Assembly: GCA_029246285.1 (NCBI GenBank)
Contig: JAQWNW010000022.1
Span: 1 to 64,000 of the forward strand
Direction of reading: 5' to 3'
From: Paracoccaceae bacterium
GTDB taxonomy: Bacteria; Pseudomonadota; Alphaproteobacteria; Rhodobacterales; Rhodobacteraceae
DNA length: 64,000 nucleotides
Positions within the stretch are counted from its first letter, which is position 1; the number at the start of each line of letters is the position of its first letter. Under the pieces are notes generated by a model. That model was not told where the DNA came from and did not search any database. It saw only the letters and a program-made list of their open reading frames with translations. Of this stretch, positions 1 to 64,000 are shown one piece after another. The translations under genes were made by a program, and so were the position numbers.

Positions 1-98
1 GAAAGATAATGTGTTTGATCTTTGTTGAAGACTATATCATCGTCTTTTGCTATAGAAGCGTTGAAGTAAAGCCTGATTTTTGAATTTTTTAAAGACAT
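1..98 (-). CDS. rsmE: 16S rRNA (uracil-1498-N3)-methyltransferase RsmE, N-terminal fragment
   Basis: A minus-strand reading frame opens with ATG at 98 and stays open to the left window edge (32 codons). The peptide carries the IRLYFN start and a KDQTHYL segment typical of the N-terminal PUA-like domain of RsmE, which methylates U1498 of 16S rRNA in the 30S subunit. Only the first third of that domain is visible; the SPOUT catalytic domain lies outside the window. It is divergent from ubiA with only 11 bases between the two starts. Identification rests on about 30 residues, but the pattern is characteristic. Confidence 0.7.
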   Translation of the reverse strand, partial: MSLKNSKIRLYFNASIAKDDDIVFNKDQTHYL

Positions 99-109
99 AA
101 CAAGTATCT

Positions 110-1117
110 ATGATGCCAGCCAATCAAAATCCAGAGAAACATTCTTTATATGCTGAAGGGAAAGTTTCTGATGCAACAATTAATAATTGGGTGGATAACT
201 ATTGCCCCTTATGGTCTAGGCCATTTTTAAGATTGTCCAGAGTGGATAGGCCAATTGGAACTTGGTTATTGCTGATTCCTTGCTGGTGGGGTTTGTTAAT
301 CGCCTTATTATATAGTGATGGCTCGTTATTATCGTTTGATACTTTTTGGATAGCATTTGTTTGTTTGGCGGGTTCAGTTTTGATGAGAGGTGCTGGATGT
401 ACGTGGAATGACATAACTGATAAAGATTTAGACGCTCAGGTGGCTCGGTCTAGGTCTAGACCACTAGCTTCAGGATTAGTTTCTTTGCGAGCTTCAGTAA
501 TGTGGCTTATTTTCCAATTAATTTTATCTGGGATGTTGTTAGTTACTTTGAGTTGGTTTGCGATTGGAGTTGGGATTTTTTCACTATTATTAGTAGTAAT
601 TTATCCCTTTGCTAAAAGGTTTACTTGGTGGCCTCAAATATTCTTAGGCTTAGCATTTAATTGGGGTATTTTGTTAAGTTGGGGGGCATACATTGGTAGT
701 TTGAATTTGATCCCAATATTCTTATATGTTTCCGGTATATGTTGGACATTATTTTATGACACAATTTATGCTCATCAAGATAAGCAAGATGATATGATGG
801 TTGGAATAAAGTCCACCGCCTTGCGTTTGGGTGAACAGACCAAGTCTTGGTTATATTTATTTCTTTTTGGCGTTATAGTATTTAATTTACTATCCCTCTG
901 GCAGGTTTTTTTAAAAATTGATAGTGTTGTGGCTTTTATAATTTGTTGTTTAGGTACTTTTGCAATGGGATTGCATTTATTTTTTCAAATTCGGAAACTT
1001 GATATCCATAATCCAGAAAATTGTTTAATTCTATTTCGTTCTAATAGAGATACTGGAATAATATTTATCGTTGCACTTTGCATTGCTGTTTTGATTAAAA
1101 GTGGAAGTACATTTTGA
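110..1117 (+). CDS. ubiA: 4-hydroxybenzoate polyprenyltransferase
   Basis: UbiA attaches the polyprenyl tail to 4-hydroxybenzoate, an early membrane step of ubiquinone synthesis. At 335 residues it is slightly longer than usual because of about 45 N-terminal residues ahead of the first core motif (RPFLRLSRVDRPIGTWLLL). Both Mg-diphosphate-binding motifs are present: NDITDKDLD near residues 99-107 and DTIYAHQDKQDD near 217-228. About eight hydrophobic segments fit a polytopic inner-membrane enzyme. The start is the first of two adjacent ATGs (110 or 113). The ubiquinone product feeds the complex I encoded further along. Confidence 0.93.
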   Translation: MMPANQNPEKHSLYAEGKVSDATINNWVDNYCPLWSRPFLRLSRVDRPIGTWLLLIPCWWGLLIALLYSDGSLLSFDTFWIAFVCLAGSVLMRGAGCTWNDITDKDLDAQVARSRSRPLASGLVSLRASVMWLIFQLILSGMLLVTLSWFAIGVGIFSLLLVVIYPFAKRFTWWPQIFLGLAFNWGILLSWGAYIGSLNLIPIFLYVSGICWTLFYDTIYAHQDKQDDMMVGIKSTALRLGEQTKSWLYLFLFGVIVFNLLSLWQVFLKIDSVVAFIICCLGTFAMGLHLFFQIRKLDIHNPENCLILFRSNRDTGIIFIVALCIAVLIKSGSTF

Positions 1118-2943
1118 TACGAAGTCCTATGAATAGATCGTTTGCTATGAAATATATTTTTTTTGGTCTGATCTTGTCAGTTTCCTTAATAGTATCTTCT
1201 TTTGCTCTTGTTAGCTTTTATGAAGCAAAAACGTTGAGACTACTTAAAAAAGAAACCTCAGATAGTGAACTAAGTTGGTTAAACATAACAATTGATGGAA
1301 CTAGTGTTCTTGTTGACGGTATCGCTCCAGATGAAGCTAGCAGATTTAAAGCAATTACTATAATTTCATCAGTAATAAACTCTGCATTAATAACTGACAG
1401 AATCGAGATAAAAAAAGACATAATTTTACCAAAATTAAATTATACTTTAGAATTCTTACGGGATGATGATGATATTACTTTAGTTGGATTTGTTCCAAAA
1501 GCCGTAAAAATTGAAGAATTATTATATGATTTAAGAGCTATTTCTGACAGCACCTCGATAAATAATCTGTCTGAGACTATAGAATATTCAACCGCGCCTG
1601 GTTGGAAAAAAACATTAAATTTTGCAGTTGATAGTCTACGAATGTTACCTAATTCTAAGATTACATTACAAGAAAATAAAATTCTAATTACCGCACTCAG
1701 TGATAGTTTTGAGCAAGGAGAAGTATTAAGGAAAAAATTAAACTCATCAAATCCTGGTTTCTTTGAGTTAGCGTTGGATATTGAATCGCCAAGACCTTTG
1801 ATTCAACCATTCCTGTTTCGATTAAACCGGGATGGAGATAAGGTAGAGTTGATTAATTGTTCTGCTAGTGACGAGTATTCAAGAGCACTTATCTTGGGAG
1901 CTGTTCGTCAATTTGGTATAAAAGAAAAAAATAATTGTGAAATTGGTATTGGTGCTCCCTCCAGTGATTGGACTGAAGTTGTACTTGTTGTTCTGAATTA
2001 CATAAAAGAATTTAAGCAATTCTCGTTAACCTTCAAGAATAGAGAAATCTTTATTGAAATCTTTGATGGTACTGGAGATAAGCAATTTCTAAAGTTTGAA
2101 AAAAAATTACGGGAAAGTGTCCCAAATGAATTTTTAATTGAAACGTCATTTCAGTCTGGAACGGAGGCAACAGAGATGGAGTTACAGAATTTTATTGTTA
2201 CTAAAAATTCTGAAGGCCTCGTTCACTTAAAAGGTTATTTACCCAACAAGAGTGCTAAAATAGCAATTATAAGCTATGCAAGATCATTATTCAGATCTGA
2301 AAATGTCCGAGATGCAATAACTTTGACTGAAAATCCGCTAGTGGATTTGTCTATTCAAGCGTTAGCTGGATTAGAAGTTATGGGACTTTTGAAATATGGA
2401 AGTCTAAAAATTGATCCGAAATCACTTGCGATCAAAGGCCAATCAGCAGATCCAGATATAAAAAATATAGCGCAACAACTCTTTGCAAAAAAAATAGAAA
2501 AGGATATCTTTTATAAATTAGAATTAGAATATAATCCGAATTTAATACCCAAACCAGAAGGTGTAGATCCTGTAAAATGTGTCAGTGATATCAATAATGT
2601 AATTAAAACATTGGGTGTTGAATTTGCACCAGGTGAAATCATTCTGCAGCCATCGTCTGATAAAACAATTGAAAAAATGGCTGAGATTATGAGGAAATGT
2701 TATGTTGTTCCTATGGAAATTGGTGGTCATACTGATAGCCAAGGACGAAAGAGTTTAAATCTTTCAATCAGCCAAGCCAGAGCTGAAGCAGTTATGGACG
2801 CTCTCTTAAGTTATGATATTTTGACTGGAAATCTATCGGCAAAAGGTTTTGGAGAAAGCACTCCCATTGCGGACAATAATACTGTTGAGGGAAGAAATAG
2901 AAACCGTAGAATTGAATTTACTTTAATAAATAATGAGAATTAA
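1114..2943 (+). CDS. OmpA-family protein with BON-like repeats
   Basis: A 609-residue envelope protein. It has an N-terminal hydrophobic anchor or uncleaved signal (about residues 10-35), a long middle region with repeated short units resembling BON domains, and a C-terminal OmpA-like peptidoglycan-binding domain (about 495-605). That domain shows the GGHTDSQG and NRRIEF signatures. The TTG start at 1114 overlaps the ubiA stop by four bases and follows a GGAAG ribosome-binding site six bases away; ATGs at 1129 and 1147 are alternatives. It probably tethers the envelope to peptidoglycan; the function of the middle region is unknown. Confidence 0.8.
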   Translation: MIRSPMNRSFAMKYIFFGLILSVSLIVSSFALVSFYEAKTLRLLKKETSDSELSWLNITIDGTSVLVDGIAPDEASRFKAITIISSVINSALITDRIEIKKDIILPKLNYTLEFLRDDDDITLVGFVPKAVKIEELLYDLRAISDSTSINNLSETIEYSTAPGWKKTLNFAVDSLRMLPNSKITLQENKILITALSDSFEQGEVLRKKLNSSNPGFFELALDIESPRPLIQPFLFRLNRDGDKVELINCSASDEYSRALILGAVRQFGIKEKNNCEIGIGAPSSDWTEVVLVVLNYIKEFKQFSLTFKNREIFIEIFDGTGDKQFLKFEKKLRESVPNEFLIETSFQSGTEATEMELQNFIVTKNSEGLVHLKGYLPNKSAKIAIISYARSLFRSENVRDAITLTENPLVDLSIQALAGLEVMGLLKYGSLKIDPKSLAIKGQSADPDIKNIAQQLFAKKIEKDIFYKLELEYNPNLIPKPEGVDPVKCVSDINNVIKTLGVEFAPGEIILQPSSDKTIEKMAEIMRKCYVVPMEIGGHTDSQGRKSLNLSISQARAEAVMDALLSYDILTGNLSAKGFGESTPIADNNTVEGRNRNRRIEFTLINNEN

Positions 2944-2968
2944 TATTTAATGAAAAGAAAGAAAGAAT

Positions 2969-3289
2969 ATGCCAAAAATTGAACTTACGATACTAGCAGC
3001 ATTGGCATTGCTTATGTTTTTTGTAATTGGATGGGTCTCTTCTCGAATATTTCAAAATATCAATCAGATTAAGAACTTAGATGAGAATGAAATAAACGAA
3101 CTTAACGGTGATTTGTTGGATGCTGAAGAGGAAAGAGACCAAACAATTGCATATGTAAAGAGCCGAGAAAAAGAATTAACTAATCAACTTGGGCAAGTTA
3201 AGGCAGAATTAAATGCTGCCATGGATGGATTGGGAGCAGCTCGACGTGAAGCGTCTGAATTAAGAAAAAAGCTGACGCATGAGCACTAA
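2969..3289 (+). CDS. Small membrane-anchored coiled-coil protein
   Basis: A 106-residue protein with one N-terminal transmembrane segment (about residues 6-27). A highly charged helical region (about 40-104), with heptad-like spacing of leucines and alanines, is probably a coiled coil facing the cytoplasm or periplasm. It starts 25 bases after the OmpA-family gene with an AAAGAAAG ribosome-binding region, so the two are probably cotranscribed. I do not recognise a named family; small proteins of this shape are common in Rhodobacterales next to the OmpA-like gene. It could organise the partner protein at the membrane, but that is inference only. Confidence 0.7.
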   Translation: MPKIELTILAALALLMFFVIGWVSSRIFQNINQIKNLDENEINELNGDLLDAEEERDQTIAYVKSREKELTNQLGQVKAELNAAMDGLGAARREASELRKKLTHEH

Positions 3290-3293
3290 AGAA

Positions 3294-3737
3294 TTACCAA
3301 CGACTTAAACTATTTTCATCGTCTTCAGTACTTAAAACCCATTCACTTCCATCATTTGTAAACTCTTTTTTCCAAAAAGGTGCTCTACTTTTCAAATAGT
3401 CCATCAGAAATTCTGCGGCATTAAAGGCTTCGTGCCTATGTTTTGCAGCAGTCATAACCATCATGATTGGCTCATTTATTTCAAGATCACCAAATCTATG
3501 GATAATCAAGCTATCTTGAAGGTTCCAGCGTTTTTTTGAGGAAAGCTGTACTTCTGCAAGAGAATGCCTTGTCATTTCAGGATAATGCTCAATATGTAGT
3601 TTTTTTAGATTTAATTCTTTGTTGTTTCTGACGATACCTGTAAAATTGACAACTGCGCCCACATTTTTCAGATCACATTGAAACTTATTGATTATTTGCC
3701 CAGGATCAAATACTTCTCGCTGTAATATCACTTTCAT
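3294..3737 (-). CDS. moaE: Molybdopterin synthase large subunit MoaE
   Basis: MoaE is the catalytic subunit of molybdopterin synthase and converts precursor Z (cPMP) to molybdopterin using sulfur carried by the MoaD C-terminus. At 147 residues it has normal length. Family hallmarks visible are GAVVNFTGIVR near residue 30, the HRFGDLEINEP stretch, a KHRHEAFNA block and the KSRAPFWKKE active-site segment near residue 116. It is the last gene of the minus-strand run uvrC-pgsA-moaD-moaE and begins one base after moaD ends. It converges with the coiled-coil gene four bases away. Confidence 0.93.
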   Translation of the reverse strand: MKVILQREVFDPGQIINKFQCDLKNVGAVVNFTGIVRNNKELNLKKLHIEHYPEMTRHSLAEVQLSSKKRWNLQDSLIIHRFGDLEINEPIMMVMTAAKHRHEAFNAAEFLMDYLKSRAPFWKKEFTNDGSEWVLSTEDDENSLSRW

Positions 3738-3738
3738 T

Positions 3739-3987
3739 TTATCCCCCAGTCATCGGCGGAAAAAAAGCAACTTCTGAAACATTTTTTAAAGGATACTCAA
3801 TATCAACTAATTTTTGATCTGCCGCAATTCGTATTATGTCTAAATCAGCAAAAGCTAATTTGTATTTTTCATCCTTTGACCGTAATTCATCAATTAATTC
3901 CTTTATATTATTTGCTTTTGTCTTCAGTAGTTCTTCAGAGATTCCCAGTTTTTCTCTAACCCATGAAAAGTATAGTATTTTAATCAT
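3739..3987 (-). CDS. moaD: Molybdopterin synthase sulfur carrier MoaD
   Basis: An 82-residue ubiquitin-fold sulfur carrier ending in the diagnostic Gly-Gly (PPMTGG), whose terminal carboxylate becomes a thiocarboxylate and donates sulfur to MoaE. I chose the ATG at 3987, giving the family-typical MIKILYFSWVREKLG start. A GTG at 4002 would add five residues. The chosen start overlaps the end of pgsA by eight bases, suggesting translational coupling. Adjacent moaE completes the molybdopterin synthase pair. Confidence 0.9.
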   Translation of the reverse strand: MIKILYFSWVREKLGISEELLKTKANNIKELIDELRSKDEKYKLAFADLDIIRIAADQKLVDIEYPLKNVSEVAFFPPMTGG

Positions 3988-4627
3988 TTTTGTTTTTCTC
4001 ACTGATAAACTTAATTGCCTTTAAAAGATATTCATAACCACTAAGAAACGTTAGAATTGTAGCTATCCAAAGTAAGCAAATGCTTCCAATTAGAAGTATT
4101 GATGATTGGTTTCTGGGGGAGGGGTTTAAGATTATACTGAGCTGAGTGCCTTTAACATTATCGTTTGGCGACATTTGATAAGAGTTTAGTAAAAGCGCGA
4201 TATAAAGGCTGCAGATTGCTATTATCTGAAATGAAGTTTTCCACTTTGCCAACCTAGTGACCGAAAGCAAATTCGATTTATTTCCTAAAAATTCACGCAA
4301 TCCTGAAACTAGGATTTCTCGAAATATAATTACTAGTGTGGGAATCATTATTAATGCACTGAAACCAAAGGGTACTAGCAGCGCTATTAATGTCATTATC
4401 ACAATGGTTTTATCTGCTATCGGATCCATCATTTTGCCAAATGCTGTTTCTTGTTTCCATAGTCGTGCAAGATAGCCGTCAACAAAGTCAGTTAACCCAG
4501 CAATTACGAAAATTATTAAAGCTATCCAATATGAGAGTGGATCTTGAAATGCTAGAGTGGCTATGACAACTGCTGGTGCAGCTATCAATCTTAGCGCGGT
4601 TAGAATATTTGGGATCGTCCAGTTCAT
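3980..4627 (-). CDS. pgsA: CDP-diacylglycerol-glycerol-3-phosphate phosphatidyltransferase
   Basis: PgsA makes phosphatidylglycerol phosphate, the committed step to acidic phospholipids, in the inner membrane. The 215-residue protein carries the CDP-alcohol phosphotransferase signature DG-x2-AR-x8-G-x3-D-x3-D (DGYLAR, then GKMMDPIADK) around residues 49-71, and about five or six hydrophobic segments. The N-terminus MNWTIPNILTALRL is typical. It lies 17 bases after uvrC on the minus strand, a pairing common in Proteobacteria, and overlaps moaD. Confidence 0.93.
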   Translation of the reverse strand: MNWTIPNILTALRLIAAPAVVIATLAFQDPLSYWIALIIFVIAGLTDFVDGYLARLWKQETAFGKMMDPIADKTIVIMTLIALLVPFGFSALIMIPTLVIIFREILVSGLREFLGNKSNLLSVTRLAKWKTSFQIIAICSLYIALLLNSYQMSPNDNVKGTQLSIILNPSPRNQSSILLIGSICLLWIATILTFLSGYEYLLKAIKFISEKNKND

Positions 4628-4644
4628 AAATGATTTATAAACTT

Positions 4645-6519
4645 TTATTTGGCCTCATGGAAGAAGTCATGCAGGTTTTTAGCTAATTTATTTGAAATTC
4701 CTTCTACAGATTGAAGATCTCTTAGATCTGCTCGTGAAATAGCTTTCACTGAACCAAAGTGGGAAAGCAAAGATCGTTTGCGGAATTGGCCAACACCTTT
4801 TATTTCGTCTAGCGGGGATCTGAAGTTTGATTTTTTTCTTTTAGCGCGATGAGCGCCAATTGCGAATCTATGAGCCTCATCTCGTAATCGCTGCACAAAA
4901 TATAGAGTTGGGTCGGTGTGGCGAAGGCTGAAAGGTTTTTCTTTTAATTTGTAAAATAATTCTTTTCCAGCGTTTCGTTCCTCACCTTTTGCTATTCCAA
5001 TAAAATTTAAATCATTGAGTCCAAGATCTGATAAAATTTCTGCTACTGCTGATACTTGACCAGCCCCGCCATCGATAATCATTAAATCTGGCCAAGCTTC
5101 CTTGGATCTTGTTGGATCAATCGAGCTGAGCTTAGAAAATCTTCGATAGATTACTTCTTTCATCATAGCTAAGTCATCGCCAGTTTGCGCGATTGATGTC
5201 GAAATATTGAATTTTCTGTACGCATTTTTAATGAATCCGTCTGGGCCTGAAACAATCATGCCACCAATTGCATTGGTACCCTGTATGTGAGAGTTGTCAT
5301 AAACTTCGACCCGTTTTAACGTGGTTTTTATCTTCAGTGCTGTTGCTAAATTTTTTAATAACTTTGTTTGATTTGCGTGTTCAGAATTCTTTCGTGCCAA
5401 GGCCTCTTCAGCATTTCTTCTCGCATTTTCAACTAGTATGGCTTTTTCTCCAAATTGAGGGTAGGAGATTTTTGTCTTATGAGATGATTTTTTTGACAAT
5501 AAGTGCTCAACTAACTCAGTATTTTCTAACTTACTAGATAGTAGAATTCTTTTGGGTGGAGTCTTATTTCCATAAAATTGTACGATAAATGCTTCTAAAA
5601 TCTCTTGAACCTCTGCACCATTTCCTGTTTGTGGAAAATATGCTTTATTCCCCCAATTTTGGTGCCCGCGAATAAAAAATACTTGAACGCAAGCAGAGCT
5701 TCCATCTTGGTGTATCGCTATAATATCTGCCTCAAGCACTCCCTTAGGATTAATGCCTTGATGTTGTTGGATTTGTGTGAGTGCATGGATTTTGTCACGT
5801 ATTATTGCAGCATTTTCAAAATCTAATTTTAGGCTTGCTTGATGCATTTGCAGTGCTAATTTTTCTTGTATGGAGCTATTCCTTCCTTTTAAAAACTCCT
5901 CTGCATCTTTAACAGCAGCGCTATATTTATTTTCAGTTATTTTTCCAACACATGGTCCAGAGCATTTCTTTATTTGAAATAACAGACAAGGGCGGCTCCG
6001 ATTTTTAAATTGTGAATCGGTGCAATTACGAAGCATAAATATCTTTTGCAGTTGGTTTAGGGTCCTATTGACTGCTCCAGCTGATGCAAATGGCCCATAA
6101 TAATTGCCCTTTTCAGATCGTTTACCTCTATGTTTTTTGATTTGTGAAAAAGCATGAGTCTTTGAAACTAAAATATTTGGAAAACTTTTATCATCACGTA
6201 AGAGAACATTATATTTTGGTTTTAGTTGTTTTATGAGATTTTGTTCTAAAAGCAGAGCTTCTGTTTCAGTTCGAGTAGTTAAAAACATCATAGAACAAGT
6301 TTGCTCAATCATCTTTACTGTTCTTAATGAATGCCCAGAAAATTTAGAATAGTTTGTCACTCTTTTCTTTAAATTGACCGCTTTACCAACATACAAGACT
6401 TCTCCATCGCGATCCAACATACGATAGACACCTGGTTTCTCAGGAAGATCTTTAAGGTATTTCCCGATTACTTTGTAGCCAGAAAACTTTGGATTATGTG
6501 TTGTACTAACATTTCTCAT
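4645..6519 (-). CDS. uvrC: UvrABC system subunit C (excinuclease)
   Basis: UvrC makes both incisions around a DNA lesion in nucleotide excision repair. The 624-residue protein has the expected order: GIY-YIG nuclease (about 25-105, with PGVYRM and LYVGKA) for the 3' cut; four cysteines near 150-200; a UVR motif (about 208-243); an RNase H-like endonuclease (about 385-545, with VEVYDNSHIQG and DLMIIDGGAGQ) for the 5' cut; and a C-terminal helix-hairpin-helix pair (about 565-622). It is the first gene of the uvrC-pgsA-moaD-moaE run. The start follows the 300-base spacer that must hold its promoter. Confidence 0.96.
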   Translation of the reverse strand: MRNVSTTHNPKFSGYKVIGKYLKDLPEKPGVYRMLDRDGEVLYVGKAVNLKKRVTNYSKFSGHSLRTVKMIEQTCSMMFLTTRTETEALLLEQNLIKQLKPKYNVLLRDDKSFPNILVSKTHAFSQIKKHRGKRSEKGNYYGPFASAGAVNRTLNQLQKIFMLRNCTDSQFKNRSRPCLLFQIKKCSGPCVGKITENKYSAAVKDAEEFLKGRNSSIQEKLALQMHQASLKLDFENAAIIRDKIHALTQIQQHQGINPKGVLEADIIAIHQDGSSACVQVFFIRGHQNWGNKAYFPQTGNGAEVQEILEAFIVQFYGNKTPPKRILLSSKLENTELVEHLLSKKSSHKTKISYPQFGEKAILVENARRNAEEALARKNSEHANQTKLLKNLATALKIKTTLKRVEVYDNSHIQGTNAIGGMIVSGPDGFIKNAYRKFNISTSIAQTGDDLAMMKEVIYRRFSKLSSIDPTRSKEAWPDLMIIDGGAGQVSAVAEILSDLGLNDLNFIGIAKGEERNAGKELFYKLKEKPFSLRHTDPTLYFVQRLRDEAHRFAIGAHRAKRKKSNFRSPLDEIKGVGQFRKRSLLSHFGSVKAISRADLRDLQSVEGISNKLAKNLHDFFHEAK

Positions 6520-6824
6520 TTTAAATTTTTATATGATTCTATTAATCTGATCTTTAAATTGGCATATCATCTGCATTTTCTCCACTCTATCTGTGGATAA
6601 GTCTGAATATAACTTTCTTAATATCTCTATTTTCCCTTAATTTATTGACAATTTAACTGATTGCCTATTTTTTAGGCATGCGTTTAAGTTGTTGAAATTA
6701 ATAGATAAAATTAATTAAATGTGGCAAATTCTTGAATTCATTAGCTTTTTTTTGATTTGTTTTTAAATTTATTATTTTAAGTGGACAACTAACGTAGGAG
6801 AAATACGCTATGACATTGTTTTTC
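6520..6824. other. Intergenic spacer upstream of uvrC
   Basis: About 305 bases of very AT-rich sequence between the uvrC start and the end of the SDR gene, both on the minus strand. I found no convincing gene. It contains a perfect 9-mer TGTGGATAA at 6592-6600 (a DnaA-box consensus on the opposite strand). It also holds a short hairpin at 6662-6678 with arms TGCCTA and TAGGCA around five T. The uvrC promoter should lie here, but I could not pick clear -35 and -10 boxes. A 30-codon plus-strand frame from an ATG at 6810 with AGGAG upstream runs into the SDR gene and looks spurious. Confidence 0.5.
6662..6678. repeat. Short inverted repeat in the uvrC leader region
   Basis: Perfect 6-base arms TGCCTA and TAGGCA separated by five T. 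It could be a regulator site or a weak SDR-transcript terminator: on the minus strand the loop is A-rich and no T-run follows. It is seen directly; the role is unknown. Confidence 0.3.
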
Positions 6825-7607
6825 TTACTCAATTTCTGCCACATCCGCTGTTTTCCAAGCAAGATGTTGACCTCCATCCAGACATATCAATTGCCCGGTT
6901 AAGGAGTAAGCATTTAAAATATAATTCATCGCATTTGTAATATCTGACTCATTCGCTCCTCTCATTAAAGGAGTGGCCAGGCGTTGATGTTCAAAATTTT
7001 CTTTACTTTGTCTAGCGCCTTGCAAGGTTGGTCCAGGACCAATGGCATTCACTCTAATATTAGGTGCCAAGAATTGAGCTGATGACTGTGTAAAGCCCCA
7101 CAAACCTATCTTTGCTGTCGTATATGACATAAAATCTGGAGTTATTTTTCTTACGCGTTGATCAATTATATTTATAACATTGGATGTGGCAAAAGGAAGT
7201 TCATTATTTTTGTTAGTCATTTTTGGTGCTTGTTCAGAAAATTCCTGTGTTAGGAAAACCGCAGATCTTAAGTTAGAGTCTAGATGTCGGTCCCAACTAG
7301 CGAGATCAGCGGATTTTAAGTTATCATACTCAAAAATAGAGGCATTGTTTATCAATATATCTAGTGGGCCTCCTATCAGTGTTCTTGCTTTCTTGACCAA
7401 TCCTTTAGTTTCGTCCATTTCTAGAAGGTCTGCTTTTAATAATTCTGCATTCACACCAATTTTTCTTGCTATATCACGAGTTTCTTCTGCTTCTTCTGAC
7501 GAGCTATTGAAGTGGATGACAATATCGATGCCTTGCTCAGCCAATTCTAGTGCCATTGCTCTTCCTAATCTTTTAGCACCACCAGTGATTACTGCCCTTC
7601 TTTTCAT
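6825..7607 (-). CDS. Short-chain dehydrogenase/reductase, FolM/pteridine reductase-like
   Basis: A 260-residue classical SDR. The cofactor motif is TGGAKRLGRA (residues about 8-17). The arginine in TGxxxRxG is typical of pteridine reductase/FolM relatives and indicates NADPH. NNAS lies near residue 88, and the catalytic pair SYTTAKIGL (YxxxK) near 160. A long insert before the catalytic serine region is also seen in pteridine reductases. It may reduce dihydromonapterin or dihydrofolate, but substrate cannot be fixed from sequence. It lies downstream of the small zinc-ribbon gene and the SppA-like gene on the same strand. Confidence 0.8.
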   Translation of the reverse strand: MKRRAVITGGAKRLGRAMALELAEQGIDIVIHFNSSSEEAEETRDIARKIGVNAELLKADLLEMDETKGLVKKARTLIGGPLDILINNASIFEYDNLKSADLASWDRHLDSNLRSAVFLTQEFSEQAPKMTNKNNELPFATSNVINIIDQRVRKITPDFMSYTTAKIGLWGFTQSSAQFLAPNIRVNAIGPGPTLQGARQSKENFEHQRLATPLMRGANESDITNAMNYILNAYSLTGQLICLDGGQHLAWKTADVAEIE

Positions 7608-7643
7608 TAAGTTACTCCATTAAATCTTCGTGCAGAGTATTGC

Positions 7644-7802
7644 TTAATCTTCACAAACGCACTTAGAGCTGTTTACTATTGGTGCTCCACACTTAGTGCA
7701 TTTTTTTTGAGGGCCAAGTTTAAATTTTGGTAACCTTAGTCGACCAAAGATAGCTAAAATAACCATACCGATAAGAAACAGAGAGATTATTTTGATAATC
7801 AT
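7644..7802 (-). CDS. 52-residue membrane protein with C-terminal zinc ribbon
   Basis: A short gene with an ATG at 7802, directly after the SppA-like gene (stop begins at 7804), and a TAA at 7644. The product has one hydrophobic N-terminal helix (about residues 3-20), a basic linker (RLRLPKFKLG), and a C-terminal CxxC...CxC cluster (Cys35, Cys38, Cys48, Cys50) that looks like a zinc-binding knuckle. The tight spacing to sppA and intact motif support a real gene. I recall similar tiny proteins in Rhodobacterales but know no function. Confidence 0.7.
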   Translation of the reverse strand: MIIKIISLFLIGMVILAIFGRLRLPKFKLGPQKKCTKCGAPIVNSSKCVCED

Positions 7803-7803
7803 C

Positions 7804-8607
7804 TTATAATCCAAACCTTGACCAATTTATGTGGTTCTCAATTTCACCTAAAGTTTCGTTGGCAATTTGGATCCCAAATCGGGATAAAAAACCTCTCTTT
7901 TTTTCCTGTAACGAAAATTGTGTTTTTTCACCAAATTTGCTTTTCATTATTGGTACTAGGTGACCGATATCATCAATTAAACCTAAAGCTTTAGCACTTT
8001 TCCCGATCCAAAATTCTCCTGTGAAGATATCCTCACTTTGTAATTTTTTGCCACGACTCTTTTTTACTTGCTGTACAAAAGCTTCATGAATTTCTTTTTG
8101 GAGATTCAGTAATTTATCAATATCTTCAGGGTTCTCGGGTCGAAATGGATCCAAGAAACTCTTATCTTGCCCCGCTGTGTGAATTCTTCGCTCAATCCCA
8201 TATGATTTTATAAGGTCCTGGAATCCAAAGCCTGAGTAGATAACGCCAATGGATCCAACTATTGAGCTGAAATCAGCATAGATGTGATCTGCCGCAGTTG
8301 CTAGCCAGTACCCTCCTGAAGCTGCTACATCTTCAATAAAAGCATAAACTGGAATTTTTCTTTCATCTGCCAGCCGTCTAATTCTAGCCGCGATAAGGCT
8401 AGATTGCACGGGGCTTCCACCGGGAGAGTTAATTGCTATTGCTACGGCAGAAATATTTTTTTGAGCAAATGCTTTTTCAATTATTTTTTTTGTTGACTGG
8501 TCACTAATAGCTGATGAGCCAAACCTACCATCCGCAGCAATAGTGCCACTAAATCGAATTACGCTTACAATAGGTGGTTTTTTCTTAAAAGGTATCCAAA
8601 TTCTCAT
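7804..8607 (-). CDS. S49-family signal-peptide peptidase (SppA-like)
   Basis: A 267-residue serine protease of the SppA/SohB family, expected to cut remnant signal peptides or membrane proteins using a Ser-Lys dyad. It shows the core SPGGSP loop (about residues 62-67) and the nucleophile segment VAASGGYWLA near residue 95, with the Ser in ASGG. The GSIGVIYSGFGFQ motif follows. It lacks an obvious N-terminal membrane anchor beyond a weakly hydrophobic start, as in short single-domain forms. It is first in the minus-strand run sppA-like, 52-residue protein, SDR, and divergent from tauA. Confidence 0.88.
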   Translation of the reverse strand: MRIWIPFKKKPPIVSVIRFSGTIAADGRFGSSAISDQSTKKIIEKAFAQKNISAVAIAINSPGGSPVQSSLIAARIRRLADERKIPVYAFIEDVAASGGYWLATAADHIYADFSSIVGSIGVIYSGFGFQDLIKSYGIERRIHTAGQDKSFLDPFRPENPEDIDKLLNLQKEIHEAFVQQVKKSRGKKLQSEDIFTGEFWIGKSAKALGLIDDIGHLVPIMKSKFGEKTQFSLQEKKRGFLSRFGIQIANETLGEIENHINWSRFGL

Positions 8608-8649
8608 AACTTCCCTTTAATCATGCGTAGTTGAGTATACAACCACTTG

Positions 8650-8708
8650 TTTTATGAATTTAATAATTAAAATTATATTTTTTTACAATTCATTCAATTT
8701 TATGAATT
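8650..8708. repeat. Direct repeat pair and inverted repeat upstream of tauA-like gene
   Basis: The 11-mer TTTTATGAATT occurs at 8650-8660 and again at 8698-8708. The second copy also forms an inverted repeat with AATTCAT at 8687-8693. A further inverted repeat (ATTCTA and TAGAAT around eight A) lies at 8764-8783. All sit in the 227-base spacer between the divergent sppA-like and tauA-like genes. They could be regulator-binding sites for the transporter, but in such AT-rich DNA chance repeats are common. Confidence 0.3.
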
Positions 8709-8834
8709 ACACAACAAAATAAGTTTAATCTCGCAAATTATTTTTTTTAATGATATTGGTTAAATTCTAAAAAAAAATAGAATGAAGACAATTTAATTAC
8801 ACTTTAATTCAATTTCTAAACTAAAGGGGAAAAT

Positions 8835-9806
8835 ATGAGAAATTTATTAGTAAAGAGCACAGCAATTGCTGGAAGCATAATAGCTCTGTCGGCTGCTTCT
8901 GTAAGCAATGCGGCTGATAGTGTTAATGTGGCGTTTTTTTTGGAGTGGGCCTCTCCAAACCAAATATCAAAAGTAGACAAGGTTTACGATGAAGCTATGG
9001 GCGTAGATGTTAACTGGACTGATTTTTCAACTGGTGTTCAAATGACAGAAGCAATGTTGGCAGGAGATATTGATATCTCTTATTCGCAAGGTCTTTCACC
9101 ATTTGTTACCGCTATTCAGCAAGGGCATCCATTGAAAATGGTCGCTATAGCTATGGAATATGAAGCAAATGATTGTTTTATAAGGAATGGACTTGGGATA
9201 GATTCTTCAAATGCATCGGAGTTAGAGGGAAAAACTGTTGCTGTTCCACTGAATACAATGGCAGATTTTGCATTTAGAAGTTATATGTCTAGCCTAAACG
9301 TTGATACTTCTACAATGACCATTGTGGATCAAGCTCCTGCAGATGGAGCTAAGTCACTTGCTGATGGTAATGTGGATATGGCATGTATTTTTGGTGGAAA
9401 TTCATCAAAAGCTGCGGGAGAAGTGGGAACACCCATAATGACCTCTCAGCAGAAAATTGATGCAGGTATCGGTTCATTTGATGTGATTTCAGTAACTGAA
9501 AAATTCGCAACAGAAAATCCAGATCTTTTAAGAACATTCTTGGATGTGACTGATGAAGCAAATTTGGCATGGGAAGCTACAGATGCACAATTAGCTAAAG
9601 TAGCGGCAGATGCAGGTATGAGTGTTGAAGACACTCGTAGACAAATGGCTGGCATGATTTTTATGACTGAAAAACAACAGATGGATAAATATTTCGGACC
9701 TGATGGAGTGGCAGCAAGTGCTGCCGCAGCATTAGGAGTTGTTTTCTCGGACTCATCTGATGGGGCGGCGATTGCAAAAACAATTGATAGTTCGTTTTTT
9801 GACTAA
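8835..9806 (+). CDS. tauA: TauA-like periplasmic substrate-binding protein
   Basis: A 323-residue solute-binding protein with a clear Sec signal peptide (cleavage probably after ANAA-type sequence, VSNA-ADS, near residue 26). The mature part has the NMT1/TauA type II fold: an FFLEW start, a GVQMTEAMLAGDIDISYSQG ligand segment, LEGKTVAVP and a DMACIFGG hinge region. It resembles the taurine-type binding proteins of roseobacters. Exact substrate is not certain, since no tauD, tpa or xsc is in the window. A strong AAGGGG ribosome-binding site precedes the ATG. Acidic composition fits a marine periplasm. Confidence 0.85.
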   Translation: MRNLLVKSTAIAGSIIALSAASVSNAADSVNVAFFLEWASPNQISKVDKVYDEAMGVDVNWTDFSTGVQMTEAMLAGDIDISYSQGLSPFVTAIQQGHPLKMVAIAMEYEANDCFIRNGLGIDSSNASELEGKTVAVPLNTMADFAFRSYMSSLNVDTSTMTIVDQAPADGAKSLADGNVDMACIFGGNSSKAAGEVGTPIMTSQQKIDAGIGSFDVISVTEKFATENPDLLRTFLDVTDEANLAWEATDAQLAKVAADAGMSVEDTRRQMAGMIFMTEKQQMDKYFGPDGVAASAAAALGVVFSDSSDGAAIAKTIDSSFFD

Positions 9807-9827
9807 AAAATAGTTTTTAAATACTTT

Positions 9828-9855
9828 AAGTAAGGCTCAAGTGTGAGCCTTACTT
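9828..9855 (+). terminator. Strong intercistronic hairpin between tauA- and tauB-like genes
   Basis: A perfect 12-base-pair stem (arms AAGTAAGGCTCA and TGAGCCTTACTT) around a four-base loop, followed by TCCTTT. It lies 21 bases after the binding-protein stop and 24 bases before the ATPase start. Hairpins here usually protect the upstream message or terminate part of the transcription, giving excess binding protein over membrane components. The downstream T-run is interrupted, so partial termination or 3' end protection is likelier than full termination. Confidence 0.75.
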
Positions 9856-9879
9856 TCCTTTAATAATTCGAAAAATAGT

Positions 9880-10677
9880 ATGTCTGATCTTATTTGTAAA
9901 AACTTGTGTATGACTTTTTCAAATGCGCAAACTGGAGTGAAGGTCGAGGCATTGAAAGACATCAATTTCACCCTGAAAAAGGGCGAATTACTGTCCGTGT
10001 TAGGTCCGTCAGGTTGTGGCAAAACTACTTTATTAAATATGATTGCTGGATTCTTAAATCCAACATCAGGCTCCATGACATTAAATTCAACGAAAATTGA
10101 TGGCCCAAGTGTTGAAAGAGGTATGGTTTTTCAACAAGGTGCTTTATTCGAATGGCTTACCGTTTCTAAGAATGTTGATTTTGGGTTGAGAATGAAAAAA
10201 ACTTCTCAGGGTGAGAGCGATTCTTTAGTAGAAAAGTGGCTTGAAATAGTTGGTTTGCAGGGGTTTGGGAATACTCCCACTTATCAGTTGTCTGGAGGTA
10301 TGCAGCAGCGAGTTGCATTGGCACGTTGTTTGGTAAATGATCCTGATGTCATCTTAATGGATGAACCTTTGGGAGCGCTAGATGCATTAACTAGAGAAAA
10401 GATGCAGTCGTTAATTTTGGAACTATGGAAAGAAACTGGAAAAACGATATTAATTATCACTCACTCAGTTGAGGAAGCATTGTTGTTAGGAGAAAGATTG
10501 TTTGTAATGGCTCCAAGGCCTGGAAGAATACATAAGGAATATAAATTACCATTCGCCGAACAGGGCCTACAAACGCCCCTTCGCGATATTAAACAAAGTC
10601 CTCAATTTTCTGAAGTACGAGAAGAGATCTTATCGATGATCTGGGATATGGAAGAGGAGATTATGGGAGGTGCTTGA
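9880..10677 (+). CDS. tauB: TauB-like ABC transporter ATPase
   Basis: A 265-residue ATPase that would energise the importer on the cytoplasmic face. Walker A is GPSGCGKTT (about residues 42-50), followed by a Q-loop (FQQGALFEWLTV), the signature LSGGMQQR (about 137-144), Walker B VILMDEP (about 157-163) with a D-loop LGALDALT, and an H-loop TH. This is the nitrate/sulfonate/taurine (SsuB/TauB) subfamily pattern. It overlaps the permease start by eight bases, implying translational coupling. Confidence 0.92.
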   Translation: MSDLICKNLCMTFSNAQTGVKVEALKDINFTLKKGELLSVLGPSGCGKTTLLNMIAGFLNPTSGSMTLNSTKIDGPSVERGMVFQQGALFEWLTVSKNVDFGLRMKKTSQGESDSLVEKWLEIVGLQGFGNTPTYQLSGGMQQRVALARCLVNDPDVILMDEPLGALDALTREKMQSLILELWKETGKTILIITHSVEEALLLGERLFVMAPRPGRIHKEYKLPFAEQGLQTPLRDIKQSPQFSEVREEILSMIWDMEEEIMGGA

Positions 10678-12598
10678 TTGGTTGTCCCAAGAAAGAGCTT
10701 TTATTGCATCTGTTATAATTGTTATTTTATTAATAACATTATTATGGTCGATACTTGTTGGACTCAGACAGGCAACTTATCGAGCTAAAGATCAGGTTTT
10801 TGGTGATCCTGAAAGAACGCTAGGCGGTTGGTATTGGACGCTTTCGGGCGTGTCAGCAATTTTATTACTTTGGTTCTATTTTTCTTGGGGGGTTGGAAGA
10901 GCTTTCTTTCCTGAAGCTGGGAATGAAATGTGTCAGGTGGCAAAAGTTGAAACTGCTATCGCTCCTATTAAAGCTGCTTTACCTATTGATTCCCGTTATT
11001 TTAAGTCGACTGAATTGATAGTTCGAAATACTGAGCAATTAGATGTTCTGGAATCTAATTTTCCTGAAGGTGTTTTTAGCGAAACAGAAAAAGAGGAACT
11101 ACTGAATATTATAGTTAGTTCGAGGAAGATTATTGGGATTTTTTCAGATCAAGACAATCAAAGCTTAGAATCTAAACTGGCAATACGCGATATAAGTCAA
11201 GATTTAGATGAGTTAACTGATAAACTTAGCAAGGATTATACTAAATTCAATCCTTCTAGCGAAGGCTTATTACAGCCCAATTGGGGCACTACTCGCATCG
11301 AATTGCCATTACTTCCAATCACTCCGAAAGGTGTGCTTTTTGACGATATTAGTAAACATGCAGAAGTATTGTCTCAGAAATTCTTGAAATTACGGAATAA
11401 TTCAGCTGCAGCAAATAGTATTATTGAGGCGACTAAGCAGCAAATTAAAAGACTAAAGTTGTCTAATGAGGCAGCAGATCGTTCAGATGAGGTCCTGAAG
11501 GAGAGAAAACACTATATTAAAGCAGTTGAGCGCATTTTTAGAAGATTGGATGATGGAACAATCTTTCCTCCTCAGGCGTTAGATGAATTAAATGACTCAA
11601 TAAAGGATTTCTTAAGAGCGATAGAAGGTGCCAAAGGAAATTTACGGCTTGTGCAAGCGTTTTTTATTCCGGGTGCGGGGGTTGTTAAATCAAAAACTCA
11701 ATGTACTGAGCAGGGCTCTGGGCGTTGGTTGCCAAAACCGACAGACGTGGTGGCTAAATTTCTTCTTCTCGCTAATCCAAATCTAGAGAACGGAGGGGGA
11801 TATAAAGGAACTACCCTCTTTTGGTGGGATTGGATAGAAATTGCGGATCTTGTTTCATTTTTAATCCCAGATTTCTTAATTGATTTACTTCCTGGTGATT
11901 ACGGAGTTCATTCCGAACAAGGGCTATTTGTACCTAATTACAAAGATAAATTACAAGCATTCGCCCAAGGGGATGTTTATCTTGGTGTCATACCTATGCT
12001 CGATGGTCATATATGGGATTCTTTGTTCAGAGTTTTAGTGGCTCTTGCTTTAGGGATATTTTTGGGTGTGCCTTTGGGAATCTACATGGGAATATCTAGG
12101 TTTTTTAAATCCTTTTTTGATCCTATAATAGAATTGTACAGACCAGTACCTCCCTTAGCTTGGGCACCTTTGATTCTAACAATTTTCGGTATTCAGGATG
12201 ATGGTAAGATTTTTTTGCTTTTTATGGTTGCTTTTGCCATAATGGTGATTTCTGCCCGAACGGGAGCTTCAGGTACGCAATTATCAAAAATTCGTGCGTC
12301 CCACTCTTTAGGAGCGTCTAATCGTCAGATCTTGCGCTATGTTATCTTGCCCAATGCTTTACCAGAAATTTTAACAGGAATTAGAATTGCAATTGGCGTG
12401 TGTTGGGGAACGTTAGTGGCTGCTGAAATGCTCGCCGGAACTACTGGAATTGGCTTTATAGAAAATGTTGCAAGAACAGTTTCAGATTATGAATTAATTT
12501 GGGTAACAATTTTAATTATGGGTTTACTGGGTCTGGCGTTTGATCTTTTAATGAGATTAATCATAAGTCGGACGATCCCTTGGCGAGGAAAGGGTTAA
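10670..12598 (+). CDS. tauC: TauC-like ABC transporter permease with long N-terminal domain
   Basis: A 642-residue protein, far longer than usual TauC/SsuC permeases (about 250-280). Residues about 450-640 form the normal BPD_transp_1 core with its EAA loop (LGASNRQILRYVILPNALP, near 545-565). Ahead of this are two transmembrane helices (about 10-32 and 55-78). A predicted soluble, mostly helical region of about 310 residues follows, with coiled-coil-like heptads near 225-300, and then a hydrophobic stretch at about 391-410. The start is GTG with an overlapping GGGAGG. The extra domain is probably periplasmic and may contact the binding protein. Confidence 0.88.
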   Translation: MLDWLSQERAFIASVIIVILLITLLWSILVGLRQATYRAKDQVFGDPERTLGGWYWTLSGVSAILLLWFYFSWGVGRAFFPEAGNEMCQVAKVETAIAPIKAALPIDSRYFKSTELIVRNTEQLDVLESNFPEGVFSETEKEELLNIIVSSRKIIGIFSDQDNQSLESKLAIRDISQDLDELTDKLSKDYTKFNPSSEGLLQPNWGTTRIELPLLPITPKGVLFDDISKHAEVLSQKFLKLRNNSAAANSIIEATKQQIKRLKLSNEAADRSDEVLKERKHYIKAVERIFRRLDDGTIFPPQALDELNDSIKDFLRAIEGAKGNLRLVQAFFIPGAGVVKSKTQCTEQGSGRWLPKPTDVVAKFLLLANPNLENGGGYKGTTLFWWDWIEIADLVSFLIPDFLIDLLPGDYGVHSEQGLFVPNYKDKLQAFAQGDVYLGVIPMLDGHIWDSLFRVLVALALGIFLGVPLGIYMGISRFFKSFFDPIIELYRPVPPLAWAPLILTIFGIQDDGKIFLLFMVAFAIMVISARTGASGTQLSKIRASHSLGASNRQILRYVILPNALPEILTGIRIAIGVCWGTLVAAEMLAGTTGIGFIENVARTVSDYELIWVTILIMGLLGLAFDLLMRLIISRTIPWRGKG

Positions 12599-13194
12599 TC
12601 TGATAGGATAGCTTCAATTTGCATCAAGCGTTCTTTTCCGAAGAACATTTGGTTTCCCAAAAAGAAGGTTGGAACTCCAAATACCCCCTTTTCTACGGCT
12701 CTTTTAGTATTGGTTATTAGCTGCTCTTTAACTTCATTAGCTTGAATCTTCGTTAGTAAATCTGAGATATTAAATCCAGAACTTAGCATGGCATTTTTGT
12801 AAACCTCCTGGTCGCCCATATCTTTCGGGTCTTCCCACATATGATGGAAACCAGCTTCGATATAATTATCTAACCAATCTTCTCGATGTGCCACAATCGC
12901 CCCACGCATCAAGATCAATGTGTTAACAGGAAAAAAAGGGTTTGGTTTATAATTATTTATTTTATGTTTCTCAATAAATCGTTTCAACTCTAAATTCTCA
13001 TAATCACTTTTCCCAAGAATATTGGCAAATGCTTCCATTGGAGAACGGTTATTTGTTTGCTTAAATATTCCTCCAAGCAAACATGGTATGTAGTTAATTT
13101 TAATCCTATTGACTAGTTTAAATTCTGGGAGAACCTTGTGTACTAAATATGCATTTGGGCTGCCAAAATCAAAAATAAAATCTAGGGTTTCCAT
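12595..13194 (-). CDS. 2-hydroxychromene-2-carboxylate isomerase/kappa-GST-like protein
   Basis: A 199-residue DsbA-fold protein of the HCCA isomerase family. Features are an N-terminal DFIFDFGSPNAYL motif (family FDFxSPYxYL, with the glutathione-activating Ser at about residue 13) and a C-terminal GVFGVPTFFLG-NQMFFG motif containing the cis-Pro (about 172-185). These enzymes use glutathione to isomerise aromatic-degradation intermediates, but many chromosomal copies have unknown substrates. It converges with the tauC-like gene, overlapping by four bases, and is divergent from the P450 gene. Confidence 0.82.
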   Translation of the reverse strand: METLDFIFDFGSPNAYLVHKVLPEFKLVNRIKINYIPCLLGGIFKQTNNRSPMEAFANILGKSDYENLELKRFIEKHKINNYKPNPFFPVNTLILMRGAIVAHREDWLDNYIEAGFHHMWEDPKDMGDQEVYKNAMLSSGFNISDLLTKIQANEVKEQLITNTKRAVEKGVFGVPTFFLGNQMFFGKERLMQIEAILSD

Positions 13195-13315
13195 TACCGG
13201 TACCTTTATTTAATTTACTATTAGGCATGTAATATTTGAAAATGGTTTGTTTGACTACAAGAAGATTAATTTCATATAAATTTATTATAATGGATAACTT
13301 AAATTTTTAACTCAT

Positions 13316-14527
13316 ATGGTTCACTGTAAAATGGATTGCTGTCATCTAAATTTAGAAGATTTATCATTTTCAACCAGGGGTTTTGAAATAAAAGAGGCTC
13401 GGGAAAAAGCTTTTTTTGCCACCACTCCATACGGGCTCGCTATTTTACGGTATAAGGAGGTGGGTCAACTCTTGCGTGATCGTAGATTAAGACAAGGAAG
13501 CCATGCATGGCCAGATAAAAATAATCTTAGGGGTTCATTTGGAAAATTTTGGAAGCGAAGTATCATAGGGCAAGAGGGAGAGTACCATCGAAAATTAAGG
13601 GACGTTTTGGTCCCGGCCTTGTCTCAAGAATATATAAATTCACTTATACCAGAATTTGAAGAAATAGCTATGAATCTATGTGCTAAACTAAGAACAAAAA
13701 AGTCATGTGAATTTATGACTGAATTTGCAAAGCCCTTTGCCGGGCAGGCCATGAGTCTTTTGCTTGGCTTAGAGGGCAGACAATGGGAGATGATCTCCCA
13801 GGATGCTTCTGATCTAGGCTTAGCTATGGGCGTAGATTGCAAAGCGAATGAGGTTGTCTTCGATAAAGCATATGAACGCCTAGTGAAGTTATCGAATGAT
13901 TTAATAGAAAAAGTCCAATTAGGCCGAGATAAGACAAGCTTTGTCGCGAAGCTTCTTGAGCAGGCAAATAACTTTGAAGGTTTTACTAATTTAGAACTGT
14001 CTGATCTTATTGTAATTTCAATATTTGGTGGTGTTGATACTACTCGGTCTCAACTTGGATTGGGATTGCTTACTTTTATCAAATATCCAAAAGAATGGAT
14101 TAAATTAGAAAAAGACGGCTCTCTGGCTGAAAATGCTTTTAACGAATTAATAAGGGAGCGACCAACTACAACTTGGGTCACTCGTGAGGCAATTATGGAC
14201 TTTGAGTTTTCGGGGGTACAAATTAAAAAGGGCACTACGGTGCATTTATTAGTACATTCTTCAGCTCGTGATCCACTCATTGATGATCAACAAGAATTTA
14301 ATATTAGTAAGCGACGTAAGAAACATTTTGGGTTTGGTGGTGGAGCTCATCATTGCGTTGGGCATTTTATGGCTAAAACGGATTCAATTATTGCTTTGAA
14401 GGCGTTGGTAAAAACAATAAAAGATGTCTCATTGAATGGAAAAGTAGCTTTGTTGCCCGATACTGGTAATACGAGTCCATTAAGACTGCCAATTAAGTAT
14501 CAAACTAATGATCCTGTAAAAAATTAA
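13316..14527 (+). CDS. Cytochrome P450
   Basis: A 403-residue soluble bacterial P450. The heme loop FGFGGGAHHCVG (proximal Cys near residue 347) matches FxxGxxxCxG. The K-helix ExxR is ELIR near 277, and the I-helix oxygen-activation segment is GGVDTTRSQ (about 237-245), with Asp-Thr-Thr in place of the common [E/D]-T. Substrate is unknown and no ferredoxin partner is adjacent, so electrons must come from a general ferredoxin system. Its start lies 121 bases from the divergent isomerase-like gene, which may be functionally linked, but that is speculation. Confidence 0.88.
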   Translation: MVHCKMDCCHLNLEDLSFSTRGFEIKEAREKAFFATTPYGLAILRYKEVGQLLRDRRLRQGSHAWPDKNNLRGSFGKFWKRSIIGQEGEYHRKLRDVLVPALSQEYINSLIPEFEEIAMNLCAKLRTKKSCEFMTEFAKPFAGQAMSLLLGLEGRQWEMISQDASDLGLAMGVDCKANEVVFDKAYERLVKLSNDLIEKVQLGRDKTSFVAKLLEQANNFEGFTNLELSDLIVISIFGGVDTTRSQLGLGLLTFIKYPKEWIKLEKDGSLAENAFNELIRERPTTTWVTREAIMDFEFSGVQIKKGTTVHLLVHSSARDPLIDDQQEFNISKRRKKHFGFGGGAHHCVGHFMAKTDSIIALKALVKTIKDVSLNGKVALLPDTGNTSPLRLPIKYQTNDPVKN

Positions 14528-14596
14528 TTAGTATTTTTTCTAATCTAAATTTATCTAATTAGGATATTTTATGTCCTTAATTTGAATGATGTTCTG

Positions 14597-14625
14597 TTGA
14601 CGTTATCTATTGTCAGGGTTAAACC
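14597..14625 (+). promoter_or_regulatory. Candidate promoter of the nuo operon
   Basis: TTGACG at 14597-14602, a 17-base spacer, then TAAACC at 14620-14625. The -35 matches the alphaproteobacterial consensus; the -10 is only moderate. It lies about 40 bases upstream of the nuoA start, in the 139-base gap after the P450 gene, and no better pair was seen there. Confidence 0.4.
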
Positions 14626-14666
14626 GCGTTCTACATGAACAGGATATAAAACGGGGAGATTTTTCA

Positions 14667-15032
14667 TTGAGCGAGCTTTTGATGCAGTATTTACCCATAC
14701 TCATATTTTTGGGGTTAGCGATTGCACTTGGTTTGATTTTGATTTTAGCAGCGATTATTGTTGCAGTCAGTAACCCGGACTCCGAAAAAACATCAGCTTA
14801 TGAATGCGGGTTCAACGCTTTCGACGATGCTAGAATGAAATTTGATGTTAGGTTTTATTTAGTAGCTATTCTATTTATAATTTTTGATTTAGAAGTAGCC
14901 TTTTTGTTTCCCTGGGCAGTAAGTTTTAAGGACATTGGCATGGTAGGTTTTTGGTCTATGATGGTTTTCCTAGGAGTTCTTACTATCGGTTTTGCTTATG
15001 AGTGGAAGAAAGGGGCTTTAGAATGGGATTAA
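14667..15032 (+). CDS. nuoA: NADH-quinone oxidoreductase subunit A
   Basis: A 121-residue, three-helix membrane subunit of complex I near the quinone site. Conserved segments are [43 protein letters not shown] chose the TTG at 14667, giving [14 protein letters not shown], because a near-perfect GGGGAG ribosome-binding site sits eight bases upstream and the family starts here. An upstream TTG at 14610 would add 19 unsupported residues and overlap the putative promoter. It is first in the nuo operon and overlaps nuoB. Confidence 0.93.
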
Positions 15033-15556
15033 AAACTGCCTCAAATACAGCAGGGGCTGATAAAGAAATAGCAGTAAATGCTTTGGGTAGAGATTTGCAG
15101 GATAAGGGCTTTATTGTAACCTCCACAGAAGATATTATTAATTGGGCACGGACTGGCTCTTTACATTGGATGACTTTTGGATTGGCGTGTTGTGCTGTCG
15201 AGATGATGCATACTTCTATGCCACGTTATGACCTTGAAAGGCTTGGAACTGCACCCAGGGCAAGCCCACGTCAATCTGATTTAATGATTGTTGCGGGCAC
15301 CCTGACAAATAAAATGGCACCAGCTTTGAGGAAAGTTTATGATCAGATGCCAGAACCGAGATATGTTATCAGTATGGGTTCCTGTGCAAATGGTGGTGGT
15401 TATTATCATTACAGTTACTCAGTAGTTAGAGGATGTGACAGGATTGTTCCTGTCGATATTTATGTCCCGGGCTGCCCACCAACTGCAGAAGCTCTATTAT
15501 ACGGAATAATGCAACTGCAGAGAAAAATTCGTCGAACTGGAACAATTGTTAGGTAA
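15023..15556 (+). CDS. nuoB: NADH-quinone oxidoreductase subunit B
   Basis: NuoB holds cluster N2, the last Fe-S centre before quinone. It is 177 residues with the N2 ligands visible: the consecutive cysteines in [10 protein letters not shown], the Cys of MGSCANGG and that of [11 protein letters not shown]. The ATG at 15023 ([16 protein letters not shown]) matches Rhodobacteraceae NuoB and follows AAGGGG. A GTG at 15002 gives a longer frame but lies inside nuoA with no family support. It overlaps the end of nuoA by ten bases. Confidence 0.96.
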
Positions 15557-15565
15557 GGGTTGTTA

Positions 15566-16171
15566 ATGAGTGAGATGATTAGTGAATTAGGAAGTTTGAT
15601 AGAATCTAAACAAGAAGATTCTGTCTTATCTTCGCAAGTTAGTAATAATGAGTTGGTAATAGAAGCAATTCCAAGCAAAATCGTCAATTTAATAGATTTT
15701 TTAAGGATGAATCCAAATTTACAATTTTCTACTTTAATTGATGTAACTGCCGTTGATTATCCGGAGCGGGAAAAACGATTTGATGTCGTTTATCATTTGT
15801 TGTCAATGTATCAGAATTTAAGAATTAGAGTAAAAGTGTCTATTAACGATAACGATCTAGTTCCTACAATTAGTGTTATTCACAAAGCGGCTGATTGGTA
15901 TGAGCGCGAAGTATTTGACATGTACGGAATTAAATTTGCGGAGCACCCCGATCTGCGCCGATTACTAACGGACTATGGGTTTCAGGGTCATCCTTTAAGA
16001 AAAGATTTTCCAACAACAGGTTATTCAGAGGTTAGATATGATGAAACACAGAAAGCTGTGATTTACGAACCAGTAAATTTAACTCAAGAATATCGACAAT
16101 TTGATTTTATGTCACCTTGGGAAGGTGCCGAATATATTAAGACAGAAGATAGTGAAGAAATTGATCCTTAA
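15566..16171 (+). CDS. nuoC: NADH-quinone oxidoreductase subunit C
   Basis: A hydrophilic subunit of 201 residues in the connecting arm of complex I. Conserved features are the [16 protein letters not shown] block, the [31 protein letters not shown] signature (30-kDa subunit) and a C-terminal [10 protein letters not shown]. The ATG at 15566 follows GTAAGGG by six bases; a TTG at 15560 is less likely. It begins nine bases after nuoB and is followed by a 92-base gap before nuoD. Confidence 0.95.
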
Positions 16172-16263
16172 ATTTAAATTAATTTAATACGGTAATATAA
16201 ACTGGGTAAAGATTTTGGGTTATACAAAAAGTTTTTTAAACAATTATCATACGGACTTAACAA

Positions 16264-17472
16264 ATGTCTCATGAAATAATGAATGGTGAAAAAGCAGAGG
16301 ATCAAGTCCGCAATTTCAACATAAATTTTGGTCCTCAGCATCCAGCAGCTCATGGTGTTTTAAGACTGGTGTTGGAACTTGATGGTGAAATCGTGGAAAG
16401 ATGTGATCCACATATTGGATTGCTTCACCGCGGCACAGAAAAACTTATGGAGAGCCGAACATATCTTCAAAATTTACCGTATTTTGATAGATTAGATTAT
16501 GTTGCGCCAATGAATCAGGAGCATAGCTGGTGTTTGGCGATAGAAAAATTGACGGAGACCGAAGTTCCTAAGCGCGCATCATTGATACGTGTGTTATATT
16601 GCGAGATAGGTCGAATATTAAATCATTTATTGAATGTGACCACTCAGGCTATGGATGTAGGAGCTTTAACCCCACCTCTCTGGGGCTTTGAAGAGCGGGA
16701 AAAATTAATGATTTTTTATGAGCGTGCTTGTGGGGCAAGATTGCATGCGGCATATTTTAGACCAGGTGGCGTTCACCAAGATTTACCACCGGAATTACTG
16801 GATGATATTATGATATGGAGTTTAGGTTTTCCAAAGGCCCTAGACGATATCGAAAGTTTACTTACGGAAAATCGGATATTTAAACAAAGAAATGTTGACA
16901 TTGGTATTGTTAGCGAAAAGGACATACAAGATTGGGGTTTTTCGGGAGTTATGGTTAGAGGTTCCGGCTTTGCTTGGGATTTGCGAAAATCACAGCCATA
17001 TGAGTGTTATGATGAATTTGATTTCAAAATACCGATAGGCAAAAATGGTGATTGTTACGACAGATATTTATGCAGGGTTGCTGAGATGCGGGAAAGTAAT
17101 AAAATAATTCAGCAAGCTATTGAAAAGTTAAAAGATACAAAAGGAGATGTATTATCTCGTGGAAAAGTAACACCTCCTCCTCGCGTTGAAATGAAGAAGT
17201 CGATGGAAGCTCTGATCCATCATTTCAAATTATATACTGAAGGATTCCACGTACCGCATGGAGAAGTTTATGCGCCAGTTGAGGCTCCTAAAGGTGAATT
17301 TGGAGTGTACCTAGTGTCAGACGGATCAAACAAGCCATATAGAGTTAAATTAAGAGCCCCTGGTTTTCCTCATTTAGCCGCTATGGATTATCTTTGCAGA
17401 GGACATCAGCTTGCGGATGTGTCTGCTATATTAGGATCTCTAGATATAGTGTTTGGGGAGGTTGATAGGTGA
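16264..17472 (+). CDS. nuoD: NADH-quinone oxidoreductase subunit D
   Basis: The 49-kDa subunit (402 residues), which with NuoB forms the quinone-binding cavity. Typical blocks are [25 protein letters not shown] (containing the key quinone-site His), [25 protein letters not shown], and the C-terminal [35 protein letters not shown]. The first of two in-frame ATGs is taken ([10 protein letters not shown]); the second, five codons on, is equally possible. It is separated from nuoE by 61 bases. Confidence 0.96.
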
Positions 17473-17533
17473 TAAGTTATAAAAATTCCAATAATTTAAA
17501 TACAAAAAAAATAAAAGAGTGGAGTGAAGAATA

Positions 17534-18244
17534 ATGTTAAGGCGATTACACCATGATCAGCCCGATTCATTTTCTTTTACTAAAGAAAACCTGACTTGGG
17601 CCAAAAATCAGATAAAGAAATATCCTAAGGGTCGCGAAGCCAGTGCAATTATTCCATTATTATGGAGAGCACAAGAGCAGGAAGGTTGGCTTACTCGACC
17701 TGCGATAGAATACGTTTCCCAAATGTTAGATATGGCTTTTATAAGGGCGCTGGAGGTTGCGTCATTTTATTTTATGTTTCAATTGCAGCCTGTAGGTGGA
17801 GTTGCTCATGTTCAGGTATGTGGCACGACTTCTTGCATGATATGCGGTTCGGAAGAGCTGGCAGAGATTTGCAAAAAATATATCTCTCCCAATCAGCTTG
17901 AGCTTTCTGAAAACGGTAAGTTTAGTTGGGAAGAGGTCGAGTGTTTAGGTGCTTGTTCAAATGCTCCAATGGTTCAAATTGGTAAGGATTATTATGAAGA
18001 TTTAAATCCTTCAAAATTATTGAATATTTTGGAAGAATTTGAAAATGGGAGGATTCCACCACCTGGGCCTCAGAATGAACGTTTTGCCGCTGAACCAGCC
18101 TCTGGCTTAACAACATTAAAAGAATTTAAGAACGAAAAGCTACGAAATAATGCGTCTGTGGATTTAGCGGTTACGTTAAAAGATACGGTAACCTGGCTTG
18201 GAGTGTCAAAGTCGAAGTCAAAGTCAAAGAAGCAGGAAAATTAA
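17534..18244 (+). CDS. nuoE: NADH-quinone oxidoreductase subunit E, extended
   Basis: The 24-kDa [2Fe-2S] subunit carrying cluster N1a. The four ligands are Cys96 and Cys101 (CGTTSC) and Cys137 and Cys141 (CLGAC). The usual domain ends near residue 165. The remaining 70 residues form a proline- and lysine-rich tail ending in a Ser-Lys dipeptide run ([10 protein letters not shown]), encoded by near-identical hexamers. Such C-terminal extensions are found in Rhodobacteraceae NuoE; the function is unknown. It lies 35 bases before the DUF5337 gene. Confidence 0.94.
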
Positions 18245-18279
18245 AATATTTATTAATTAAGTTTATTTATAGGTTCATT

Positions 18280-18495
18280 TTGAATAAAAAAGCTAAATCA
18301 CAAATGAGAATAGCAAGTGTCGTTATTATATCTACCATCGTGGGATGGATGTTGTTTAATTTTTTAGGAAGCCAATTAAATTGGGCACCAAAATTTGCAT
18401 TTCTTTTTGATTTTTGTGCGATAGCTGCGTTTGTTTGGGCTCTTGTCGTGATTTTTAGAGTTTGGCTAAATAGAAACCGTTTAGAGGAAAATTAA
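18280..18495 (+). CDS. DUF5337-like membrane protein in nuo operon
   Basis: A 71-residue protein with two transmembrane helices (about residues 9-30 and 38-62) and a basic C-terminus, between nuoE and nuoF. It starts with TTG after an AGGT, and its stop overlaps the nuoF ATG by one base, so it is translated with complex I genes. I recognise it as the small DUF5337 family that Rhodobacteraceae carry at this position. Its role is uncharacterised; an assembly or membrane-arm accessory function is plausible from context only. An alternative start is the ATG at 18304. Confidence 0.78.
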
Positions 18496-19787
18496 TGCTA
18501 AGTGATAACGATAGAATATTCACCAATCTTTATGGTATGAACGATAGGTCTTTGAAAGGTGCACAGCGTCGAGGGCATTGGGATGAAACTGGCCGGCTTA
18601 TGAAAAAAGGACGTGATTGGATAATCGACGAAATAAAGGCATCGGGCCTGAGAGGCAGGGGCGGCGCAGGGTTTCCAACTGGCCTCAAATGGTCATTTAT
18701 GCCTAAAGAAAGCGACGGTAGACCGTCTTATTTGGTTATTAATGCGGATGAATCTGAACCGGGAACATGCAAAGATAGAGAGATAATGCGCCATGATCCG
18801 CATACGTTGATCGAAGGATGTTTAATGGCAGCATTCGCAATGGGGGCTAATTCCGGGTATATATATATCCGTGGTGAATTTATTCGTGAAAGAGAAACAC
18901 TGCAAAATGCGATAGATGAGGCGTATGAGGCGGGATTGTTAGGAAATAATGCGGCTAAGTCTGGTTGGGATTTTGATTTATATTTGCACCATGGAGCAGG
19001 AGCTTACATTTGTGGTGAAGAAACTGCGTTGTTAGAGAGTTTGGAGGGCAAAAAAGGTATGCCCAGAATGAAACCACCATTTCCTGCTGGTGCTGGACTT
19101 TATGGTTGTCCCACCACGGTTAACAATGTTGAGTCTATAGCGGTTGTACCCACAATTTTGCGTCGAGGTAGCGGCTGGTTTAAATCCTTTGGTCGAGAAA
19201 ATAATGCTGGAACCAAGCTGTTCGCAATATCGGGACATGTTAATAATCCTTGCGTGGTGGAGGAAGCTATGTCGATCCCTTTAAGGGAATTACTAGATAG
19301 ACATTGCGGAGGAGTAAGAGGTGGTTGGAAAAACTTGAAAGCGGTTATTCCTGGAGGTTCATCGGTTCCGTGCTTAAGTGGTGAAAACTGTGAAGATGTT
19401 ATTATGGATTTTGATTACTTAAGAGATCAGCGTTCTGGCTTGGGAACCGCCGCAGTGATTGTTATGGATCAATCAACCGATATTATAAAAGCTATTTGGC
19501 GTTTGTCTAAATTTTATAAACATGAAAGCTGTGGACAATGTACCCCTTGCCGTGAGGGTACTGGTTGGATGATGCGCGTAATGGAACGATTGGTTAATGG
19601 AAGTGCTAAAGTTGAAGAGATAGATATGTTATTAGACGTAACAAAACAAGTTGAGGGTCATACTATATGTGCATTAGGAGATGCTGCCGCCTGGCCTATT
19701 CAAGGCTTAATTAGAAATTTCCGTGATGAAATAGAAGATCGAATAAAAGCAAAGGATAGTTTGTCTAGCGGCATTGCGGCGGAATAA
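18495..19787 (+). CDS. nuoF: NADH-quinone oxidoreductase subunit F
   Basis: The 51-kDa NADH-oxidising subunit, 430 residues. It has the FMN/NADH-binding glycine-rich motif [14 protein letters not shown] (about residues 54-67), the [15 protein letters not shown] block, a [19 protein letters not shown] segment, and the N3 [4Fe-4S] ligands [10 protein letters not shown] with a distal Cys in TICALGDAA. All key residues are present. The start ATG overlaps the preceding stop. Confidence 0.97.
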
Positions 19788-19832
19788 TTTTTGATAATGG
19801 ATAGATAGAAAGGTGTTTATTGGTGGTTTGAT

Positions 19833-20237
19833 TTGAGAGTATTGATTGCAATTTCTCTTTTATGTTTTTATGGCGTTTATTCTGTAAATGCCAAAACTTT
19901 ACTGATTAATAATGCAGAGATTTGGAGTAGCTTGTTAGAAATAAGCGTGGCTAACAAACTAAGTGAGGATTGTGAGTCAATCGATGCGAGGAAAATAAAA
20001 GGTTTAATGGCGCTTCTTGAAGTTAAAAATGTTGCTAAAAACTTGGGATATACTAGTGAGGAAATCGGGGAATTTGTAAACAGTGAAGATAACAGAGATA
20101 GATTATCAAAACAAACTGATAAATTTTTGGAAGATAATGGCGTTAATTTGGAGCACTCTGACGCTATTTGTGAATTCGGTATGAATGAAATTGATGAAAT
20201 GACACCAATTGGTTCATTGTTGAGGATTAAAAATTAA
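19833..20237 (+). CDS. DUF5333-like exported protein in nuo operon
   Basis: A 134-residue protein with a signal peptide (hydrophobic residues about 3-18, probable cleavage after VNA near residue 20). Its mature part is helical with three cysteines lying in the pattern DCES...AICEFG. It sits between nuoF and nuoG and its stop abuts the nuoG ATG. I recognise it as the DUF5333 family found at this place in Rhodobacteraceae nuo operons. Being periplasmic, it cannot touch the NADH-oxidising arm directly. The TTG start lacks a good ribosome-binding site, so expression may depend on coupling. Confidence 0.75.
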   Translation: MRVLIAISLLCFYGVYSVNAKTLLINNAEIWSSLLEISVANKLSEDCESIDARKIKGLMALLEVKNVAKNLGYTSEEIGEFVNSEDNRDRLSKQTDKFLEDNGVNLEHSDAICEFGMNEIDEMTPIGSLLRIKN

Positions 20238-22256
20238 ATGACTGATATGAAAACGATTATAATTGATAACCAAGAACTTGAAGTGGATTCGGCGATGACC
20301 CTACTTCAAGCTTGTGAGGTTGCTTCAATTGAAGTGCCAAGATTTTGTTATCACGAAAGGTTATCAATAGCGGGAAATTGTAGAATGTGTTTGGTGGAAG
20401 TGGTTGGTGGACCACCAAAGCCAACCGCTTCATGCGCGATGCAAGTCCGTGATCTTCGACCTGGACCAAATGGTGAGCCTCCGATGGTTAAAACAAAATC
20501 CGAAATGGTAAAGAAGGCCCGTGAAGGTGTTATGGAATTTTTGTTAATAAATCATCCTTTAGATTGTCCTATTTGTGATCAAGGTGGTGAGTGTGATTTA
20601 CAAGATCAGGCAATGGCTTATGGCGTGGATTTCAGTCGATTTAGGGAGGCAAAGAGAGCAACAGAAGATTTAAACCTTGGGCCGTTGGTTGAAACACATA
20701 TGACACGATGTATATCTTGTACACGGTGCGTCAGATTCACAACAGAGGTAGCGGGTATTACTCAGATGGGCCAAACTGGGCGCGGGGAGGATGCCGAAAT
20801 AACAAGCTATTTGGGAGAGACATTAAATTCTAATCTTCAAGGTAATATCATTGATCTGTGTCCCGTTGGGGCATTAACATCCAAACCATATTCTTTCACC
20901 GCCAGGCCCTGGGAACTAAAGAAAACAGAAACCATTGATGTAATGGATGCCATGGGGTCAGCAATTAGAGTTGATACAAAGGGCAGAGAGGTGATGAGAA
21001 TTTTACCGATAAATCATGATGCCGTGAATGAAGAGTGGATCTCAGATAAAACTCGCTTTGTTTGGGATGGATTAAGACGACAACGCTTAGATAGGCCATA
21101 TCTACGAGAGAATGGAAAGTTAAGAGAATCTACCTGGCCTGAAGCTCTTCAATTGGCTAAATCAAAGTTGCAAGGCGGTAAGGTGTTTGGGTTAGCAGGA
21201 GATTTGGCCTCTGTGGAGTCAATTTTTGCATTGAAGCAATTAATTGTTGAATTAAATGGAGGTTTTGAATGTAGGTTAGATGGCGCTAAATTGCCAAATG
21301 ACTTTCGCGGCGCTTATGCGGGAACTGCGGTCATTGAAGATTTAGATGAAGCAGAGCACATTATGATTATTGGAAGCAATCCAAGAGATGAGGCTCCAGT
21401 TTTAAATGCTAGAATTAGAAAGGCCTGGGCAGGTGGGGCAAACATTGAATTAGTTGGGCCAGCATCTGATCTTACTTATGATTATGAACATGTAGGGAAA
21501 AATCGAGCGGCGTTAACAAAGTTATTGAAACGGCCTTTGAATAACAAAATTAAAGATAAAAAAAGTGTAATCGTTGTTGGGATAGGAGCTATAAACGAGG
21601 AAGATGGTTATGGCGTTTTATCTTTAATTAGTGAAATTGCAGACTCTTCGGACAGTAAAATCTTGATTATGCATACGGCTGCAAGCCGGGTTGGTGCTAT
21701 GGATATTGGTTTTGTACATGATGGTGATTGGATTGAAGCTGTAAAGAACTCTGACGTGGTGTATAACTTGGGAGCAGATGAGATAAATATCGAGGCTGGG
21801 CCGTTTGTCATCTATCAAGGAAGTCATGGCGATTGTGGAGCGCATCGTGCGGATCTTATCTTACCGTCAGCCTCTTACACTGAAGAATCTGGTTTATTTG
21901 TGAATCTTGAAGGAAGAGTTCAATTGGCACATCGAGCAAATTTCGCGCCAGGTGATGCAAAAGAGAACTGGGCAATCTTGCGAGCTTTATCAAATGAGTT
22001 GGATAAAAAACTACCATACGATAATTTGACCGAATTAAGAGAGGCCCTCTTTGGAAAATTTGATCATCTAAGGCATATTGGTTTGATAGCAGACAAATCA
22101 TTTGGGACTGTTAGCAAGGTAAAATTAAATAACAATGATTTTAAGAACATAATAAATGATTTTTATTTAACAAATCCAATTGCACGTGCATCTGAGGTAA
22201 TGGCAGAGCTTTCTTCAGGTACAAGGTCTAAGGAAATTAATGTTGCAGCGGAGTAA
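20238..22256 (+). CDS. nuoG: NADH-quinone oxidoreductase subunit G
   Basis: The 75-kDa subunit (672 residues). The N-terminal ferredoxin-like domain has [2Fe-2S] ligands in [21 protein letters not shown] (about residues 34-50). Next come the His-Cys motif [17 protein letters not shown] and the four-Cys cluster [11 protein letters not shown] with a distal Cys in [12 protein letters not shown]. The rest is a molybdopterin-oxidoreductase-like domain without cofactor residues. It starts immediately after the DUF5333 stop and is followed by an unusually long 193-base gap before nuoH. Confidence 0.96.
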
Positions 22257-22261
22257 AAATT

Positions 22262-22357
22262 TTACAATTTAAATTGTAAGCAATGATTAGAGAAATAATT
22301 AAGAGAAAACTAATAAAAACTGTGGCATTCGTAACTCATATGCTATTTATAGCATAT
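22262..22357. promoter_or_regulatory. Two inverted repeats in the nuoG-nuoH gap
   Basis: A perfect 18-base palindrome, TTACAATTTAAATTGTAA, at 22262-22279 starts five bases after the nuoG stop. A second hairpin at 22338-22357 has 8-base arms ATATGCTA and TAGCATAT around TTTA. Neither has a following T-run, so they are more likely message-processing/stability elements or a protein-binding site than terminators. The gap separates the hydrophilic-arm genes from the membrane-arm genes. Confidence 0.5.
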
Positions 22358-22449
22358 AATAAAATCCACAACCAAGGTCGGGGTCTATATAAATAATTGC
22401 TACTAAGTTAAATAATTTTTTCTTGGTGAGGCGTTAATATGGGAATACA

Positions 22450-23490
22450 ATGTACGAATTTTTTACTAACACATATTTCGGTATATTTCTCTTTATATTA
22501 GGACAGTGCTTGGCTGTAACGGTATGCGTTTTGATAAGCCTGGCTTTCTTAATGTATGCTGATAGAAAAATTTGGGCTGCCGTTCAAATGCGAAAAGGAC
22601 CAAACGTCGTAGGTGCATTTGGCTTGTTGCAAAGTTTTGCTGATTTTTTGAAATATATTGTTAAAGAGGTGGTAATACCTGCAGGTGCAGATAAGCCAGT
22701 TTTTCTTCTCGCGCCGTTATTGGCTTTCATCTTACCGGTTATTTCTTGGGCTGTGATTCCGTTCAACGATGGTTGGGTGATTTCAAACCTTAATGTTGCA
22801 ATTTTATATGTATTTGCGATTGGTTCTTTGGAAGTTTATGGGGTTATAATGGGTGGCTGGGCATCCAATTCAAAATACCCGTTTTTGGGCTCTCTGAGAT
22901 CAGCAGCACAAATGATTTCATATGAAGTGTCTATTGGCTTCATAATTGTCGGAATAATTTTATCGACAGGCTCAATGAACTTTGGCGATATTGTGAGAGC
23001 TCAAGATGGAAATTTTGGTTTGTTTAATTGGTATTGGCTGCCACATTTTCCTATGGTTTTTCTATTTTTTATATCGGCTTTAGCAGAGACAAATAGGCCA
23101 CCATTTGATTTACCAGAAGCTGAGGCTGAGTTGGTTGCTGGGTATCAAGTAGAGTATTCCTCCACACCTTTTTTATTATTCATGATAGGTGAGTTAATGG
23201 CTGTGTGGCTAATGTGTGCATTGATGACCCTATTATTTTTTGGAGGTTGGTTGTCACCAATACCGGGGATAAGTGATGGAATTTTGTGGTTCTTGGTCAA
23301 AATGTTTATGGTGTTTTTTATGTTTGCGATGGTTAAAGCCATTGTCCCGAGGTATCGATACGATCAGTTAATGAGAATAGGGTGGAAAATATTTCTTCCA
23401 CTTTCTTTGGCTTGGGTAGTTATAGTTGGGTTATTTGCTCAATATGGATTATTTGCTGGTGCATATGCACGTTGGACTGTCGGGGGTTGA
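22450..23490 (+). CDS. nuoH: NADH-quinone oxidoreductase subunit H
   Basis: A membrane subunit (346 residues, about eight helices) that forms the quinone entry channel. Signature segments are [50 protein letters not shown] and [30 protein letters not shown]. The start [11 protein letters not shown] matches the family and follows GGGA by five bases. An upstream out-of-frame ATG at 22439 has a better ribosome-binding site (GAGG) and opens a 20-codon frame into nuoH, a possible translational control. Confidence 0.96.
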
Positions 23491-23492
23491 AT

Positions 23493-23987
23493 ATGTCAAA
23501 AATTGATTACGGTCGAGCCGCAAAATATTTTTTACTTCTTGATTTTTTGAAAGGCTTTAAGTTGGGCTTTAAGTATTTTTTTGCACCAAAAAGCACATTA
23601 AATTATCCTCATGAAAAAGGTTATCTTTCATCTAGGTTTCGTGGTGAGCATGCTCTAAGAAGATATCCTAATGGTGAGGAACGGTGTATTGCATGCAAGT
23701 TGTGTGAGGCTGTTTGCCCAGCTCAAGCAATAACTATTGATGCAGAGCCCCGTGAAGATGGCAGTAGACGCACTACGCGATATGATATTGATATGACGAA
23801 ATGTATTTACTGTGGATTTTGTCAGGAGGCATGTCCAGTTGATGCAATTGTTGAAGGTCCTAATTTTGAATTTTCTACTGAGACGCGTGAGGAATTGTTT
23901 TATGACAAAACTAAATTGCTTGAAAATGGTGACCGCTGGGAGGCTGAGATAGCGCGTAATTTAGAGTTAGATGCGCCATATAGATGA
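23493..23987 (+). CDS. nuoI: NADH-quinone oxidoreductase subunit I
   Basis: The 23-kDa ferredoxin-like subunit, 164 residues, carrying clusters N6a and N6b. The two four-Cys motifs are [12 protein letters not shown] and [12 protein letters not shown], each followed by the opposite cluster's fourth ligand. The ATG at 23493, two bases after the nuoH stop, gives the family start [18 protein letters not shown]. The same frame is open further upstream inside nuoH, but that is not coding in this frame. Confidence 0.96.
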
Positions 23988-24024
23988 TAATTGAACCTAC
24001 AAAAAAAACAGGAAGGAGACATTT

Positions 24025-24639
24025 ATGGAGATAGCAGCATTAGCATTTTATTTCTTTGCAGTAATAGCAATTATTTCTGCAGTTTTTGTGACCTTGTCTC
24101 GGCATCCGGTACACTCAGTACTTTGGTTAATATTAGCCTTTATTAGCTCGGCTGGTTTGTTTGTTCTTTTGGGCGCAGAGTTTTTAGCAATGCTTTTGAT
24201 TATTATATATGTTGGGGCTGTTGCGGTTTTATTTCTGTTTGTTGTGATGATGTTAAATGTCGACTTCGCAGCATTAAAAGCAGACATGGCAAAATTTTTA
24301 CCAATTGGCCTTTTGATGGGCATAATTATTTTAATTGAGTTAGGCCTTGTTTTTGGAGATTGGAATTTTGCAAGCAATTCATTAGAATTGCGGGCTGCTA
24401 TAACTCCTCCGATAGAAGATATTCATAATACCCAAGCGCTTGGTTTGTTGATTTATGATGACTTTATTTATTTATTTCAAGCAGCAGGTTTAATTTTATT
24501 AGTCGCGATGATAGGTGCCATTGTTTTAACCATGCGACATAGAACAAATATAAAAAGACAGAATGTTATGGAGCAAATGAGTAGAGATCCCTCTAGTGCA
24601 TTGGAATTAAAAGAAGTGGAATCGGGGAAGGGAATATAA
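24025..24639 (+). CDS. nuoJ: NADH-quinone oxidoreductase subunit J
   Basis: A membrane subunit of 204 residues with five hydrophobic helices; the third contains the conserved [19 protein letters not shown] stretch (with the pi-bulge region of TM3). A strong AGGAGA ribosome-binding site precedes the ATG. The C-terminal tail of about 35 residues is charged and cytoplasmic. It is followed one base later by nuoK. Confidence 0.94.
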
Positions 24640-24640
24640 T

Positions 24641-24946
24641 ATGATTACCTTGGAACATTATCTTACAGTTGCTTCTGTTTTATTTGTTATTGGTATTTTT
24701 GGAATATTCTTAAATAGAAAAAACGTAATTGTTATTTTGATGTCAATTGAATTGATGTTGCTAGCAGTTAATATAAATCTAGTAGCATTCTCTTCATTTC
24801 TTAATGATCTCGTAGGGCAAGTGTTTTCTCTATTTATTTTGACTGTTGCGGCTGCTGAAGCAGCTATTGGTCTAGCAATTCTTGTTTGCTTCTTCAGGGT
24901 GCGAGGTACTATCGCCGTTGAAGAAATCAACTCTATGAAGGGGTAG
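24641..24946 (+). CDS. nuoK: NADH-quinone oxidoreductase subunit K
   Basis: A 101-residue subunit with three helices. The buried glutamates of helices 2 and 3 needed for proton translocation are present ([18 protein letters not shown] and [14 protein letters not shown]). The length is normal. It sits between nuoJ and nuoL with no gap. Confidence 0.95.
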
Positions 24947-24949
24947 TTG

Positions 24950-26914
24950 ATGGAACAGTTAGTACTATTCCTTCCTTTAATTGGATCTATTATTTGTGGA
25001 TTTGGGTACAAATATGTAGGTGAATTCGCAGCTACTGCGTTTGCAACCGGGCTTCTATTTATTGCAGCAATTCTTAGTTGGGTCATTTTTATTAATTTTC
25101 ATGGCCCTACTGAGCAAATTTATATCATGCGTTGGATAGAGAGTGGGGAGCTATCTTCGTTTTGGGCAATTAGATTAGATCGTTTAACTTCGATTATGTT
25201 GATTGTTGTTACAACAGTGTCTGCTCTCGTTCATTTTTATTCCTTTGGATATATGAGTGATGATCCAAATTGGAAAGATGGAGAAAGTTACAAGCCAAGA
25301 TTTTTCGCATATTTAAGCTTTTTTACTTTTGCAATGTTGATGTTGGTAACATCTGACAATTTATTACAAATGTTTTTTGGTTGGGAGGGAGTTGGTGTCG
25401 CCTCGTATTTATTAATTGGTTTTTACTGGCGCAAGTCGAGTGCAAATTCCGCAGCAATGAAGGCTTTTATTGTCAATCGTGTTGGAGATTTTGGTTTTGC
25501 TTTGGGAATTTTTGGGCTGTTTTATTTTACTGGAAGTATTAATTTCAATGATATTTTTGCTGCTGGTCCATCTCTGAAGTCAGAAAATATTGAATTTCTT
25601 TGGATGGAATGGTCAGCAATTGAATTGTTAACTTTTCTTTTATTTATTGGAGCAATGGGAAAGTCGGCCCAACTCTTTTTACATACCTGGTTACCAGATG
25701 CGATGGAAGGTCCAACACCAGTTTCCGCATTAATTCATGCGGCTACTATGGTTACCGCTGGAGTATTTTTAGTGTGTCGAATGTCACCTCTATTTGAATA
25801 TGCTCCAAATACGTTAGCCTTCGTAACAGTCATTGGCGCCACGTCCGCTTTTATAGCGGCGACTATAGGTTTAGTTCAAAATGATATAAAAAGAGTTATA
25901 GCTTATTCTACCATGTCACAACTTGGTTATATGTTTGCTGCAGCAGGCGTTGGAGCATATCAAGCAGCTATGTTCCACTTATTTACACATGCCTTTTTTA
26001 AGGCAATGTTATTTCTTGGGGCTGGTTCTGTTATTCATGCAATGCATCATGAGCAAGATATGCGAAATTATGGAGCTTTAAGGAAAAAAATTCCTTATAC
26101 GTTTGTTGCGATGTTAATAGGCACTTTGGCCATAACAGGCGTTGGAGTGCCTCTAACTCATATTGGGTTCGCGGGATTTTTATCAAAAGATGCAGTAATT
26201 GAAAGTACTTATGCGGCTCATAGTCTGGTTGGAAGTTACGCATTCTGGCTTTTAGTTGGTGCAGCTGCAATGACCAGTTTTTATTCGTGGCGATTAATAT
26301 TCTTAACTTTTTATGGATCTCCTCGAGGGGATATTGAAAAGCACAATCATGCACATGAAAGTCCTTTTTCCATGGTAATACCTCTTATCGTCTTAGCAAT
26401 TGGTTCGATCTTTTCAGGTATGATTTGGTTTGAAGATTTTTTTGGTCATCATTACAACGAATTTTTTGGTTCATCAGTATATTTAAGCCCAGAGAACCAT
26501 GTGATTGAACATGCTCACCATTTAGATAATTGGGTAAAATTGTCACCATTTCTAGCGATGACCTTTGGGTTAGTGTTAAGTTGGGTGTTTTATATAAGAT
26601 ATCCGAGCTGGCCGTCTCGATTAGCTAATACCTTTCAGCCCTTACATTCTTTACTATATAACAAATATTATTTTGATGAGGCTTATGATTTTATTTTTAT
26701 AAAAGGATCAAATGCCTTGGGAAGAGTTTTTTGGCGAATTGGTGATGGTTGGATTATTGATGGTGGATTAAATGGATTAGCCTTGCGTCTTATTCCTTAT
26801 TTAACAAAATTGTCAGGTAAAATGCAGTCAGGTTTCATGTATCATTATGCTTTCGCGATGTTTATTGGTCTTGGAGTTTTGCTTAGTTGGTTTGTAATCA
26901 AGGGTGTGAATTAA
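24950..26914 (+). CDS. nuoL: NADH-quinone oxidoreductase subunit L
   Basis: The distal antiporter-like proton pump of complex I, 654 residues with about 16 helices including the long lateral C-terminal helix. Landmarks are [52 protein letters not shown] with its lysine- and histidine-rich channel, and [16 protein letters not shown]. The ATG at 24950 is chosen over the TTG at 24947 that touches the nuoK stop; GGGG lies just upstream. Its stop overlaps the nuoM ATG by one base. Confidence 0.96.
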
Positions 26915-28440
26915 TGGAAAACATCCTCTCAATAGCAACATTTATACCATTAGTGGCGGCAATAATAATGGGTTTACTTTTGAGGGGTGATGATAAATCA
27001 GCCCAGGAAAATGCAAAATGGCTCGCCTTAACTGCAACATTGGCTACTTTGCTGGTCTCCATTGCTATAATTTTTGGTTTTGATCCTAATAATACCGGTT
27101 TCCAATTTGTTGAAGAACACAATTGGCTTCTTGGAATTAATTACAAAATGGGTGTGGACGGCATTAGTATATTGTTTGTTATGTTGACAACTGTTCTGAT
27201 GCCAATCGTCATTGGTGCTTGCTGGAATGTTGAACATAGAATCAAAGAATACATGATGGCATTTTTAATTCTTGAAACTTTAATGCTTGGTGTTTTTTGT
27301 GCATTAGATTTAGTTCTTTTTTACTTATTTTTTGAAGGTGGTCTCATACCAATGTTTTTGATTGTTGGGATTTGGGGTGGAAAAAATAGAATCTATGCTG
27401 CGTTTAAATTCTTCTTATATACTCTTTTAGGCTCAGTGTTGATGTTAATTGCTATCTTGTACATGTGGATTGTTGCGGGCACCACTGACATCGTAGAGTT
27501 ATTGAATTTTAAATTCTCTGCAACTTCATTTGATCTTTTGGGATTTGAAATATCTGGTGGTGCACAGACTATATTGTGGGTGGCTTTCTTCGCTTCTTTT
27601 GCTGTAAAAATGCCAATGTGGCCAGTTCATACTTGGTTGCCTGATGCACACGTCCAAGCCCCAACAGCTGGTTCGGTAGTTTTAGCGGCTATATTATTAA
27701 AGATGGGTGGTTATGGATTTCTTAGGTTTAGTTTACCTATGTTTCCAATTGCTTCCAGTTTAATGGCTGACTTTGTTCTATGGTTATCTGTCATAGCGAT
27801 TATATACACTTCATTGGTTGCCATGGTTCAAGAAGACATGAAGAAGTTAATTGCTTACTCCTCGGTGGCCCACATGGGTTATGTTACAATGGGAGTTTTC
27901 TCACTAAACCAACAAGGTATCGATGGAGCCATCTTTCAAATGATTAGTCATGGCTTCATTTCTGGTGCATTATTCTTAATTGTTGGTGTGATTTACGATA
28001 GAATTCATACTAGAGAAATTAATGCTTATGGTGGATTGGTAAATCGCATGCCCGCCTACGCCTTGATCTTTATGCTATTTACAATGGCAAACGTAGGTCT
28101 TCCTGGAACGAGTGGCTTTGTTGGAGAATTGCTTACATTAATTGGAGTCTTTCAAGTTAATATATGGGTGGCTTTATTCGCAACGTTTGGTGTTGTTTTA
28201 TCAGCTGCATATGCATTGTGGTTATATCGGCGGGTAGTATTTGGAGATTTAATTAAAGTTAGTTTAAAAAGTATAAATGACTTAGATAGACGAGAACGAT
28301 TATTGTTTACGCCTCTTATTTTAGCGACTGTTATTTTGGGGGTCTATCCAAATTTCATACTGGATATAATTGGTCCATCTGTATCCACTTTGGTTGAAAG
28401 TCTTGAGACTTTTCAAGTTAATCAACTTGTTGATAATTAG
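26914..28440 (+). CDS. nuoM: NADH-quinone oxidoreductase subunit M
   Basis: An antiporter-like proton pump subunit, 508 residues with about 14 helices. Conserved are [18 protein letters not shown], the [41 protein letters not shown] channel block, and [15 protein letters not shown]. The start is the ATG at 26914, overlapping the nuoL stop by one base. The frame open upstream within nuoL is not part of the gene. It lies 12 bases before nuoN. Confidence 0.96.
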
Positions 28441-28452
28441 GGAATTATAAAT

Positions 28453-29892
28453 ATGTCATCAAATGCCTTAACAATTATTTTTTCAGAAATTGCTCTGATT
28501 GTATATGTGTTGGGTGCTTTAATGTACGCTGTATACACCAAGAAAGACGAATTAACCTCAAAGTTAATATGGTTAACTTCAGCAGTTATGGTTGCTTTGG
28601 GTGGTTTGATTGTATTTTTTGGTTCTGGTGAAAGTACCGCTTTTAATGGAGCATTTATAGATGACGAATTTGCCAGATATGGAAAGGTAATTATATTATG
28701 GTCGTCTGCTATAATATTGATACTGAGTAGGGATTATCTAACTAAAAACCTTCTTTTGAAATTTGAATATCCAATATTAGTAGCGATATCCGTAGTAGGA
28801 ATGATGATGATGGTTTCTGCTGGAGATTTATTATCGTTATATATGGGGATTGAGTTACAAGCTTTATCGCTATACGTTATTGCTGCTTTTAATCGAGATA
28901 GTGTTCGATCGACAGAAGCAGGTTTGAAATACTTTGTACTTGGAGCGCTTTCGTCAGGCTTGTTGTTATATGGTGTATCGCTCATTTATGGTTTTTCGGG
29001 TACAACTAAGTTTAGTGATATTGCTCTTGCTCTAGGTCAAGGTCCCACACCTCTTGGGCTACTGGTTGGGTTAGTATTTTTAATAAGTGGGTTGGCTTTT
29101 AAGATTTCAGCGGCGCCGTTTCATATGTGGACACCGGATGTATATGAAGGAGCTCCAACTCCAGTCACAGCCTTTTTCGCTACGGCGCCTAAAGTTGCTG
29201 CAATGATTTTATTTACTAGAATAGTGTTTGATGCGTTTGGAGAAATAATAACTGATTGGCAACAAATTGTCTCTTTTTTAGCTGTTGCTTCCATGTTCTT
29301 GGGGTCGATTGCTGCAATTGGTCAGAAGGATATAAAAAGATTGATGGCATATTCTTCTATTGCTCACATGGGCTTTGCCTTGGTAGGTTTAGCCAGCGGT
29401 TCACTCGCTGGAATACAGTCATTATTAATATACATAGCAATTTATGTTGTTATGAATATTGGTACATTTGCATTTATTCTCTCAATGGAACGAGAAGGAA
29501 AATCAATAAATAACATAATTGCATTGAATATGTATTCAAAGATTGAGCCATTGCGAGCATTAGCGTTGATGATCTTGATGTTTTCTCTTGCGGGAATTCC
29601 CCCAATGTTAGGATTCTTTGGAAAGTTTTACGTGTTAAAGGCAGCGGTTGATGCGGGCATGGCTTGGTTGGCTATAATGGGTGTGATTGCTTCAGTTATT
29701 GGTGCTTTTTATTATCTAAGAATTATATATTTGATGTATTTTGGGGAAGAGACCGAAAAATTAGATGGTTCAATGTCTACATTTGGTTGGATGACTTTGA
29801 TGGTATCTGCGATAGTAATGATCGTGGGTGTGGTGAATTTGTTTGGAATAGAAAGAATAGCTTTATCTGCTGCTTCTACACTTTTAAACTAA
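28453..29892 (+). CDS. nuoN: NADH-quinone oxidoreductase subunit N
   Basis: The third antiporter-like subunit, 479 residues with about 14 helices. Conserved are [77 protein letters not shown] and [16 protein letters not shown]. It is the last complex I gene. The next gene, birA, begins at the very next base, so transcription continues without a break. Confidence 0.96.
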
Positions 29893-30669
29893 ATGACATC
29901 TTGGCCACCTGAATATGATCGAATTTTTCTAAAGCAAATTGATAGCACTAATGCAGAAGCGATAAGAAGAAGTTATTTTTTAGAAAAATCGACCTGGATT
30001 ATAGCGGAATTACAGACTTCTGGTAGGGGTCGCCGAGGAAGACCTTGGTTGATGGACCGCGATAATTTTGCAGCTACGTTGGTATTAAGAACAAAAATTT
30101 CATTAAAGGAAGCTGCCCTTAGATCTTTTGTGGCTTCATTAGCACTTCGTTACACATTTGTTAGACATTGCAAAAATGAAGAGAGTTTTAAGTTAAAATG
30201 GCCAAATGATGTGCTTCTAAATGGTGGAAAAGTTGCGGGAATTCTACTGGAGAGTAGTGGTAAGGGTAAGTTTATTGATAGTTTGATAATAGGCATTGGA
30301 GCTAATTTAGCAAGTGCTCCTCCAAGAAATGAGGTCGATTTAAGTAGCGGATCTCCTGTGAGTGTCAAGAAGCTATTAGGGTTGCAGATTTCTCCTAATG
30401 ATTTTTTATATACATTAGCCCGCAGCTTTAAATACTATGAGGATGAAATTAAAAATACTGGCTTTAAAGGAATAAAGACGGAATGGTTAAAGCATGCAGC
30501 AAAGTTAAATGAAGAAGTGATCGCTCGTGTTGGATTGAAAGAAATAAGAGGTATTTTTCGTGATATTTCTGACGATGGTTCTTTAATTATAGAAAGTTCG
30601 GAAGGTAAACAGGAAATAGCAGCAGCTGATGTTTATTTCGGAGAGGACAAAAATGCTTTTAGCAATTGA
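29893..30669 (+). CDS. birA: Biotin-[acetyl-CoA-carboxylase] ligase
   Basis: Attaches biotin to the AccB carrier (through biotinyl-AMP). The 258-residue protein starts directly with the catalytic domain and lacks the N-terminal DNA-binding domain, so it is not a repressor. Visible motifs are TSGRGRRGRPW (adenylate-binding loop, about residues 42-52), KWPNDVLLNGGKVAGILLES (about 105-124), and a C-terminal SH3-like domain. It has no gap after nuoN and overlaps coaX by 17 bases, as in other Rhodobacteraceae. Confidence 0.93.
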   Translation: MTSWPPEYDRIFLKQIDSTNAEAIRRSYFLEKSTWIIAELQTSGRGRRGRPWLMDRDNFAATLVLRTKISLKEAALRSFVASLALRYTFVRHCKNEESFKLKWPNDVLLNGGKVAGILLESSGKGKFIDSLIIGIGANLASAPPRNEVDLSSGSPVSVKKLLGLQISPNDFLYTLARSFKYYEDEIKNTGFKGIKTEWLKHAAKLNEEVIARVGLKEIRGIFRDISDDGSLIIESSEGKQEIAAADVYFGEDKNAFSN

Positions 30670-31420
30670 TGTTGGCAACACAAATACCGTTTTTGCCATA
30701 TATAATGGAAATGAATTATTAATGGAATGGCGCTGTTCTACCTTAGTTTCAAGAACTGCTGATGAATATTATGTTTGGCTAAAAGCCTTAATTGATTTCC
30801 AAAATAAAAACATCCTGATTTCAAAAATGATTGTTTGTTCAGTTGTGCCACAAGTGGTTTTTAATTTAAAGCTTATGGGGAAAAAATATTTTTCCACGGA
30901 AGCGCTGGTTGTTGGTCATTCTCTTTGTAAATTACCTGTGAAAGTCAGAGTTGATGAAGGGGTTAATGTTGGTGCTGACAGAATTGTTAATACGGTTGCC
31001 GCATTTGATCGATATGGGGGTAACTTAATAGTTGTTGATTTTGGTACGGCTACTACCTTTGATGTTGTAGATCTTGATGGTGCATATATCGGTGGTGCTA
31101 TTGCGCCCGGGGTAAACTTAAGCACAAGGGCTTTGCATCAAGCAGCAGCAGCTTTGCCACATATAGAAATAATAAAACCAAAAACAAGTATTGGAACAAA
31201 TACAATTGACTGCATGCAAGCAGGTGTTTTTTGGGGATGCATTGGATTAATAAAAGAAATTTGTGCTCAAATTATGAGAGAGCACAAATCAAAAATGAAA
31301 GTTATAGGTACTGGTGGTCTGGCCCCTCTATTTTCCAAGGTCCCAAATACTTTTGAAATTATTGACAGTAATTTAACTACTCATGGATTATTTTTAATCG
31401 ATGAATTTAACCGAAAGTGA
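30653..31420 (+). CDS. coaX: Type III pantothenate kinase
   Basis: CoaX phosphorylates pantothenate, the first step of CoA synthesis. The 255-residue ASKHA-fold protein has the phosphate loop DVGNTNTVFA (residues about 5-14), VGADRIVNTVAA, DFGTATTFDVV (about 124-134) and GGAIAPGVNLS. I chose the ATG at 30653 (MLLAIDVGNTNT) with GGAGAGG upstream; a frame open from 30629 adds eight residues without support. It starts inside the end of birA and is followed five bases later by the RNase J gene. Confidence 0.94.
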   Translation: MLLAIDVGNTNTVFAIYNGNELLMEWRCSTLVSRTADEYYVWLKALIDFQNKNILISKMIVCSVVPQVVFNLKLMGKKYFSTEALVVGHSLCKLPVKVRVDEGVNVGADRIVNTVAAFDRYGGNLIVVDFGTATTFDVVDLDGAYIGGAIAPGVNLSTRALHQAAAALPHIEIIKPKTSIGTNTIDCMQAGVFWGCIGLIKEICAQIMREHKSKMKVIGTGGLAPLFSKVPNTFEIIDSNLTTHGLFLIDEFNRK

Positions 31421-31424
31421 AAAA

Positions 31425-33095
31425 ATGAGAAAAGATCAATTCTTTTACCTCCCACTAGGTGGTGCTGGCGAAATTGGTATGAATTGTTATGTTTATGGTT
31501 TTGGTGAAAAGGGCAAAGAAAGCCTGATAGTCGTGGACTGTGGTGTTGCATTTCCTGATTCAGAGACTACTCCTGGCGTCGATTTAATATTGCCAAATCT
31601 TGATTGGCTTATTCAAAGAAGAGACCAAATTAAAGGAATATTTCTAACTCACGCTCATGAGGATCATATTGGTGCTGTCGGTTTGTTCCCAGAACTATCA
31701 AAAATACCTATATATGCACGCCCCTTCACAGCTGCAAATGTAAAGAGAAAATTGTTAGATCGAGGTGGTGATGAAGAGATCGTTCATATTATTGATCCTT
31801 ATCCTAACTCTATTACATTAGGTCCCTTTGAGATTTCTTTTCTACCAGTTTCGCACTCGATACCAGAGTCATCGGGTCTAATTATTCAAACAAACACCGG
31901 TAAAGTTTTTCATACAGGAGACTTCAAACTTGATAAAACACCAGTTTTAGGGGACCCTTACGATCCAAAATTATGGAAAGCGGCATGTGAAAACTTAGAC
32001 ATACTGGTTTGTGATAGCACGAATGTTTCTGTGAAAGCGGCAGCTAAATCAGAAAAATCCTTAAAAAAAGATTTAGTCAAGCTGATCAAGGCTCAAAATG
32101 GTATGGTGGTCGCTACAACATTCGCATCTAATCTTGCTCGCCTAAAAACATTAGCAGATGCAGCAATATTATCTGATCGATCTATAGTACTGTTGGGTCG
32201 GGCTATGCGTCGGATGATGGAATTGGCCCTTGAAAGTGGTATAATTAAAAATTTTCCTAATGTTATTACGCCTAAACAGGCTTTAGAATTACCACGCTCC
32301 CATGTATTTATTTTGAGTACAGGTAGTCAAGGAGAGAGACGAGCAGCTTCTGCACAATTATCTAATGGCAAATATCAAGGAATTGTATTGTCCGAAGGGG
32401 ATACCTTCTTATTCTCGTCGAAGACAATTCCTGGAAACGAGGTAAGTGTTAATAAGATTATCAATAATTTAACTGAAAAAAAGGTGAATGTTGTTGAGAG
32501 TGAGGATGGTCTTTATCATGTTTCCGGTCACGCTAGTCGTTCAGAAATAACAGATGTTCACAACTTACTTAAGCCTCGTATAATTATTCCTATGCATGGA
32601 GAGGCAAGGCACTTACGTGCGCATCAATTGCTTGCCATAGAAAATGGATTTGAGTCGATATTAGCTGCAAATGGATCACTTATTGATATTTCAAAGGATA
32701 AGGCGAGTACTTTAGCTCAAATAGAATCAGGTAGAGTTTACTTAGATGGTCGTATTTTAGTTGGCGCTAATTCGGGGGTAGTTCGTGACCGATTAAGGAT
32801 GTCCTTTTCTGGTCATGTTTCTATAAATATAATCGTGGACGAAGATGATGAACTGTTAGATGAGGTATGGGTTCAATCTCATGGATTGTCAAAAAATGTC
32901 GTAGAAGGTTCATTAGATGTATTGATCGAAGAGACAGTCTTAAGCTCTCTAAAGTTATTGGAAGATGAAACTATATTAGATGATGAAAAGCTAGAAAAAG
33001 TAATTGTTAGATCAGTAAGGGGAATAGTTTTAGAGTTGATTAATAAAAAACCAGAAGTAACTGTTTTGATCAATAGATTAGTTTCTTATGTATAA
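31425..33095 (+). CDS. rnj: Ribonuclease J family protein
   Basis: A metallo-beta-lactamase/beta-CASP ribonuclease, 556 residues. The zinc motif THAHEDHIGA (about residues 72-81) is intact, with further ligand blocks VSHSIPES and HTGDFKLD and the beta-CASP motifs near 360-395 (VSGHASRSE, IIPMHGEARHL). RNase J matures and degrades RNA from the 5' end and is typical of alphaproteobacteria. The ATG at 31425 is preferred to the one at 31401, which lies inside coaX. The C-terminal domain (about 450-556) is complete. Confidence 0.93.
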   Translation: MRKDQFFYLPLGGAGEIGMNCYVYGFGEKGKESLIVVDCGVAFPDSETTPGVDLILPNLDWLIQRRDQIKGIFLTHAHEDHIGAVGLFPELSKIPIYARPFTAANVKRKLLDRGGDEEIVHIIDPYPNSITLGPFEISFLPVSHSIPESSGLIIQTNTGKVFHTGDFKLDKTPVLGDPYDPKLWKAACENLDILVCDSTNVSVKAAAKSEKSLKKDLVKLIKAQNGMVVATTFASNLARLKTLADAAILSDRSIVLLGRAMRRMMELALESGIIKNFPNVITPKQALELPRSHVFILSTGSQGERRAASAQLSNGKYQGIVLSEGDTFLFSSKTIPGNEVSVNKIINNLTEKKVNVVESEDGLYHVSGHASRSEITDVHNLLKPRIIIPMHGEARHLRAHQLLAIENGFESILAANGSLIDISKDKASTLAQIESGRVYLDGRILVGANSGVVRDRLRMSFSGHVSINIIVDEDDELLDEVWVQSHGLSKNVVEGSLDVLIEETVLSSLKLLEDETILDDEKLEKVIVRSVRGIVLELINKKPEVTVLINRLVSYV

Positions 33096-33127
33096 TAGTA
33101 ATTCGAGAAAAAGATCAATTCATAGAA

Positions 33128-34504
33128 TTAATTACGAAAATTTATTGTTAGAAATGCTGGAACATGGTCTCCTAAACCAATAATTTGTTGGGCATTTTTT
33201 AGATCTTCTGCATATTTGAGATCTTTTTTAGATAAATTTTTTGTCTTCAAGTTTGTTTTTTTGGTACCTTCGTCACTTATATCGTCTCTGTCAGTATTTT
33301 TCTTAAGTGACTCTTTTTTTGTATGTCTCTTGTTTGATTTTATTTCTGCAATTGGCTCTGAGCGATAATCCACGTGAGGGATTTTAATATTAGTTAATTT
33401 CTCTATAGCTATCACTGACTTCTCTTCAGCTGGAGTTGAAATCATTATTGTAGATCCTTGCCGACCAGCTCGACCGGTTCGTCCTATTCGATGAACGTAA
33501 TCTTCTGAGTGGGAGGGTACATCGAAATTAAACACATGACTAACATCTGGGATATCTAAGCCTCGGGCAGCGACGTCGGAAGCAATTAAAAACCTTATTG
33601 ATCCTTCTTTAAAGCCATCCAAAACCTGCATCCGAATTGATTGATCAAGGTCGCCATGTATTGCTCCTACACTAAACCCATGTTTTTTCATTGATTTCAT
33701 TAATATATCTACATCTACTTTTCGATTGCAAAAAATTATACCATTTTTACAGTTTTCTTTTTCAGCATTTATTATTTCTCTTAAAAGTTCCCTTTTTTCT
33801 TTGAAAGTACGGTCTTTTCGGGATGGTTTGAAGGACACTAAGCCTTGTTTGATGGTGTTCGAAATAGTTGCTTGTTGAGCGATCTCAATTCTCACGGGGG
33901 CAGAAAGAAATTCTTTTGTAATTCGAGTAATCTCTGGAGCCATCGTCGCTGAAAAGAATAAAGTTTGTCTTGTGAAGGGGGTAAGTTTAAATATTCTTTC
34001 GATGTCTGGTATGAACCCCATGTCAAGCATTCGGTCGGCTTCATCTACCACCATTATTTTTACACCATTGAGTAAGAGTTTCCCTCTCTCAAAATGATCA
34101 ATTAATCTTCCTGGAGTTGCTATCAGTACATCTACTCCTCGATCGATCAGTAAGTCTTGTTCTTTAAAACTGACGCCTCCAATTAGTAGTGCTTTAGTAA
34201 GTTTTGTGTTTTTTGCATAAATGTCAAAATTCTCTGCTACCTGTGCAGCTAATTCTCGAGTTGGCGCCAATACTAAAGATCGGGGCATTCGAGCACGAGC
34301 TCTTCCTTTTGAAAGAATGGTTATAAGAGGTAATGTGAAACTTGCTGTTTTACCAGTCCCTGTTTGTGCGATACCCAATATGTCTTTCCCATTAAGGGCC
34401 TCTGGTATTGCTTGAGCCTGGATTGGTGTTGGGCTTGTATATCCAGCATCAGAAATTGCTGCTAATACGTTAGCTTCTAAATCAAGGTCGGTAAATTTGG
34501 TCAT
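33128..34504 (-). CDS. rhlE: DEAD-box RNA helicase, RhlE-like
   Basis: A 458-residue ATP-dependent RNA helicase. It has a Q-motif near the N-terminus (F, GYTSPTPIQAQAIP), Walker A AQTGTGKTASF (about residues 46-56), PTRELA, DEAD (about 154-157), SAT, and the C-terminal helicase domain with ARGLDIPDVSHVFNFDVP and HRIGRTGRAGRQG. The tail (about 375-458) is lysine-rich and low-complexity, probably RNA-binding. RhlE-type proteins help RNA decay and ribosome assembly. It converges with the RNase J gene, 32 bases apart. Confidence 0.9.
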   Translation of the reverse strand: MTKFTDLDLEANVLAAISDAGYTSPTPIQAQAIPEALNGKDILGIAQTGTGKTASFTLPLITILSKGRARARMPRSLVLAPTRELAAQVAENFDIYAKNTKLTKALLIGGVSFKEQDLLIDRGVDVLIATPGRLIDHFERGKLLLNGVKIMVVDEADRMLDMGFIPDIERIFKLTPFTRQTLFFSATMAPEITRITKEFLSAPVRIEIAQQATISNTIKQGLVSFKPSRKDRTFKEKRELLREIINAEKENCKNGIIFCNRKVDVDILMKSMKKHGFSVGAIHGDLDQSIRMQVLDGFKEGSIRFLIASDVAARGLDIPDVSHVFNFDVPSHSEDYVHRIGRTGRAGRQGSTIMISTPAEEKSVIAIEKLTNIKIPHVDYRSEPIAEIKSNKRHTKKESLKKNTDRDDISDEGTKKTNLKTKNLSKKDLKYAEDLKNAQQIIGLGDHVPAFLTINFRN

Positions 34505-34765
34505 ATAGTCCTATCAAAAATATGTCTAGATGTTAGAAATTAGTCTTGTTTTAATCTTTAAATAATTGATTTTTCTTAAACAGAGTATTTAAATTATTAT
34601 TTCGATATCGCGATGGTCTAACTGTTCTCATGGTGCGTTTAAACAAATATTAGATTACTGCAACACTTCATATCAATTTTGATTGGGATTGATGTATTTC
34701 GGAGACAAATTAAAAATGTTCTCTATAACTGTTTATGTTGAAATTTAATTCGTAAAGTTAATTTA

Positions 34766-35803
34766 GTGAAAAATAAAACGTGTTCTTTAAGAAAATCTGC
34801 CACTGTTTCTGTAGCGCCTATGATGGATTGGACCGATAGGCACTGCCGTTATCTACATCGTAAAATTTCTGAAAAAGTACTTTTGTATACTGAGATGCTT
34901 ACGGCCTCCGCCGTTATAAATGGTGATGAGAGTAGGCTTTTAGCCTATGATGATTGTGAGCATCCTGTTGCTCTACAGTTAGGTGGTTCGGAGCCAAAAT
35001 TATTAGCTAAAGCCGTAAAAATTGGGGAAAAATGGAATTATGATGAGGTAAATTTAAATATTGGATGTCCGTCTGATAGGGTAAAGTCTGGATCTTTTGG
35101 GGTTGTTTTGATGCGATCACCTGAGCTGGTATCTGATTGTGTGAAGGCAATGTTAGATGTTAGTGAGAGTGCTGAGATTACGATTAAATGCAGAATTGGT
35201 GTAGATGAGGATGACCCTTATAAAATTCTGCCGGAGTTCATCGAAAAGATGCATTTAGCTGGGGTGACGCGATTAACAATTCACGCACGAAAGGCTTGGT
35301 TGCAGGGTATTAGCCCTAAACAAAATAGAAATTTACCACCACTGGATTATCAATTAATATATAAAATTAAGAAAATGTTTCCAAATTTACACATCACAAT
35401 AAATGGTGGCATTAAAACTAATGTTGAAATTAAAAAACATCTTGAAAATGGGATGGATGGGGTCATGATTGGGCGAGCAGCATATCATAATCCTATGTTA
35501 CTTTTGCAAAATATTGATTCTGAAATTTTTGATCATGATTATAAAAAAAATAGCTTCGAAATCATTGATGAGATGCTTCCTTACATAGATCGTCATATTC
35601 AAAATGGTGGGAAATTAAATCAAGTCAGTCGCCATATGCTTGGAATTTTTTCTGGTCAACCTGGTGCAAAAACTTGGCGGCAAGAGATTTCTAAATACGC
35701 GCACAAACAGAATGCAGGGTCCAAGATATTAATACAAGCTTGCAAGCGAGTATTGATGTTGCAACAAGAGATTAAAGCTACAGATACTTTTGATAAGGAT
35801 TAA
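34766..35803 (+). CDS. dusA: tRNA-dihydrouridine synthase A
   Basis: A flavin enzyme that reduces uridines 20/20a in the tRNA D-loop. The 345-residue TIM-barrel has APMMDWTDRHCRYLHR near the N-terminus, the catalytic-Cys loop NLNIGCPSDRVKSGSFG (about residues 93-109), CRIGVDEDDPY and the FMN-phosphate site INGGIK and DGVMIGRAAY. Features match DusA rather than DusB/C. The start is a GTG with a weak ribosome-binding site after a 261-base spacer shared with the divergent helicase gene. Confidence 0.93.
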   Translation: MKNKTCSLRKSATVSVAPMMDWTDRHCRYLHRKISEKVLLYTEMLTASAVINGDESRLLAYDDCEHPVALQLGGSEPKLLAKAVKIGEKWNYDEVNLNIGCPSDRVKSGSFGVVLMRSPELVSDCVKAMLDVSESAEITIKCRIGVDEDDPYKILPEFIEKMHLAGVTRLTIHARKAWLQGISPKQNRNLPPLDYQLIYKIKKMFPNLHITINGGIKTNVEIKKHLENGMDGVMIGRAAYHNPMLLLQNIDSEIFDHDYKKNSFEIIDEMLPYIDRHIQNGGKLNQVSRHMLGIFSGQPGAKTWRQEISKYAHKQNAGSKILIQACKRVLMLQQEIKATDTFDKD

Positions 35804-35846
35804 GTTTTTGGCTCGGCGATGAACGGTTTTGGGAGTTATAATTATA

Positions 35847-36665
35847 ATGATTGAGACATCAGAGCTTCTTATGATGCTGGTTTTATTATTAATAATTGGG
35901 GGGATTGCTGGAGTAATTGCGGGCCTACTGGGTGTGGGTGGAGGTATAATATTAGTACCAGCCTTTTACTTTGCTTTTGAATATTTGGGTTATGAATCGA
36001 TCTATTTAATGCAAATTTGTTTGGCTACATCTTTAGCAACCATAATAATTACTTCAATTCGTTCTGTTCAGGCTCACCATAGAAAAAATGCAGTAGATTG
36101 GTCGATAATAAAAAAATGGACTGTGAGTATAAGTTTAGGAGCTATTGTAGGGGTTATTTTTGCAGCCAGATTAAGTTCAAGCGCTTTAATGATAATATTT
36201 GGAGTTTTAGGTATTTGTGTGGGGTTATATTTGAGCTTTGGAAAGGTTGATTGGAGAATCTCTGATGAGATGCCAAAGGGGTTTAAGCGAATATTACTGG
36301 CTATTATTCTTGGGTTTGGGTCAGTTTTGATGGGTATTGGTGGAGGTTCATTCGGTGTGCCAATGATGACTTTGTTTAATGTCCCCATACATCGAGCCAT
36401 CGCGACTGCTTCTGCTTTTGGTTTCGCTATAGCCCTGCCATCAGTCATAGGATTTTTATTTCTAAGGATCCCCATTGAGGCCAGACCACCATTGATGATT
36501 GGTTCGATAAATCTGCTAGCATTTTCGGTAATTGTTTTTATGACATTTCTAACAACACCAATTGGTGTAAAGATCGCCCACTCAATGGATCCAAAACCAC
36601 TTAAGAGAATTTTTGGGATTTTTGTTTTAGTTATGGCTTTGAATATATTGAGAAAAGCAATTTGA
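35847..36665 (+). CDS. TauE/SafE-family membrane carrier
   Basis: A 272-residue protein with about eight transmembrane helices. It has the two glycine-rich repeats of the TauE/SafE family (GGIAGVIAGLLGVGGGIILVPAFY near residues 15-38, and GFGSVLMGIGGGSFGVPMMTLFNVP near 156-180). The family exports sulfite, sulfoacetate or related anions, but this copy is not next to sulfonate-catabolism genes. I chose the ATG at 35847 over a TTG at 35829. It overlaps the oxygenase-like gene by four bases. Confidence 0.85.
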   Translation: MIETSELLMMLVLLLIIGGIAGVIAGLLGVGGGIILVPAFYFAFEYLGYESIYLMQICLATSLATIIITSIRSVQAHHRKNAVDWSIIKKWTVSISLGAIVGVIFAARLSSSALMIIFGVLGICVGLYLSFGKVDWRISDEMPKGFKRILLAIILGFGSVLMGIGGGSFGVPMMTLFNVPIHRAIATASAFGFAIALPSVIGFLFLRIPIEARPPLMIGSINLLAFSVIVFMTFLTTPIGVKIAHSMDPKPLKRIFGIFVLVMALNILRKAI

Positions 36666-37462
36666 AATTAATGGATTATTATAATAAAAATGGTTGGATA
36701 AAATTTTCGTTTGATCCGAAATTGGATCATTGGTTGAAGTCAATTGCGCAACCGACTTTTAATGCAATACACGATAAAGAGAACCAAAATGAGTGGTTGA
36801 GATGTCAAGGTACTTGGTTTGCAGGGGTAAGGGCTTTGCCAAATGATATTCATGGATCGGTTAAAGGAGGAGCAAAATTAGATTTTGATTCTTCTCGGTG
36901 GGCTTTTAAGATGTTAGGAGTTAAGCAAATAAGTTGGGACCCGGCGCAGATATCTGTATGTTACCCAGGATATCCTAGGCCTGGAATAGATGAAAGTAAG
37001 TCATCTTTTAATTATCGATTAAAAAAAGATGCCGCACATGTTGATGGTTTACACCCAGTTGGTAAGAATAGGAATCGAATGTTGCGAGAACGGCATGCCT
37101 TTATACTAGGCATTCCGGTAACTACTTTCAGTAGAAAAGCCTCACCTTTAGTTGTATGGGAGGGAAGTCATAAAATTATGAAATATTATTTTAAAAAAGT
37201 ATTTGCTAAAATTGATCCACAAGCCTGGAAAGAATATGATTTTACAAAGGTTTATCATAATGCAAGAAATGAAATCTTTGATAGTTGTAAAAGAGTTGAA
37301 ATTCACGCAACTCCCGGAGAGTCTTATATAGTTCATCGCATGGCACTACATGGTGTTGCGCCTTGGGATGGCCGAGCTAGGTCTTCAAAAGAAGGTCGGG
37401 TGATTATCTATTTTAGGCCAGAGATGGATTTGGAGCCCTCGAGTTGGTTGACCAAACCTTGA
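36662..37462 (+). CDS. Probable Fe(II)/2-oxoglutarate-type oxygenase
   Basis: A 266-residue cytoplasmic protein without a close named family that I recall. It shows the likely metal pair HVD (His126-x-Asp128), a distal VHRMALHGVAPW segment (His225 or His230) and a late Arg (GRVIIYFRP), the layout of phytanoyl-CoA dioxygenase-like enzymes. The TTG start overlaps the TauE-like stop by four bases, suggesting coexpression; an ATG at 36671 is an alternative. The substrate is unknown; the link to an anion exporter is suggestive but unproven. Confidence 0.62.
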   Translation: MKLMDYYNKNGWIKFSFDPKLDHWLKSIAQPTFNAIHDKENQNEWLRCQGTWFAGVRALPNDIHGSVKGGAKLDFDSSRWAFKMLGVKQISWDPAQISVCYPGYPRPGIDESKSSFNYRLKKDAAHVDGLHPVGKNRNRMLRERHAFILGIPVTTFSRKASPLVVWEGSHKIMKYYFKKVFAKIDPQAWKEYDFTKVYHNARNEIFDSCKRVEIHATPGESYIVHRMALHGVAPWDGRARSSKEGRVIIYFRPEMDLEPSSWLTKP

Positions 37463-37467
37463 AGACA

Positions 37468-37701
37468 TTATTTGGTTTTTCTGTGTCTATGTCTGCCACC
37501 TCGTCTTTTCGTAAGAGTTTTACTTCGATTTGTTAATTCAGCTCTTATTTCAGTTCTTTGCTCAGCTGAATAATTAGTCCAGTTTGTGATCTCTTCGGCT
37601 GTTCTGTAACAGCCAACACATATTCTTTCTTTTGAATGTAAAACACAAAGCTTGATACAAGGACTATCAATTTCTTGGCGTTTCCAGATTTCGTCTATCA
37701 T
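37468..37701 (-). CDS. DUF1289 small cysteine protein
   Basis: A 77-residue protein with the DUF1289 pattern SPCIKLCVLHSKERICVGCYRTAEEITNW (four Cys at about residues 14, 18, 27 and 30), likely a small metal site, and a C-terminus rich in Arg and His (RRGGRHRHRKTK). The family is widespread in Proteobacteria; function is not established. It overlaps the ruvX stop by four bases on the minus strand and converges with the oxygenase-like gene. Confidence 0.85.
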   Translation of the reverse strand: MIDEIWKRQEIDSPCIKLCVLHSKERICVGCYRTAEEITNWTNYSAEQRTEIRAELTNRSKTLTKRRGGRHRHRKTK

Positions 37702-38177
37702 TGTCTAGCCTTAAAATTCTTAATTCTGTCTAAAGCCCCTTGCAAAATATAACCTGCAGCAACGTGGTCAATTACTTCACGGCGTCTTCGTCTTGATGTG
37801 TCAGCCTCTAATAAGATTCTTTCAGCTGCAACAGTTGACAGTCTTTCATCCCAAAATGTTATTGATAAATCAGTTAGTTTACTAAAATTGTAGGCAAATG
37901 CCCGTGTTGATTGGCATCGTGGCCCTTCACTACCATCCATATTTATTGGTAAGCCGAGAACTAAACCTTCAATTTCTCTTAAATTTATTAATTCTAATAG
38001 TTCTAAAGAATTCTCTTTAAATTTTTTTCGCTTAAGAGTTTTGAGTGGGCTAGCGATAGACAATAACTTATCACTGACTGCGATCCCTATGGTTTTTTCG
38101 CCTAAATCTATTCCAATTAGTGCATTATTATTGGAAATATCTTTACAGAAATCCTCAAAGGATAAAAAAATACTCAT
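37698..38177 (-). CDS. ruvX: Putative pre-16S rRNA nuclease/Holliday junction resolvase RuvX
   Basis: A YqgF-family RNase H-fold protein of 159 residues. The N-terminal GIDLGEKTIGIAVSD (catalytic Asp near 24), the GLPINMDGSEGPRC segment, the DERLSTVAAERIL motif (about 115-127) and the DHVAAGYILQGALD C-terminus (about 139-152) are intact. The family matures the 16S rRNA 5' end and may resolve recombination junctions. It is followed by the DUF1289 gene and preceded by ccmI on the same strand. Confidence 0.92.
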   Translation of the reverse strand: MSIFLSFEDFCKDISNNNALIGIDLGEKTIGIAVSDKLLSIASPLKTLKRKKFKENSLELLELINLREIEGLVLGLPINMDGSEGPRCQSTRAFAYNFSKLTDLSITFWDERLSTVAAERILLEADTSRRRRREVIDHVAAGYILQGALDRIKNFKARQ

Positions 38178-38242
38178 GTTATCTGTACAATCATATAATT
38201 AGTCTTTCACATAAATATATCTTTAACTTGTTTTAATCTCAA

Positions 38243-39175
38243 TCAATCATTCCTTAGACCAGCTCGCCTTTCTACGTCCACGATTCTAATTCTAATTCTT
38301 GATGACCATATGTCGTCATTTTTTATGTCGGTTAGCATTTTATTCCAAATATTTAGCGCTAAATCAGGTCTTTTTGTTTGTGCCATCAGCAATCCAATCA
38401 AATATCTGGCTTTTCGGTTATTTTGGTCTAGCGTAAGTGCTTTTTTTAAACTCAGTTCCGCCGCCGGGGAAATATATCCATTTGCAGCGTTAATTAATAT
38501 TTGGGCATAATCGGTATAGTCTTCTGATGTGGCTTTATTTCCTAATTTTTCTAATAGCTTCTTTTGTGCAATATGAGCATCTACGAATTGTTCAATGCTA
38601 ATTTCGTATTTTACTAGCAGTCGTAAGCCAACGATGTCGTAACCGTTTTGCTTGACAGCTTCCCGAAGCTTTTGGATTAGATCGAGGTAGGTTTTATCAT
38701 ATTCTAATTTTTGGTCTGTGCTGCTGATTTCTTGCTCAGCATCTTTTTGAGAAAGTCTATTTTTTTTGAACTCATTTATTTCATATAATCTTGTCTTTAT
38801 CGGCTGATCAGTTTGACCATACGATCCAAGGATTGAATATATAAGAGAACACGAAACAACAAAAAAAGTTAACATAAAAATTGTAAAGATAACATTTGTA
38901 TTTCTCGATGAGTGGTAGAAATTTATTTTAGGGACATTGTCGCTTATTAGGATTCTTTTTTTGATTTCTTTTTTAGCAATCGCTTCTTCTGAAACAGAAA
39001 GCATCCCCCCTTGGTGATCTTTAGATACTTCTTCAAGTTGTTGTTTGTAGATCTCAAGTTCTAGTTGCCTAATGTCAGTTTGTTTTTCTTTTTTCATTAA
39101 ATAGAAAGAAAGGATTCCGCAGAAAATAAGAATAATACCAACTGAAAATATTAGAAATGATAGCGTTTCAAGCAT
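38243..39175 (-). CDS. ccmI: Cytochrome c biogenesis protein CcmI
   Basis: A 310-residue membrane protein with two N-terminal helices (about residues 5-25 and 91-113) flanking a cytoplasmic loop with heptad leucines (LELEIYKQQLEEV, then GGMLSVSEEAIAKKEIKKRIL). A periplasmic TPR-like region follows. In the family this region holds apocytochrome c for the CcmF/H ligase. The match rests on layout and the loop signature rather than a catalytic motif. Other ccm genes are not in the window. It is divergent from soxB. Confidence 0.85.
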   Translation of the reverse strand: MLETLSFLIFSVGIILIFCGILSFYLMKKEKQTDIRQLELEIYKQQLEEVSKDHQGGMLSVSEEAIAKKEIKKRILISDNVPKINFYHSSRNTNVIFTIFMLTFFVVSCSLIYSILGSYGQTDQPIKTRLYEINEFKKNRLSQKDAEQEISSTDQKLEYDKTYLDLIQKLREAVKQNGYDIVGLRLLVKYEISIEQFVDAHIAQKKLLEKLGNKATSEDYTDYAQILINAANGYISPAAELSLKKALTLDQNNRKARYLIGLLMAQTKRPDLALNIWNKMLTDIKNDDIWSSRIRIRIVDVERRAGLRND

Positions 39176-39403
39176 TTATTTTTGACTCCAATATCTTCGG
39201 TAATCTTGCATGTTTTTAAATTATTTGTTAGTGCGATACGTCTAGATTAAAAAGTAGTCAAAGTATAATTTCAAAATTTGTCGTAAATTAGTCTTAACAA
39301 GCCGATTTACCTATTGGAAATTTTAGAATTAGGGCGCATTTAGTCCTTCAATTAGCTCTTAAACCTCTATATCGAACTTAGTTAAAATAGGAAAATAGAA
39401 ATT

Positions 39404-40651
39404 ATGAGAAAATATTCAGTAGCCGCAATAGTAAGGGAGGCTTTGAGATATAATGCTGGATGGGAGAGGGCATGGCGGTCTCCTGAGCCAAAAAAACAGT
39501 ATGACGCTGTCATAATTGGTGCTGGTGGTCACGGCTTAGCAACTGCATATTATTTAGGTAAAAACCATGGTATAAAAAATGTTGCGATAATAGAAAAGGG
39601 TTGGCTAGGAGGTGGCAATACTGGTCGTAATACTACGATTATAAGATCTAACTACTTGCAGGATTCTTCTGCAGCAATCTATGAAAAGGCTCGCTCACTC
39701 TATGAAACACTTTCTCAAGAATTGAATTATAACGTTATGTTCTCACCTCGAGGGGTGATGATGCTCGCACAAACTGAGCATGAAATTCGAGGTTATAGGA
39801 GAACTGCTCACGCCAATAATCTTCAAGGTGTAGAAACCGAATTTATTGATCCAAAGACAGTAAAAAAACTGTGTCCAATAATTGAGTTGTCGGGCCCCAG
39901 ATTTCCAGTTCTTGGTGCTTTATGGCAACCACGCGGTGGTACGGCTCGTCATGATGCGGTCGCTTGGGGTTATGCGCGCGCATGCTCAGATATGGGAATG
40001 GATATTATCCAAAAATGTGAGGTAACTGATATTCTTAAATCAAATGGAAAAGTGGTGGGAGTCGAAACTACAAAAGGGGTTATAAAAACACATAATTTGG
40101 GAATTATTGTTGCAGGAAATTCAAGTATTTTGGCTGAAAAAGCGGGCTTTAGACTTCCGATTGAGAGTGTGTCTTTGCAAGCTTTGGTTTCAGAGCCAGT
40201 GAAACCTTGTATGGATGTGGTGGTAATGGCCAACACAGTTCATGGTTACATGAGTCAATCAGATAAAGGCGAAATGGTCATTGGCGGTGGCACTGATGGA
40301 TTTAATAATTACACCCAACGAGGGAGCTTCCATCATATAGAAGAGACAGTGCGGGCTTTGATTGAAACCTTTCCAATTATATCGCGACTAAAGATGTTGC
40401 GTCAGTGGGGTGGGGTTGTTGATGTAACAGGTGATAGATCCCCAATTATTTCTAAAACACCGCTAGAAGGTTGTTTTATAAATTGTGGTTGGGGCACAGG
40501 AGGTTTCAAAGCAATACCAGGTTCAGGTTGGGCAATGGCGGAAACTATGGCGAATGGTAGTCCCAGCCAGCTAGCTTCTGCATTTAGTTTGGATCGGTTT
40601 AGGGAAGGTCGGTTTATCGATGAAAGCGTGGCTGCGGGAGTGGCCCATTGA
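39404..40651 (+). CDS. soxB: Sarcosine oxidase beta subunit
   Basis: Subunit of heterotetrameric sarcosine oxidase, which oxidises N-methylglycine to glycine with transfer of the methyl carbon to tetrahydrofolate. The 415-residue protein has a Rossmann FAD motif (VIIGAGGHGLATAYYLG, about residues 36-52), the GGGNTGRNTTIIRSNY segment typical of the beta subunit, and a C-terminal NCGWGTGGFKAIPGSGWAMAE. It leads the soxBDAG operon, 228 bases from the divergent ccmI. No glyA or purU is nearby, unlike many sox operons. Confidence 0.95.
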   Translation: MRKYSVAAIVREALRYNAGWERAWRSPEPKKQYDAVIIGAGGHGLATAYYLGKNHGIKNVAIIEKGWLGGGNTGRNTTIIRSNYLQDSSAAIYEKARSLYETLSQELNYNVMFSPRGVMMLAQTEHEIRGYRRTAHANNLQGVETEFIDPKTVKKLCPIIELSGPRFPVLGALWQPRGGTARHDAVAWGYARACSDMGMDIIQKCEVTDILKSNGKVVGVETTKGVIKTHNLGIIVAGNSSILAEKAGFRLPIESVSLQALVSEPVKPCMDVVVMANTVHGYMSQSDKGEMVIGGGTDGFNNYTQRGSFHHIEETVRALIETFPIISRLKMLRQWGGVVDVTGDRSPIISKTPLEGCFINCGWGTGGFKAIPGSGWAMAETMANGSPSQLASAFSLDRFREGRFIDESVAAGVAH

Positions 40652-40678
40652 TAGTTTTGAATAGTTTAGGATAGGTTA

Positions 40679-41002
40679 ATGTTAGTTATTTTATGCCCTT
40701 ATTGTGGAGTTGAAGCAGAAGAGACCGAACTGACAGCGGGTGGCGAAGCTCATTTAGAAAGGTTTGGTCCAAGTTCTTCGGACAGTGAGTTTGAAAATTA
40801 TCTATTTATGAGAAAAAACGAGAAAGGTATCACTTTTGAAAGATGGCACCACACATATGGGTGTGGAAAATGGTTTCACGCAGCGAGATGTTCAATGACC
40901 ATGGAAATATTTGGAACCTATCCAGCTCAAACTTCAAAACCGCCAAAGAAACTGATTTCTATGATTAAGAAGAAGCGACCTGAATGGGGAGAAGGTAAAT
41001 GA
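40679..41002 (+). CDS. soxD: Sarcosine oxidase delta subunit
   Basis: The small zinc-binding subunit, 107 residues. Likely zinc ligands are the CPYCG pair (Cys6, Cys9) and the later HTYGCGKWFHAAR cysteine/histidine cluster. It stabilises the complex between SoxA and SoxB. It starts 28 bases after soxB and overlaps soxA by four bases (ATGA), consistent with equimolar synthesis. Confidence 0.93.
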   Translation: MLVILCPYCGVEAEETELTAGGEAHLERFGPSSSDSEFENYLFMRKNEKGITFERWHHTYGCGKWFHAARCSMTMEIFGTYPAQTSKPPKKLISMIKKKRPEWGEGK

Positions 41003-44000
41003 GTTCACGCCTTTCAACCGGTGGAAAGCTTATAGATAGAAGCTTGTCTAAAGAATTTATGTTTAATGGAAGAAGATTGAAAGGTTTCGAAGGAGACACT
41101 TTAGCTTCAGCCCTTTTAGCTAACGATCAAGTCATGGTTGGGCGTTCATTCAAATACCACAGGCCTCGTGGAATTGTAGCTTCTGGATCTGAGGAGCCAA
41201 ACGCATTAATGGAAACTGGATCTGGTTCAAAATTAGAGCCAAATCAAAGAGCAACAACTACTAAATTGTTCGATGGTATGAGAGTTAAAAGTCAAAATCA
41301 TTGGCCAACTTTGGAATTTGACCTTGGGGCGATAAACTCAACTTTTTCAAAGTTTTTCCCCGCGGGGTTTTATTATAAGACATTTATTCACCCAAGATTC
41401 GCCTGGAAATATTTGTTTGAACCAATTATCCGAAAAGCGGCCGGGCTTGGAAATGCGCCAAAAGAAAAAGATTGTGATACCTACGAGTATTTTTATGCGC
41501 ATGTTGATTTGTTGATAATTGGTGGTGGTATTGCAGGTTTAGCAGCTGCTAGTTCTGCTGTTAAAAGTGGTTTAAAAGTTTTGATCGTTGAGCAAAATGA
41601 TTATTGGGGTGGTAGGGCTATCGTCGATGAGATCAATATTGAAAATGGTTCGGGATCAGATTGGATTTACCAACAAGTTAAGAGCTTATCTAATGAAAAA
41701 AATGTTAATTTAAGATTAAATATGATGGCGGCGGGAGTGTATGATCATGGATATGTTCTATTACACGAAACACTTACCGATGGCTCTAATAAAAAAATGG
41801 AATTGCGACAAAGGTTATGGCGAGTTCGCGCCAAGCAAACAATTGTAGCAACTGGCGCAATAGAGCGACCTTTGGCTTTTGCAGGAAATGACTTGCCTGG
41901 GGTTATGCTTGCATCGGCAGTTCGGGATTATTTAGTAAATTTTGGAGTTTCGTGTGGAGATCGTACGGTAATTGTAACAAATAATGATGATGCTTACAGG
42001 ACTGCAATTCTCATGAAGAATGCCGGTCTGGAAGTGCCATGTATTATAGATGCTCGACCGAGTGTTTCGGAAAGTTTGTCTAAGCAAGTTCAATCATTAG
42101 GCATTAAAATATTGACGGGAAAAGCAGTTTCAACAGTTACAGGATCAAAACGGGTTGAAGGTGTTGCAATTTGTTCACATGCAGGTAGTGGAGAGGTTTT
42201 AGAGACTGTGGCGTGCGATTGTGTTGCAATGTCAGGTGGTTGGTCTCCTGTCGTACATCTTTGGTCCCACTGCGGTGGTAAGTTAGAGTGGGATAAAAAG
42301 AACTATATGTTTAAACCTGATCTGACATCAGCCCCTTTGGGGGCAAACGGTGAAGGAATGTTAACAGTTGCGGGAACGGCAAATGGCTTTTTAATCTCAC
42401 GAGATGTTTTGTCAGATGGTTACACAAAAAGTAAGGAAATAATAAAAGCTCTGACCGGTAAGGTGCCTAAAATATCCATGGAAAAAGCACATTCGGGAGA
42501 TGAAAGTGAAATTCTCCCTGTTTGGTTTATGCCACAAGGCGCAACTAGAAAATTAAAATCAAAGACATGGTTAGATTTTCAAAATGACGTGAAGGTGTCT
42601 GATGTCGAGTTGGCTGCACAAGAAGGTTTTGAAAGCGTAGAGCATACCAAAAGATATACAACTTTGGGTATGGCAACAGATCAAGGAAAATTATCAAATA
42701 TAAACGGCTTGGCTGTCTTATCTAATAGCCTTAACGTTTCAATACCAGATGTTGGGACAACCACCTTTCGACCACCTTTCCAACCAATTTCGCTCGGTGC
42801 AATTGCCGGCGAGGCACGACACGAGTTATTTAAACCGATTAGAAAAACATCAATACATAATTGGATTAATGCAAATGGGGGTGTTTGGGAACCGGTAGCT
42901 GATTGGCGAAGACCTTTTTGTTTCCAGCGCAATGGTGAAAGTATAAAGGAAGCGGTTGAGAGAGAAATAGTAAATACTAGAACGAATTGTGGTATTTTAG
43001 ATGCTTCAACCTTGGGTAAAATATTAGTTAAAGGGCCAGATGCCGCTCGATTCTTGGATATGATTTATACCAATGTGATGTCTAACTTGAAGGTTGGCAA
43101 ATGCCGCTATGGTTTGATGTGCAGCGAAAATGGGTTTTTATCAGATGATGGAGTCGTTGCAAGATTATCTGATGATTCATATCTATGTCATACAACTTCT
43201 GGGGGCTCTGATAGAATACATGCTCATATGGAAGAGTGGTTACAGACAGAATGGTGGGACTGGAAGGTTTATACGTTAAACTTAACAGAGCAATTCTCCC
43301 AGATTGCTATAGTAGGTCCAAAAGCTAGGCAACTTATAGAAAAAATGGGTGTAGACGGTTTGGATTTAAGCCCAGAAGGTTTGCCATTTATGGGTTTCAG
43401 TGAAGGTTTTATAGCGGGAATAAGTGTCAGAATATTCAGAATTTCTTTCTCAGGTGAGCTTTCTTATGAAATTGCTGTGCCAGCACTGAAAGCTCAAGAG
43501 TTCTGGGACTTAGCTCTGATTTCAGGTGAAGAATTTGAAGTTATGCCTTATGGCACCGAGGCTTTACATGTGATGCGCGCTGAAAAAGGTTTTATTATGA
43601 TTGGTGATGAAACAGACGGTACTGTAATTCCACAAGATTTAGGTTTGGATTGGGCTATTTCAAAAAAGAAGGAAGATTTTATTGGTAAACGAGCACAGAT
43701 GAGATCCTTCATGAAATCAGAGAATAGATGGAAATTAGTCGGCCTAAAGACGATTGACCCGTCAGTAGTTTTACCAGATGGTTGTTATGCAGTAGATGGT
43801 GAAAGCAATAGTTACGGCCATAAGAATATGATTGGCCGTGTTACGTCGAGTTATTTTTCCCCAACATTGGAAAGGTCAATTGCATTGGCCTTAGTCGAAA
43901 ATGGTCCTGACCGTATGAACGAAATTCTTAATTTTCCAAACTTAGATGGGAGCGTCACAAAAGCAGCTATTTGTGATCCTGTATTTTTTGACAAAGAAGG

Positions 44001-44019
44001 AAAAAATCAGAATGTCTGA
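40999..44019 (+). CDS. soxA: Sarcosine oxidase alpha subunit
   Basis: The 1006-residue NAD- and tetrahydrofolate-binding subunit. An N-terminal 2Fe-2S-like fold without the cluster (FMFNGRRLKGFEGDTLASALLAN, GRSFKYHRPRG) is followed by a Rossmann domain (LLIIGGGIAGLAAA, about residues 171-184) and a C-terminal GcvT-like aminomethyltransferase domain (about 615-1000) that accepts the methyl group. It overlaps soxD by four bases and soxG by eight. The length is normal for the family. Confidence 0.96.
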   Translation: MSSRLSTGGKLIDRSLSKEFMFNGRRLKGFEGDTLASALLANDQVMVGRSFKYHRPRGIVASGSEEPNALMETGSGSKLEPNQRATTTKLFDGMRVKSQNHWPTLEFDLGAINSTFSKFFPAGFYYKTFIHPRFAWKYLFEPIIRKAAGLGNAPKEKDCDTYEYFYAHVDLLIIGGGIAGLAAASSAVKSGLKVLIVEQNDYWGGRAIVDEINIENGSGSDWIYQQVKSLSNEKNVNLRLNMMAAGVYDHGYVLLHETLTDGSNKKMELRQRLWRVRAKQTIVATGAIERPLAFAGNDLPGVMLASAVRDYLVNFGVSCGDRTVIVTNNDDAYRTAILMKNAGLEVPCIIDARPSVSESLSKQVQSLGIKILTGKAVSTVTGSKRVEGVAICSHAGSGEVLETVACDCVAMSGGWSPVVHLWSHCGGKLEWDKKNYMFKPDLTSAPLGANGEGMLTVAGTANGFLISRDVLSDGYTKSKEIIKALTGKVPKISMEKAHSGDESEILPVWFMPQGATRKLKSKTWLDFQNDVKVSDVELAAQEGFESVEHTKRYTTLGMATDQGKLSNINGLAVLSNSLNVSIPDVGTTTFRPPFQPISLGAIAGEARHELFKPIRKTSIHNWINANGGVWEPVADWRRPFCFQRNGESIKEAVEREIVNTRTNCGILDASTLGKILVKGPDAARFLDMIYTNVMSNLKVGKCRYGLMCSENGFLSDDGVVARLSDDSYLCHTTSGGSDRIHAHMEEWLQTEWWDWKVYTLNLTEQFSQIAIVGPKARQLIEKMGVDGLDLSPEGLPFMGFSEGFIAGISVRIFRISFSGELSYEIAVPALKAQEFWDLALISGEEFEVMPYGTEALHVMRAEKGFIMIGDETDGTVIPQDLGLDWAISKKKEDFIGKRAQMRSFMKSENRWKLVGLKTIDPSVVLPDGCYAVDGESNSYGHKNMIGRVTSSYFSPTLERSIALALVENGPDRMNEILNFPNLDGSVTKAAICDPVFFDKEGKNQNV

Positions 44020-44575
44020 TTATAATAACAGTATTGAGACTTTTTTTTACAAAGGTGAGATCACAGTGGAGTTGTCTAAACCAAAGGGGATGATAACGTT
44101 GAAAGGTGACTTAGAGAGAAGCAATATTAACGCAGGTGTTATTAAAACTTTAGAATTGCCAATGCCAAAAGTTAGGACGATTTCAAGAAAAGATGGTGTC
44201 CAGATTTCATGGATGGCTCCTGATGAACTTTTGATTTTGGTAGATTTCAAAAAGGTTGAAAAATACATAGAACTATTGGAAAAAAATCTAAAAGGGGAGC
44301 ATTATCTATTGGCTAATGTGTCTGATGCCAGAGCAATATTTAATTTAAAAGGAAAAGGTGTTCGGGAAGTCTTGTCTAAGGGTACTCCCGTCAATATGGA
44401 AACAATAAAGATAGACGATGCTAGACGATCCAGATTGGGACAATTACCGGTTGCATTTTGGATGGTTAAGAATACTGAAGTAGAATTAGTTTGCTTTAGA
44501 TCGGTCACAGAGTTTATATTCAATTGGTTAAAGGTAGCATCTGCACCAAATAGCCTTCCAAGGTATATAGATTAA
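44012..44575 (+). CDS. soxG: Sarcosine oxidase gamma subunit
   Basis: The gamma subunit, 187 residues, GcvT-related. Family features are IRTISRKDGVQISWMAPDELLILV and VSDARAIFNLKGKGVREVLSKGTPVN. The ATG at 44012 (MSDYNNSIETFF) is taken; the same frame is open further upstream inside soxA, but is not supported. It closes the soxBDAG operon and is followed by a 67-base gap. Confidence 0.93.
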   Translation: MSDYNNSIETFFYKGEITVELSKPKGMITLKGDLERSNINAGVIKTLELPMPKVRTISRKDGVQISWMAPDELLILVDFKKVEKYIELLEKNLKGEHYLLANVSDARAIFNLKGKGVREVLSKGTPVNMETIKIDDARRSRLGQLPVAFWMVKNTEVELVCFRSVTEFIFNWLKVASAPNSLPRYID

Positions 44576-44642
44576 TTAATGAGCTACTGATTCATTGACG
44601 GTCTTTTTATAAATTTGGTTGTTAAGTTTTTTAGGAAGTTAA

Positions 44643-45839
44643 ATGAGCAATGTTTCTTTATACCAAACCGTAAAGTTGAAAAAGACAAAAACTAATCTTC
44701 GAAGAAAAGGATTTCCTTGGTATTATCTTGATGAGATTGTATTTGATAGAAGAACAAAAAATATAAAAGCAGGCGAAATAGTTAAAATCCAAGACAGTAA
44801 TCTTGGTAAACTTGGGGTGTTTGCGTTCAATCCAAATTCTAAGATAGCTGCGCGTTTGCTGGACGTTAATCACGAAGCAGTAATTGACAATAATTGGATA
44901 AGAAAACAACTAAAATTAGCATTAGATTTGAGAAAAAATTTATTCAAAGAGTCGTTTTATAGGCTTGTTCATGGTGAAGTTGATAATCTACCTGGAGTCA
45001 TTATTGACCGTTTTGGTGATACGGTGGTTCTTCAGCCAAATTCCGCTTGGGCGGACCTTAATAAAGAAAAAATAACTGAAAGTATAATGGAATTTGGTAT
45101 TTCAAATATTGTTCTTAACTGCATGAGTAGATCAAGGAGATTAGAAGGCTTAAATGAGGGACTGACCGTTATTCAGGGAGCAGTGACTGAGCCGATAAAA
45201 GTGAAAATGAATAAAGCAGTCTATTTTGCTGATGTTTTACATGGTCAGAAAACTGGTATTTTCTTTGACCAGAGGTTTAATCATGAATTAGCTGCAAAAC
45301 TTAGTAAAGGTAAAGACGTCTTAGATGTATTCTCACATGTAGGGGGTTTTGGTTTAGCCGCTTTAGTTTCTGGAGCAAGAAAGGTTTTTGCGGTAGATAG
45401 TTCTGCGCCAGCATTAAGTTTAGCGGTTAAAGGAGCGGAAGAGTCTGGTGTCAGTGAAAAGTTTGAAACTATTAATTCAGATGCTTTTGATGCAATGAAG
45501 GAGTTTTTTCAGTCTAATCGATATTTTGATATGGTAGTTTGTGATCCACCGGCATTTTCGCCTTCTAAAAAGACATTGAATACTGGTTTAAGGGCGTACG
45601 AAAGAGTTGCATTGCATTCCTCTAGATTGGTGAAACCGAATGGATATCTAGTCTTATGTTCTTGCAGCCATGCCGTAGATTTAAGTAAATTTAGAAATGC
45701 TTGTGTTAGAGGGATCACAAGAGCTGGCCGACAAGTACAAATTATTTCTTGGGGTGGAGCAGGTCCTGATCATCCAATAAATTCTCAGTTAGAACAGTTC
45801 GGTTATTTAAAATCTATTTTTTTTAGACTGTTGAGCTAG
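44643..45839 (+). CDS. Class I SAM-dependent rRNA methyltransferase, RlmI-like
   Basis: A 398-residue methyltransferase. The N-terminal PUA-like domain (about residues 15-100) is followed by an EEHE-like linker and a Rossmann domain with the SAM motif DVFSHVGGFGLAAL (about 227-240) and the motif IV CDPPAFSPSKK (about 299-309). A Cys in LCSCSHAVD lies near 341. RlmI methylates C1962 of 23S rRNA; this is the best match but another rRNA cytosine or guanine is possible. It overlaps the PIN gene by one base. Confidence 0.87.
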   Translation: MSNVSLYQTVKLKKTKTNLRRKGFPWYYLDEIVFDRRTKNIKAGEIVKIQDSNLGKLGVFAFNPNSKIAARLLDVNHEAVIDNNWIRKQLKLALDLRKNLFKESFYRLVHGEVDNLPGVIIDRFGDTVVLQPNSAWADLNKEKITESIMEFGISNIVLNCMSRSRRLEGLNEGLTVIQGAVTEPIKVKMNKAVYFADVLHGQKTGIFFDQRFNHELAAKLSKGKDVLDVFSHVGGFGLAALVSGARKVFAVDSSAPALSLAVKGAEESGVSEKFETINSDAFDAMKEFFQSNRYFDMVVCDPPAFSPSKKTLNTGLRAYERVALHSSRLVKPNGYLVLCSCSHAVDLSKFRNACVRGITRAGRQVQIISWGGAGPDHPINSQLEQFGYLKSIFFRLLS

Positions 45840-46375
45840 TGTTTGTACTTGACACATGTGTTCTATTCCCGACCATAGTTCGCAATATTTTGTTGAATTT
45901 GGCTTTCGCAAATGAATATCAGGCAGTTTGGTCTGAAAAAATTCTAGATGAATGGTTATGTTCAAGCATAAAGCAGGGATATATCAGTCAGGAGTCTGCT
46001 AAAATAGAAATAATGCAAGTTAATCTGCGTTTTCCAAATTCTATGCAGACTTTAAAAAATTTTGAAGCAGAGGAATACTGGTTACCAGATTTCAACGATA
46101 TTCATGTTCTTGCACTTGCGATTCAAACAGCATCAGAAGGAATAATAACTTTTAATAAAAAGGATTTTCCAAATAAAATCTTAAATTATCATAACCTATT
46201 TAGTATTACGCCAGATCAATTTATTACGAGCATATACAGTAATAAACCGGATTTGGTTTCTGAAATCTGTAATCAAGAGCTTGAAAAGTTAAACGGAACT
46301 TTAAGGGAGCCTCTAAAACTTAAAAGCTTGTTGAAAAAAGCGCAATTGCCAAAACTATCGAAAATACTGAGTTGA
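45839..46375 (+). CDS. PIN-domain protein (RSP_2648-like)
   Basis: A 178-residue PIN-fold nuclease. Acidic catalytic residues appear as LDTCVLFP (Asp5), an E in the ILDEW segment, and LPDFNDIHVLALA with two Asp near 86-90. It starts with GTG overlapping the stop of the methyltransferase gene, and no antitoxin-like gene is adjacent. I recall this family as a stand-alone Rhodobacteraceae PIN protein. Activity on RNA is inferred, and a toxin role is less likely because it is coupled to a core gene and lacks a partner. Confidence 0.72.
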   Translation: MFVLDTCVLFPTIVRNILLNLAFANEYQAVWSEKILDEWLCSSIKQGYISQESAKIEIMQVNLRFPNSMQTLKNFEAEEYWLPDFNDIHVLALAIQTASEGIITFNKKDFPNKILNYHNLFSITPDQFITSIYSNKPDLVSEICNQELEKLNGTLREPLKLKSLLKKAQLPKLSKILS

Positions 46376-46382
46376 TTATTAA

Positions 46383-47063
46383 TTATTTCGACCATTTTTT
46401 TTCTAATGTCTCTATCGCATTAATTCGTTCTTTCGCTTTAGGATGACTTAGTAACCATACTGGCATTGCCCCTCCAGAGTTTGAAATCTTATCTAACTTG
46501 CTCAGTAAATCTTTTTGTCCTTTTACACCAATATTTGATTTTGTCAGCAAAGCGCTGGCGTAGGCGTCCGCCTCATATTCATCTTTTCTCGAAAGTTTTG
46601 CAGCTAGTAGTGTCGTTAGAAAGTTAGCTATAATTGCGCCAAAACCTGGCAAAAATCTATTTAGGATCATCATTAAAGCTACCCGCATTGCGTTTTGTCC
46701 AGAAAAATCAATCATTCTTTTTCGCGAATGGCCAAGCGCCACATGACCAAGCTCGTGTGCAACTACACTGGCTAATTCTTCGGCGGTTACCTCGTTGATT
46801 TTATATTTATTAAGAAAACCTCTAGTAATAAAAATACGCCCATCTGGTGCAGCTAGACCATTTATGGCTTCAGTTTCGTATACATTTACTTTTATTTCAG
46901 ATAAATCTAATGATTTTGCCATTTTATCCGTTAGATATTTTAATGGTTTATCATCTAGTAATGTTGAATTTTGATCTAAATTAGATTTTGTTCTCCATGC
47001 TGAAAAACGGTACATCGTATAACCATAAATCAAAGCTATTAGAATTGGAGCAAATTTTAACAT
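46383..47063 (-). CDS. M48-family membrane metalloprotease
   Basis: A 226-residue zinc protease with an N-terminal hydrophobic helix (about residues 3-19) and HELGH at 103-107. The third ligand is probably Glu in KDEYEADAYAS, about 57 residues later. Shortness and topology suggest an HtpX/LoiP-type envelope protease, but it lacks the multiple helices of HtpX. It converges with the PIN gene seven bases away and lies downstream of the second P450 gene on the same strand. Confidence 0.82.
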   Translation of the reverse strand: MLKFAPILIALIYGYTMYRFSAWRTKSNLDQNSTLLDDKPLKYLTDKMAKSLDLSEIKVNVYETEAINGLAAPDGRIFITRGFLNKYKINEVTAEELASVVAHELGHVALGHSRKRMIDFSGQNAMRVALMMILNRFLPGFGAIIANFLTTLLAAKLSRKDEYEADAYASALLTKSNIGVKGQKDLLSKLDKISNSGGAMPVWLLSHPKAKERINAIETLEKKWSK

Positions 47064-47101
47064 TGGAATATTTTAAACTTTCAAAAATGACTATTTTATA
47101 T

Positions 47102-48268
47102 TTAGTCCCAGAGGACATTAACTGCTAAAGGGCCTCTGAAGGCCCATCCTGCGTATTCTACGGAGTATTCGGGATCAAGTCTCAGATTTGGTAGCATTTC
47201 GAAAACCAAAGGTAAAACTACCTCTGTTATTAATGCTTTAGACGCCCAAGCGCCTGCACAAAAATGGGGTCCAGCGCCAAACGCTATTGATTTCGAACAG
47301 TCTCTAGTAATATCAAATTTATCAGGATCAGAAAATATGTTTGGATCCCGATTTGCGGCTCCAAACATAAAAAATATGCGGTCATCAACATCAAAAGTAA
47401 TGTTTGAATATAAATATTTTTCGGCAATTCTTCGGGGAGACATTCCAATTGGAGACATCCATCTTAAATATTCTTCAAAGACTTGCATCCAAGTGCATTG
47501 CGCATTTAAAACCATTTCCAATTGTTTGGGGTGTTTTAAAATAGTAGCTATAGCACCAGAGATAGCATCCCGTGGTTCGTTTTGACCGCCAGAAATAGCC
47601 AGTTTTATATTAGCTCTTGTTTGTGAAATAGATAAACCAGCTCTTAATTGAACAGCCAATAATGATAAGTCGCCATCTTCTAAGCCTCGATTTATTCTAT
47701 CTGTTATATGGGTATCGATTGATTCAGTGCAATTGTTGCAATTTTCAGTTACCAAAGGATCGCTAATATAATTTGAACAGCCATCGATCATACCTTGGCT
47801 TGTTCTATCCATCTCCTCTTCAGTCATATTTGTTAAGCCAGTTATTACCTTTAACATATAAGCTGACGTTGGCATGGCTATTTCAGTCATTAAATTTGCT
47901 TTTTTATTTCCTCTTAATGCCTCGAGTAAATTAGTCGCATTTTTGCTAAATTTTTCTTTCCAAAAATTTTTTACAGTTTTTGGTGAAATTGATGGAAAAA
48001 TTGCCTTACGCTCAGTTAAGTGTGCTTGACCATCTTTTCGCATCATATTTTCACCCATCAATTGGGTCATCAACCCATCTGGTTGCAAAGAAGAGAATAT
48101 CTCAGTTTTTTTTTCGTTTATAAATATATCATCTCTTTTGGTAAGTAGTGTTGCGTCAAGTTCTGGCACGTAACATATGGGATTATGTTTTTGCATTTCT
48201 TTTAGCCAAGGATAGGGATCCTTATCAAAATCTTTTAAATTAATATTGACATATGGTGCGTTAGACAT
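47102..48268 (-). CDS. Cytochrome P450 (second copy)
   Basis: A 388-residue P450. The heme loop is FGAGPHFCAGAWASK (proximal Cys near residue 337), the K-helix ExxR is EYLR, and the I-helix segment is ISGGQNEPRDAISG, which has Gln-Asn-Glu-Pro in place of the usual acid-Thr pair. That suggests altered oxygen activation, as in P450s that use their substrate's own hydroxyl or that work as dehydratases. Substrate is unknown. It does not closely resemble the P450 at 13316 outside core motifs. Confidence 0.86.
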   Translation of the reverse strand: MSNAPYVNINLKDFDKDPYPWLKEMQKHNPICYVPELDATLLTKRDDIFINEKKTEIFSSLQPDGLMTQLMGENMMRKDGQAHLTERKAIFPSISPKTVKNFWKEKFSKNATNLLEALRGNKKANLMTEIAMPTSAYMLKVITGLTNMTEEEMDRTSQGMIDGCSNYISDPLVTENCNNCTESIDTHITDRINRGLEDGDLSLLAVQLRAGLSISQTRANIKLAISGGQNEPRDAISGAIATILKHPKQLEMVLNAQCTWMQVFEEYLRWMSPIGMSPRRIAEKYLYSNITFDVDDRIFFMFGAANRDPNIFSDPDKFDITRDCSKSIAFGAGPHFCAGAWASKALITEVVLPLVFEMLPNLRLDPEYSVEYAGWAFRGPLAVNVLWD

Positions 48269-48340
48269 AATTTTTTTTGCTCAAAATTGCGTTGATACTA
48301 ACGAACTAGGTTTAATTAACAAGATACTGTTTTGGGAATA

Positions 48341-49525
48341 TTATTTTCCGAGTTCTTTCATACCTTCTTCAATACCTTTTAAGGTCATTGGATACATTCT
48401 TTGCATGAAAACCTCTTGTATCATTCCGACAGAATGAGTGTATTGCCAGTATTTTTTTGATAACGGGTTAATCCAAATACTTGCAGGCCATTTATCAATA
48501 GCTCGTTTTAACCAGACATCTCCAGCTTCGGCATTCCAATGCTCGGATGCACCTCCTGGATAGGCAACTTCATAAGGTGACATAGATGCATCTCCGACAA
48601 ATATACATTTATAATCGTTCCCGTAGGTTCGTAAAATTTCATGGGTAGGTGTTTGTTCTGTCCAGCGTCTTCTGTTATCTTTCCAAACGCCTTCATAAAG
48701 GCAATTGTGAAAATAAAAGTATTCCATATGTTTAAATTCACTTTTAGCTGCTGAAAAAAGCTCTTCTACTGTTTTAATGTGAGGATCCATTGATCCTCCA
48801 ACATCTAAGAATAATAAAACTTTAACAGCGTTCCTGCGCTCAGGCCGCATTTTTACATCTAAATAACCATTTTCAGCTGTTGACCGGATGGTGTTATTTA
48901 AATCTAATTCTTCCGGAGCTCCATCTCTAGCCCATTTTCGAACTCTCTTTAATGCAACCTTTATATTCCGTGTTCCAAGTTCTATATTGTCATCTAAATT
49001 CTTAAAATCTCTTTTGTCCCAAACCTTTACTGCTCTTCCATGTCGACTTTCTTTTTGTCCAATGCGGACCCCTTCAGGATTGTATCCATATGCTCCGAAT
49101 GGTGATGTGCCTGCTGTTCCTATCCATTTATTTCCACCTTGATGCCTGGCTTGTTGTTCCTTTAATCTTTCTTTTAACGTTTCCATCAGTTTTTCAAATC
49201 CTCCCAAAGCATCAATTTCTGCCATCTCTTCTTTGGTAAGGTGTTTTTCAGCCATTTTATTTAACCAGTCCTCTGGAAGGTCCATGGCCTCAACAACGTC
49301 CTCTATTGAAATACTTTCTAATCCCTTGAAGGTGGTTGAGAAGACTTGATCAAATTTGTCTAAGTTTCTTTCGTCCTTGACCATTGACGTCCGCGCGAGG
49401 AAGTAAAACCCTTCGATGTCGTATAATACTAATCCTGCTTTGGTTGCTTCTAAAAAACTTAGATACTCTCGCAGTGATACTGGTATTTTTGCTACTCGTA
49501 GATTTTCAAAAAATGGGATAAACAT
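48341..49525 (-). CDS. VWA (CoxE-like) protein
   Basis: A 394-residue protein with a C-terminal von Willebrand A domain whose metal-binding MIDAS motif is DVGGS at about residues 241-245 (normal D-x-S-x-S with Gly at the second position). The N-terminal half is helical and charged (EKLMETLKERLKEQQARHQGG). Such proteins pair with MoxR ATPases, here encoded just upstream, in chaperone-like assembly of metal enzymes. CoxE itself serves CO dehydrogenase, but no cox genes are near, so the client is unknown. Confidence 0.83.
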   Translation of the reverse strand: MFIPFFENLRVAKIPVSLREYLSFLEATKAGLVLYDIEGFYFLARTSMVKDERNLDKFDQVFSTTFKGLESISIEDVVEAMDLPEDWLNKMAEKHLTKEEMAEIDALGGFEKLMETLKERLKEQQARHQGGNKWIGTAGTSPFGAYGYNPEGVRIGQKESRHGRAVKVWDKRDFKNLDDNIELGTRNIKVALKRVRKWARDGAPEELDLNNTIRSTAENGYLDVKMRPERRNAVKVLLFLDVGGSMDPHIKTVEELFSAAKSEFKHMEYFYFHNCLYEGVWKDNRRRWTEQTPTHEILRTYGNDYKCIFVGDASMSPYEVAYPGGASEHWNAEAGDVWLKRAIDKWPASIWINPLSKKYWQYTHSVGMIQEVFMQRMYPMTLKGIEEGMKELGK

Positions 49526-49532
49526 TTTTTAT

Positions 49533-49694
49533 TCACAACCACTCTATGGCTATAGTAGAAAAAATTCCAACAATTAAACCAATTATCAAAAAAACTACAG
49601 CATACTGAATTATATCTGATGTATTACCACCTTTTTTTTTGGCAGTATATGCACCGAATACCATTCCAAAAATTGCTAACGAAATAATGAGCAA
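49533..49694 (-). CDS. 53-residue membrane protein between MoxR and VWA genes
   Basis: A short gene read from a TTG at 49694 with AGGTAAG upstream. It encodes a hydrophobic helix (about residues 1-15), a basic turn with a KKKGGNTSD pattern, then a second hydrophobic helix (about 30-50) before the stop at 49533. The coding frame fills the otherwise empty gap between the MoxR and VWA genes on the same strand, and the turn matches small Rhodobacteraceae proteins I recall at this spot. Function unknown; a membrane partner of the MoxR/VWA pair is plausible. Confidence 0.6.
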   Translation of the reverse strand: MLIISLAIFGMVFGAYTAKKKGGNTSDIIQYAVVFLIIGLIVGIFSTIAIEWL

Positions 49695-49730
49695 TGTGTC
49701 TTACCTTTGTTAATATAGCCTATGCGAATT

Positions 49731-50570
49731 CTATCGTTGTCCTCTTGCCAGGAATGCAAGACGTTCAAACATGTGTACGTCTTGTTCATTTTTTAATAAT
49801 GCTCCATGTAATTTTGGTAGAGAATCCTTACCATCGCGTTTGAGATCTTCAGGGCTTAAATCTTCAGCCAGTAAAAGTTTTAACCAGTCCAAGACTTCTG
49901 AAGTAGAGGGCTTTTTCTTTAATCCTGGCGTTTCTCTTATTTCGTAGAATTGTGTTAAAGCTTGTGTGACTAACTGGGATTTTATTTTTGGAAAGTGAAC
50001 ATCAATAATCTTGCGCATGACATCATCCTCAGGAAACCGAATGTAATGGAAAAAACATCGTCTTAAAAATGCATCTGGAAGTTCTTTTTCATTGTTAGAT
50101 GTTATTATAACAATTGGTCGATTTTCTGCCTTTATAACTTCATTAGTTTCGTAAACATGAAATTCCATTTTATCTATTTCTTGTAATAAGTCATTTGGAA
50201 ACTCTATGTCGGCTTTGTCAATTTCGTCTATTAACAGAACCACCTTTTCTTGTGCTTCAAAAGCTTCCCAGAGCTTTCCTTTTTTTATATAATTTTTGAC
50301 GTCTTTAACACGTTTGTCTCCAAGCTGGCTGTCCCGTAATCTAGTTACTGCATCGTATTCATATAAACCTTGTTGAGCTTTGGTGGTCGATTTTATGTTC
50401 CACTCAATGATATTGAGATTTAGAGATTGTGCAATCTGCTTAGCAAGCTCAGTTTTGCCTGTTCCAGGTTCGCCCTTTACTAGCAGTGGGCGCTCTAGAG
50501 TTATTGAAGCATTCACTGCAATTTTCAAATCGTCAGTAGCTACGTATGCATCGGTTCCAGAAAATTTCAT
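49731..50570 (-). CDS. MoxR-family AAA+ ATPase
   Basis: A 279-residue ATPase. Walker A is GEPGTGKT (residues 33-40), Walker B VVLLIDEIDKAD (about 110-121), sensor 1 ITSNNEKELPDAFLRRCF, and arginine finger RRC. MoxR proteins act with VWA partners to remodel or load cofactors into client proteins; the VWA gene lies downstream. I chose the ATG at 50570 (MKFSGTDAYVATDDL), the family start. A TTG at 50657 would add 29 residues with no family counterpart. Confidence 0.86.
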   Translation of the reverse strand: MKFSGTDAYVATDDLKIAVNASITLERPLLVKGEPGTGKTELAKQIAQSLNLNIIEWNIKSTTKAQQGLYEYDAVTRLRDSQLGDKRVKDVKNYIKKGKLWEAFEAQEKVVLLIDEIDKADIEFPNDLLQEIDKMEFHVYETNEVIKAENRPIVIITSNNEKELPDAFLRRCFFHYIRFPEDDVMRKIIDVHFPKIKSQLVTQALTQFYEIRETPGLKKKPSTSEVLDWLKLLLAEDLSPEDLKRDGKDSLPKLHGALLKNEQDVHMFERLAFLARGQR

Positions 50571-50727
50571 TTTTGTTCCATCTTTTATTTTTTGTTTGTC
50601 TACAAGTTTATCAGACCAAAATAAACCTTCAAGATCTGGAATTACGTGGGGTGACAATAGTGTTTGATTGGGGTATGGCTCGTCGGAAACTTTGCGAATT
50701 TTGAATTTGAGAAAACTGAGGAATTTG

Positions 50728-51150
50728 ATGAATAAAAAAATAGTATTGGAGAAGAATTATATTCCAAACGAAGAAGAGCCCTTCATGAGTGATAAACAAT
50801 TAGAATACTTTCGTAAGAAGTTACTCGACTGGAAATCAGAAATTTTAGATGGTGCTCAAGATACAATAAAAGGCATGCAGACGGGCACTCGAAATATACC
50901 AGATGCAGCTGATCGAGCATCTGAGGAAACGGATAGAGCATTAGAGTTACGAACCCGCGATCGTCAACGAAAATTGATTTCTAAGATAGATGGTGCTTTG
51001 AGACGAATTGAGAATGGTGAATATGGCTATTGTGACGTGACTGGTGAGCAAATTAGCCTGAAAAGATTAAATGCACGTCCAATTGCTACCATGAGTTTGG
51101 AGGCTCAGGCCAAACATGAAAGAAAAGAGAAAGTTCATCGGGACGATTAG
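50728..51150 (+). CDS. dksA: RNA polymerase-binding factor DksA, single-cysteine form
   Basis: A 140-residue DksA. The coiled-coil tip motif DxxDxA is intact (Asp59, Asp62, Ala64), so regulation of RNA polymerase with ppGpp should be possible. The zinc finger keeps only Cys102 (YCDVTGEQ) of the four cysteines in the E. coli protein, as is known for Rhodobacter-type DksA, making it independent of zinc and possibly less oxidant-sensitive. The ATG at 50728 with GAGG six bases upstream is taken over a longer frame from 50668. It is divergent from the MoxR gene. Confidence 0.9.
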   Translation: MNKKIVLEKNYIPNEEEPFMSDKQLEYFRKKLLDWKSEILDGAQDTIKGMQTGTRNIPDAADRASEETDRALELRTRDRQRKLISKIDGALRRIENGEYGYCDVTGEQISLKRLNARPIATMSLEAQAKHERKEKVHRDD

Positions 51151-51174
51151 CTATTCATTAGTGCTGTTAGAGAT

Positions 51175-52368
51175 ATGGCCTTAAGAAATAAAAGTGTTAG
51201 TATTTTAGGCGCTGGAATAAGTGGTCTGACTTCTGCAATCGCTATGGCGCGCCTTGGGTCCAATGTTACTATTTTTGAGGGAGCCAAAAAAAACCTGAAT
51301 ACTGGTGCTGGTATTCAAATTAGTCCGAATGGTTTTGGGGTCATGAGTGCATTGGGTTTGAAAGAGGCATTAGCTTCTAAGGGCAGTGTGCTAGAATATA
51401 TAAATGTGCAGAATTACAAGAAACCCTCGTTCTCTGCTAGAGTGGATCTGAGAAACGTAACTCATGGTAATGTCCACCCACACATGGCCATTCATAGATT
51501 TGATTTAACAAATATTTTAATGAAAACTGCCATGAAATTGGGAGTTAAAATATTATTTAATAAACAAGCTACTGATATTACAAATGCTAGTGAATCGGTA
51601 AAAATTAAATTTAGTGATGAGACATTTCATGAATGCCAAATTCTAGTTGGGGCTGATGGGATACATTCTTTAACAAGAAAGTTCATTGGATGTGATGAAA
51701 AGCCAAAGTTTACTGGTAAAGTTGCTTGGCGAGCTCTCATAGAAAGTAAATTTATTCCATTAAATGACATCCCAAATGAAGCAACTATCAGGTTTGGCCC
51801 AAATCGCCATATTGTGACTTATCCCATAAGGGATGGTAAACTCATAAATTTGGTGGCAGTGGAGAAGCGAGAGGAATGGACGGCTGAGGGTTGGGATCTG
51901 CCTGACAATAGAGCAAATTTGGAGAAATCTTTTCAGCATTGGCCGACGACTGTTCGAAAGTTATTAAGTGTAGCAGAAAATATTAAACTATGGGGTCTTT
52001 TTGTTCACGAGCTTCCTCACAAATGGCATTCCGATCTGGCCGTATTAATTGGGGATGCGTGCCATCCAATGGTTCCTTTTCTCGGACAAGGAGCAAATAT
52101 GGCTATAGAAGATGCGTGGGTCTTAGCCGAAGAATTAGATAATTCAAATAATGTTTTAGATGCTTTCAAAAGGTTTCAAGCTCGTAGATATAGGCGAATT
52201 ACTAAAGTTGCTTCAGCTTCTTCATCAAATGGGGATATCTATCACGCTGTTGGAGTCCGAGCAAATTTAATTAATATAGGTATGAAGGCCTCATATCGGT
52301 TAAAACCTAGTTTTATACAAAGTAAGTATGATTGGTTGTACGGTGTTGACGTTAGTCGGGGTGATTAA
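51175..52368 (+). CDS. FAD-dependent monooxygenase, salicylate-hydroxylase-like
   Basis: A 397-residue class A flavoprotein hydroxylase. The FAD motif is ILGAGISGLTSAIAMARLG (about residues 10-28), the GADGIHS (DG) motif lies near 158, and the GDACHPMVPFLGQGANMAIEDA motif (GD) near 290-311. It resembles 3-hydroxybenzoate/salicylate 1-hydroxylase homologues and also ubiquinone hydroxylases. The substrate is not fixed by sequence. It begins 24 bases after dksA and converges with xthA. Confidence 0.82.
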   Translation: MALRNKSVSILGAGISGLTSAIAMARLGSNVTIFEGAKKNLNTGAGIQISPNGFGVMSALGLKEALASKGSVLEYINVQNYKKPSFSARVDLRNVTHGNVHPHMAIHRFDLTNILMKTAMKLGVKILFNKQATDITNASESVKIKFSDETFHECQILVGADGIHSLTRKFIGCDEKPKFTGKVAWRALIESKFIPLNDIPNEATIRFGPNRHIVTYPIRDGKLINLVAVEKREEWTAEGWDLPDNRANLEKSFQHWPTTVRKLLSVAENIKLWGLFVHELPHKWHSDLAVLIGDACHPMVPFLGQGANMAIEDAWVLAEELDNSNNVLDAFKRFQARRYRRITKVASASSSNGDIYHAVGVRANLINIGMKASYRLKPSFIQSKYDWLYGVDVSRGD

Positions 52369-53144
52369 ATTTTTAAGTCTACCCAAATAGGCACATGATC
52401 AGACGGTTTTTCACGGCCTCTCATATATCTATCAATTTGGCAATCTTCTAGCAGATCAGCACAGTTTGGGTTTAGCAAGAAATGATCAATTCGGATGCCG
52501 TCATTTTTATTCCAAGCTCCTGCTTGAAAATCCCAAAAAGTGTAATTCATGGGCTCACTATTTTGACATCTAAACGCATCAGTGAAGCCGAGATTGAGAA
52601 GTTTTTGAAACTCATTTCTAGACTCGGGTAAATGTAATGCATCGTTAATCCATTTATCAGGTGAATTGGCATCTTCTGATTGCGGTATAACATTATAATC
52701 ACCCGCCATTAGGGCAGGCTCTTCTAGTTTTATCAATTCAGTTGCACGATTAAACAAGCGGTCCATCCAAGCCAGTTTATAATCATATTTAGGCCCAGGT
52801 GTGGGGTTTCCATTTGGCAGATATAAGCAACATACCCTAACTGGTGTGCTCGACATTACTGATGCTTCTATCCATCTAGATTGATCATCATCAGTATTAC
52901 CAGGAAGACCTCGTTTTACATCCTCCAATGGAAATTTTGATAAAATTGCGACGCCATTAAATGATTTTTGACCAAAGGTTTCAACAATGTAGCCTTTGTC
53001 TTCAAAAATTGTTCTTGGAAAGTTTTCATCAATTGATTTTATCTCTTGCAGAAGGGCAACGTCAGGTTGTGTTTCATCTAACCACTCTAAAATTCGAGGT
53101 AAGCGAGCCTTTATTCCATTGATATTATAAGTAGCAATTCTCAA
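52365..53144 (-). CDS. xthA: Exodeoxyribonuclease III
   Basis: An AP endonuclease/3'-exonuclease of base-excision repair, 259 residues. It has NINGIKARLPRILEWLDETQPDVALLQEIK with the metal-binding Glu (about residue 37), the AGDYNVIP motif (catalytic Asp/Asn, about 148) and the C-terminal SDHVPIWV with its catalytic His (about 250). It converges with the monooxygenase gene (four-base overlap) and is 37 bases after erpA. Confidence 0.94.
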   Translation of the reverse strand: MRIATYNINGIKARLPRILEWLDETQPDVALLQEIKSIDENFPRTIFEDKGYIVETFGQKSFNGVAILSKFPLEDVKRGLPGNTDDDQSRWIEASVMSSTPVRVCCLYLPNGNPTPGPKYDYKLAWMDRLFNRATELIKLEEPALMAGDYNVIPQSEDANSPDKWINDALHLPESRNEFQKLLNLGFTDAFRCQNSEPMNYTFWDFQAGAWNKNDGIRIDHFLLNPNCADLLEDCQIDRYMRGREKPSDHVPIWVDLKI

Positions 53145-53181
53145 TAGTTTTCTTTTCTTTTATGGTCTTTTTTATAATGGA

Positions 53182-53514
53182 CTAAACTGAAAACGATGTG
53201 CCACAGCCACAGCTTGATGTGGCATTCGGATTATTAATAACGAACCGTGCACCAATTAGCTCATCGCTAAAGTCAATGACTGCATTGGACAAAAATGGTA
53301 AGGAAATACTGTCTATTAAAACTTTCTCTCCCAACTTTTCTAGAATAAGATCGTCATCTTTTGGATGGTCAAGCTCAATCAAATATTGAAATCCAGAACA
53401 CCCACCACCCTCAACAGCTACTCGAAGCGATTTTGGATTATCTTGATCAGAGTTTATTTCCGCCAATCGTTGAAAGGCTCGTTCAGTTACTTGCGGTGGT
53501 AGTGTGATATCCAT
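53182..53514 (-). CDS. erpA: Iron-sulfur insertion protein, ErpA/IscA type
   Basis: An A-type carrier of 110 residues with the three conserved cysteines: Cys39 in GGGCSGFQY and the pair in the C-terminal SSCGCGTSF. It passes Fe-S clusters to apoproteins, which in this genome include complex I. The position beside dgt, divergent, and xthA downstream is the Rhodobacterales arrangement. ErpA versus IscA cannot be separated with certainty by sequence. Confidence 0.87.
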   Translation of the reverse strand: MDITLPPQVTERAFQRLAEINSDQDNPKSLRVAVEGGGCSGFQYLIELDHPKDDDLILEKLGEKVLIDSISLPFLSNAVIDFSDELIGARFVINNPNATSSCGCGTSFSV

Positions 53515-53551
53515 CTGTGGCCGTTTTGGGTTTTGTTACGCTTCATTGAGT

Positions 53552-53580
53552 AGTATAGTCTGTCCTGACGTTAACAGCAA
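53552..53580 (-). promoter_or_regulatory. Promoter of erpA
   Basis: On the minus strand TTGCTG (53580-53575), a 17-base spacer, then TATACT (53557-53552), about 38 bases upstream of the erpA start. The divergent dgt gene may use an overlapping -10 (TATAGT at 53554-53559 on the plus strand), so the two promoters probably compete for RNA polymerase. Confidence 0.5.
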
Positions 53581-53586
53581 GAACTG

Positions 53587-54762
53587 GTGCAAAGAATGAT
53601 TGCGCTTTATGCAAGTAATCCTGAAGAGTCAAAAGGCAGATTATATTTTGAGGAAAGAAAAGATTTTAGAACCTGTTTTCAACGGGATCGCGATCGGGTT
53701 ATTCATTCATCTGCGTTTAGACGTCTAAAACACAAAACTCAGGTGTTTGTGGCGCACGAAGGAGATTATTATCGAACTCGATTAACACATTCAATTGAGG
53801 TAGCCCAAGTTGCACGAACGATAGCCAAACAATTAAGATTAAATGATGAATTGACTGAGGCAATAGCTTTGGCACATGATCTTGGTCATACTCCTTTTGG
53901 CCATACTGGTGAGGAAGCATTAAATTTATTGATGAAACCATATGGTGGCTTTGATCATAATGCCCAGTCTTTAAAAGTGGTTACATATTTAGAGCAACAC
54001 TATGCAAACTGGGATGGGTTAAATCTAACTTGGGAAACTTTAGAAGGACTTGCTAAGCATAATGGGCCGGTTATCCAAAACATTCCAATGGCTTTGATGG
54101 AATATTCTCAACGACATGATTTAGAATTTCATACCAATGCGAGTGCTGAAGCTCAAGTTGCTGCTATTTCGGATGATATAGCGTATAATAATCATGATTT
54201 GCATGATGGGCTTAGGGCTGGTTTGTTTACGGTTGAGGATATGAAAGAAATTCCTCTATTAAGAAAATGTTTTGAAATGATTGATAAAAACTACTCAAAC
54301 ATTGACTCCTATAGAGGAACTCATGAGGCATTACGGCTGTTATTTGGCGAAATGGTCACAGATGTGATAAAAACTAGCGAAAATTATATATTTGATGTCG
54401 GATTTAATAGCGTTGATGAGATCAGAAATCATGACCAAAAGGTCATTAAATTTTCTATCGGTATGTGGGATGATTTAAAGTTAATCAGGGAATTTTTATT
54501 TGTTAACATGTATCGTGCTCCGTCGGTAGTGCTGAGGCGCACGGAGGCTAAAAAGATTGTTCAAAAATTATTTGACTCCTATTTGGATAAGCCTGAGGAG
54601 ATGCCGGCTGCATGGCAAACAAGTCTGAATATAGCTAGCAACAAAATAGATTTGGCTAGGGTAGTTTCCGACTATATTGCTGGTATGACCGATCGATTTG
54701 CTTATTCTGAAGCGGAACGATTTAATCTATCAGTTAGCAATCAATATTTAAACTATATTTGA
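53587..54762 (+). CDS. dgt: Deoxyguanosinetriphosphate triphosphohydrolase-like protein
   Basis: A 391-residue HD-domain dNTPase that removes triphosphate from dGTP or related nucleotides. The metal residues are THSIEVAQVART (His), ALAHDLGHTPFGHTGEEAL (His-Asp, His) and a later Asp in ISDDIAYNNHD. The N-terminal FQRDRDRVIHSSAFRRLKHKTQVF block is typical. A GTG at 53587 opens the frame, and an ATG at 53596 three codons on is equally likely. It is divergent from erpA; argS, often next in Rhodobacterales, is absent. Confidence 0.9.
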   Translation: MQRMIALYASNPEESKGRLYFEERKDFRTCFQRDRDRVIHSSAFRRLKHKTQVFVAHEGDYYRTRLTHSIEVAQVARTIAKQLRLNDELTEAIALAHDLGHTPFGHTGEEALNLLMKPYGGFDHNAQSLKVVTYLEQHYANWDGLNLTWETLEGLAKHNGPVIQNIPMALMEYSQRHDLEFHTNASAEAQVAAISDDIAYNNHDLHDGLRAGLFTVEDMKEIPLLRKCFEMIDKNYSNIDSYRGTHEALRLLFGEMVTDVIKTSENYIFDVGFNSVDEIRNHDQKVIKFSIGMWDDLKLIREFLFVNMYRAPSVVLRRTEAKKIVQKLFDSYLDKPEEMPAAWQTSLNIASNKIDLARVVSDYIAGMTDRFAYSEAERFNLSVSNQYLNYI

Positions 54763-54774
54763 AATCTGTTCCTA

Positions 54775-54924
54775 TTATGCAGACTTGGATTTAAATAAAT
54801 CTACGACGGTAGCAGCTAAAATAAACCAAGCTAGGCGAACTTTACTTAGCTTACCTGGTTTTTTACGCAAAACGTGGTATTTATCAATACCACATTGAGT
54901 TTTGATTGTCTTAGGATGTCTCAT
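54775..54924 (-). CDS. Possible 49-residue basic protein
   Basis: A minus-strand frame with ATG at 54924 and TAA at 54775. The peptide is strongly basic (about 12 Lys/Arg) in its first 30 residues, then has a hydrophobic stretch (LAWFILAATVVDLF) and a KSKSA tail. A weak ribosome-binding site precedes it. It overlaps candidate RNA hairpins at 54824-54864 and 54874-54893 in the gap after dgt. It may be chance, but the ATG-to-TAA frame and amphipathic composition are suggestive. No homologue is known to me. Confidence 0.3.
   Translation of the reverse strand: MRHPKTIKTQCGIDKYHVLRKKPGKLSKVRLAWFILAATVVDLFKSKSA
54824..54864 (+). terminator. Possible terminator after dgt
   Basis: Arms AACCAAGCTA (54824-54833) and TAGCT...TGGTT (54847-54860, with a four-base bulge), followed by TTTT. 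The hairpin is 61 bases after the dgt stop on the plus strand. The bulge makes it only moderately convincing. It overlaps the possible minus-strand 49-residue gene. Confidence 0.3.
54874..54893. repeat. Perfect hairpin in the gap after dgt
   Basis: Eight-base arms GTGGTATT and AATACCAC around the loop TATC. No T-run follows on either strand. It lies inside the possible 49-residue gene. The role is unknown: RNA structure or a protein-binding site. Confidence 0.45.
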
Positions 54925-54959
54925 GACTTAGAGATAAGTTTACAAATCAAATAATCAAG

Positions 54960-55222
54960 ACAATTTATTTATTTCAGTTATTATTTTTAACTTAAATGGC
55001 GGTGTTCGCAGACATGCGAGGTGAGGTATAGGCAGCACTTCGTTTTAATATCTCCCTCTTACCAAAACCCACCCTCGCCAAATGAGCTTGTGAGTAAAGG
55101 CTGTAGTTTCGCTGATATCAAGGCCTCAGGCGAAGCATCACGCAAAACCTTCGTCTGTATCGCAGTGAAACAACGCGGTAATTCACGCAATTATGGGCTA
55201 GTGTGCTATCTGGGGAAGCAGA
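54960..55222. other. G+C-richer tract without identified gene beside tRNA-Arg
   Basis: About 260 bases, counted by eye at about 47% G+C from 55021 onward, against roughly 36% in the surroundings. It contains a small hairpin at 55006-55019 (TCGCA-GACA-TGCGA) and a longer pairing between TTCGC and GCGAA (around 55108-55134). A plus-strand frame at 55021-55260 runs into the tRNA gene and is judged spurious. It could hold a structured RNA, the remains of a transferred segment, or the trailer of the tRNA transcript. No known RNA family was recognised. Confidence 0.4.
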
Positions 55223-55299
55223 TGGCGGACCGAGGAGGATTCGAACCCCCGACCCCCTGATTCGTAGTCAGGTACTCTATCCAGCTGAGCTATCGGTCC
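55223..55299 (-). tRNA. tRNA-Arg (ACG anticodon)
   Basis: A 77-base cloverleaf on the minus strand, 5' end at 55299. The acceptor arm is GGACCGA with TCGGTCC, then discriminator G and encoded CCA. The D-arm GCTC contains the AGCTGGATA loop, the anticodon stem CCTGA/TCAGG has loop CTACGAA (anticodon ACG, so reads CGN with inosine), and the T-arm has GGTTCGAAT. It is the only tRNA in the window. Confidence 0.95.
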
Positions 55300-55309
55300 G
55301 CTATCGAGC

Positions 55310-55338
55310 GATTTAGACGCGCTGGCGATATATTGCAA
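55310..55338 (-). promoter_or_regulatory. Candidate promoter of tRNA-Arg
   Basis: On the minus strand TTGCAA (55338-55333), 17 bases, then TAAATC (55315-55310), 11 bases upstream of the mature tRNA 5' end. Spacing and position fit a tRNA promoter. The boxes are moderately matched. Confidence 0.4.
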
Positions 55339-55387
55339 CAATTAATGTGCTTATTAAGATTTAACCTTTAGATTTTTTGTTAATTAT

Positions 55388-56089
55388 TTAATTTTCAATT
55401 AGGCCAGATCTTTTTAGAATAATAGGAATCAGAGATAACACGCAAAGCCCGAATAGTGGACCAATTATGTAAGGTTCAAATATTATATTAAAGTTTGGTT
55501 TCTGATTATTTGCGAATATTTCACTTAGGCCAACACCCAACCAGGTAAAGACTAATCCACCAGGAATAATTCCAAGATATGTTGTCACGAAAAACCGTTT
55601 AAGTGATACATCAAATAATGCTGGAGCTATATTTGCAACTGCAAAAGGAATGATTGGAATCAGCCGAATTAATAAAAGATAACTTATTTCATTTTTTCTT
55701 ATACCATCTCTAAATTTTCGTATGGTTCCGTCTGAGGTATCAATTTTCTGGGTTAGTTTTTTTCCAAATCCGTGCTTTGCAGTTAAAAAAATTAAAGTTG
55801 CACCACATGTCGCGGCAGTTACATTTAAAAAAGCCCCAAATCCTAATCCAAATAAGAATCCACCTGTTAAGGAGGCTATAGGAGAACCAGGTAAGGCAAA
55901 GGTGACCAAGACAATGTATGAGATGAAGAAAATTAGCGCTGAAATCCAATAATTGTTATTTTTGAAGTCCAATATAGCCGCATGATTTTGGTTGAGCGTC
56001 TCAAAAGATAAAAATTCTCTGAAAAACATAAAGCCAACGATAGCAACGATAATAATAATTAACGGAAAAAAAATTCGTTTTGATAGCAA
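55388..56089 (-). CDS. TVP38/TMEM64-family membrane protein
   Basis: A 233-residue integral membrane protein with about six hydrophobic segments of the SNARE-associated/DedA superfamily. The central motif is FALPGSPIASLTGGFLFGLGFGAFLNVTAATCGATLIF (about residues 65-102), with a second glycine/proline-rich region (LIRLIPIIPFAVANIAPALFDVSLKRFFVTTYLGIIPGGLVFTWLG). The family has suggested roles in lipid scrambling and membrane homeostasis. The gene is on its own between the tRNA and the rpmH region. Confidence 0.85.
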   Translation of the reverse strand: MLSKRIFFPLIIIIVAIVGFMFFREFLSFETLNQNHAAILDFKNNNYWISALIFFISYIVLVTFALPGSPIASLTGGFLFGLGFGAFLNVTAATCGATLIFLTAKHGFGKKLTQKIDTSDGTIRKFRDGIRKNEISYLLLIRLIPIIPFAVANIAPALFDVSLKRFFVTTYLGIIPGGLVFTWLGVGLSEIFANNQKPNFNIIFEPYIIGPLFGLCVLSLIPIILKRSGLIEN

Positions 56090-56233
56090 TGAACTTTAAC
56101 CTTCTCTTAATTATTTTTCTGATATAACTATTTAATGGATCGCGATAGAGTAAATCGAGTTACTTCTGCAAGTCTTTTTTAATGAGCGCATTCAATAAAT
56201 ATATCATTTAGTCTTGTAGTGTTAGTAAATCAA

Positions 56234-56262
56234 TTGACTTCGCTTAAAAGTCAGCCTAAGTA
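56234..56262 (+). promoter_or_regulatory. Candidate promoter of the rpmH operon
   Basis: TTGACT at 56234-56239, a 17-base spacer and TAAGTA at 56257-56262, about 64 bases upstream of rpmH. It is the best pair in the 236-base spacer before rpmH. Confidence 0.4.
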
Positions 56263-56325
56263 GGCGCTCTGAATTAGATGATCAATTAATTTAAGCTTTT
56301 AAAGGTCCTTTTAGGAGAGAATAAA

Positions 56326-56460
56326 ATGAAAAGAACTTTTCAACCAAGTAATCTTGTTCGTAAACGTAGACATGGATTTCGCTCTCGGATGGCAACAAAA
56401 GCGGGTAGAAAAATTCTTAACGCCAGAAGAGCCCGAGGCCGTAAGTCATTGTCGGCCTGA
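56326..56460 (+). CDS. rpmH: 50S ribosomal protein L34
   Basis: A 44-residue, highly basic ribosomal protein. The sequence [18 protein letters not shown] and the [17 protein letters not shown] end are canonical. An AGGAGAGA ribosome-binding site precedes the ATG. It begins the rpmH-rnpA-yidD-ttcA-yidC run. Confidence 0.98.
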
Positions 56461-56490
56461 CTTTAATAGATAATTGGTGGGTTTTTGAAG

Positions 56491-56529
56491 ATGAGCGAAC
56501 CTTATCTCAATTCTCAAAAGACGAAATGA
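56491..56529 (+). CDS. Possible 12-codon leader peptide before rnpA
   Basis: A tiny frame with ATG at 56491, a GAAG just upstream, and a TGA that overlaps the rnpA start (ATGA). It could couple rnpA translation to that of rpmH. It may also be just a chance frame in the rpmH-rnpA gap. Confidence 0.3.
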   Translation: MSEPYLNSQKTK

Positions 56530-56876
56530 CAGATCAGTTAGTTGTAAGGTTAAAAAACCGTAGTGACTTTATTAATATAGCAAGAAAAAATGTCTTCCAT
56601 TCGAAGGCATTTGTTTTACAAGCGTGTGAAAGATCAGATTCTTTAAAGAAAATTGGTGTAGGTTTTACTTGTTCAAAAAAAGTTGGAAACGCCGTATCTA
56701 GAAATAAAGCCAAGCGAAGATTAAAAGAAATCGCGAAAATTGTCATTCCCAAGTATGGAAAAATTGGTTGGAATTATGTATTAATTGGCAGACAGGCTCA
56801 AACGGTTGATACTAAGTTAAGTTTAATGATTGAAGATTTAAAAAATGGGATAACAAAGGTACATTCGAAGAATTAA
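56526..56876 (+). CDS. rnpA: Ribonuclease P protein component
   Basis: The protein subunit of RNase P, 116 residues, which helps the catalytic RNA mature tRNA 5' ends. The RNA-binding signature is VGFTCSKKVGNAVSRNKAKRRLKE (about residues 40-64, the RNR motif). The ATG at 56526 lies 65 bases after rpmH. The 12-codon leader ends exactly over it. Confidence 0.95.
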   Translation: MTDQLVVRLKNRSDFINIARKNVFHSKAFVLQACERSDSLKKIGVGFTCSKKVGNAVSRNKAKRRLKEIAKIVIPKYGKIGWNYVLIGRQAQTVDTKLSLMIEDLKNGITKVHSKN

Positions 56877-56917
56877 AGAATACTCTCATATATTAACAAA
56901 CGTAATAAATATTGGCA

Positions 56918-57157
56918 ATGAATCCACTTGTATATCTTATAATAATACCGATTAGAGCATATAGCCTTTTTGTGAGTCCTTGGCTTGGTAAAAATTGCCG
57001 TTTTCAACCGACTTGTTCAGAATATGTTATTGAAGCTCTTAGAGTTTATGGGATTTTTAAAGGATCGTGGCTGGGATTAAAACGAGTTAGTAGGTGCAAT
57101 CCACTAGCTGAGTGTGGTTATGATCCTGTGCCAGAAAAGAATACTCATGCTCGATAA
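56918..57157 (+). CDS. yidD: Membrane-protein insertion efficiency factor YidD
   Basis: A 79-residue protein with the family sequence [45 protein letters not shown], containing three conserved cysteines. It has an N-terminal amphipathic helix. It is thought to help YidC-dependent insertion, and yidC lies nearby. The ATG at 56918 is taken over an in-frame TTG at 56912. It overlaps ttcA by 11 bases. Confidence 0.94.
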
Positions 57158-57986
57158 TGATTCTGAAATTCATCCTTTATTTGAAAATGCTCCAAATACA
57201 ACTGAGTTTAAAAAATTGAGAAAGCGATTAATAAGGCAAACTCGAGAGGCAATTGAAACTTATGGCATGATAAAACCTGGTGCAAAATGGCTTGTCTGTT
57301 TGTCTGGGGGCAAGGATAGTTACACCTTATTAGCACTATTGTATGAATTAAAGTGGAGAGGATTATTACCTGTTGATTTGCTTGCATGCAATCTTGATCA
57401 AGGGCAGCCGGGCTTTCCTTCAGGTACTCTACCTGAATTCTTAAAGAGAATGGCTGTACCTCATCGAATTGAGTACCAAGATACATATTCCATCGTAAAA
57501 TCTAAAATACCAACTGGTAAAACATACTGCTCCATGTGTTCACGGTTGCGTCGAGGTATTTTGTACAGAATAGCCCGAGAAGAAGGCTGCTCTTCAATTG
57601 TTCTTGGGCATCATCGTGACGATATCTTGGAAACTTTTTTTATGAATTTGTTTCATGGTGGCCGTTTGGCCAGTATGCCACCAAAACTTGTAAATGAAGA
57701 GGGAGATTTGTTTTTATACCGCCCTTTGTCATTCGTTTCAGAAATTGATTGTGAGAAATTTTCTAACGCATTAAATTTTCCTATAATTCCATGTGATTTA
57801 TGTGGCAGCCAAGATGGTTTGCAAAGACAGCAAGTTAAACAACTATTAAACGAATGGGAACGCCGCACTCCTGGTAGAAAGCAGGTTATGTTTCGCAGTT
57901 TACTGAATGCACGTCCAAGTCACCTTTTAGATACTAATCTGTTCGATTTTGTTAATTTAAGAATCAATCATAAATTTGAGGAATAG
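57147..57986 (+). CDS. ttcA: tRNA 2-thiocytidine synthetase TtcA
   Basis: Adds sulfur to C32 of certain tRNAs, with an Fe-S cluster. The 279-residue protein has the PP-loop ATPase motif SGGKDSY (about residues 53-59), the CSMC pair (about 129-132) for cluster binding, and the [10 protein letters not shown] block. A third conserved Cys lies in PCDLCGSQ. The ATG at 57147 overlaps yidD and gives the family length; upstream starts at 57114 or 57120 are inside yidD. Confidence 0.92.
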
Positions 57987-58140
57987 AATAAGTTGATAAT
58001 TGGTCTAACATAAGAATTTGAGTGGCTTATGAAACAATTTTTGCTCGTTTATTTTGTATAAAGCTATTTAAATTCCCTTGACCTTTTCGCTCTGGGGTTG
58101 TTCAAGGCTCGAAAGATTAAATTGATTGTAAGGCATTTTT

Positions 58141-59955
58141 ATGGATGATCAAAATAAGAATCTAATTTTAGCAACAGTATTGAGCTGTGTCGTTTTAGTT
58201 GTTTGGCTTTATATATTTCCACCATCTTCGCAAGTTGAAAACTTTTCAAATAATGATAATGGCACCGAAAATACCTTAAATTCCGGGTCTAATTTAGAGA
58301 GTGTTTCTACTCCCACTATAGAAATTAGTAAAGAAGAGAGCCGAGAGTTGGCGCTTGAGAAGTCAGAGAGAATTACAATTGAGACTAAGAGATTGCGTGG
58401 GTCAATATCTCTAAACGGTGGAAGAATAGATGATTTACAACTTTTAGATTATAATGTCCGCTTAAATGATGAGAGTGAGAAGGTTACGTTGCTTTCACCG
58501 GCTGGAGCGCCGAATGCATATTTTACCATGTATGGTTGGGCACCTGCCGGATCTTTGAATTTTGATGAAGTGCCAGGGGCTAGCACGAAATGGAATGTGG
58601 ATGGGAATTCTATACTAACTGAGTCTACACCGATTTCATTAACGTGGGATAATGAGGCAGGATTGACATTTCGACGAGATATTTCGATTGATAAGGATTA
58701 TCTATTTTCGATAAAACAGACTGTTGAGAATAATTCTAACAAAATAGTCAGGATGCGCCCCTACGGTATAATTGCTAGAAAAGGTGAGCCTGATATGAGA
58801 GGGTTCTTCATCTTACATGAGGGGATTGTTAGATTTCAAGATGGGGAATTGGATGAATTAGACTACTCGGACTTGGAGGACTTTGAGTTTTCTGTGAATG
58901 AACGGGCTAATGTAGAAGAAAAAAATGTTAAAACTAGTGGTTGGATCGGGTTTACTGATCATTACTGGATGACCACATTAGCTCCAAAGCAGGGAGCTTC
59001 GTTTCAGACGGCGGCTAAATATTCGGCAGAGCGTGACACATATCAAACGGAGTTTAGATATCCAGTTGTAGATATACAACCAGCCACTTCTTATTCAGTA
59101 GAAACAAACTTATTTGCGGGTGCTAAAGAATGGGCGGCCATAAATTCTTACGAAAAATCTCACAATATCGAGAAATTTGTAGATAGTATTGATTGGGGCT
59201 GGTTTTTCTTTCTTACTAAACCAATTTTCCGAGTCTTGTTTTGGTTGAATAGTATTATAGGGAATATGGGATGGTCCATTGTGGGACTAACATTAATTAT
59301 TAAAACGATTTTGTTTCCGCTAGCATATAAGTCTCATGTTTCGATGGCACGTATGAAAGAGTTGCAGCCGGAAATGGAAAAAATTAAAGAGCGAGCGGGT
59401 GATGACCGGGCTTCATTGCAAAAAGAAATGATGAAGCTTTATAAAGAAAAGAAAGTGAATCCTGCAGCTGGTTGTTTGCCGATATTATTACAAATCCCAA
59501 TTTTCTTTTCACTATATAAGGTAATTTTTGTAACTTTAGCGCTTCGTCATGAGCCTTGGTTTGGTTGGATTAAAGATTTAAGTGCTCCGGATCCCACAAG
59601 TTGGTTGAATTTGTTTGGATTACTACCATGGGGCACACCTGATCCCTTTTCAATTTTTGCTCTTCTTTCTATTGGCGTATTTCCAATCTTAATGGGAGTC
59701 ACAATGTGGTTACAGCAAAAGTTGAATCCAGCCCCCACAGATGCTACTCAAGCTATGATTTTTGCTTGGATGCCATGGATATTTATGTTCATGCTAGGTA
59801 GTTTTGCAAGTGGACTTGTAATTTACTGGGTAGCAAACAATACAATTACTTTCATACAACAATACACTATAATGAGGACACAGGGTGTTAAGCCTGATGT
59901 CCTTGGGAATATTTTTGCTAATCTTAAATTTGTTAAGAAAAAGGAAAATAAGTGA
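58141..59955 (+). CDS. yidC: Membrane protein insertase YidC
   Basis: YidC (604 residues) inserts and folds inner-membrane proteins, alone or with SecYEG. It has an N-terminal helix (about 8-26), a Ser/Thr/Glu-rich linker, a large periplasmic domain (about 75-340) and the conserved core of five helices (about 350-590). The core contains VNPAAGCLPILLQIPIFFSLYKVI and GLVIYWVANNTITFIQQY. A conserved Arg in the hydrophilic groove is in KSHVSMARMKEL. It ends by a four-base overlap with the MOSC gene. Confidence 0.96.
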   Translation: MDDQNKNLILATVLSCVVLVVWLYIFPPSSQVENFSNNDNGTENTLNSGSNLESVSTPTIEISKEESRELALEKSERITIETKRLRGSISLNGGRIDDLQLLDYNVRLNDESEKVTLLSPAGAPNAYFTMYGWAPAGSLNFDEVPGASTKWNVDGNSILTESTPISLTWDNEAGLTFRRDISIDKDYLFSIKQTVENNSNKIVRMRPYGIIARKGEPDMRGFFILHEGIVRFQDGELDELDYSDLEDFEFSVNERANVEEKNVKTSGWIGFTDHYWMTTLAPKQGASFQTAAKYSAERDTYQTEFRYPVVDIQPATSYSVETNLFAGAKEWAAINSYEKSHNIEKFVDSIDWGWFFFLTKPIFRVLFWLNSIIGNMGWSIVGLTLIIKTILFPLAYKSHVSMARMKELQPEMEKIKERAGDDRASLQKEMMKLYKEKKVNPAAGCLPILLQIPIFFSLYKVIFVTLALRHEPWFGWIKDLSAPDPTSWLNLFGLLPWGTPDPFSIFALLSIGVFPILMGVTMWLQQKLNPAPTDATQAMIFAWMPWIFMFMLGSFASGLVIYWVANNTITFIQQYTIMRTQGVKPDVLGNIFANLKFVKKKENK

Positions 59956-60707
59956 GTGGAGTATTATCAAATATTTGGCGCCACCCATTAAAAAGCCATG
60001 GTAGAGAAGAGTTGGATCATGCTAATTTGAATGTAGCTCAGGCAATGCCGTGGGATCGTCATTGGGCAGTTTTGCATGATTCATCAAAGAAAGTGACTGA
60101 TAATGAAGGTTGGATGTCTTGTCTGAATTTTTCTAGAGGTTCAAAGGCTCCTGCCTTAATGGCAATTAACGCTAATTTTGATGAAAATAAAAAAGAGCTT
60201 ACTTTAAGCCATCCAGAGATTGGAAATGTTAGATTTCAACCTAATAGTGAAGAAGGGCAAAAAAAATTCTTGGAGTGGGTAATGCCGATTTGTCCACAGG
60301 ATCGAGCTTTGCCCTCAGGTATTTATGAATTACCGGAGAGAGGTTTAACAGATACACCGTATGCCTCTATTTCAATCAATAATCATAGTAGTAATCGTGC
60401 CGTTGGGCAAATTTTGGGCTATGAAGTGAGTCCTTTGAGATGGAGAGGAAATTTATGGTTTGATGGCTTGGCTCCATGGGAAGAATTTGACTGGATTGGT
60501 ATGGATTTACGAGTAGGATCAGTTGAGCTCCATGTTAAGGAACGGATAGAGAGATGTTTGGCTACAACAGCAAATCCAGATACTGGAGTAAGGGATGCTG
60601 ATACCCTGAAAGCCTTAAACTCTAGAGGGCATCAAGATTTTGGGGTTTATGCAGTAGTAACAAAGACTGGTAGTATTACATTAGGTGATAGGTTGGAGAT
60701 CTTATAA
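59952..60707 (+). CDS. MOSC-domain protein
   Basis: A 251-residue protein of the MOSC family (molybdenum cofactor sulfurase C-terminal fold). It starts with an N-terminal MOSC_N-like block (LSNIWRHPLKSHGREELD) and has the conserved Cys in ERIERCLATTANPDTGVRD near residue 196. Such proteins bind a pterin-molybdenum cofactor in some relatives, but this branch is uncharacterised. GTG start overlapping yidC by four bases; its stop overlaps the engB start by one. Confidence 0.84.
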   Translation: MSGVLSNIWRHPLKSHGREELDHANLNVAQAMPWDRHWAVLHDSSKKVTDNEGWMSCLNFSRGSKAPALMAINANFDENKKELTLSHPEIGNVRFQPNSEEGQKKFLEWVMPICPQDRALPSGIYELPERGLTDTPYASISINNHSSNRAVGQILGYEVSPLRWRGNLWFDGLAPWEEFDWIGMDLRVGSVELHVKERIERCLATTANPDTGVRDADTLKALNSRGHQDFGVYAVVTKTGSITLGDRLEIL

Positions 60708-61357
60708 TGATTAATTCTTTTCCATTTGTTGAGGAAATGGAGAGCGCTTTAATTGAAAAAGGTCGTAAATTATTTTCAAGTAATTGCACTTTTATGAAGG
60801 GTGTTGTTGGAATGGAAGGTTTGCCTAACCCAGATCGTATAGAGGTTTGTTTTGCTGGGCGATCAAATGTTGGTAAGTCTTCTTTAATTAATGCTTTAAC
60901 CAATCAAAAAGGACTCGCTCGTTCATCAAATACACCAGGTAGAACACAAGAAATTAACTATTTTGATTTGAACGATAGTTATTATCTCGTTGATCTTCCT
61001 GGCTACGGTTACGCTAACGCTCCAATCAAAGTGGTTAATGAGTGGCAAAAATTATTGAAAGCATACTTAGCTGGAAGGCAAAACCTTAGACGTGCTTTTA
61101 TTCTAGTTGATGCAAGACACGGGATAAAATCTGTAGATAGTGAAATAATGTCATTATTAGACAAAGCTGCGGTAACTTTTCAACTTATTCTGACAAAGGC
61201 AGATAAAGTTAAAGAAAAAGATAGTGAAAGTATTTTTGCACAGGTCCGAGAGAATTTAAGTAATCATGTAGCGGCTTATCCTGAGATATTGTTATGTTCG
61301 TCTGAAAAGGGAACAGGTATTCCCCTTATAAGAAGTGTCATTTCGCAAATAACTTAG
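60707..61357 (+). CDS. engB: Ribosome biogenesis GTPase EngB/YsxC
   Basis: A 216-residue small GTPase needed for 50S assembly. G-motifs: GRSNVGKSS (G1, about residues 52-60), TPGRTQEIN (G2), DLPGYGYA (G3, about 98-105), TKAD (G4) and SSEKG (G5). All are intact. It is the last gene of the rpmH-to-engB run and overlaps the convergent cyclodeaminase-like gene by four bases. Confidence 0.94.
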   Translation: MINSFPFVEEMESALIEKGRKLFSSNCTFMKGVVGMEGLPNPDRIEVCFAGRSNVGKSSLINALTNQKGLARSSNTPGRTQEINYFDLNDSYYLVDLPGYGYANAPIKVVNEWQKLLKAYLAGRQNLRRAFILVDARHGIKSVDSEIMSLLDKAAVTFQLILTKADKVKEKDSESIFAQVRENLSNHVAAYPEILLCSSEKGTGIPLIRSVISQIT

Positions 61358-62268
61358 AGAGTGGTTTTTAGAATATATTTACCAGTCATTAAGTCTAAGT
61401 GTGCCCCACCACCATTCTTAAATAGTGTAATTTCTTGATCTGAAGTTCTGCAATAACCATTACTTTCATTATAGAAATCTGCAATTATGTCGCTTTTTTT
61501 TATTGAACCAGTACTTATTGGAATTTTTAATTCTCCAATATGATCAATTGTAGTATCTTTACTATCAACAAAGATCTTAGATCTGGTTAACGTTTTATCA
61601 TCAACTTCTCGCATATTTGGCTTATATGCCCCAATAAGATCTATATGTTGCCCAGGCTTAAACCAGTCACCATCAAACAGTGGGCTCTCTGTCATTGTGG
61701 CACTGGTGATGATGTCCGCACGTGGAACTTCGTATTTTAATGTATCCCCCAATTTTACATTATATAATTTTGACATTTTTTGTACTAGTTTTTGTGCTCT
61801 TTCTTTAGTCCTATTACATATAGTAAACACGGCGTTCGGAAATAATGCACTGTAAGCTTCTATCATGGATTCTGCGACATCACCTGCTCCGTTTATTAAG
61901 ATGTGTCTACTTGCTGGCCTTGCTAGTTTTGAAGCTGCAAGAAGACTATCACCTGCAGTTTTCCATTTTGTCACTAATTTAAAATCAATAAGGGCTTCTG
62001 GAAGGCCATTTGAGTGTGAATATAGAGTTAATAATCCATTTATTTTGCTATTTTTTGTATTTTCTGGAAATATAGTAGCCGTTTTCACGGCAATGCCTAA
62101 TCCCTCAATCCAAGCATGTCTTGAGAGAATATTTTTGGTAGTATGGTTCATGAAAACGTCTTGTACTTGAGCTTTTGGTAGTAGGTGTCCTTCTTTTAAA
62201 TCTTGGATTAAATCTAGCCAGTTTAATTTTGGATTTACTTCATCAAATGTTATAAATGGTAAGGTCAT
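61354..62268 (-). CDS. Ornithine cyclodeaminase/mu-crystallin-family protein
   Basis: A 304-residue NAD(P)-binding protein. The KTATIFPENTKNSKINGLLTLYSHSNGLPEALID substrate segment and TAGDSLLAASKLARPASRHILINGAGDVAESMIEAY cofactor segment (about residues 110-142) are typical. Relatives deaminate ornithine to proline, reduce imines or make other amino acids. Substrate not determined here. The gene sits directly after a truncated DnaE2, which is unusual company for it. Confidence 0.82.
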   Translation of the reverse strand: MTLPFITFDEVNPKLNWLDLIQDLKEGHLLPKAQVQDVFMNHTTKNILSRHAWIEGLGIAVKTATIFPENTKNSKINGLLTLYSHSNGLPEALIDFKLVTKWKTAGDSLLAASKLARPASRHILINGAGDVAESMIEAYSALFPNAVFTICNRTKERAQKLVQKMSKLYNVKLGDTLKYEVPRADIITSATMTESPLFDGDWFKPGQHIDLIGAYKPNMREVDDKTLTRSKIFVDSKDTTIDHIGELKIPISTGSIKKSDIIADFYNESNGYCRTSDQEITLFKNGGGAHLDLMTGKYILKTTL

Positions 62269-62318
62269 TTCTTCTCAATCTCTGTTATAATGTTTGTAAC
62301 TTGCTTGTTTTTAACATT

Positions 62319-64000
62319 TTAAATTGGAGCTCCTTTAATTGCTGGATAACCAGGTGTCAATTTATGTCTTAATAATGCAACCGGGTGTATACGCAAACTT
62401 AATTTAAGTGAAAAATAGTCTTCTACTACATTTTCACCTAAAGTCATCTCAGGTAGTTTTATTGATGGCTCATTTAATAATTCGTTTTGCCAGTGTTTAG
62501 AGAATAATGGTAATATTTTTGTGTTTTTTATTGCTTTCGCTTGCCATATCGCTTGACGTCGTGAGATGTTTAAGCCTGCGAAAACATCAGCATTAGCAAG
62601 TGTATGCAATATATGTGCTTGAATGCCTCCTCTTCTCCAAACATCTTCAATCGTTTGATATCCGTTGCCACGCAAATTAGTTATTGTTTCACTATCGATT
62701 TTTCTCATGGAACGGATTTGTCTAAAACCAAGTCTTAAATCCAACCCACCAGTGGTATTTTTTTCCATTACGTTATCCCAAAAACTGTTGTTTATATCTA
62801 CAGGCTTTATCGTAACATTATGTTTTCTGGCATCATCAATAATCTGTGCTGGAGCATAAAATCCCATTGGCTGTGAGTTTAATAAAGCGCATGCAAATAT
62901 CCCTGGGTGATGATATTTTAACCACGCTGAAGCATAAACTAAAAAAGCAAAGCTAGCAGCATGGCTTTCAGGAAAGCCATAGGAACCAAAACCTTCTATT
63001 TGATCAAAACAGTTTTTGGCAAAATTATTATCATAGCCATTTTTTTTCATCCCTTTAAGAAATCTTGAACGGAAATCTGATATATTTCCATGTTTTTTGA
63101 AAGTAGCTAGTGAGCGACGTAATCTATCTGCTTCATCAGGAGTAAAGTCAGCGCCAATTATTGCTATTTGCATAGCTTGCTCTTGGAAGAGTGGAATCCC
63201 AAGTGTTTTTTTTAGAACTTGACCTAATGCATCTGAGGGTAGAGTTATTTTTTCTTTTCCACTTCTTCTTCTTATGTATGGATGAACCATATCTCCTTGG
63301 ATAGGTCCTGGTCTAACGATTGCAACTTCGATTACTAAATCATAAAAGCACTGTGGGCGCATTCTTGGAAGAAAATTCATTTGAGCCCGACTTTCAACTT
63401 GAAATACACCAATGCTGTCTGCCTTGCAGAGCATGTTATAAACTTTTATATCTTCTTGCGGTACGGTTGATAAATTATATTTTATGAAGTGATGTTTGTT
63501 TATTAAATTAAAGGCTTTTTTAATACACGTAAGCATCCCAAGTGCTAAAATATCAATTTTTAATATACCAAGTGATTGGATGTCATCTTTATCCCAGCAA
63601 ATGACTGTTCTATCTTTCATCGTTGCGTTTTCAATTGGAACTAATTCATCCAGTGAGCTTTGGGTTATTATAAAGCCACCAACATGTTGAGATAAATGCC
63701 TTGGAAAACCTTGTATTTGTTTTGCTAAAAATAAAATTTTATTCAAGTATTTTTTGTTTATATTGATTCCAATTTTTAATAATGCTTGCTCTCTATCTGG
63801 GGTTTTCCCCCAACCTGAAAGTTGTTTAGATAATGTACTAATGGTTCCATCATCAAGGCCCATTACTTGCCCAACTTCTCTAAGCGCACGTTTTCCACGG
63901 TAATGTATTACTGTTGCGCAGATTCCTGCTCGATTGCGACCATAATGTTGATAAATATATTGAATGACTTCTTCGCGACGTTCATGTTCAAAATCTACAT
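62319..64000 (-). CDS. dnaE2: Error-prone DNA polymerase DnaE2/ImuC, partial and short at the C-terminus
   Basis: The C-terminal part (about 560 residues) of a C-family polymerase of the ImuC type. The frame stays open to the right edge. At the edge is the VDFEHERREEV segment, with the first catalytic aspartates, and further on KIDILALGMLTCI with the third, SHAASFAFLVYASAWLKYHHP, and VVEDYFSLKLSLRIHPVALLRHKL. The sequence stops about 22 residues after that last motif. Typical ImuC carries a further C-terminal OB-type domain of about 100 residues, so this one is truncated. Lesion-bypass function may be reduced or altered. Confidence 0.85.
   Translation of the reverse strand, partial: VDFEHERREEVIQYIYQHYGRNRAGICATVIHYRGKRALREVGQVMGLDDGTISTLSKQLSGWGKTPDREQALLKIGININKKYLNKILFLAKQIQGFPRHLSQHVGGFIITQSSLDELVPIENATMKDRTVICWDKDDIQSLGILKIDILALGMLTCIKKAFNLINKHHFIKYNLSTVPQEDIKVYNMLCKADSIGVFQVESRAQMNFLPRMRPQCFYDLVIEVAIVRPGPIQGDMVHPYIRRRSGKEKITLPSDALGQVLKKTLGIPLFQEQAMQIAIIGADFTPDEADRLRRSLATFKKHGNISDFRSRFLKGMKKNGYDNNFAKNCFDQIEGFGSYGFPESHAASFAFLVYASAWLKYHHPGIFACALLNSQPMGFYAPAQIIDDARKHNVTIKPVDINNSFWDNVMEKNTTGGLDLRLGFRQIRSMRKIDSETITNLRGNGYQTIEDVWRRGGIQAHILHTLANADVFAGLNISRRQAIWQAKAIKNTKILPLFSKHWQNELLNEPSIKLPEMTLGENVVEDYFSLKLSLRIHPVALLRHKLTPGYPAIKGAPI

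Follow-up and report, generated by a model that had tools for sequence, protein, structure and literature searches.

Members of the TauC family normally have about 250-280 residues, as the initial annotation of this locus stated and as Escherichia coli TauC (b0367, 275 aa) exemplifies. We were interested in a TauC-like permease of 642 residues encoded in the window, the term used here for the whole stretch of 64,000 nucleotides that was analysed (Paracoccaceae bacterium, contig JAQWNW010000022.1), and in particular, in what its additional residues are, how widely they occur and what they might do in transport. The frame, coordinates and length first assigned to the gene proved exact. It is the third in the order tauA, tauB, tauC and overlaps tauB by 8 bases:

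8835..9806, + strand: tauA-like substrate-binding protein, 323 aa (Pfam NMT1, 50.1 bits, cutoff 20.5; TIGR01729, 94.6 bits, below the cutoff of 304.25)
9880..10677, + strand: tauB-like ATPase, 265 aa (ABC_tran match; NF008421 TauB, 277 bits, below the cutoff of 357)
10670..12598, + strand: long TauC-like permease, 642 aa (open reading frame with GTG start at 10670 and stop at 12596-12598; Pfam and NCBIfam matches)

Positions 10670-12598 are one intact gene, and third-position GC stays at 0.23-0.35 across the frame without a break. The full-length protein has a single match in the window's own genome, where 5 further places match residues 408-612 only, at 24-26%. As had been proposed, the transporter core is confined to roughly the last 190 residues: BPD_transp_1 (PF00528) covers residues 466-635 with 85.3 bits against a cutoff of 26.4, identifying a type I ABC importer permease, and the NCBIfam TauC model NF007545 covers residues 443-641. 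We call the protein TauC-like because the latter match, restricted to the core, scores 186.7 bits, under the curated cutoff of 342. The Pfam scan returned no above-cutoff match N-terminal to the importer core.

Structure prediction and alignments with E. coli TauC and eight roseobacter TauC proteins divide the permease as follows:

10694..10783, + strand: extra N-terminal membrane helix, residues 9-38 (hydropathy peak 3.01; helix 9-38 in the model)
10784..10828, + strand: VFGDPER-motif loop, residues 39-53, predicted cytoplasmic (motif conservation; K/R-rich)
10829..10906, + strand: second helix, residues 54-79, taken to correspond to TM1 of an ordinary TauC (model and alignment; under the 1.6 hydropathy threshold)
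10907..11716, + strand: helical domain, probably periplasmic, residues 80-349 (domain-alone model, pLDDT 93.4, pTM 0.86)
10931..10933, + strand: codon of invariant C88, putative disulfide partner of C345 (74-row alignment; pairing inferred)
11702..11704, + strand: codon of invariant C345 (74-row alignment)
11717..11776, + strand: RWLPKPTDV segment, residues 350-369, counterpart of LPPPQQV in E. coli TauC (alignment)
11777..12007, + strand: second insert, residues 370-446, with a hydrophobic stretch at 389-407 (alignment; hydropathy 1.69)
12008..12595, + strand: permease core, residues 447-642 (Pfam BPD_transp_1; NrtB and CmpB matches)

Relative to these shorter proteins, the long form thus contains two inserts, one of about 270 residues that separates the second helix from the LPKP segment and one (residues 370-446) that separates LPKP from the core. 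The initial annotation had described two extra helices. The helix at 54-79 is indeed present, but it would replace the usual first helix, so that only the helix at 9-38 appears to be additional. The second insert was not separated there; it is conserved in the long forms, is without counterpart in E. coli TauC and the eight roseobacter proteins, has partly low pLDDT in the full-length model (pLDDT 74.9, pTM 0.61, moderately confident overall), and its hydrophobic stretch possibly lies on the membrane.

The proposal that the domain is periplasmic is supported by charge bias. Across 74 sequences, the loop that joins TM1 to TM2 (residues 31-53) has on average 5.2 K/R and 3.5 D/E, and the N-terminus (residues 1-10) 0.8 K/R and 1.3 D/E. 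Because the loop is the richer of the two in K/R, the positive-inside rule predicts that it is inside and the domain outside. Two invariant cysteines, C88 and C345, lend further support, as they are compatible with a periplasmic disulfide; they probably pair and close the base of the domain.

We modelled the domain separately since a fold search with the full-length model picked up the core. Modelled alone with 74 sequences, residues 80-349 form eight helices, each 18-23 residues long, along with two short helices and a terminal hairpin; residues 83-332 are predicted to be nearly all helical except for the linker 187-218. The initial description of about 310 mostly helical, charged residues with coiled-coil-like heptads therefore stands as to helicity and charge (37 K/R and 40 D/E among the 261 residues 85-345), but the model is a bundle of long helices rather than one long coiled coil.

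The positions C88, Q89, W205, G206, E211, G221, R292, P300, C345, E347 and Q348 are invariant in the 74-row alignment, in part through selection, given that 70 of the rows were retrieved by two peptide patterns, one with C88 and one with C345. Conservation of at least 90% is found near both domain ends (P81, N85, E86, C88, Q89; P334, C345, E347, Q348), in the H4-H5 linker, where the five nearly invariant residues W205, G206, E211, P213 and P216 form the pattern WG....E.P..P, and in three loops at one helix end (P105, R109, T114; R242, N243; R292, D294, F299, P300); H3-H4, the fourth loop there, shows little conservation. Mean conservation is 0.65 in the far-end loops, against 0.42 in the near loops and 0.48 in the helices, and R109, R242, N243, R292 and P300 are near-invariant. 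From the helix order in the model we deduce that the three conserved loops point away from the membrane.

A database search and structure prediction had been recommended for residues 80-390; for the domain as delimited here they yielded this eight-helix fold and, in Pfam, PDB sequence and Foldseek searches, no convincing relative. Foldseek against PDB chains found nothing at E <= 0.001 (best 0.09), and PDB sequence searches with the domain recovered only designed, coiled-coil and other helical proteins (best E 0.003). A Pfam scan of 12 domain members matched 14 families, each in one member, the best being a yeast protein family (E 0.0002). A profile comparison for internal duplication was weak (probability 25%, 48 columns), and no duplication is claimed.

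The long form occurs widely. A scan of named genomes gave at least 597 candidates, of which at least 585 were confirmed as relatives, and all those whose full sequence was examined are TauC. We kept 80 loci, which include Rhodobacteraceae, SAR116, Rhodospirillaceae, Pelagibacteraceae and gammaproteobacteria, among them Leucothrix and Cocleimonas; each of the 77 frames that no contig end truncates is 614-656 aa long. Conservation of the extra domain across these relatives excludes chance. In the genome draws, the strong match is single per genome, save for one genome with two fragments. The long form is present in 41 of 99 genomes of a Pelagibacter-like family (three partial), one member being 83% identical to a Candidatus Pelagibacter ubique record, and in 34 of 61 genomes of a SAR116-like family (three partial), one member being 88% identical to a Candidatus Puniceispirillum record. 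The class draw contained it in 9 of 385 genomes. Among the matches listed for the draws of the phylum (398 genomes) and the order (149 genomes), only the window carried it, and the 21 rows listed in each case all belong to the window's family.

Whether the long form is simply the normal TauC of this lineage has a divided answer: all three genomes of the window's own genus have it, against 4 of 61 among relatives and 4 of 100 in the family by whole-protein search. In 49 other genomes of the family the best match, at 43-51% identity, spans residues 418-642 only, and none of the four long-form genomes has a second match of this kind. The long form is accordingly a real and widespread variant of a known importer, found in many ocean bacteria and minor in the window's family. 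It does not appear to be already well described: among the matches listed, titles and abstract openings of the literature on taurine or TauC contained no long TauC or its domain. Plasmid-borne spread was rejected, as none of 72,556 plasmid records matched at E 1e-5. Separately, a search for the domain in 289 genomes of the class gave six strong matches and four weak ones (E 0.004-0.07); one of the latter, by eye an ABC-F-type ATPase with a coiled coil, was taken as a chance match rather than as the domain outside TauC.

The core of E. coli TauC is 44% identical to that of the long form, and the E. coli protein shares the operon order and the LP.P segment, but has neither the additional helix nor the helical domain nor the second insert. 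The closest solved cores are those of NrtB and CmpB, cyanobacterial nitrate and bicarbonate permeases (8wm8, 9u9z; E 9.4e-25 and 5.6e-24, Z up to 18.7), whose chains of 279-280 residues have no room for the inserts. Roseobacter TauC proteins (19 sequences of 420-446 aa, from 26 loci fetched) are intermediate in length; their core is 48-49% identical in the three compared, and they possess an N-terminal helix before an FGD-type motif, but carry a different module of about 120 residues at the site of the domain. The roseobacter proteins at L015:826-2091 and L024:763-2097 have this N-terminal helix and pre-core module, and of the two proteins scanned, one has a partial match to the last third of the Big_9 (bacterial Ig) model that lies just above the cutoff, whereas the match of the other falls below.

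In a tree of 90 cores rooted on E. coli TauC, 70 long forms make up one clade (support 0.75) and 19 roseobacter forms another (support 0.99). A motif of the FG[DN] type behind an N-terminal helix is shared by both (VFG[DN]P in 73 of 74 long forms, FG[DN][EP] in 19 of 19 roseobacter forms examined), which hints at a common ancestor with different modules inserted in one slot. Profile comparison of the long and roseobacter N-termini is only suggestive (probability 23%, P 0.0009), and that of the helical domain with the roseobacter domain gave nothing.

The pairing with TauA-like genes that the initial annotation suggested examining was largely borne out. The adjacency of tauA and tauB that is expected of a TauABC system is seen in the window and in relatives. 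Directly upstream of tauC, tauB was found in all 75 loci that reach 800 bases upstream (of 80), the 8-base overlap being the commonest spacing; of the 65 loci reaching 2.4 kb, 58 have a tauA in the same orientation no more than 1.5 kb upstream, and in the other 7 it is absent from that interval.

Sulfonate uptake is the likely function, with taurine itself a putative substrate, on the grounds of operon make-up and of aminotransferase and xsc-type genes in the flanks or on the same contig. An xsc-like gene is located in the fetched flanks of 7 of 80 loci, two of them near-duplicates, and beside two further relatives, one confirmed by search and one by eye. On the window's own contig, about 106 kb from the importer and outside the window, a row of genes (L138 4257-11419) is likely a sulfonate breakdown cluster: it comprises an aminotransferase, an xsc homologue with 80% identity, what by eye is a pta-like gene, and a large molybdopterin oxidoreductase. 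According to an alignment of about 320 positions, 71 of them identical, the window's TauA keeps three of the six taurine-contacting positions of E. coli TauA (G61, G79, D205), while E106 is changed to D, Q30 to F and T132 to M; all three subunits score under the curated taurine cutoffs. In the Pelagibacter ubique record (L122), an aminotransferase and an alanine dehydrogenase precede the cassette. The flanking regions of that record are 1431-3898 and 7812-11685. They contain the alanine dehydrogenase and the class III aminotransferase to one side of the cassette and, to the other, genes for a glucose/sorbosone-type dehydrogenase, an Ldh_2 dehydrogenase and a bile-acid-type symporter as well as a PTA-like gene; neither flank showed an xsc-like gene.

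What, then, might the domain do? MalF P2 is a different domain and is not known to be related to that of the long TauC. It nevertheless offers a precedent: a large periplasmic region, likewise in the permease of a type I importer, that makes contact with the binding protein (PMC3150292). We favour, at a probability of roughly 0.5, a role comparable to that of MalF P2, in which the domain serves as a docking or gating platform for TauA. The permease would serve as membrane subunit in an ABC importer of the taurine type, probably for sulfonates, in which TauA binds the substrate, TauB supplies power and TauC forms the pore, presumably as a homodimer like its known relatives. Each TauC would add one membrane helix, together with an eight-helix domain that follows the first canonical helix, precedes the core and lies on the periplasmic face. 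The two domains would flank the pore mouth, their bases probably closed by a C88-C345 disulfide, and could hold TauA in the right orientation above the gate, in the way that the P2 loop does with MalE; with TauA kept there, more substrate could be delivered at the low sulfonate concentrations found in sea water.

The platform reading is favoured because position, operon and precedent fit it: the core is that of a type I permease, the tauB/tauA pairing is conserved, the predicted topology follows the positive-inside rule, the loops placed at the far end are mostly conserved, and roseobacter TauC bears a different module at the same place. The initial annotation had suggested that the domain helps docking or senses ligand; both roles are proposals, and co-variation with TauA gave no special link. 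Over 59 loci, the domain-TauA distance correlation is 0.36 once core and TauB are removed, that of core-TauA 0.76 (domain and TauB removed) and that of domain-TauB 0.63 (core and TauA removed), a pattern that suggests inheritance as a unit and no special docking signal between domain and TauA.

This lack of special co-variation, together with the variability of the helices (mean conservation 0.44 over residues 111-200 and 0.45 over 226-285), is also what one would expect of a purely structural domain that gives the dimer stability, keeps the pore at a distance from the cell wall or tightens the gate, with no specific contact to TauA. Such a role is possible but unlikely, and the conserved end loops and the WG....E.P..P linker point instead to a specific site.

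An improbable alternative is that the domain senses sulfonate or loaded TauA and sets transporter activity, like the all-helical periplasmic domains found in sensor kinases and chemoreceptors of the TorS, PilJ and McpS types. The top VIA-align neighbours include TorS (3i9y, Z 11.3, rmsd 9.8, 156 aligned), the TorS-TorT complex (3o1i, Z 9.1, rmsd 8.4, 162 aligned) and PilJ (7zjr, Z 9.1, rmsd 2.8, 103 aligned), but helical bundles commonly give Z values below about 13, and unrelated helical proteins come close behind at Z 8-9. TorS binds the binding protein TorT (PMC6321045) and the PilJ domain of McpN binds nitrate (PMC6381276); one of 12 members matches the sensor domain DAHL weakly (E 0.086), and the near-invariant arginines could hold an anion. 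Against sensing, neither sequence nor Foldseek comparison gave a significant match to such domains, the Pfam matches scatter over single members as described above, and the protein is without a cytoplasmic signalling module. We regard the resemblance to TorS and PilJ as a lead, not a relation. Quite improbable, too, is a combined form, in which a separate domain family, so far known from these permeases alone, would let abundant ocean bacteria hold the binding protein on a periplasmic platform and read its loaded state, with a different module in the roseobacter slot, so that one protein would both sense and import sulfonates. That a separate upstream gene was fused to the permease by misassembly or a missed frameshift, a caution raised only by the initial annotation, is rejected as virtually impossible by the 77 uncut relatives of the same length, their close tauB junction and the unbroken third-position GC.

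In the sea, taurine-type sulfonates supply carbon, nitrogen and sulfur, and feeding at very low nutrient levels is usually explained by the affinity of the binding protein. A permease-side module would represent a second, testable cause of such feeding in Pelagibacter- and SAR116-type carriers. Curated models miss such systems, as the scores of all three subunits illustrate.

On the downstream side of the operon in the window, a cytochrome P450-like gene (13316-14527) separates the importer from nuo-like genes (NADH dehydrogenase, by eye).
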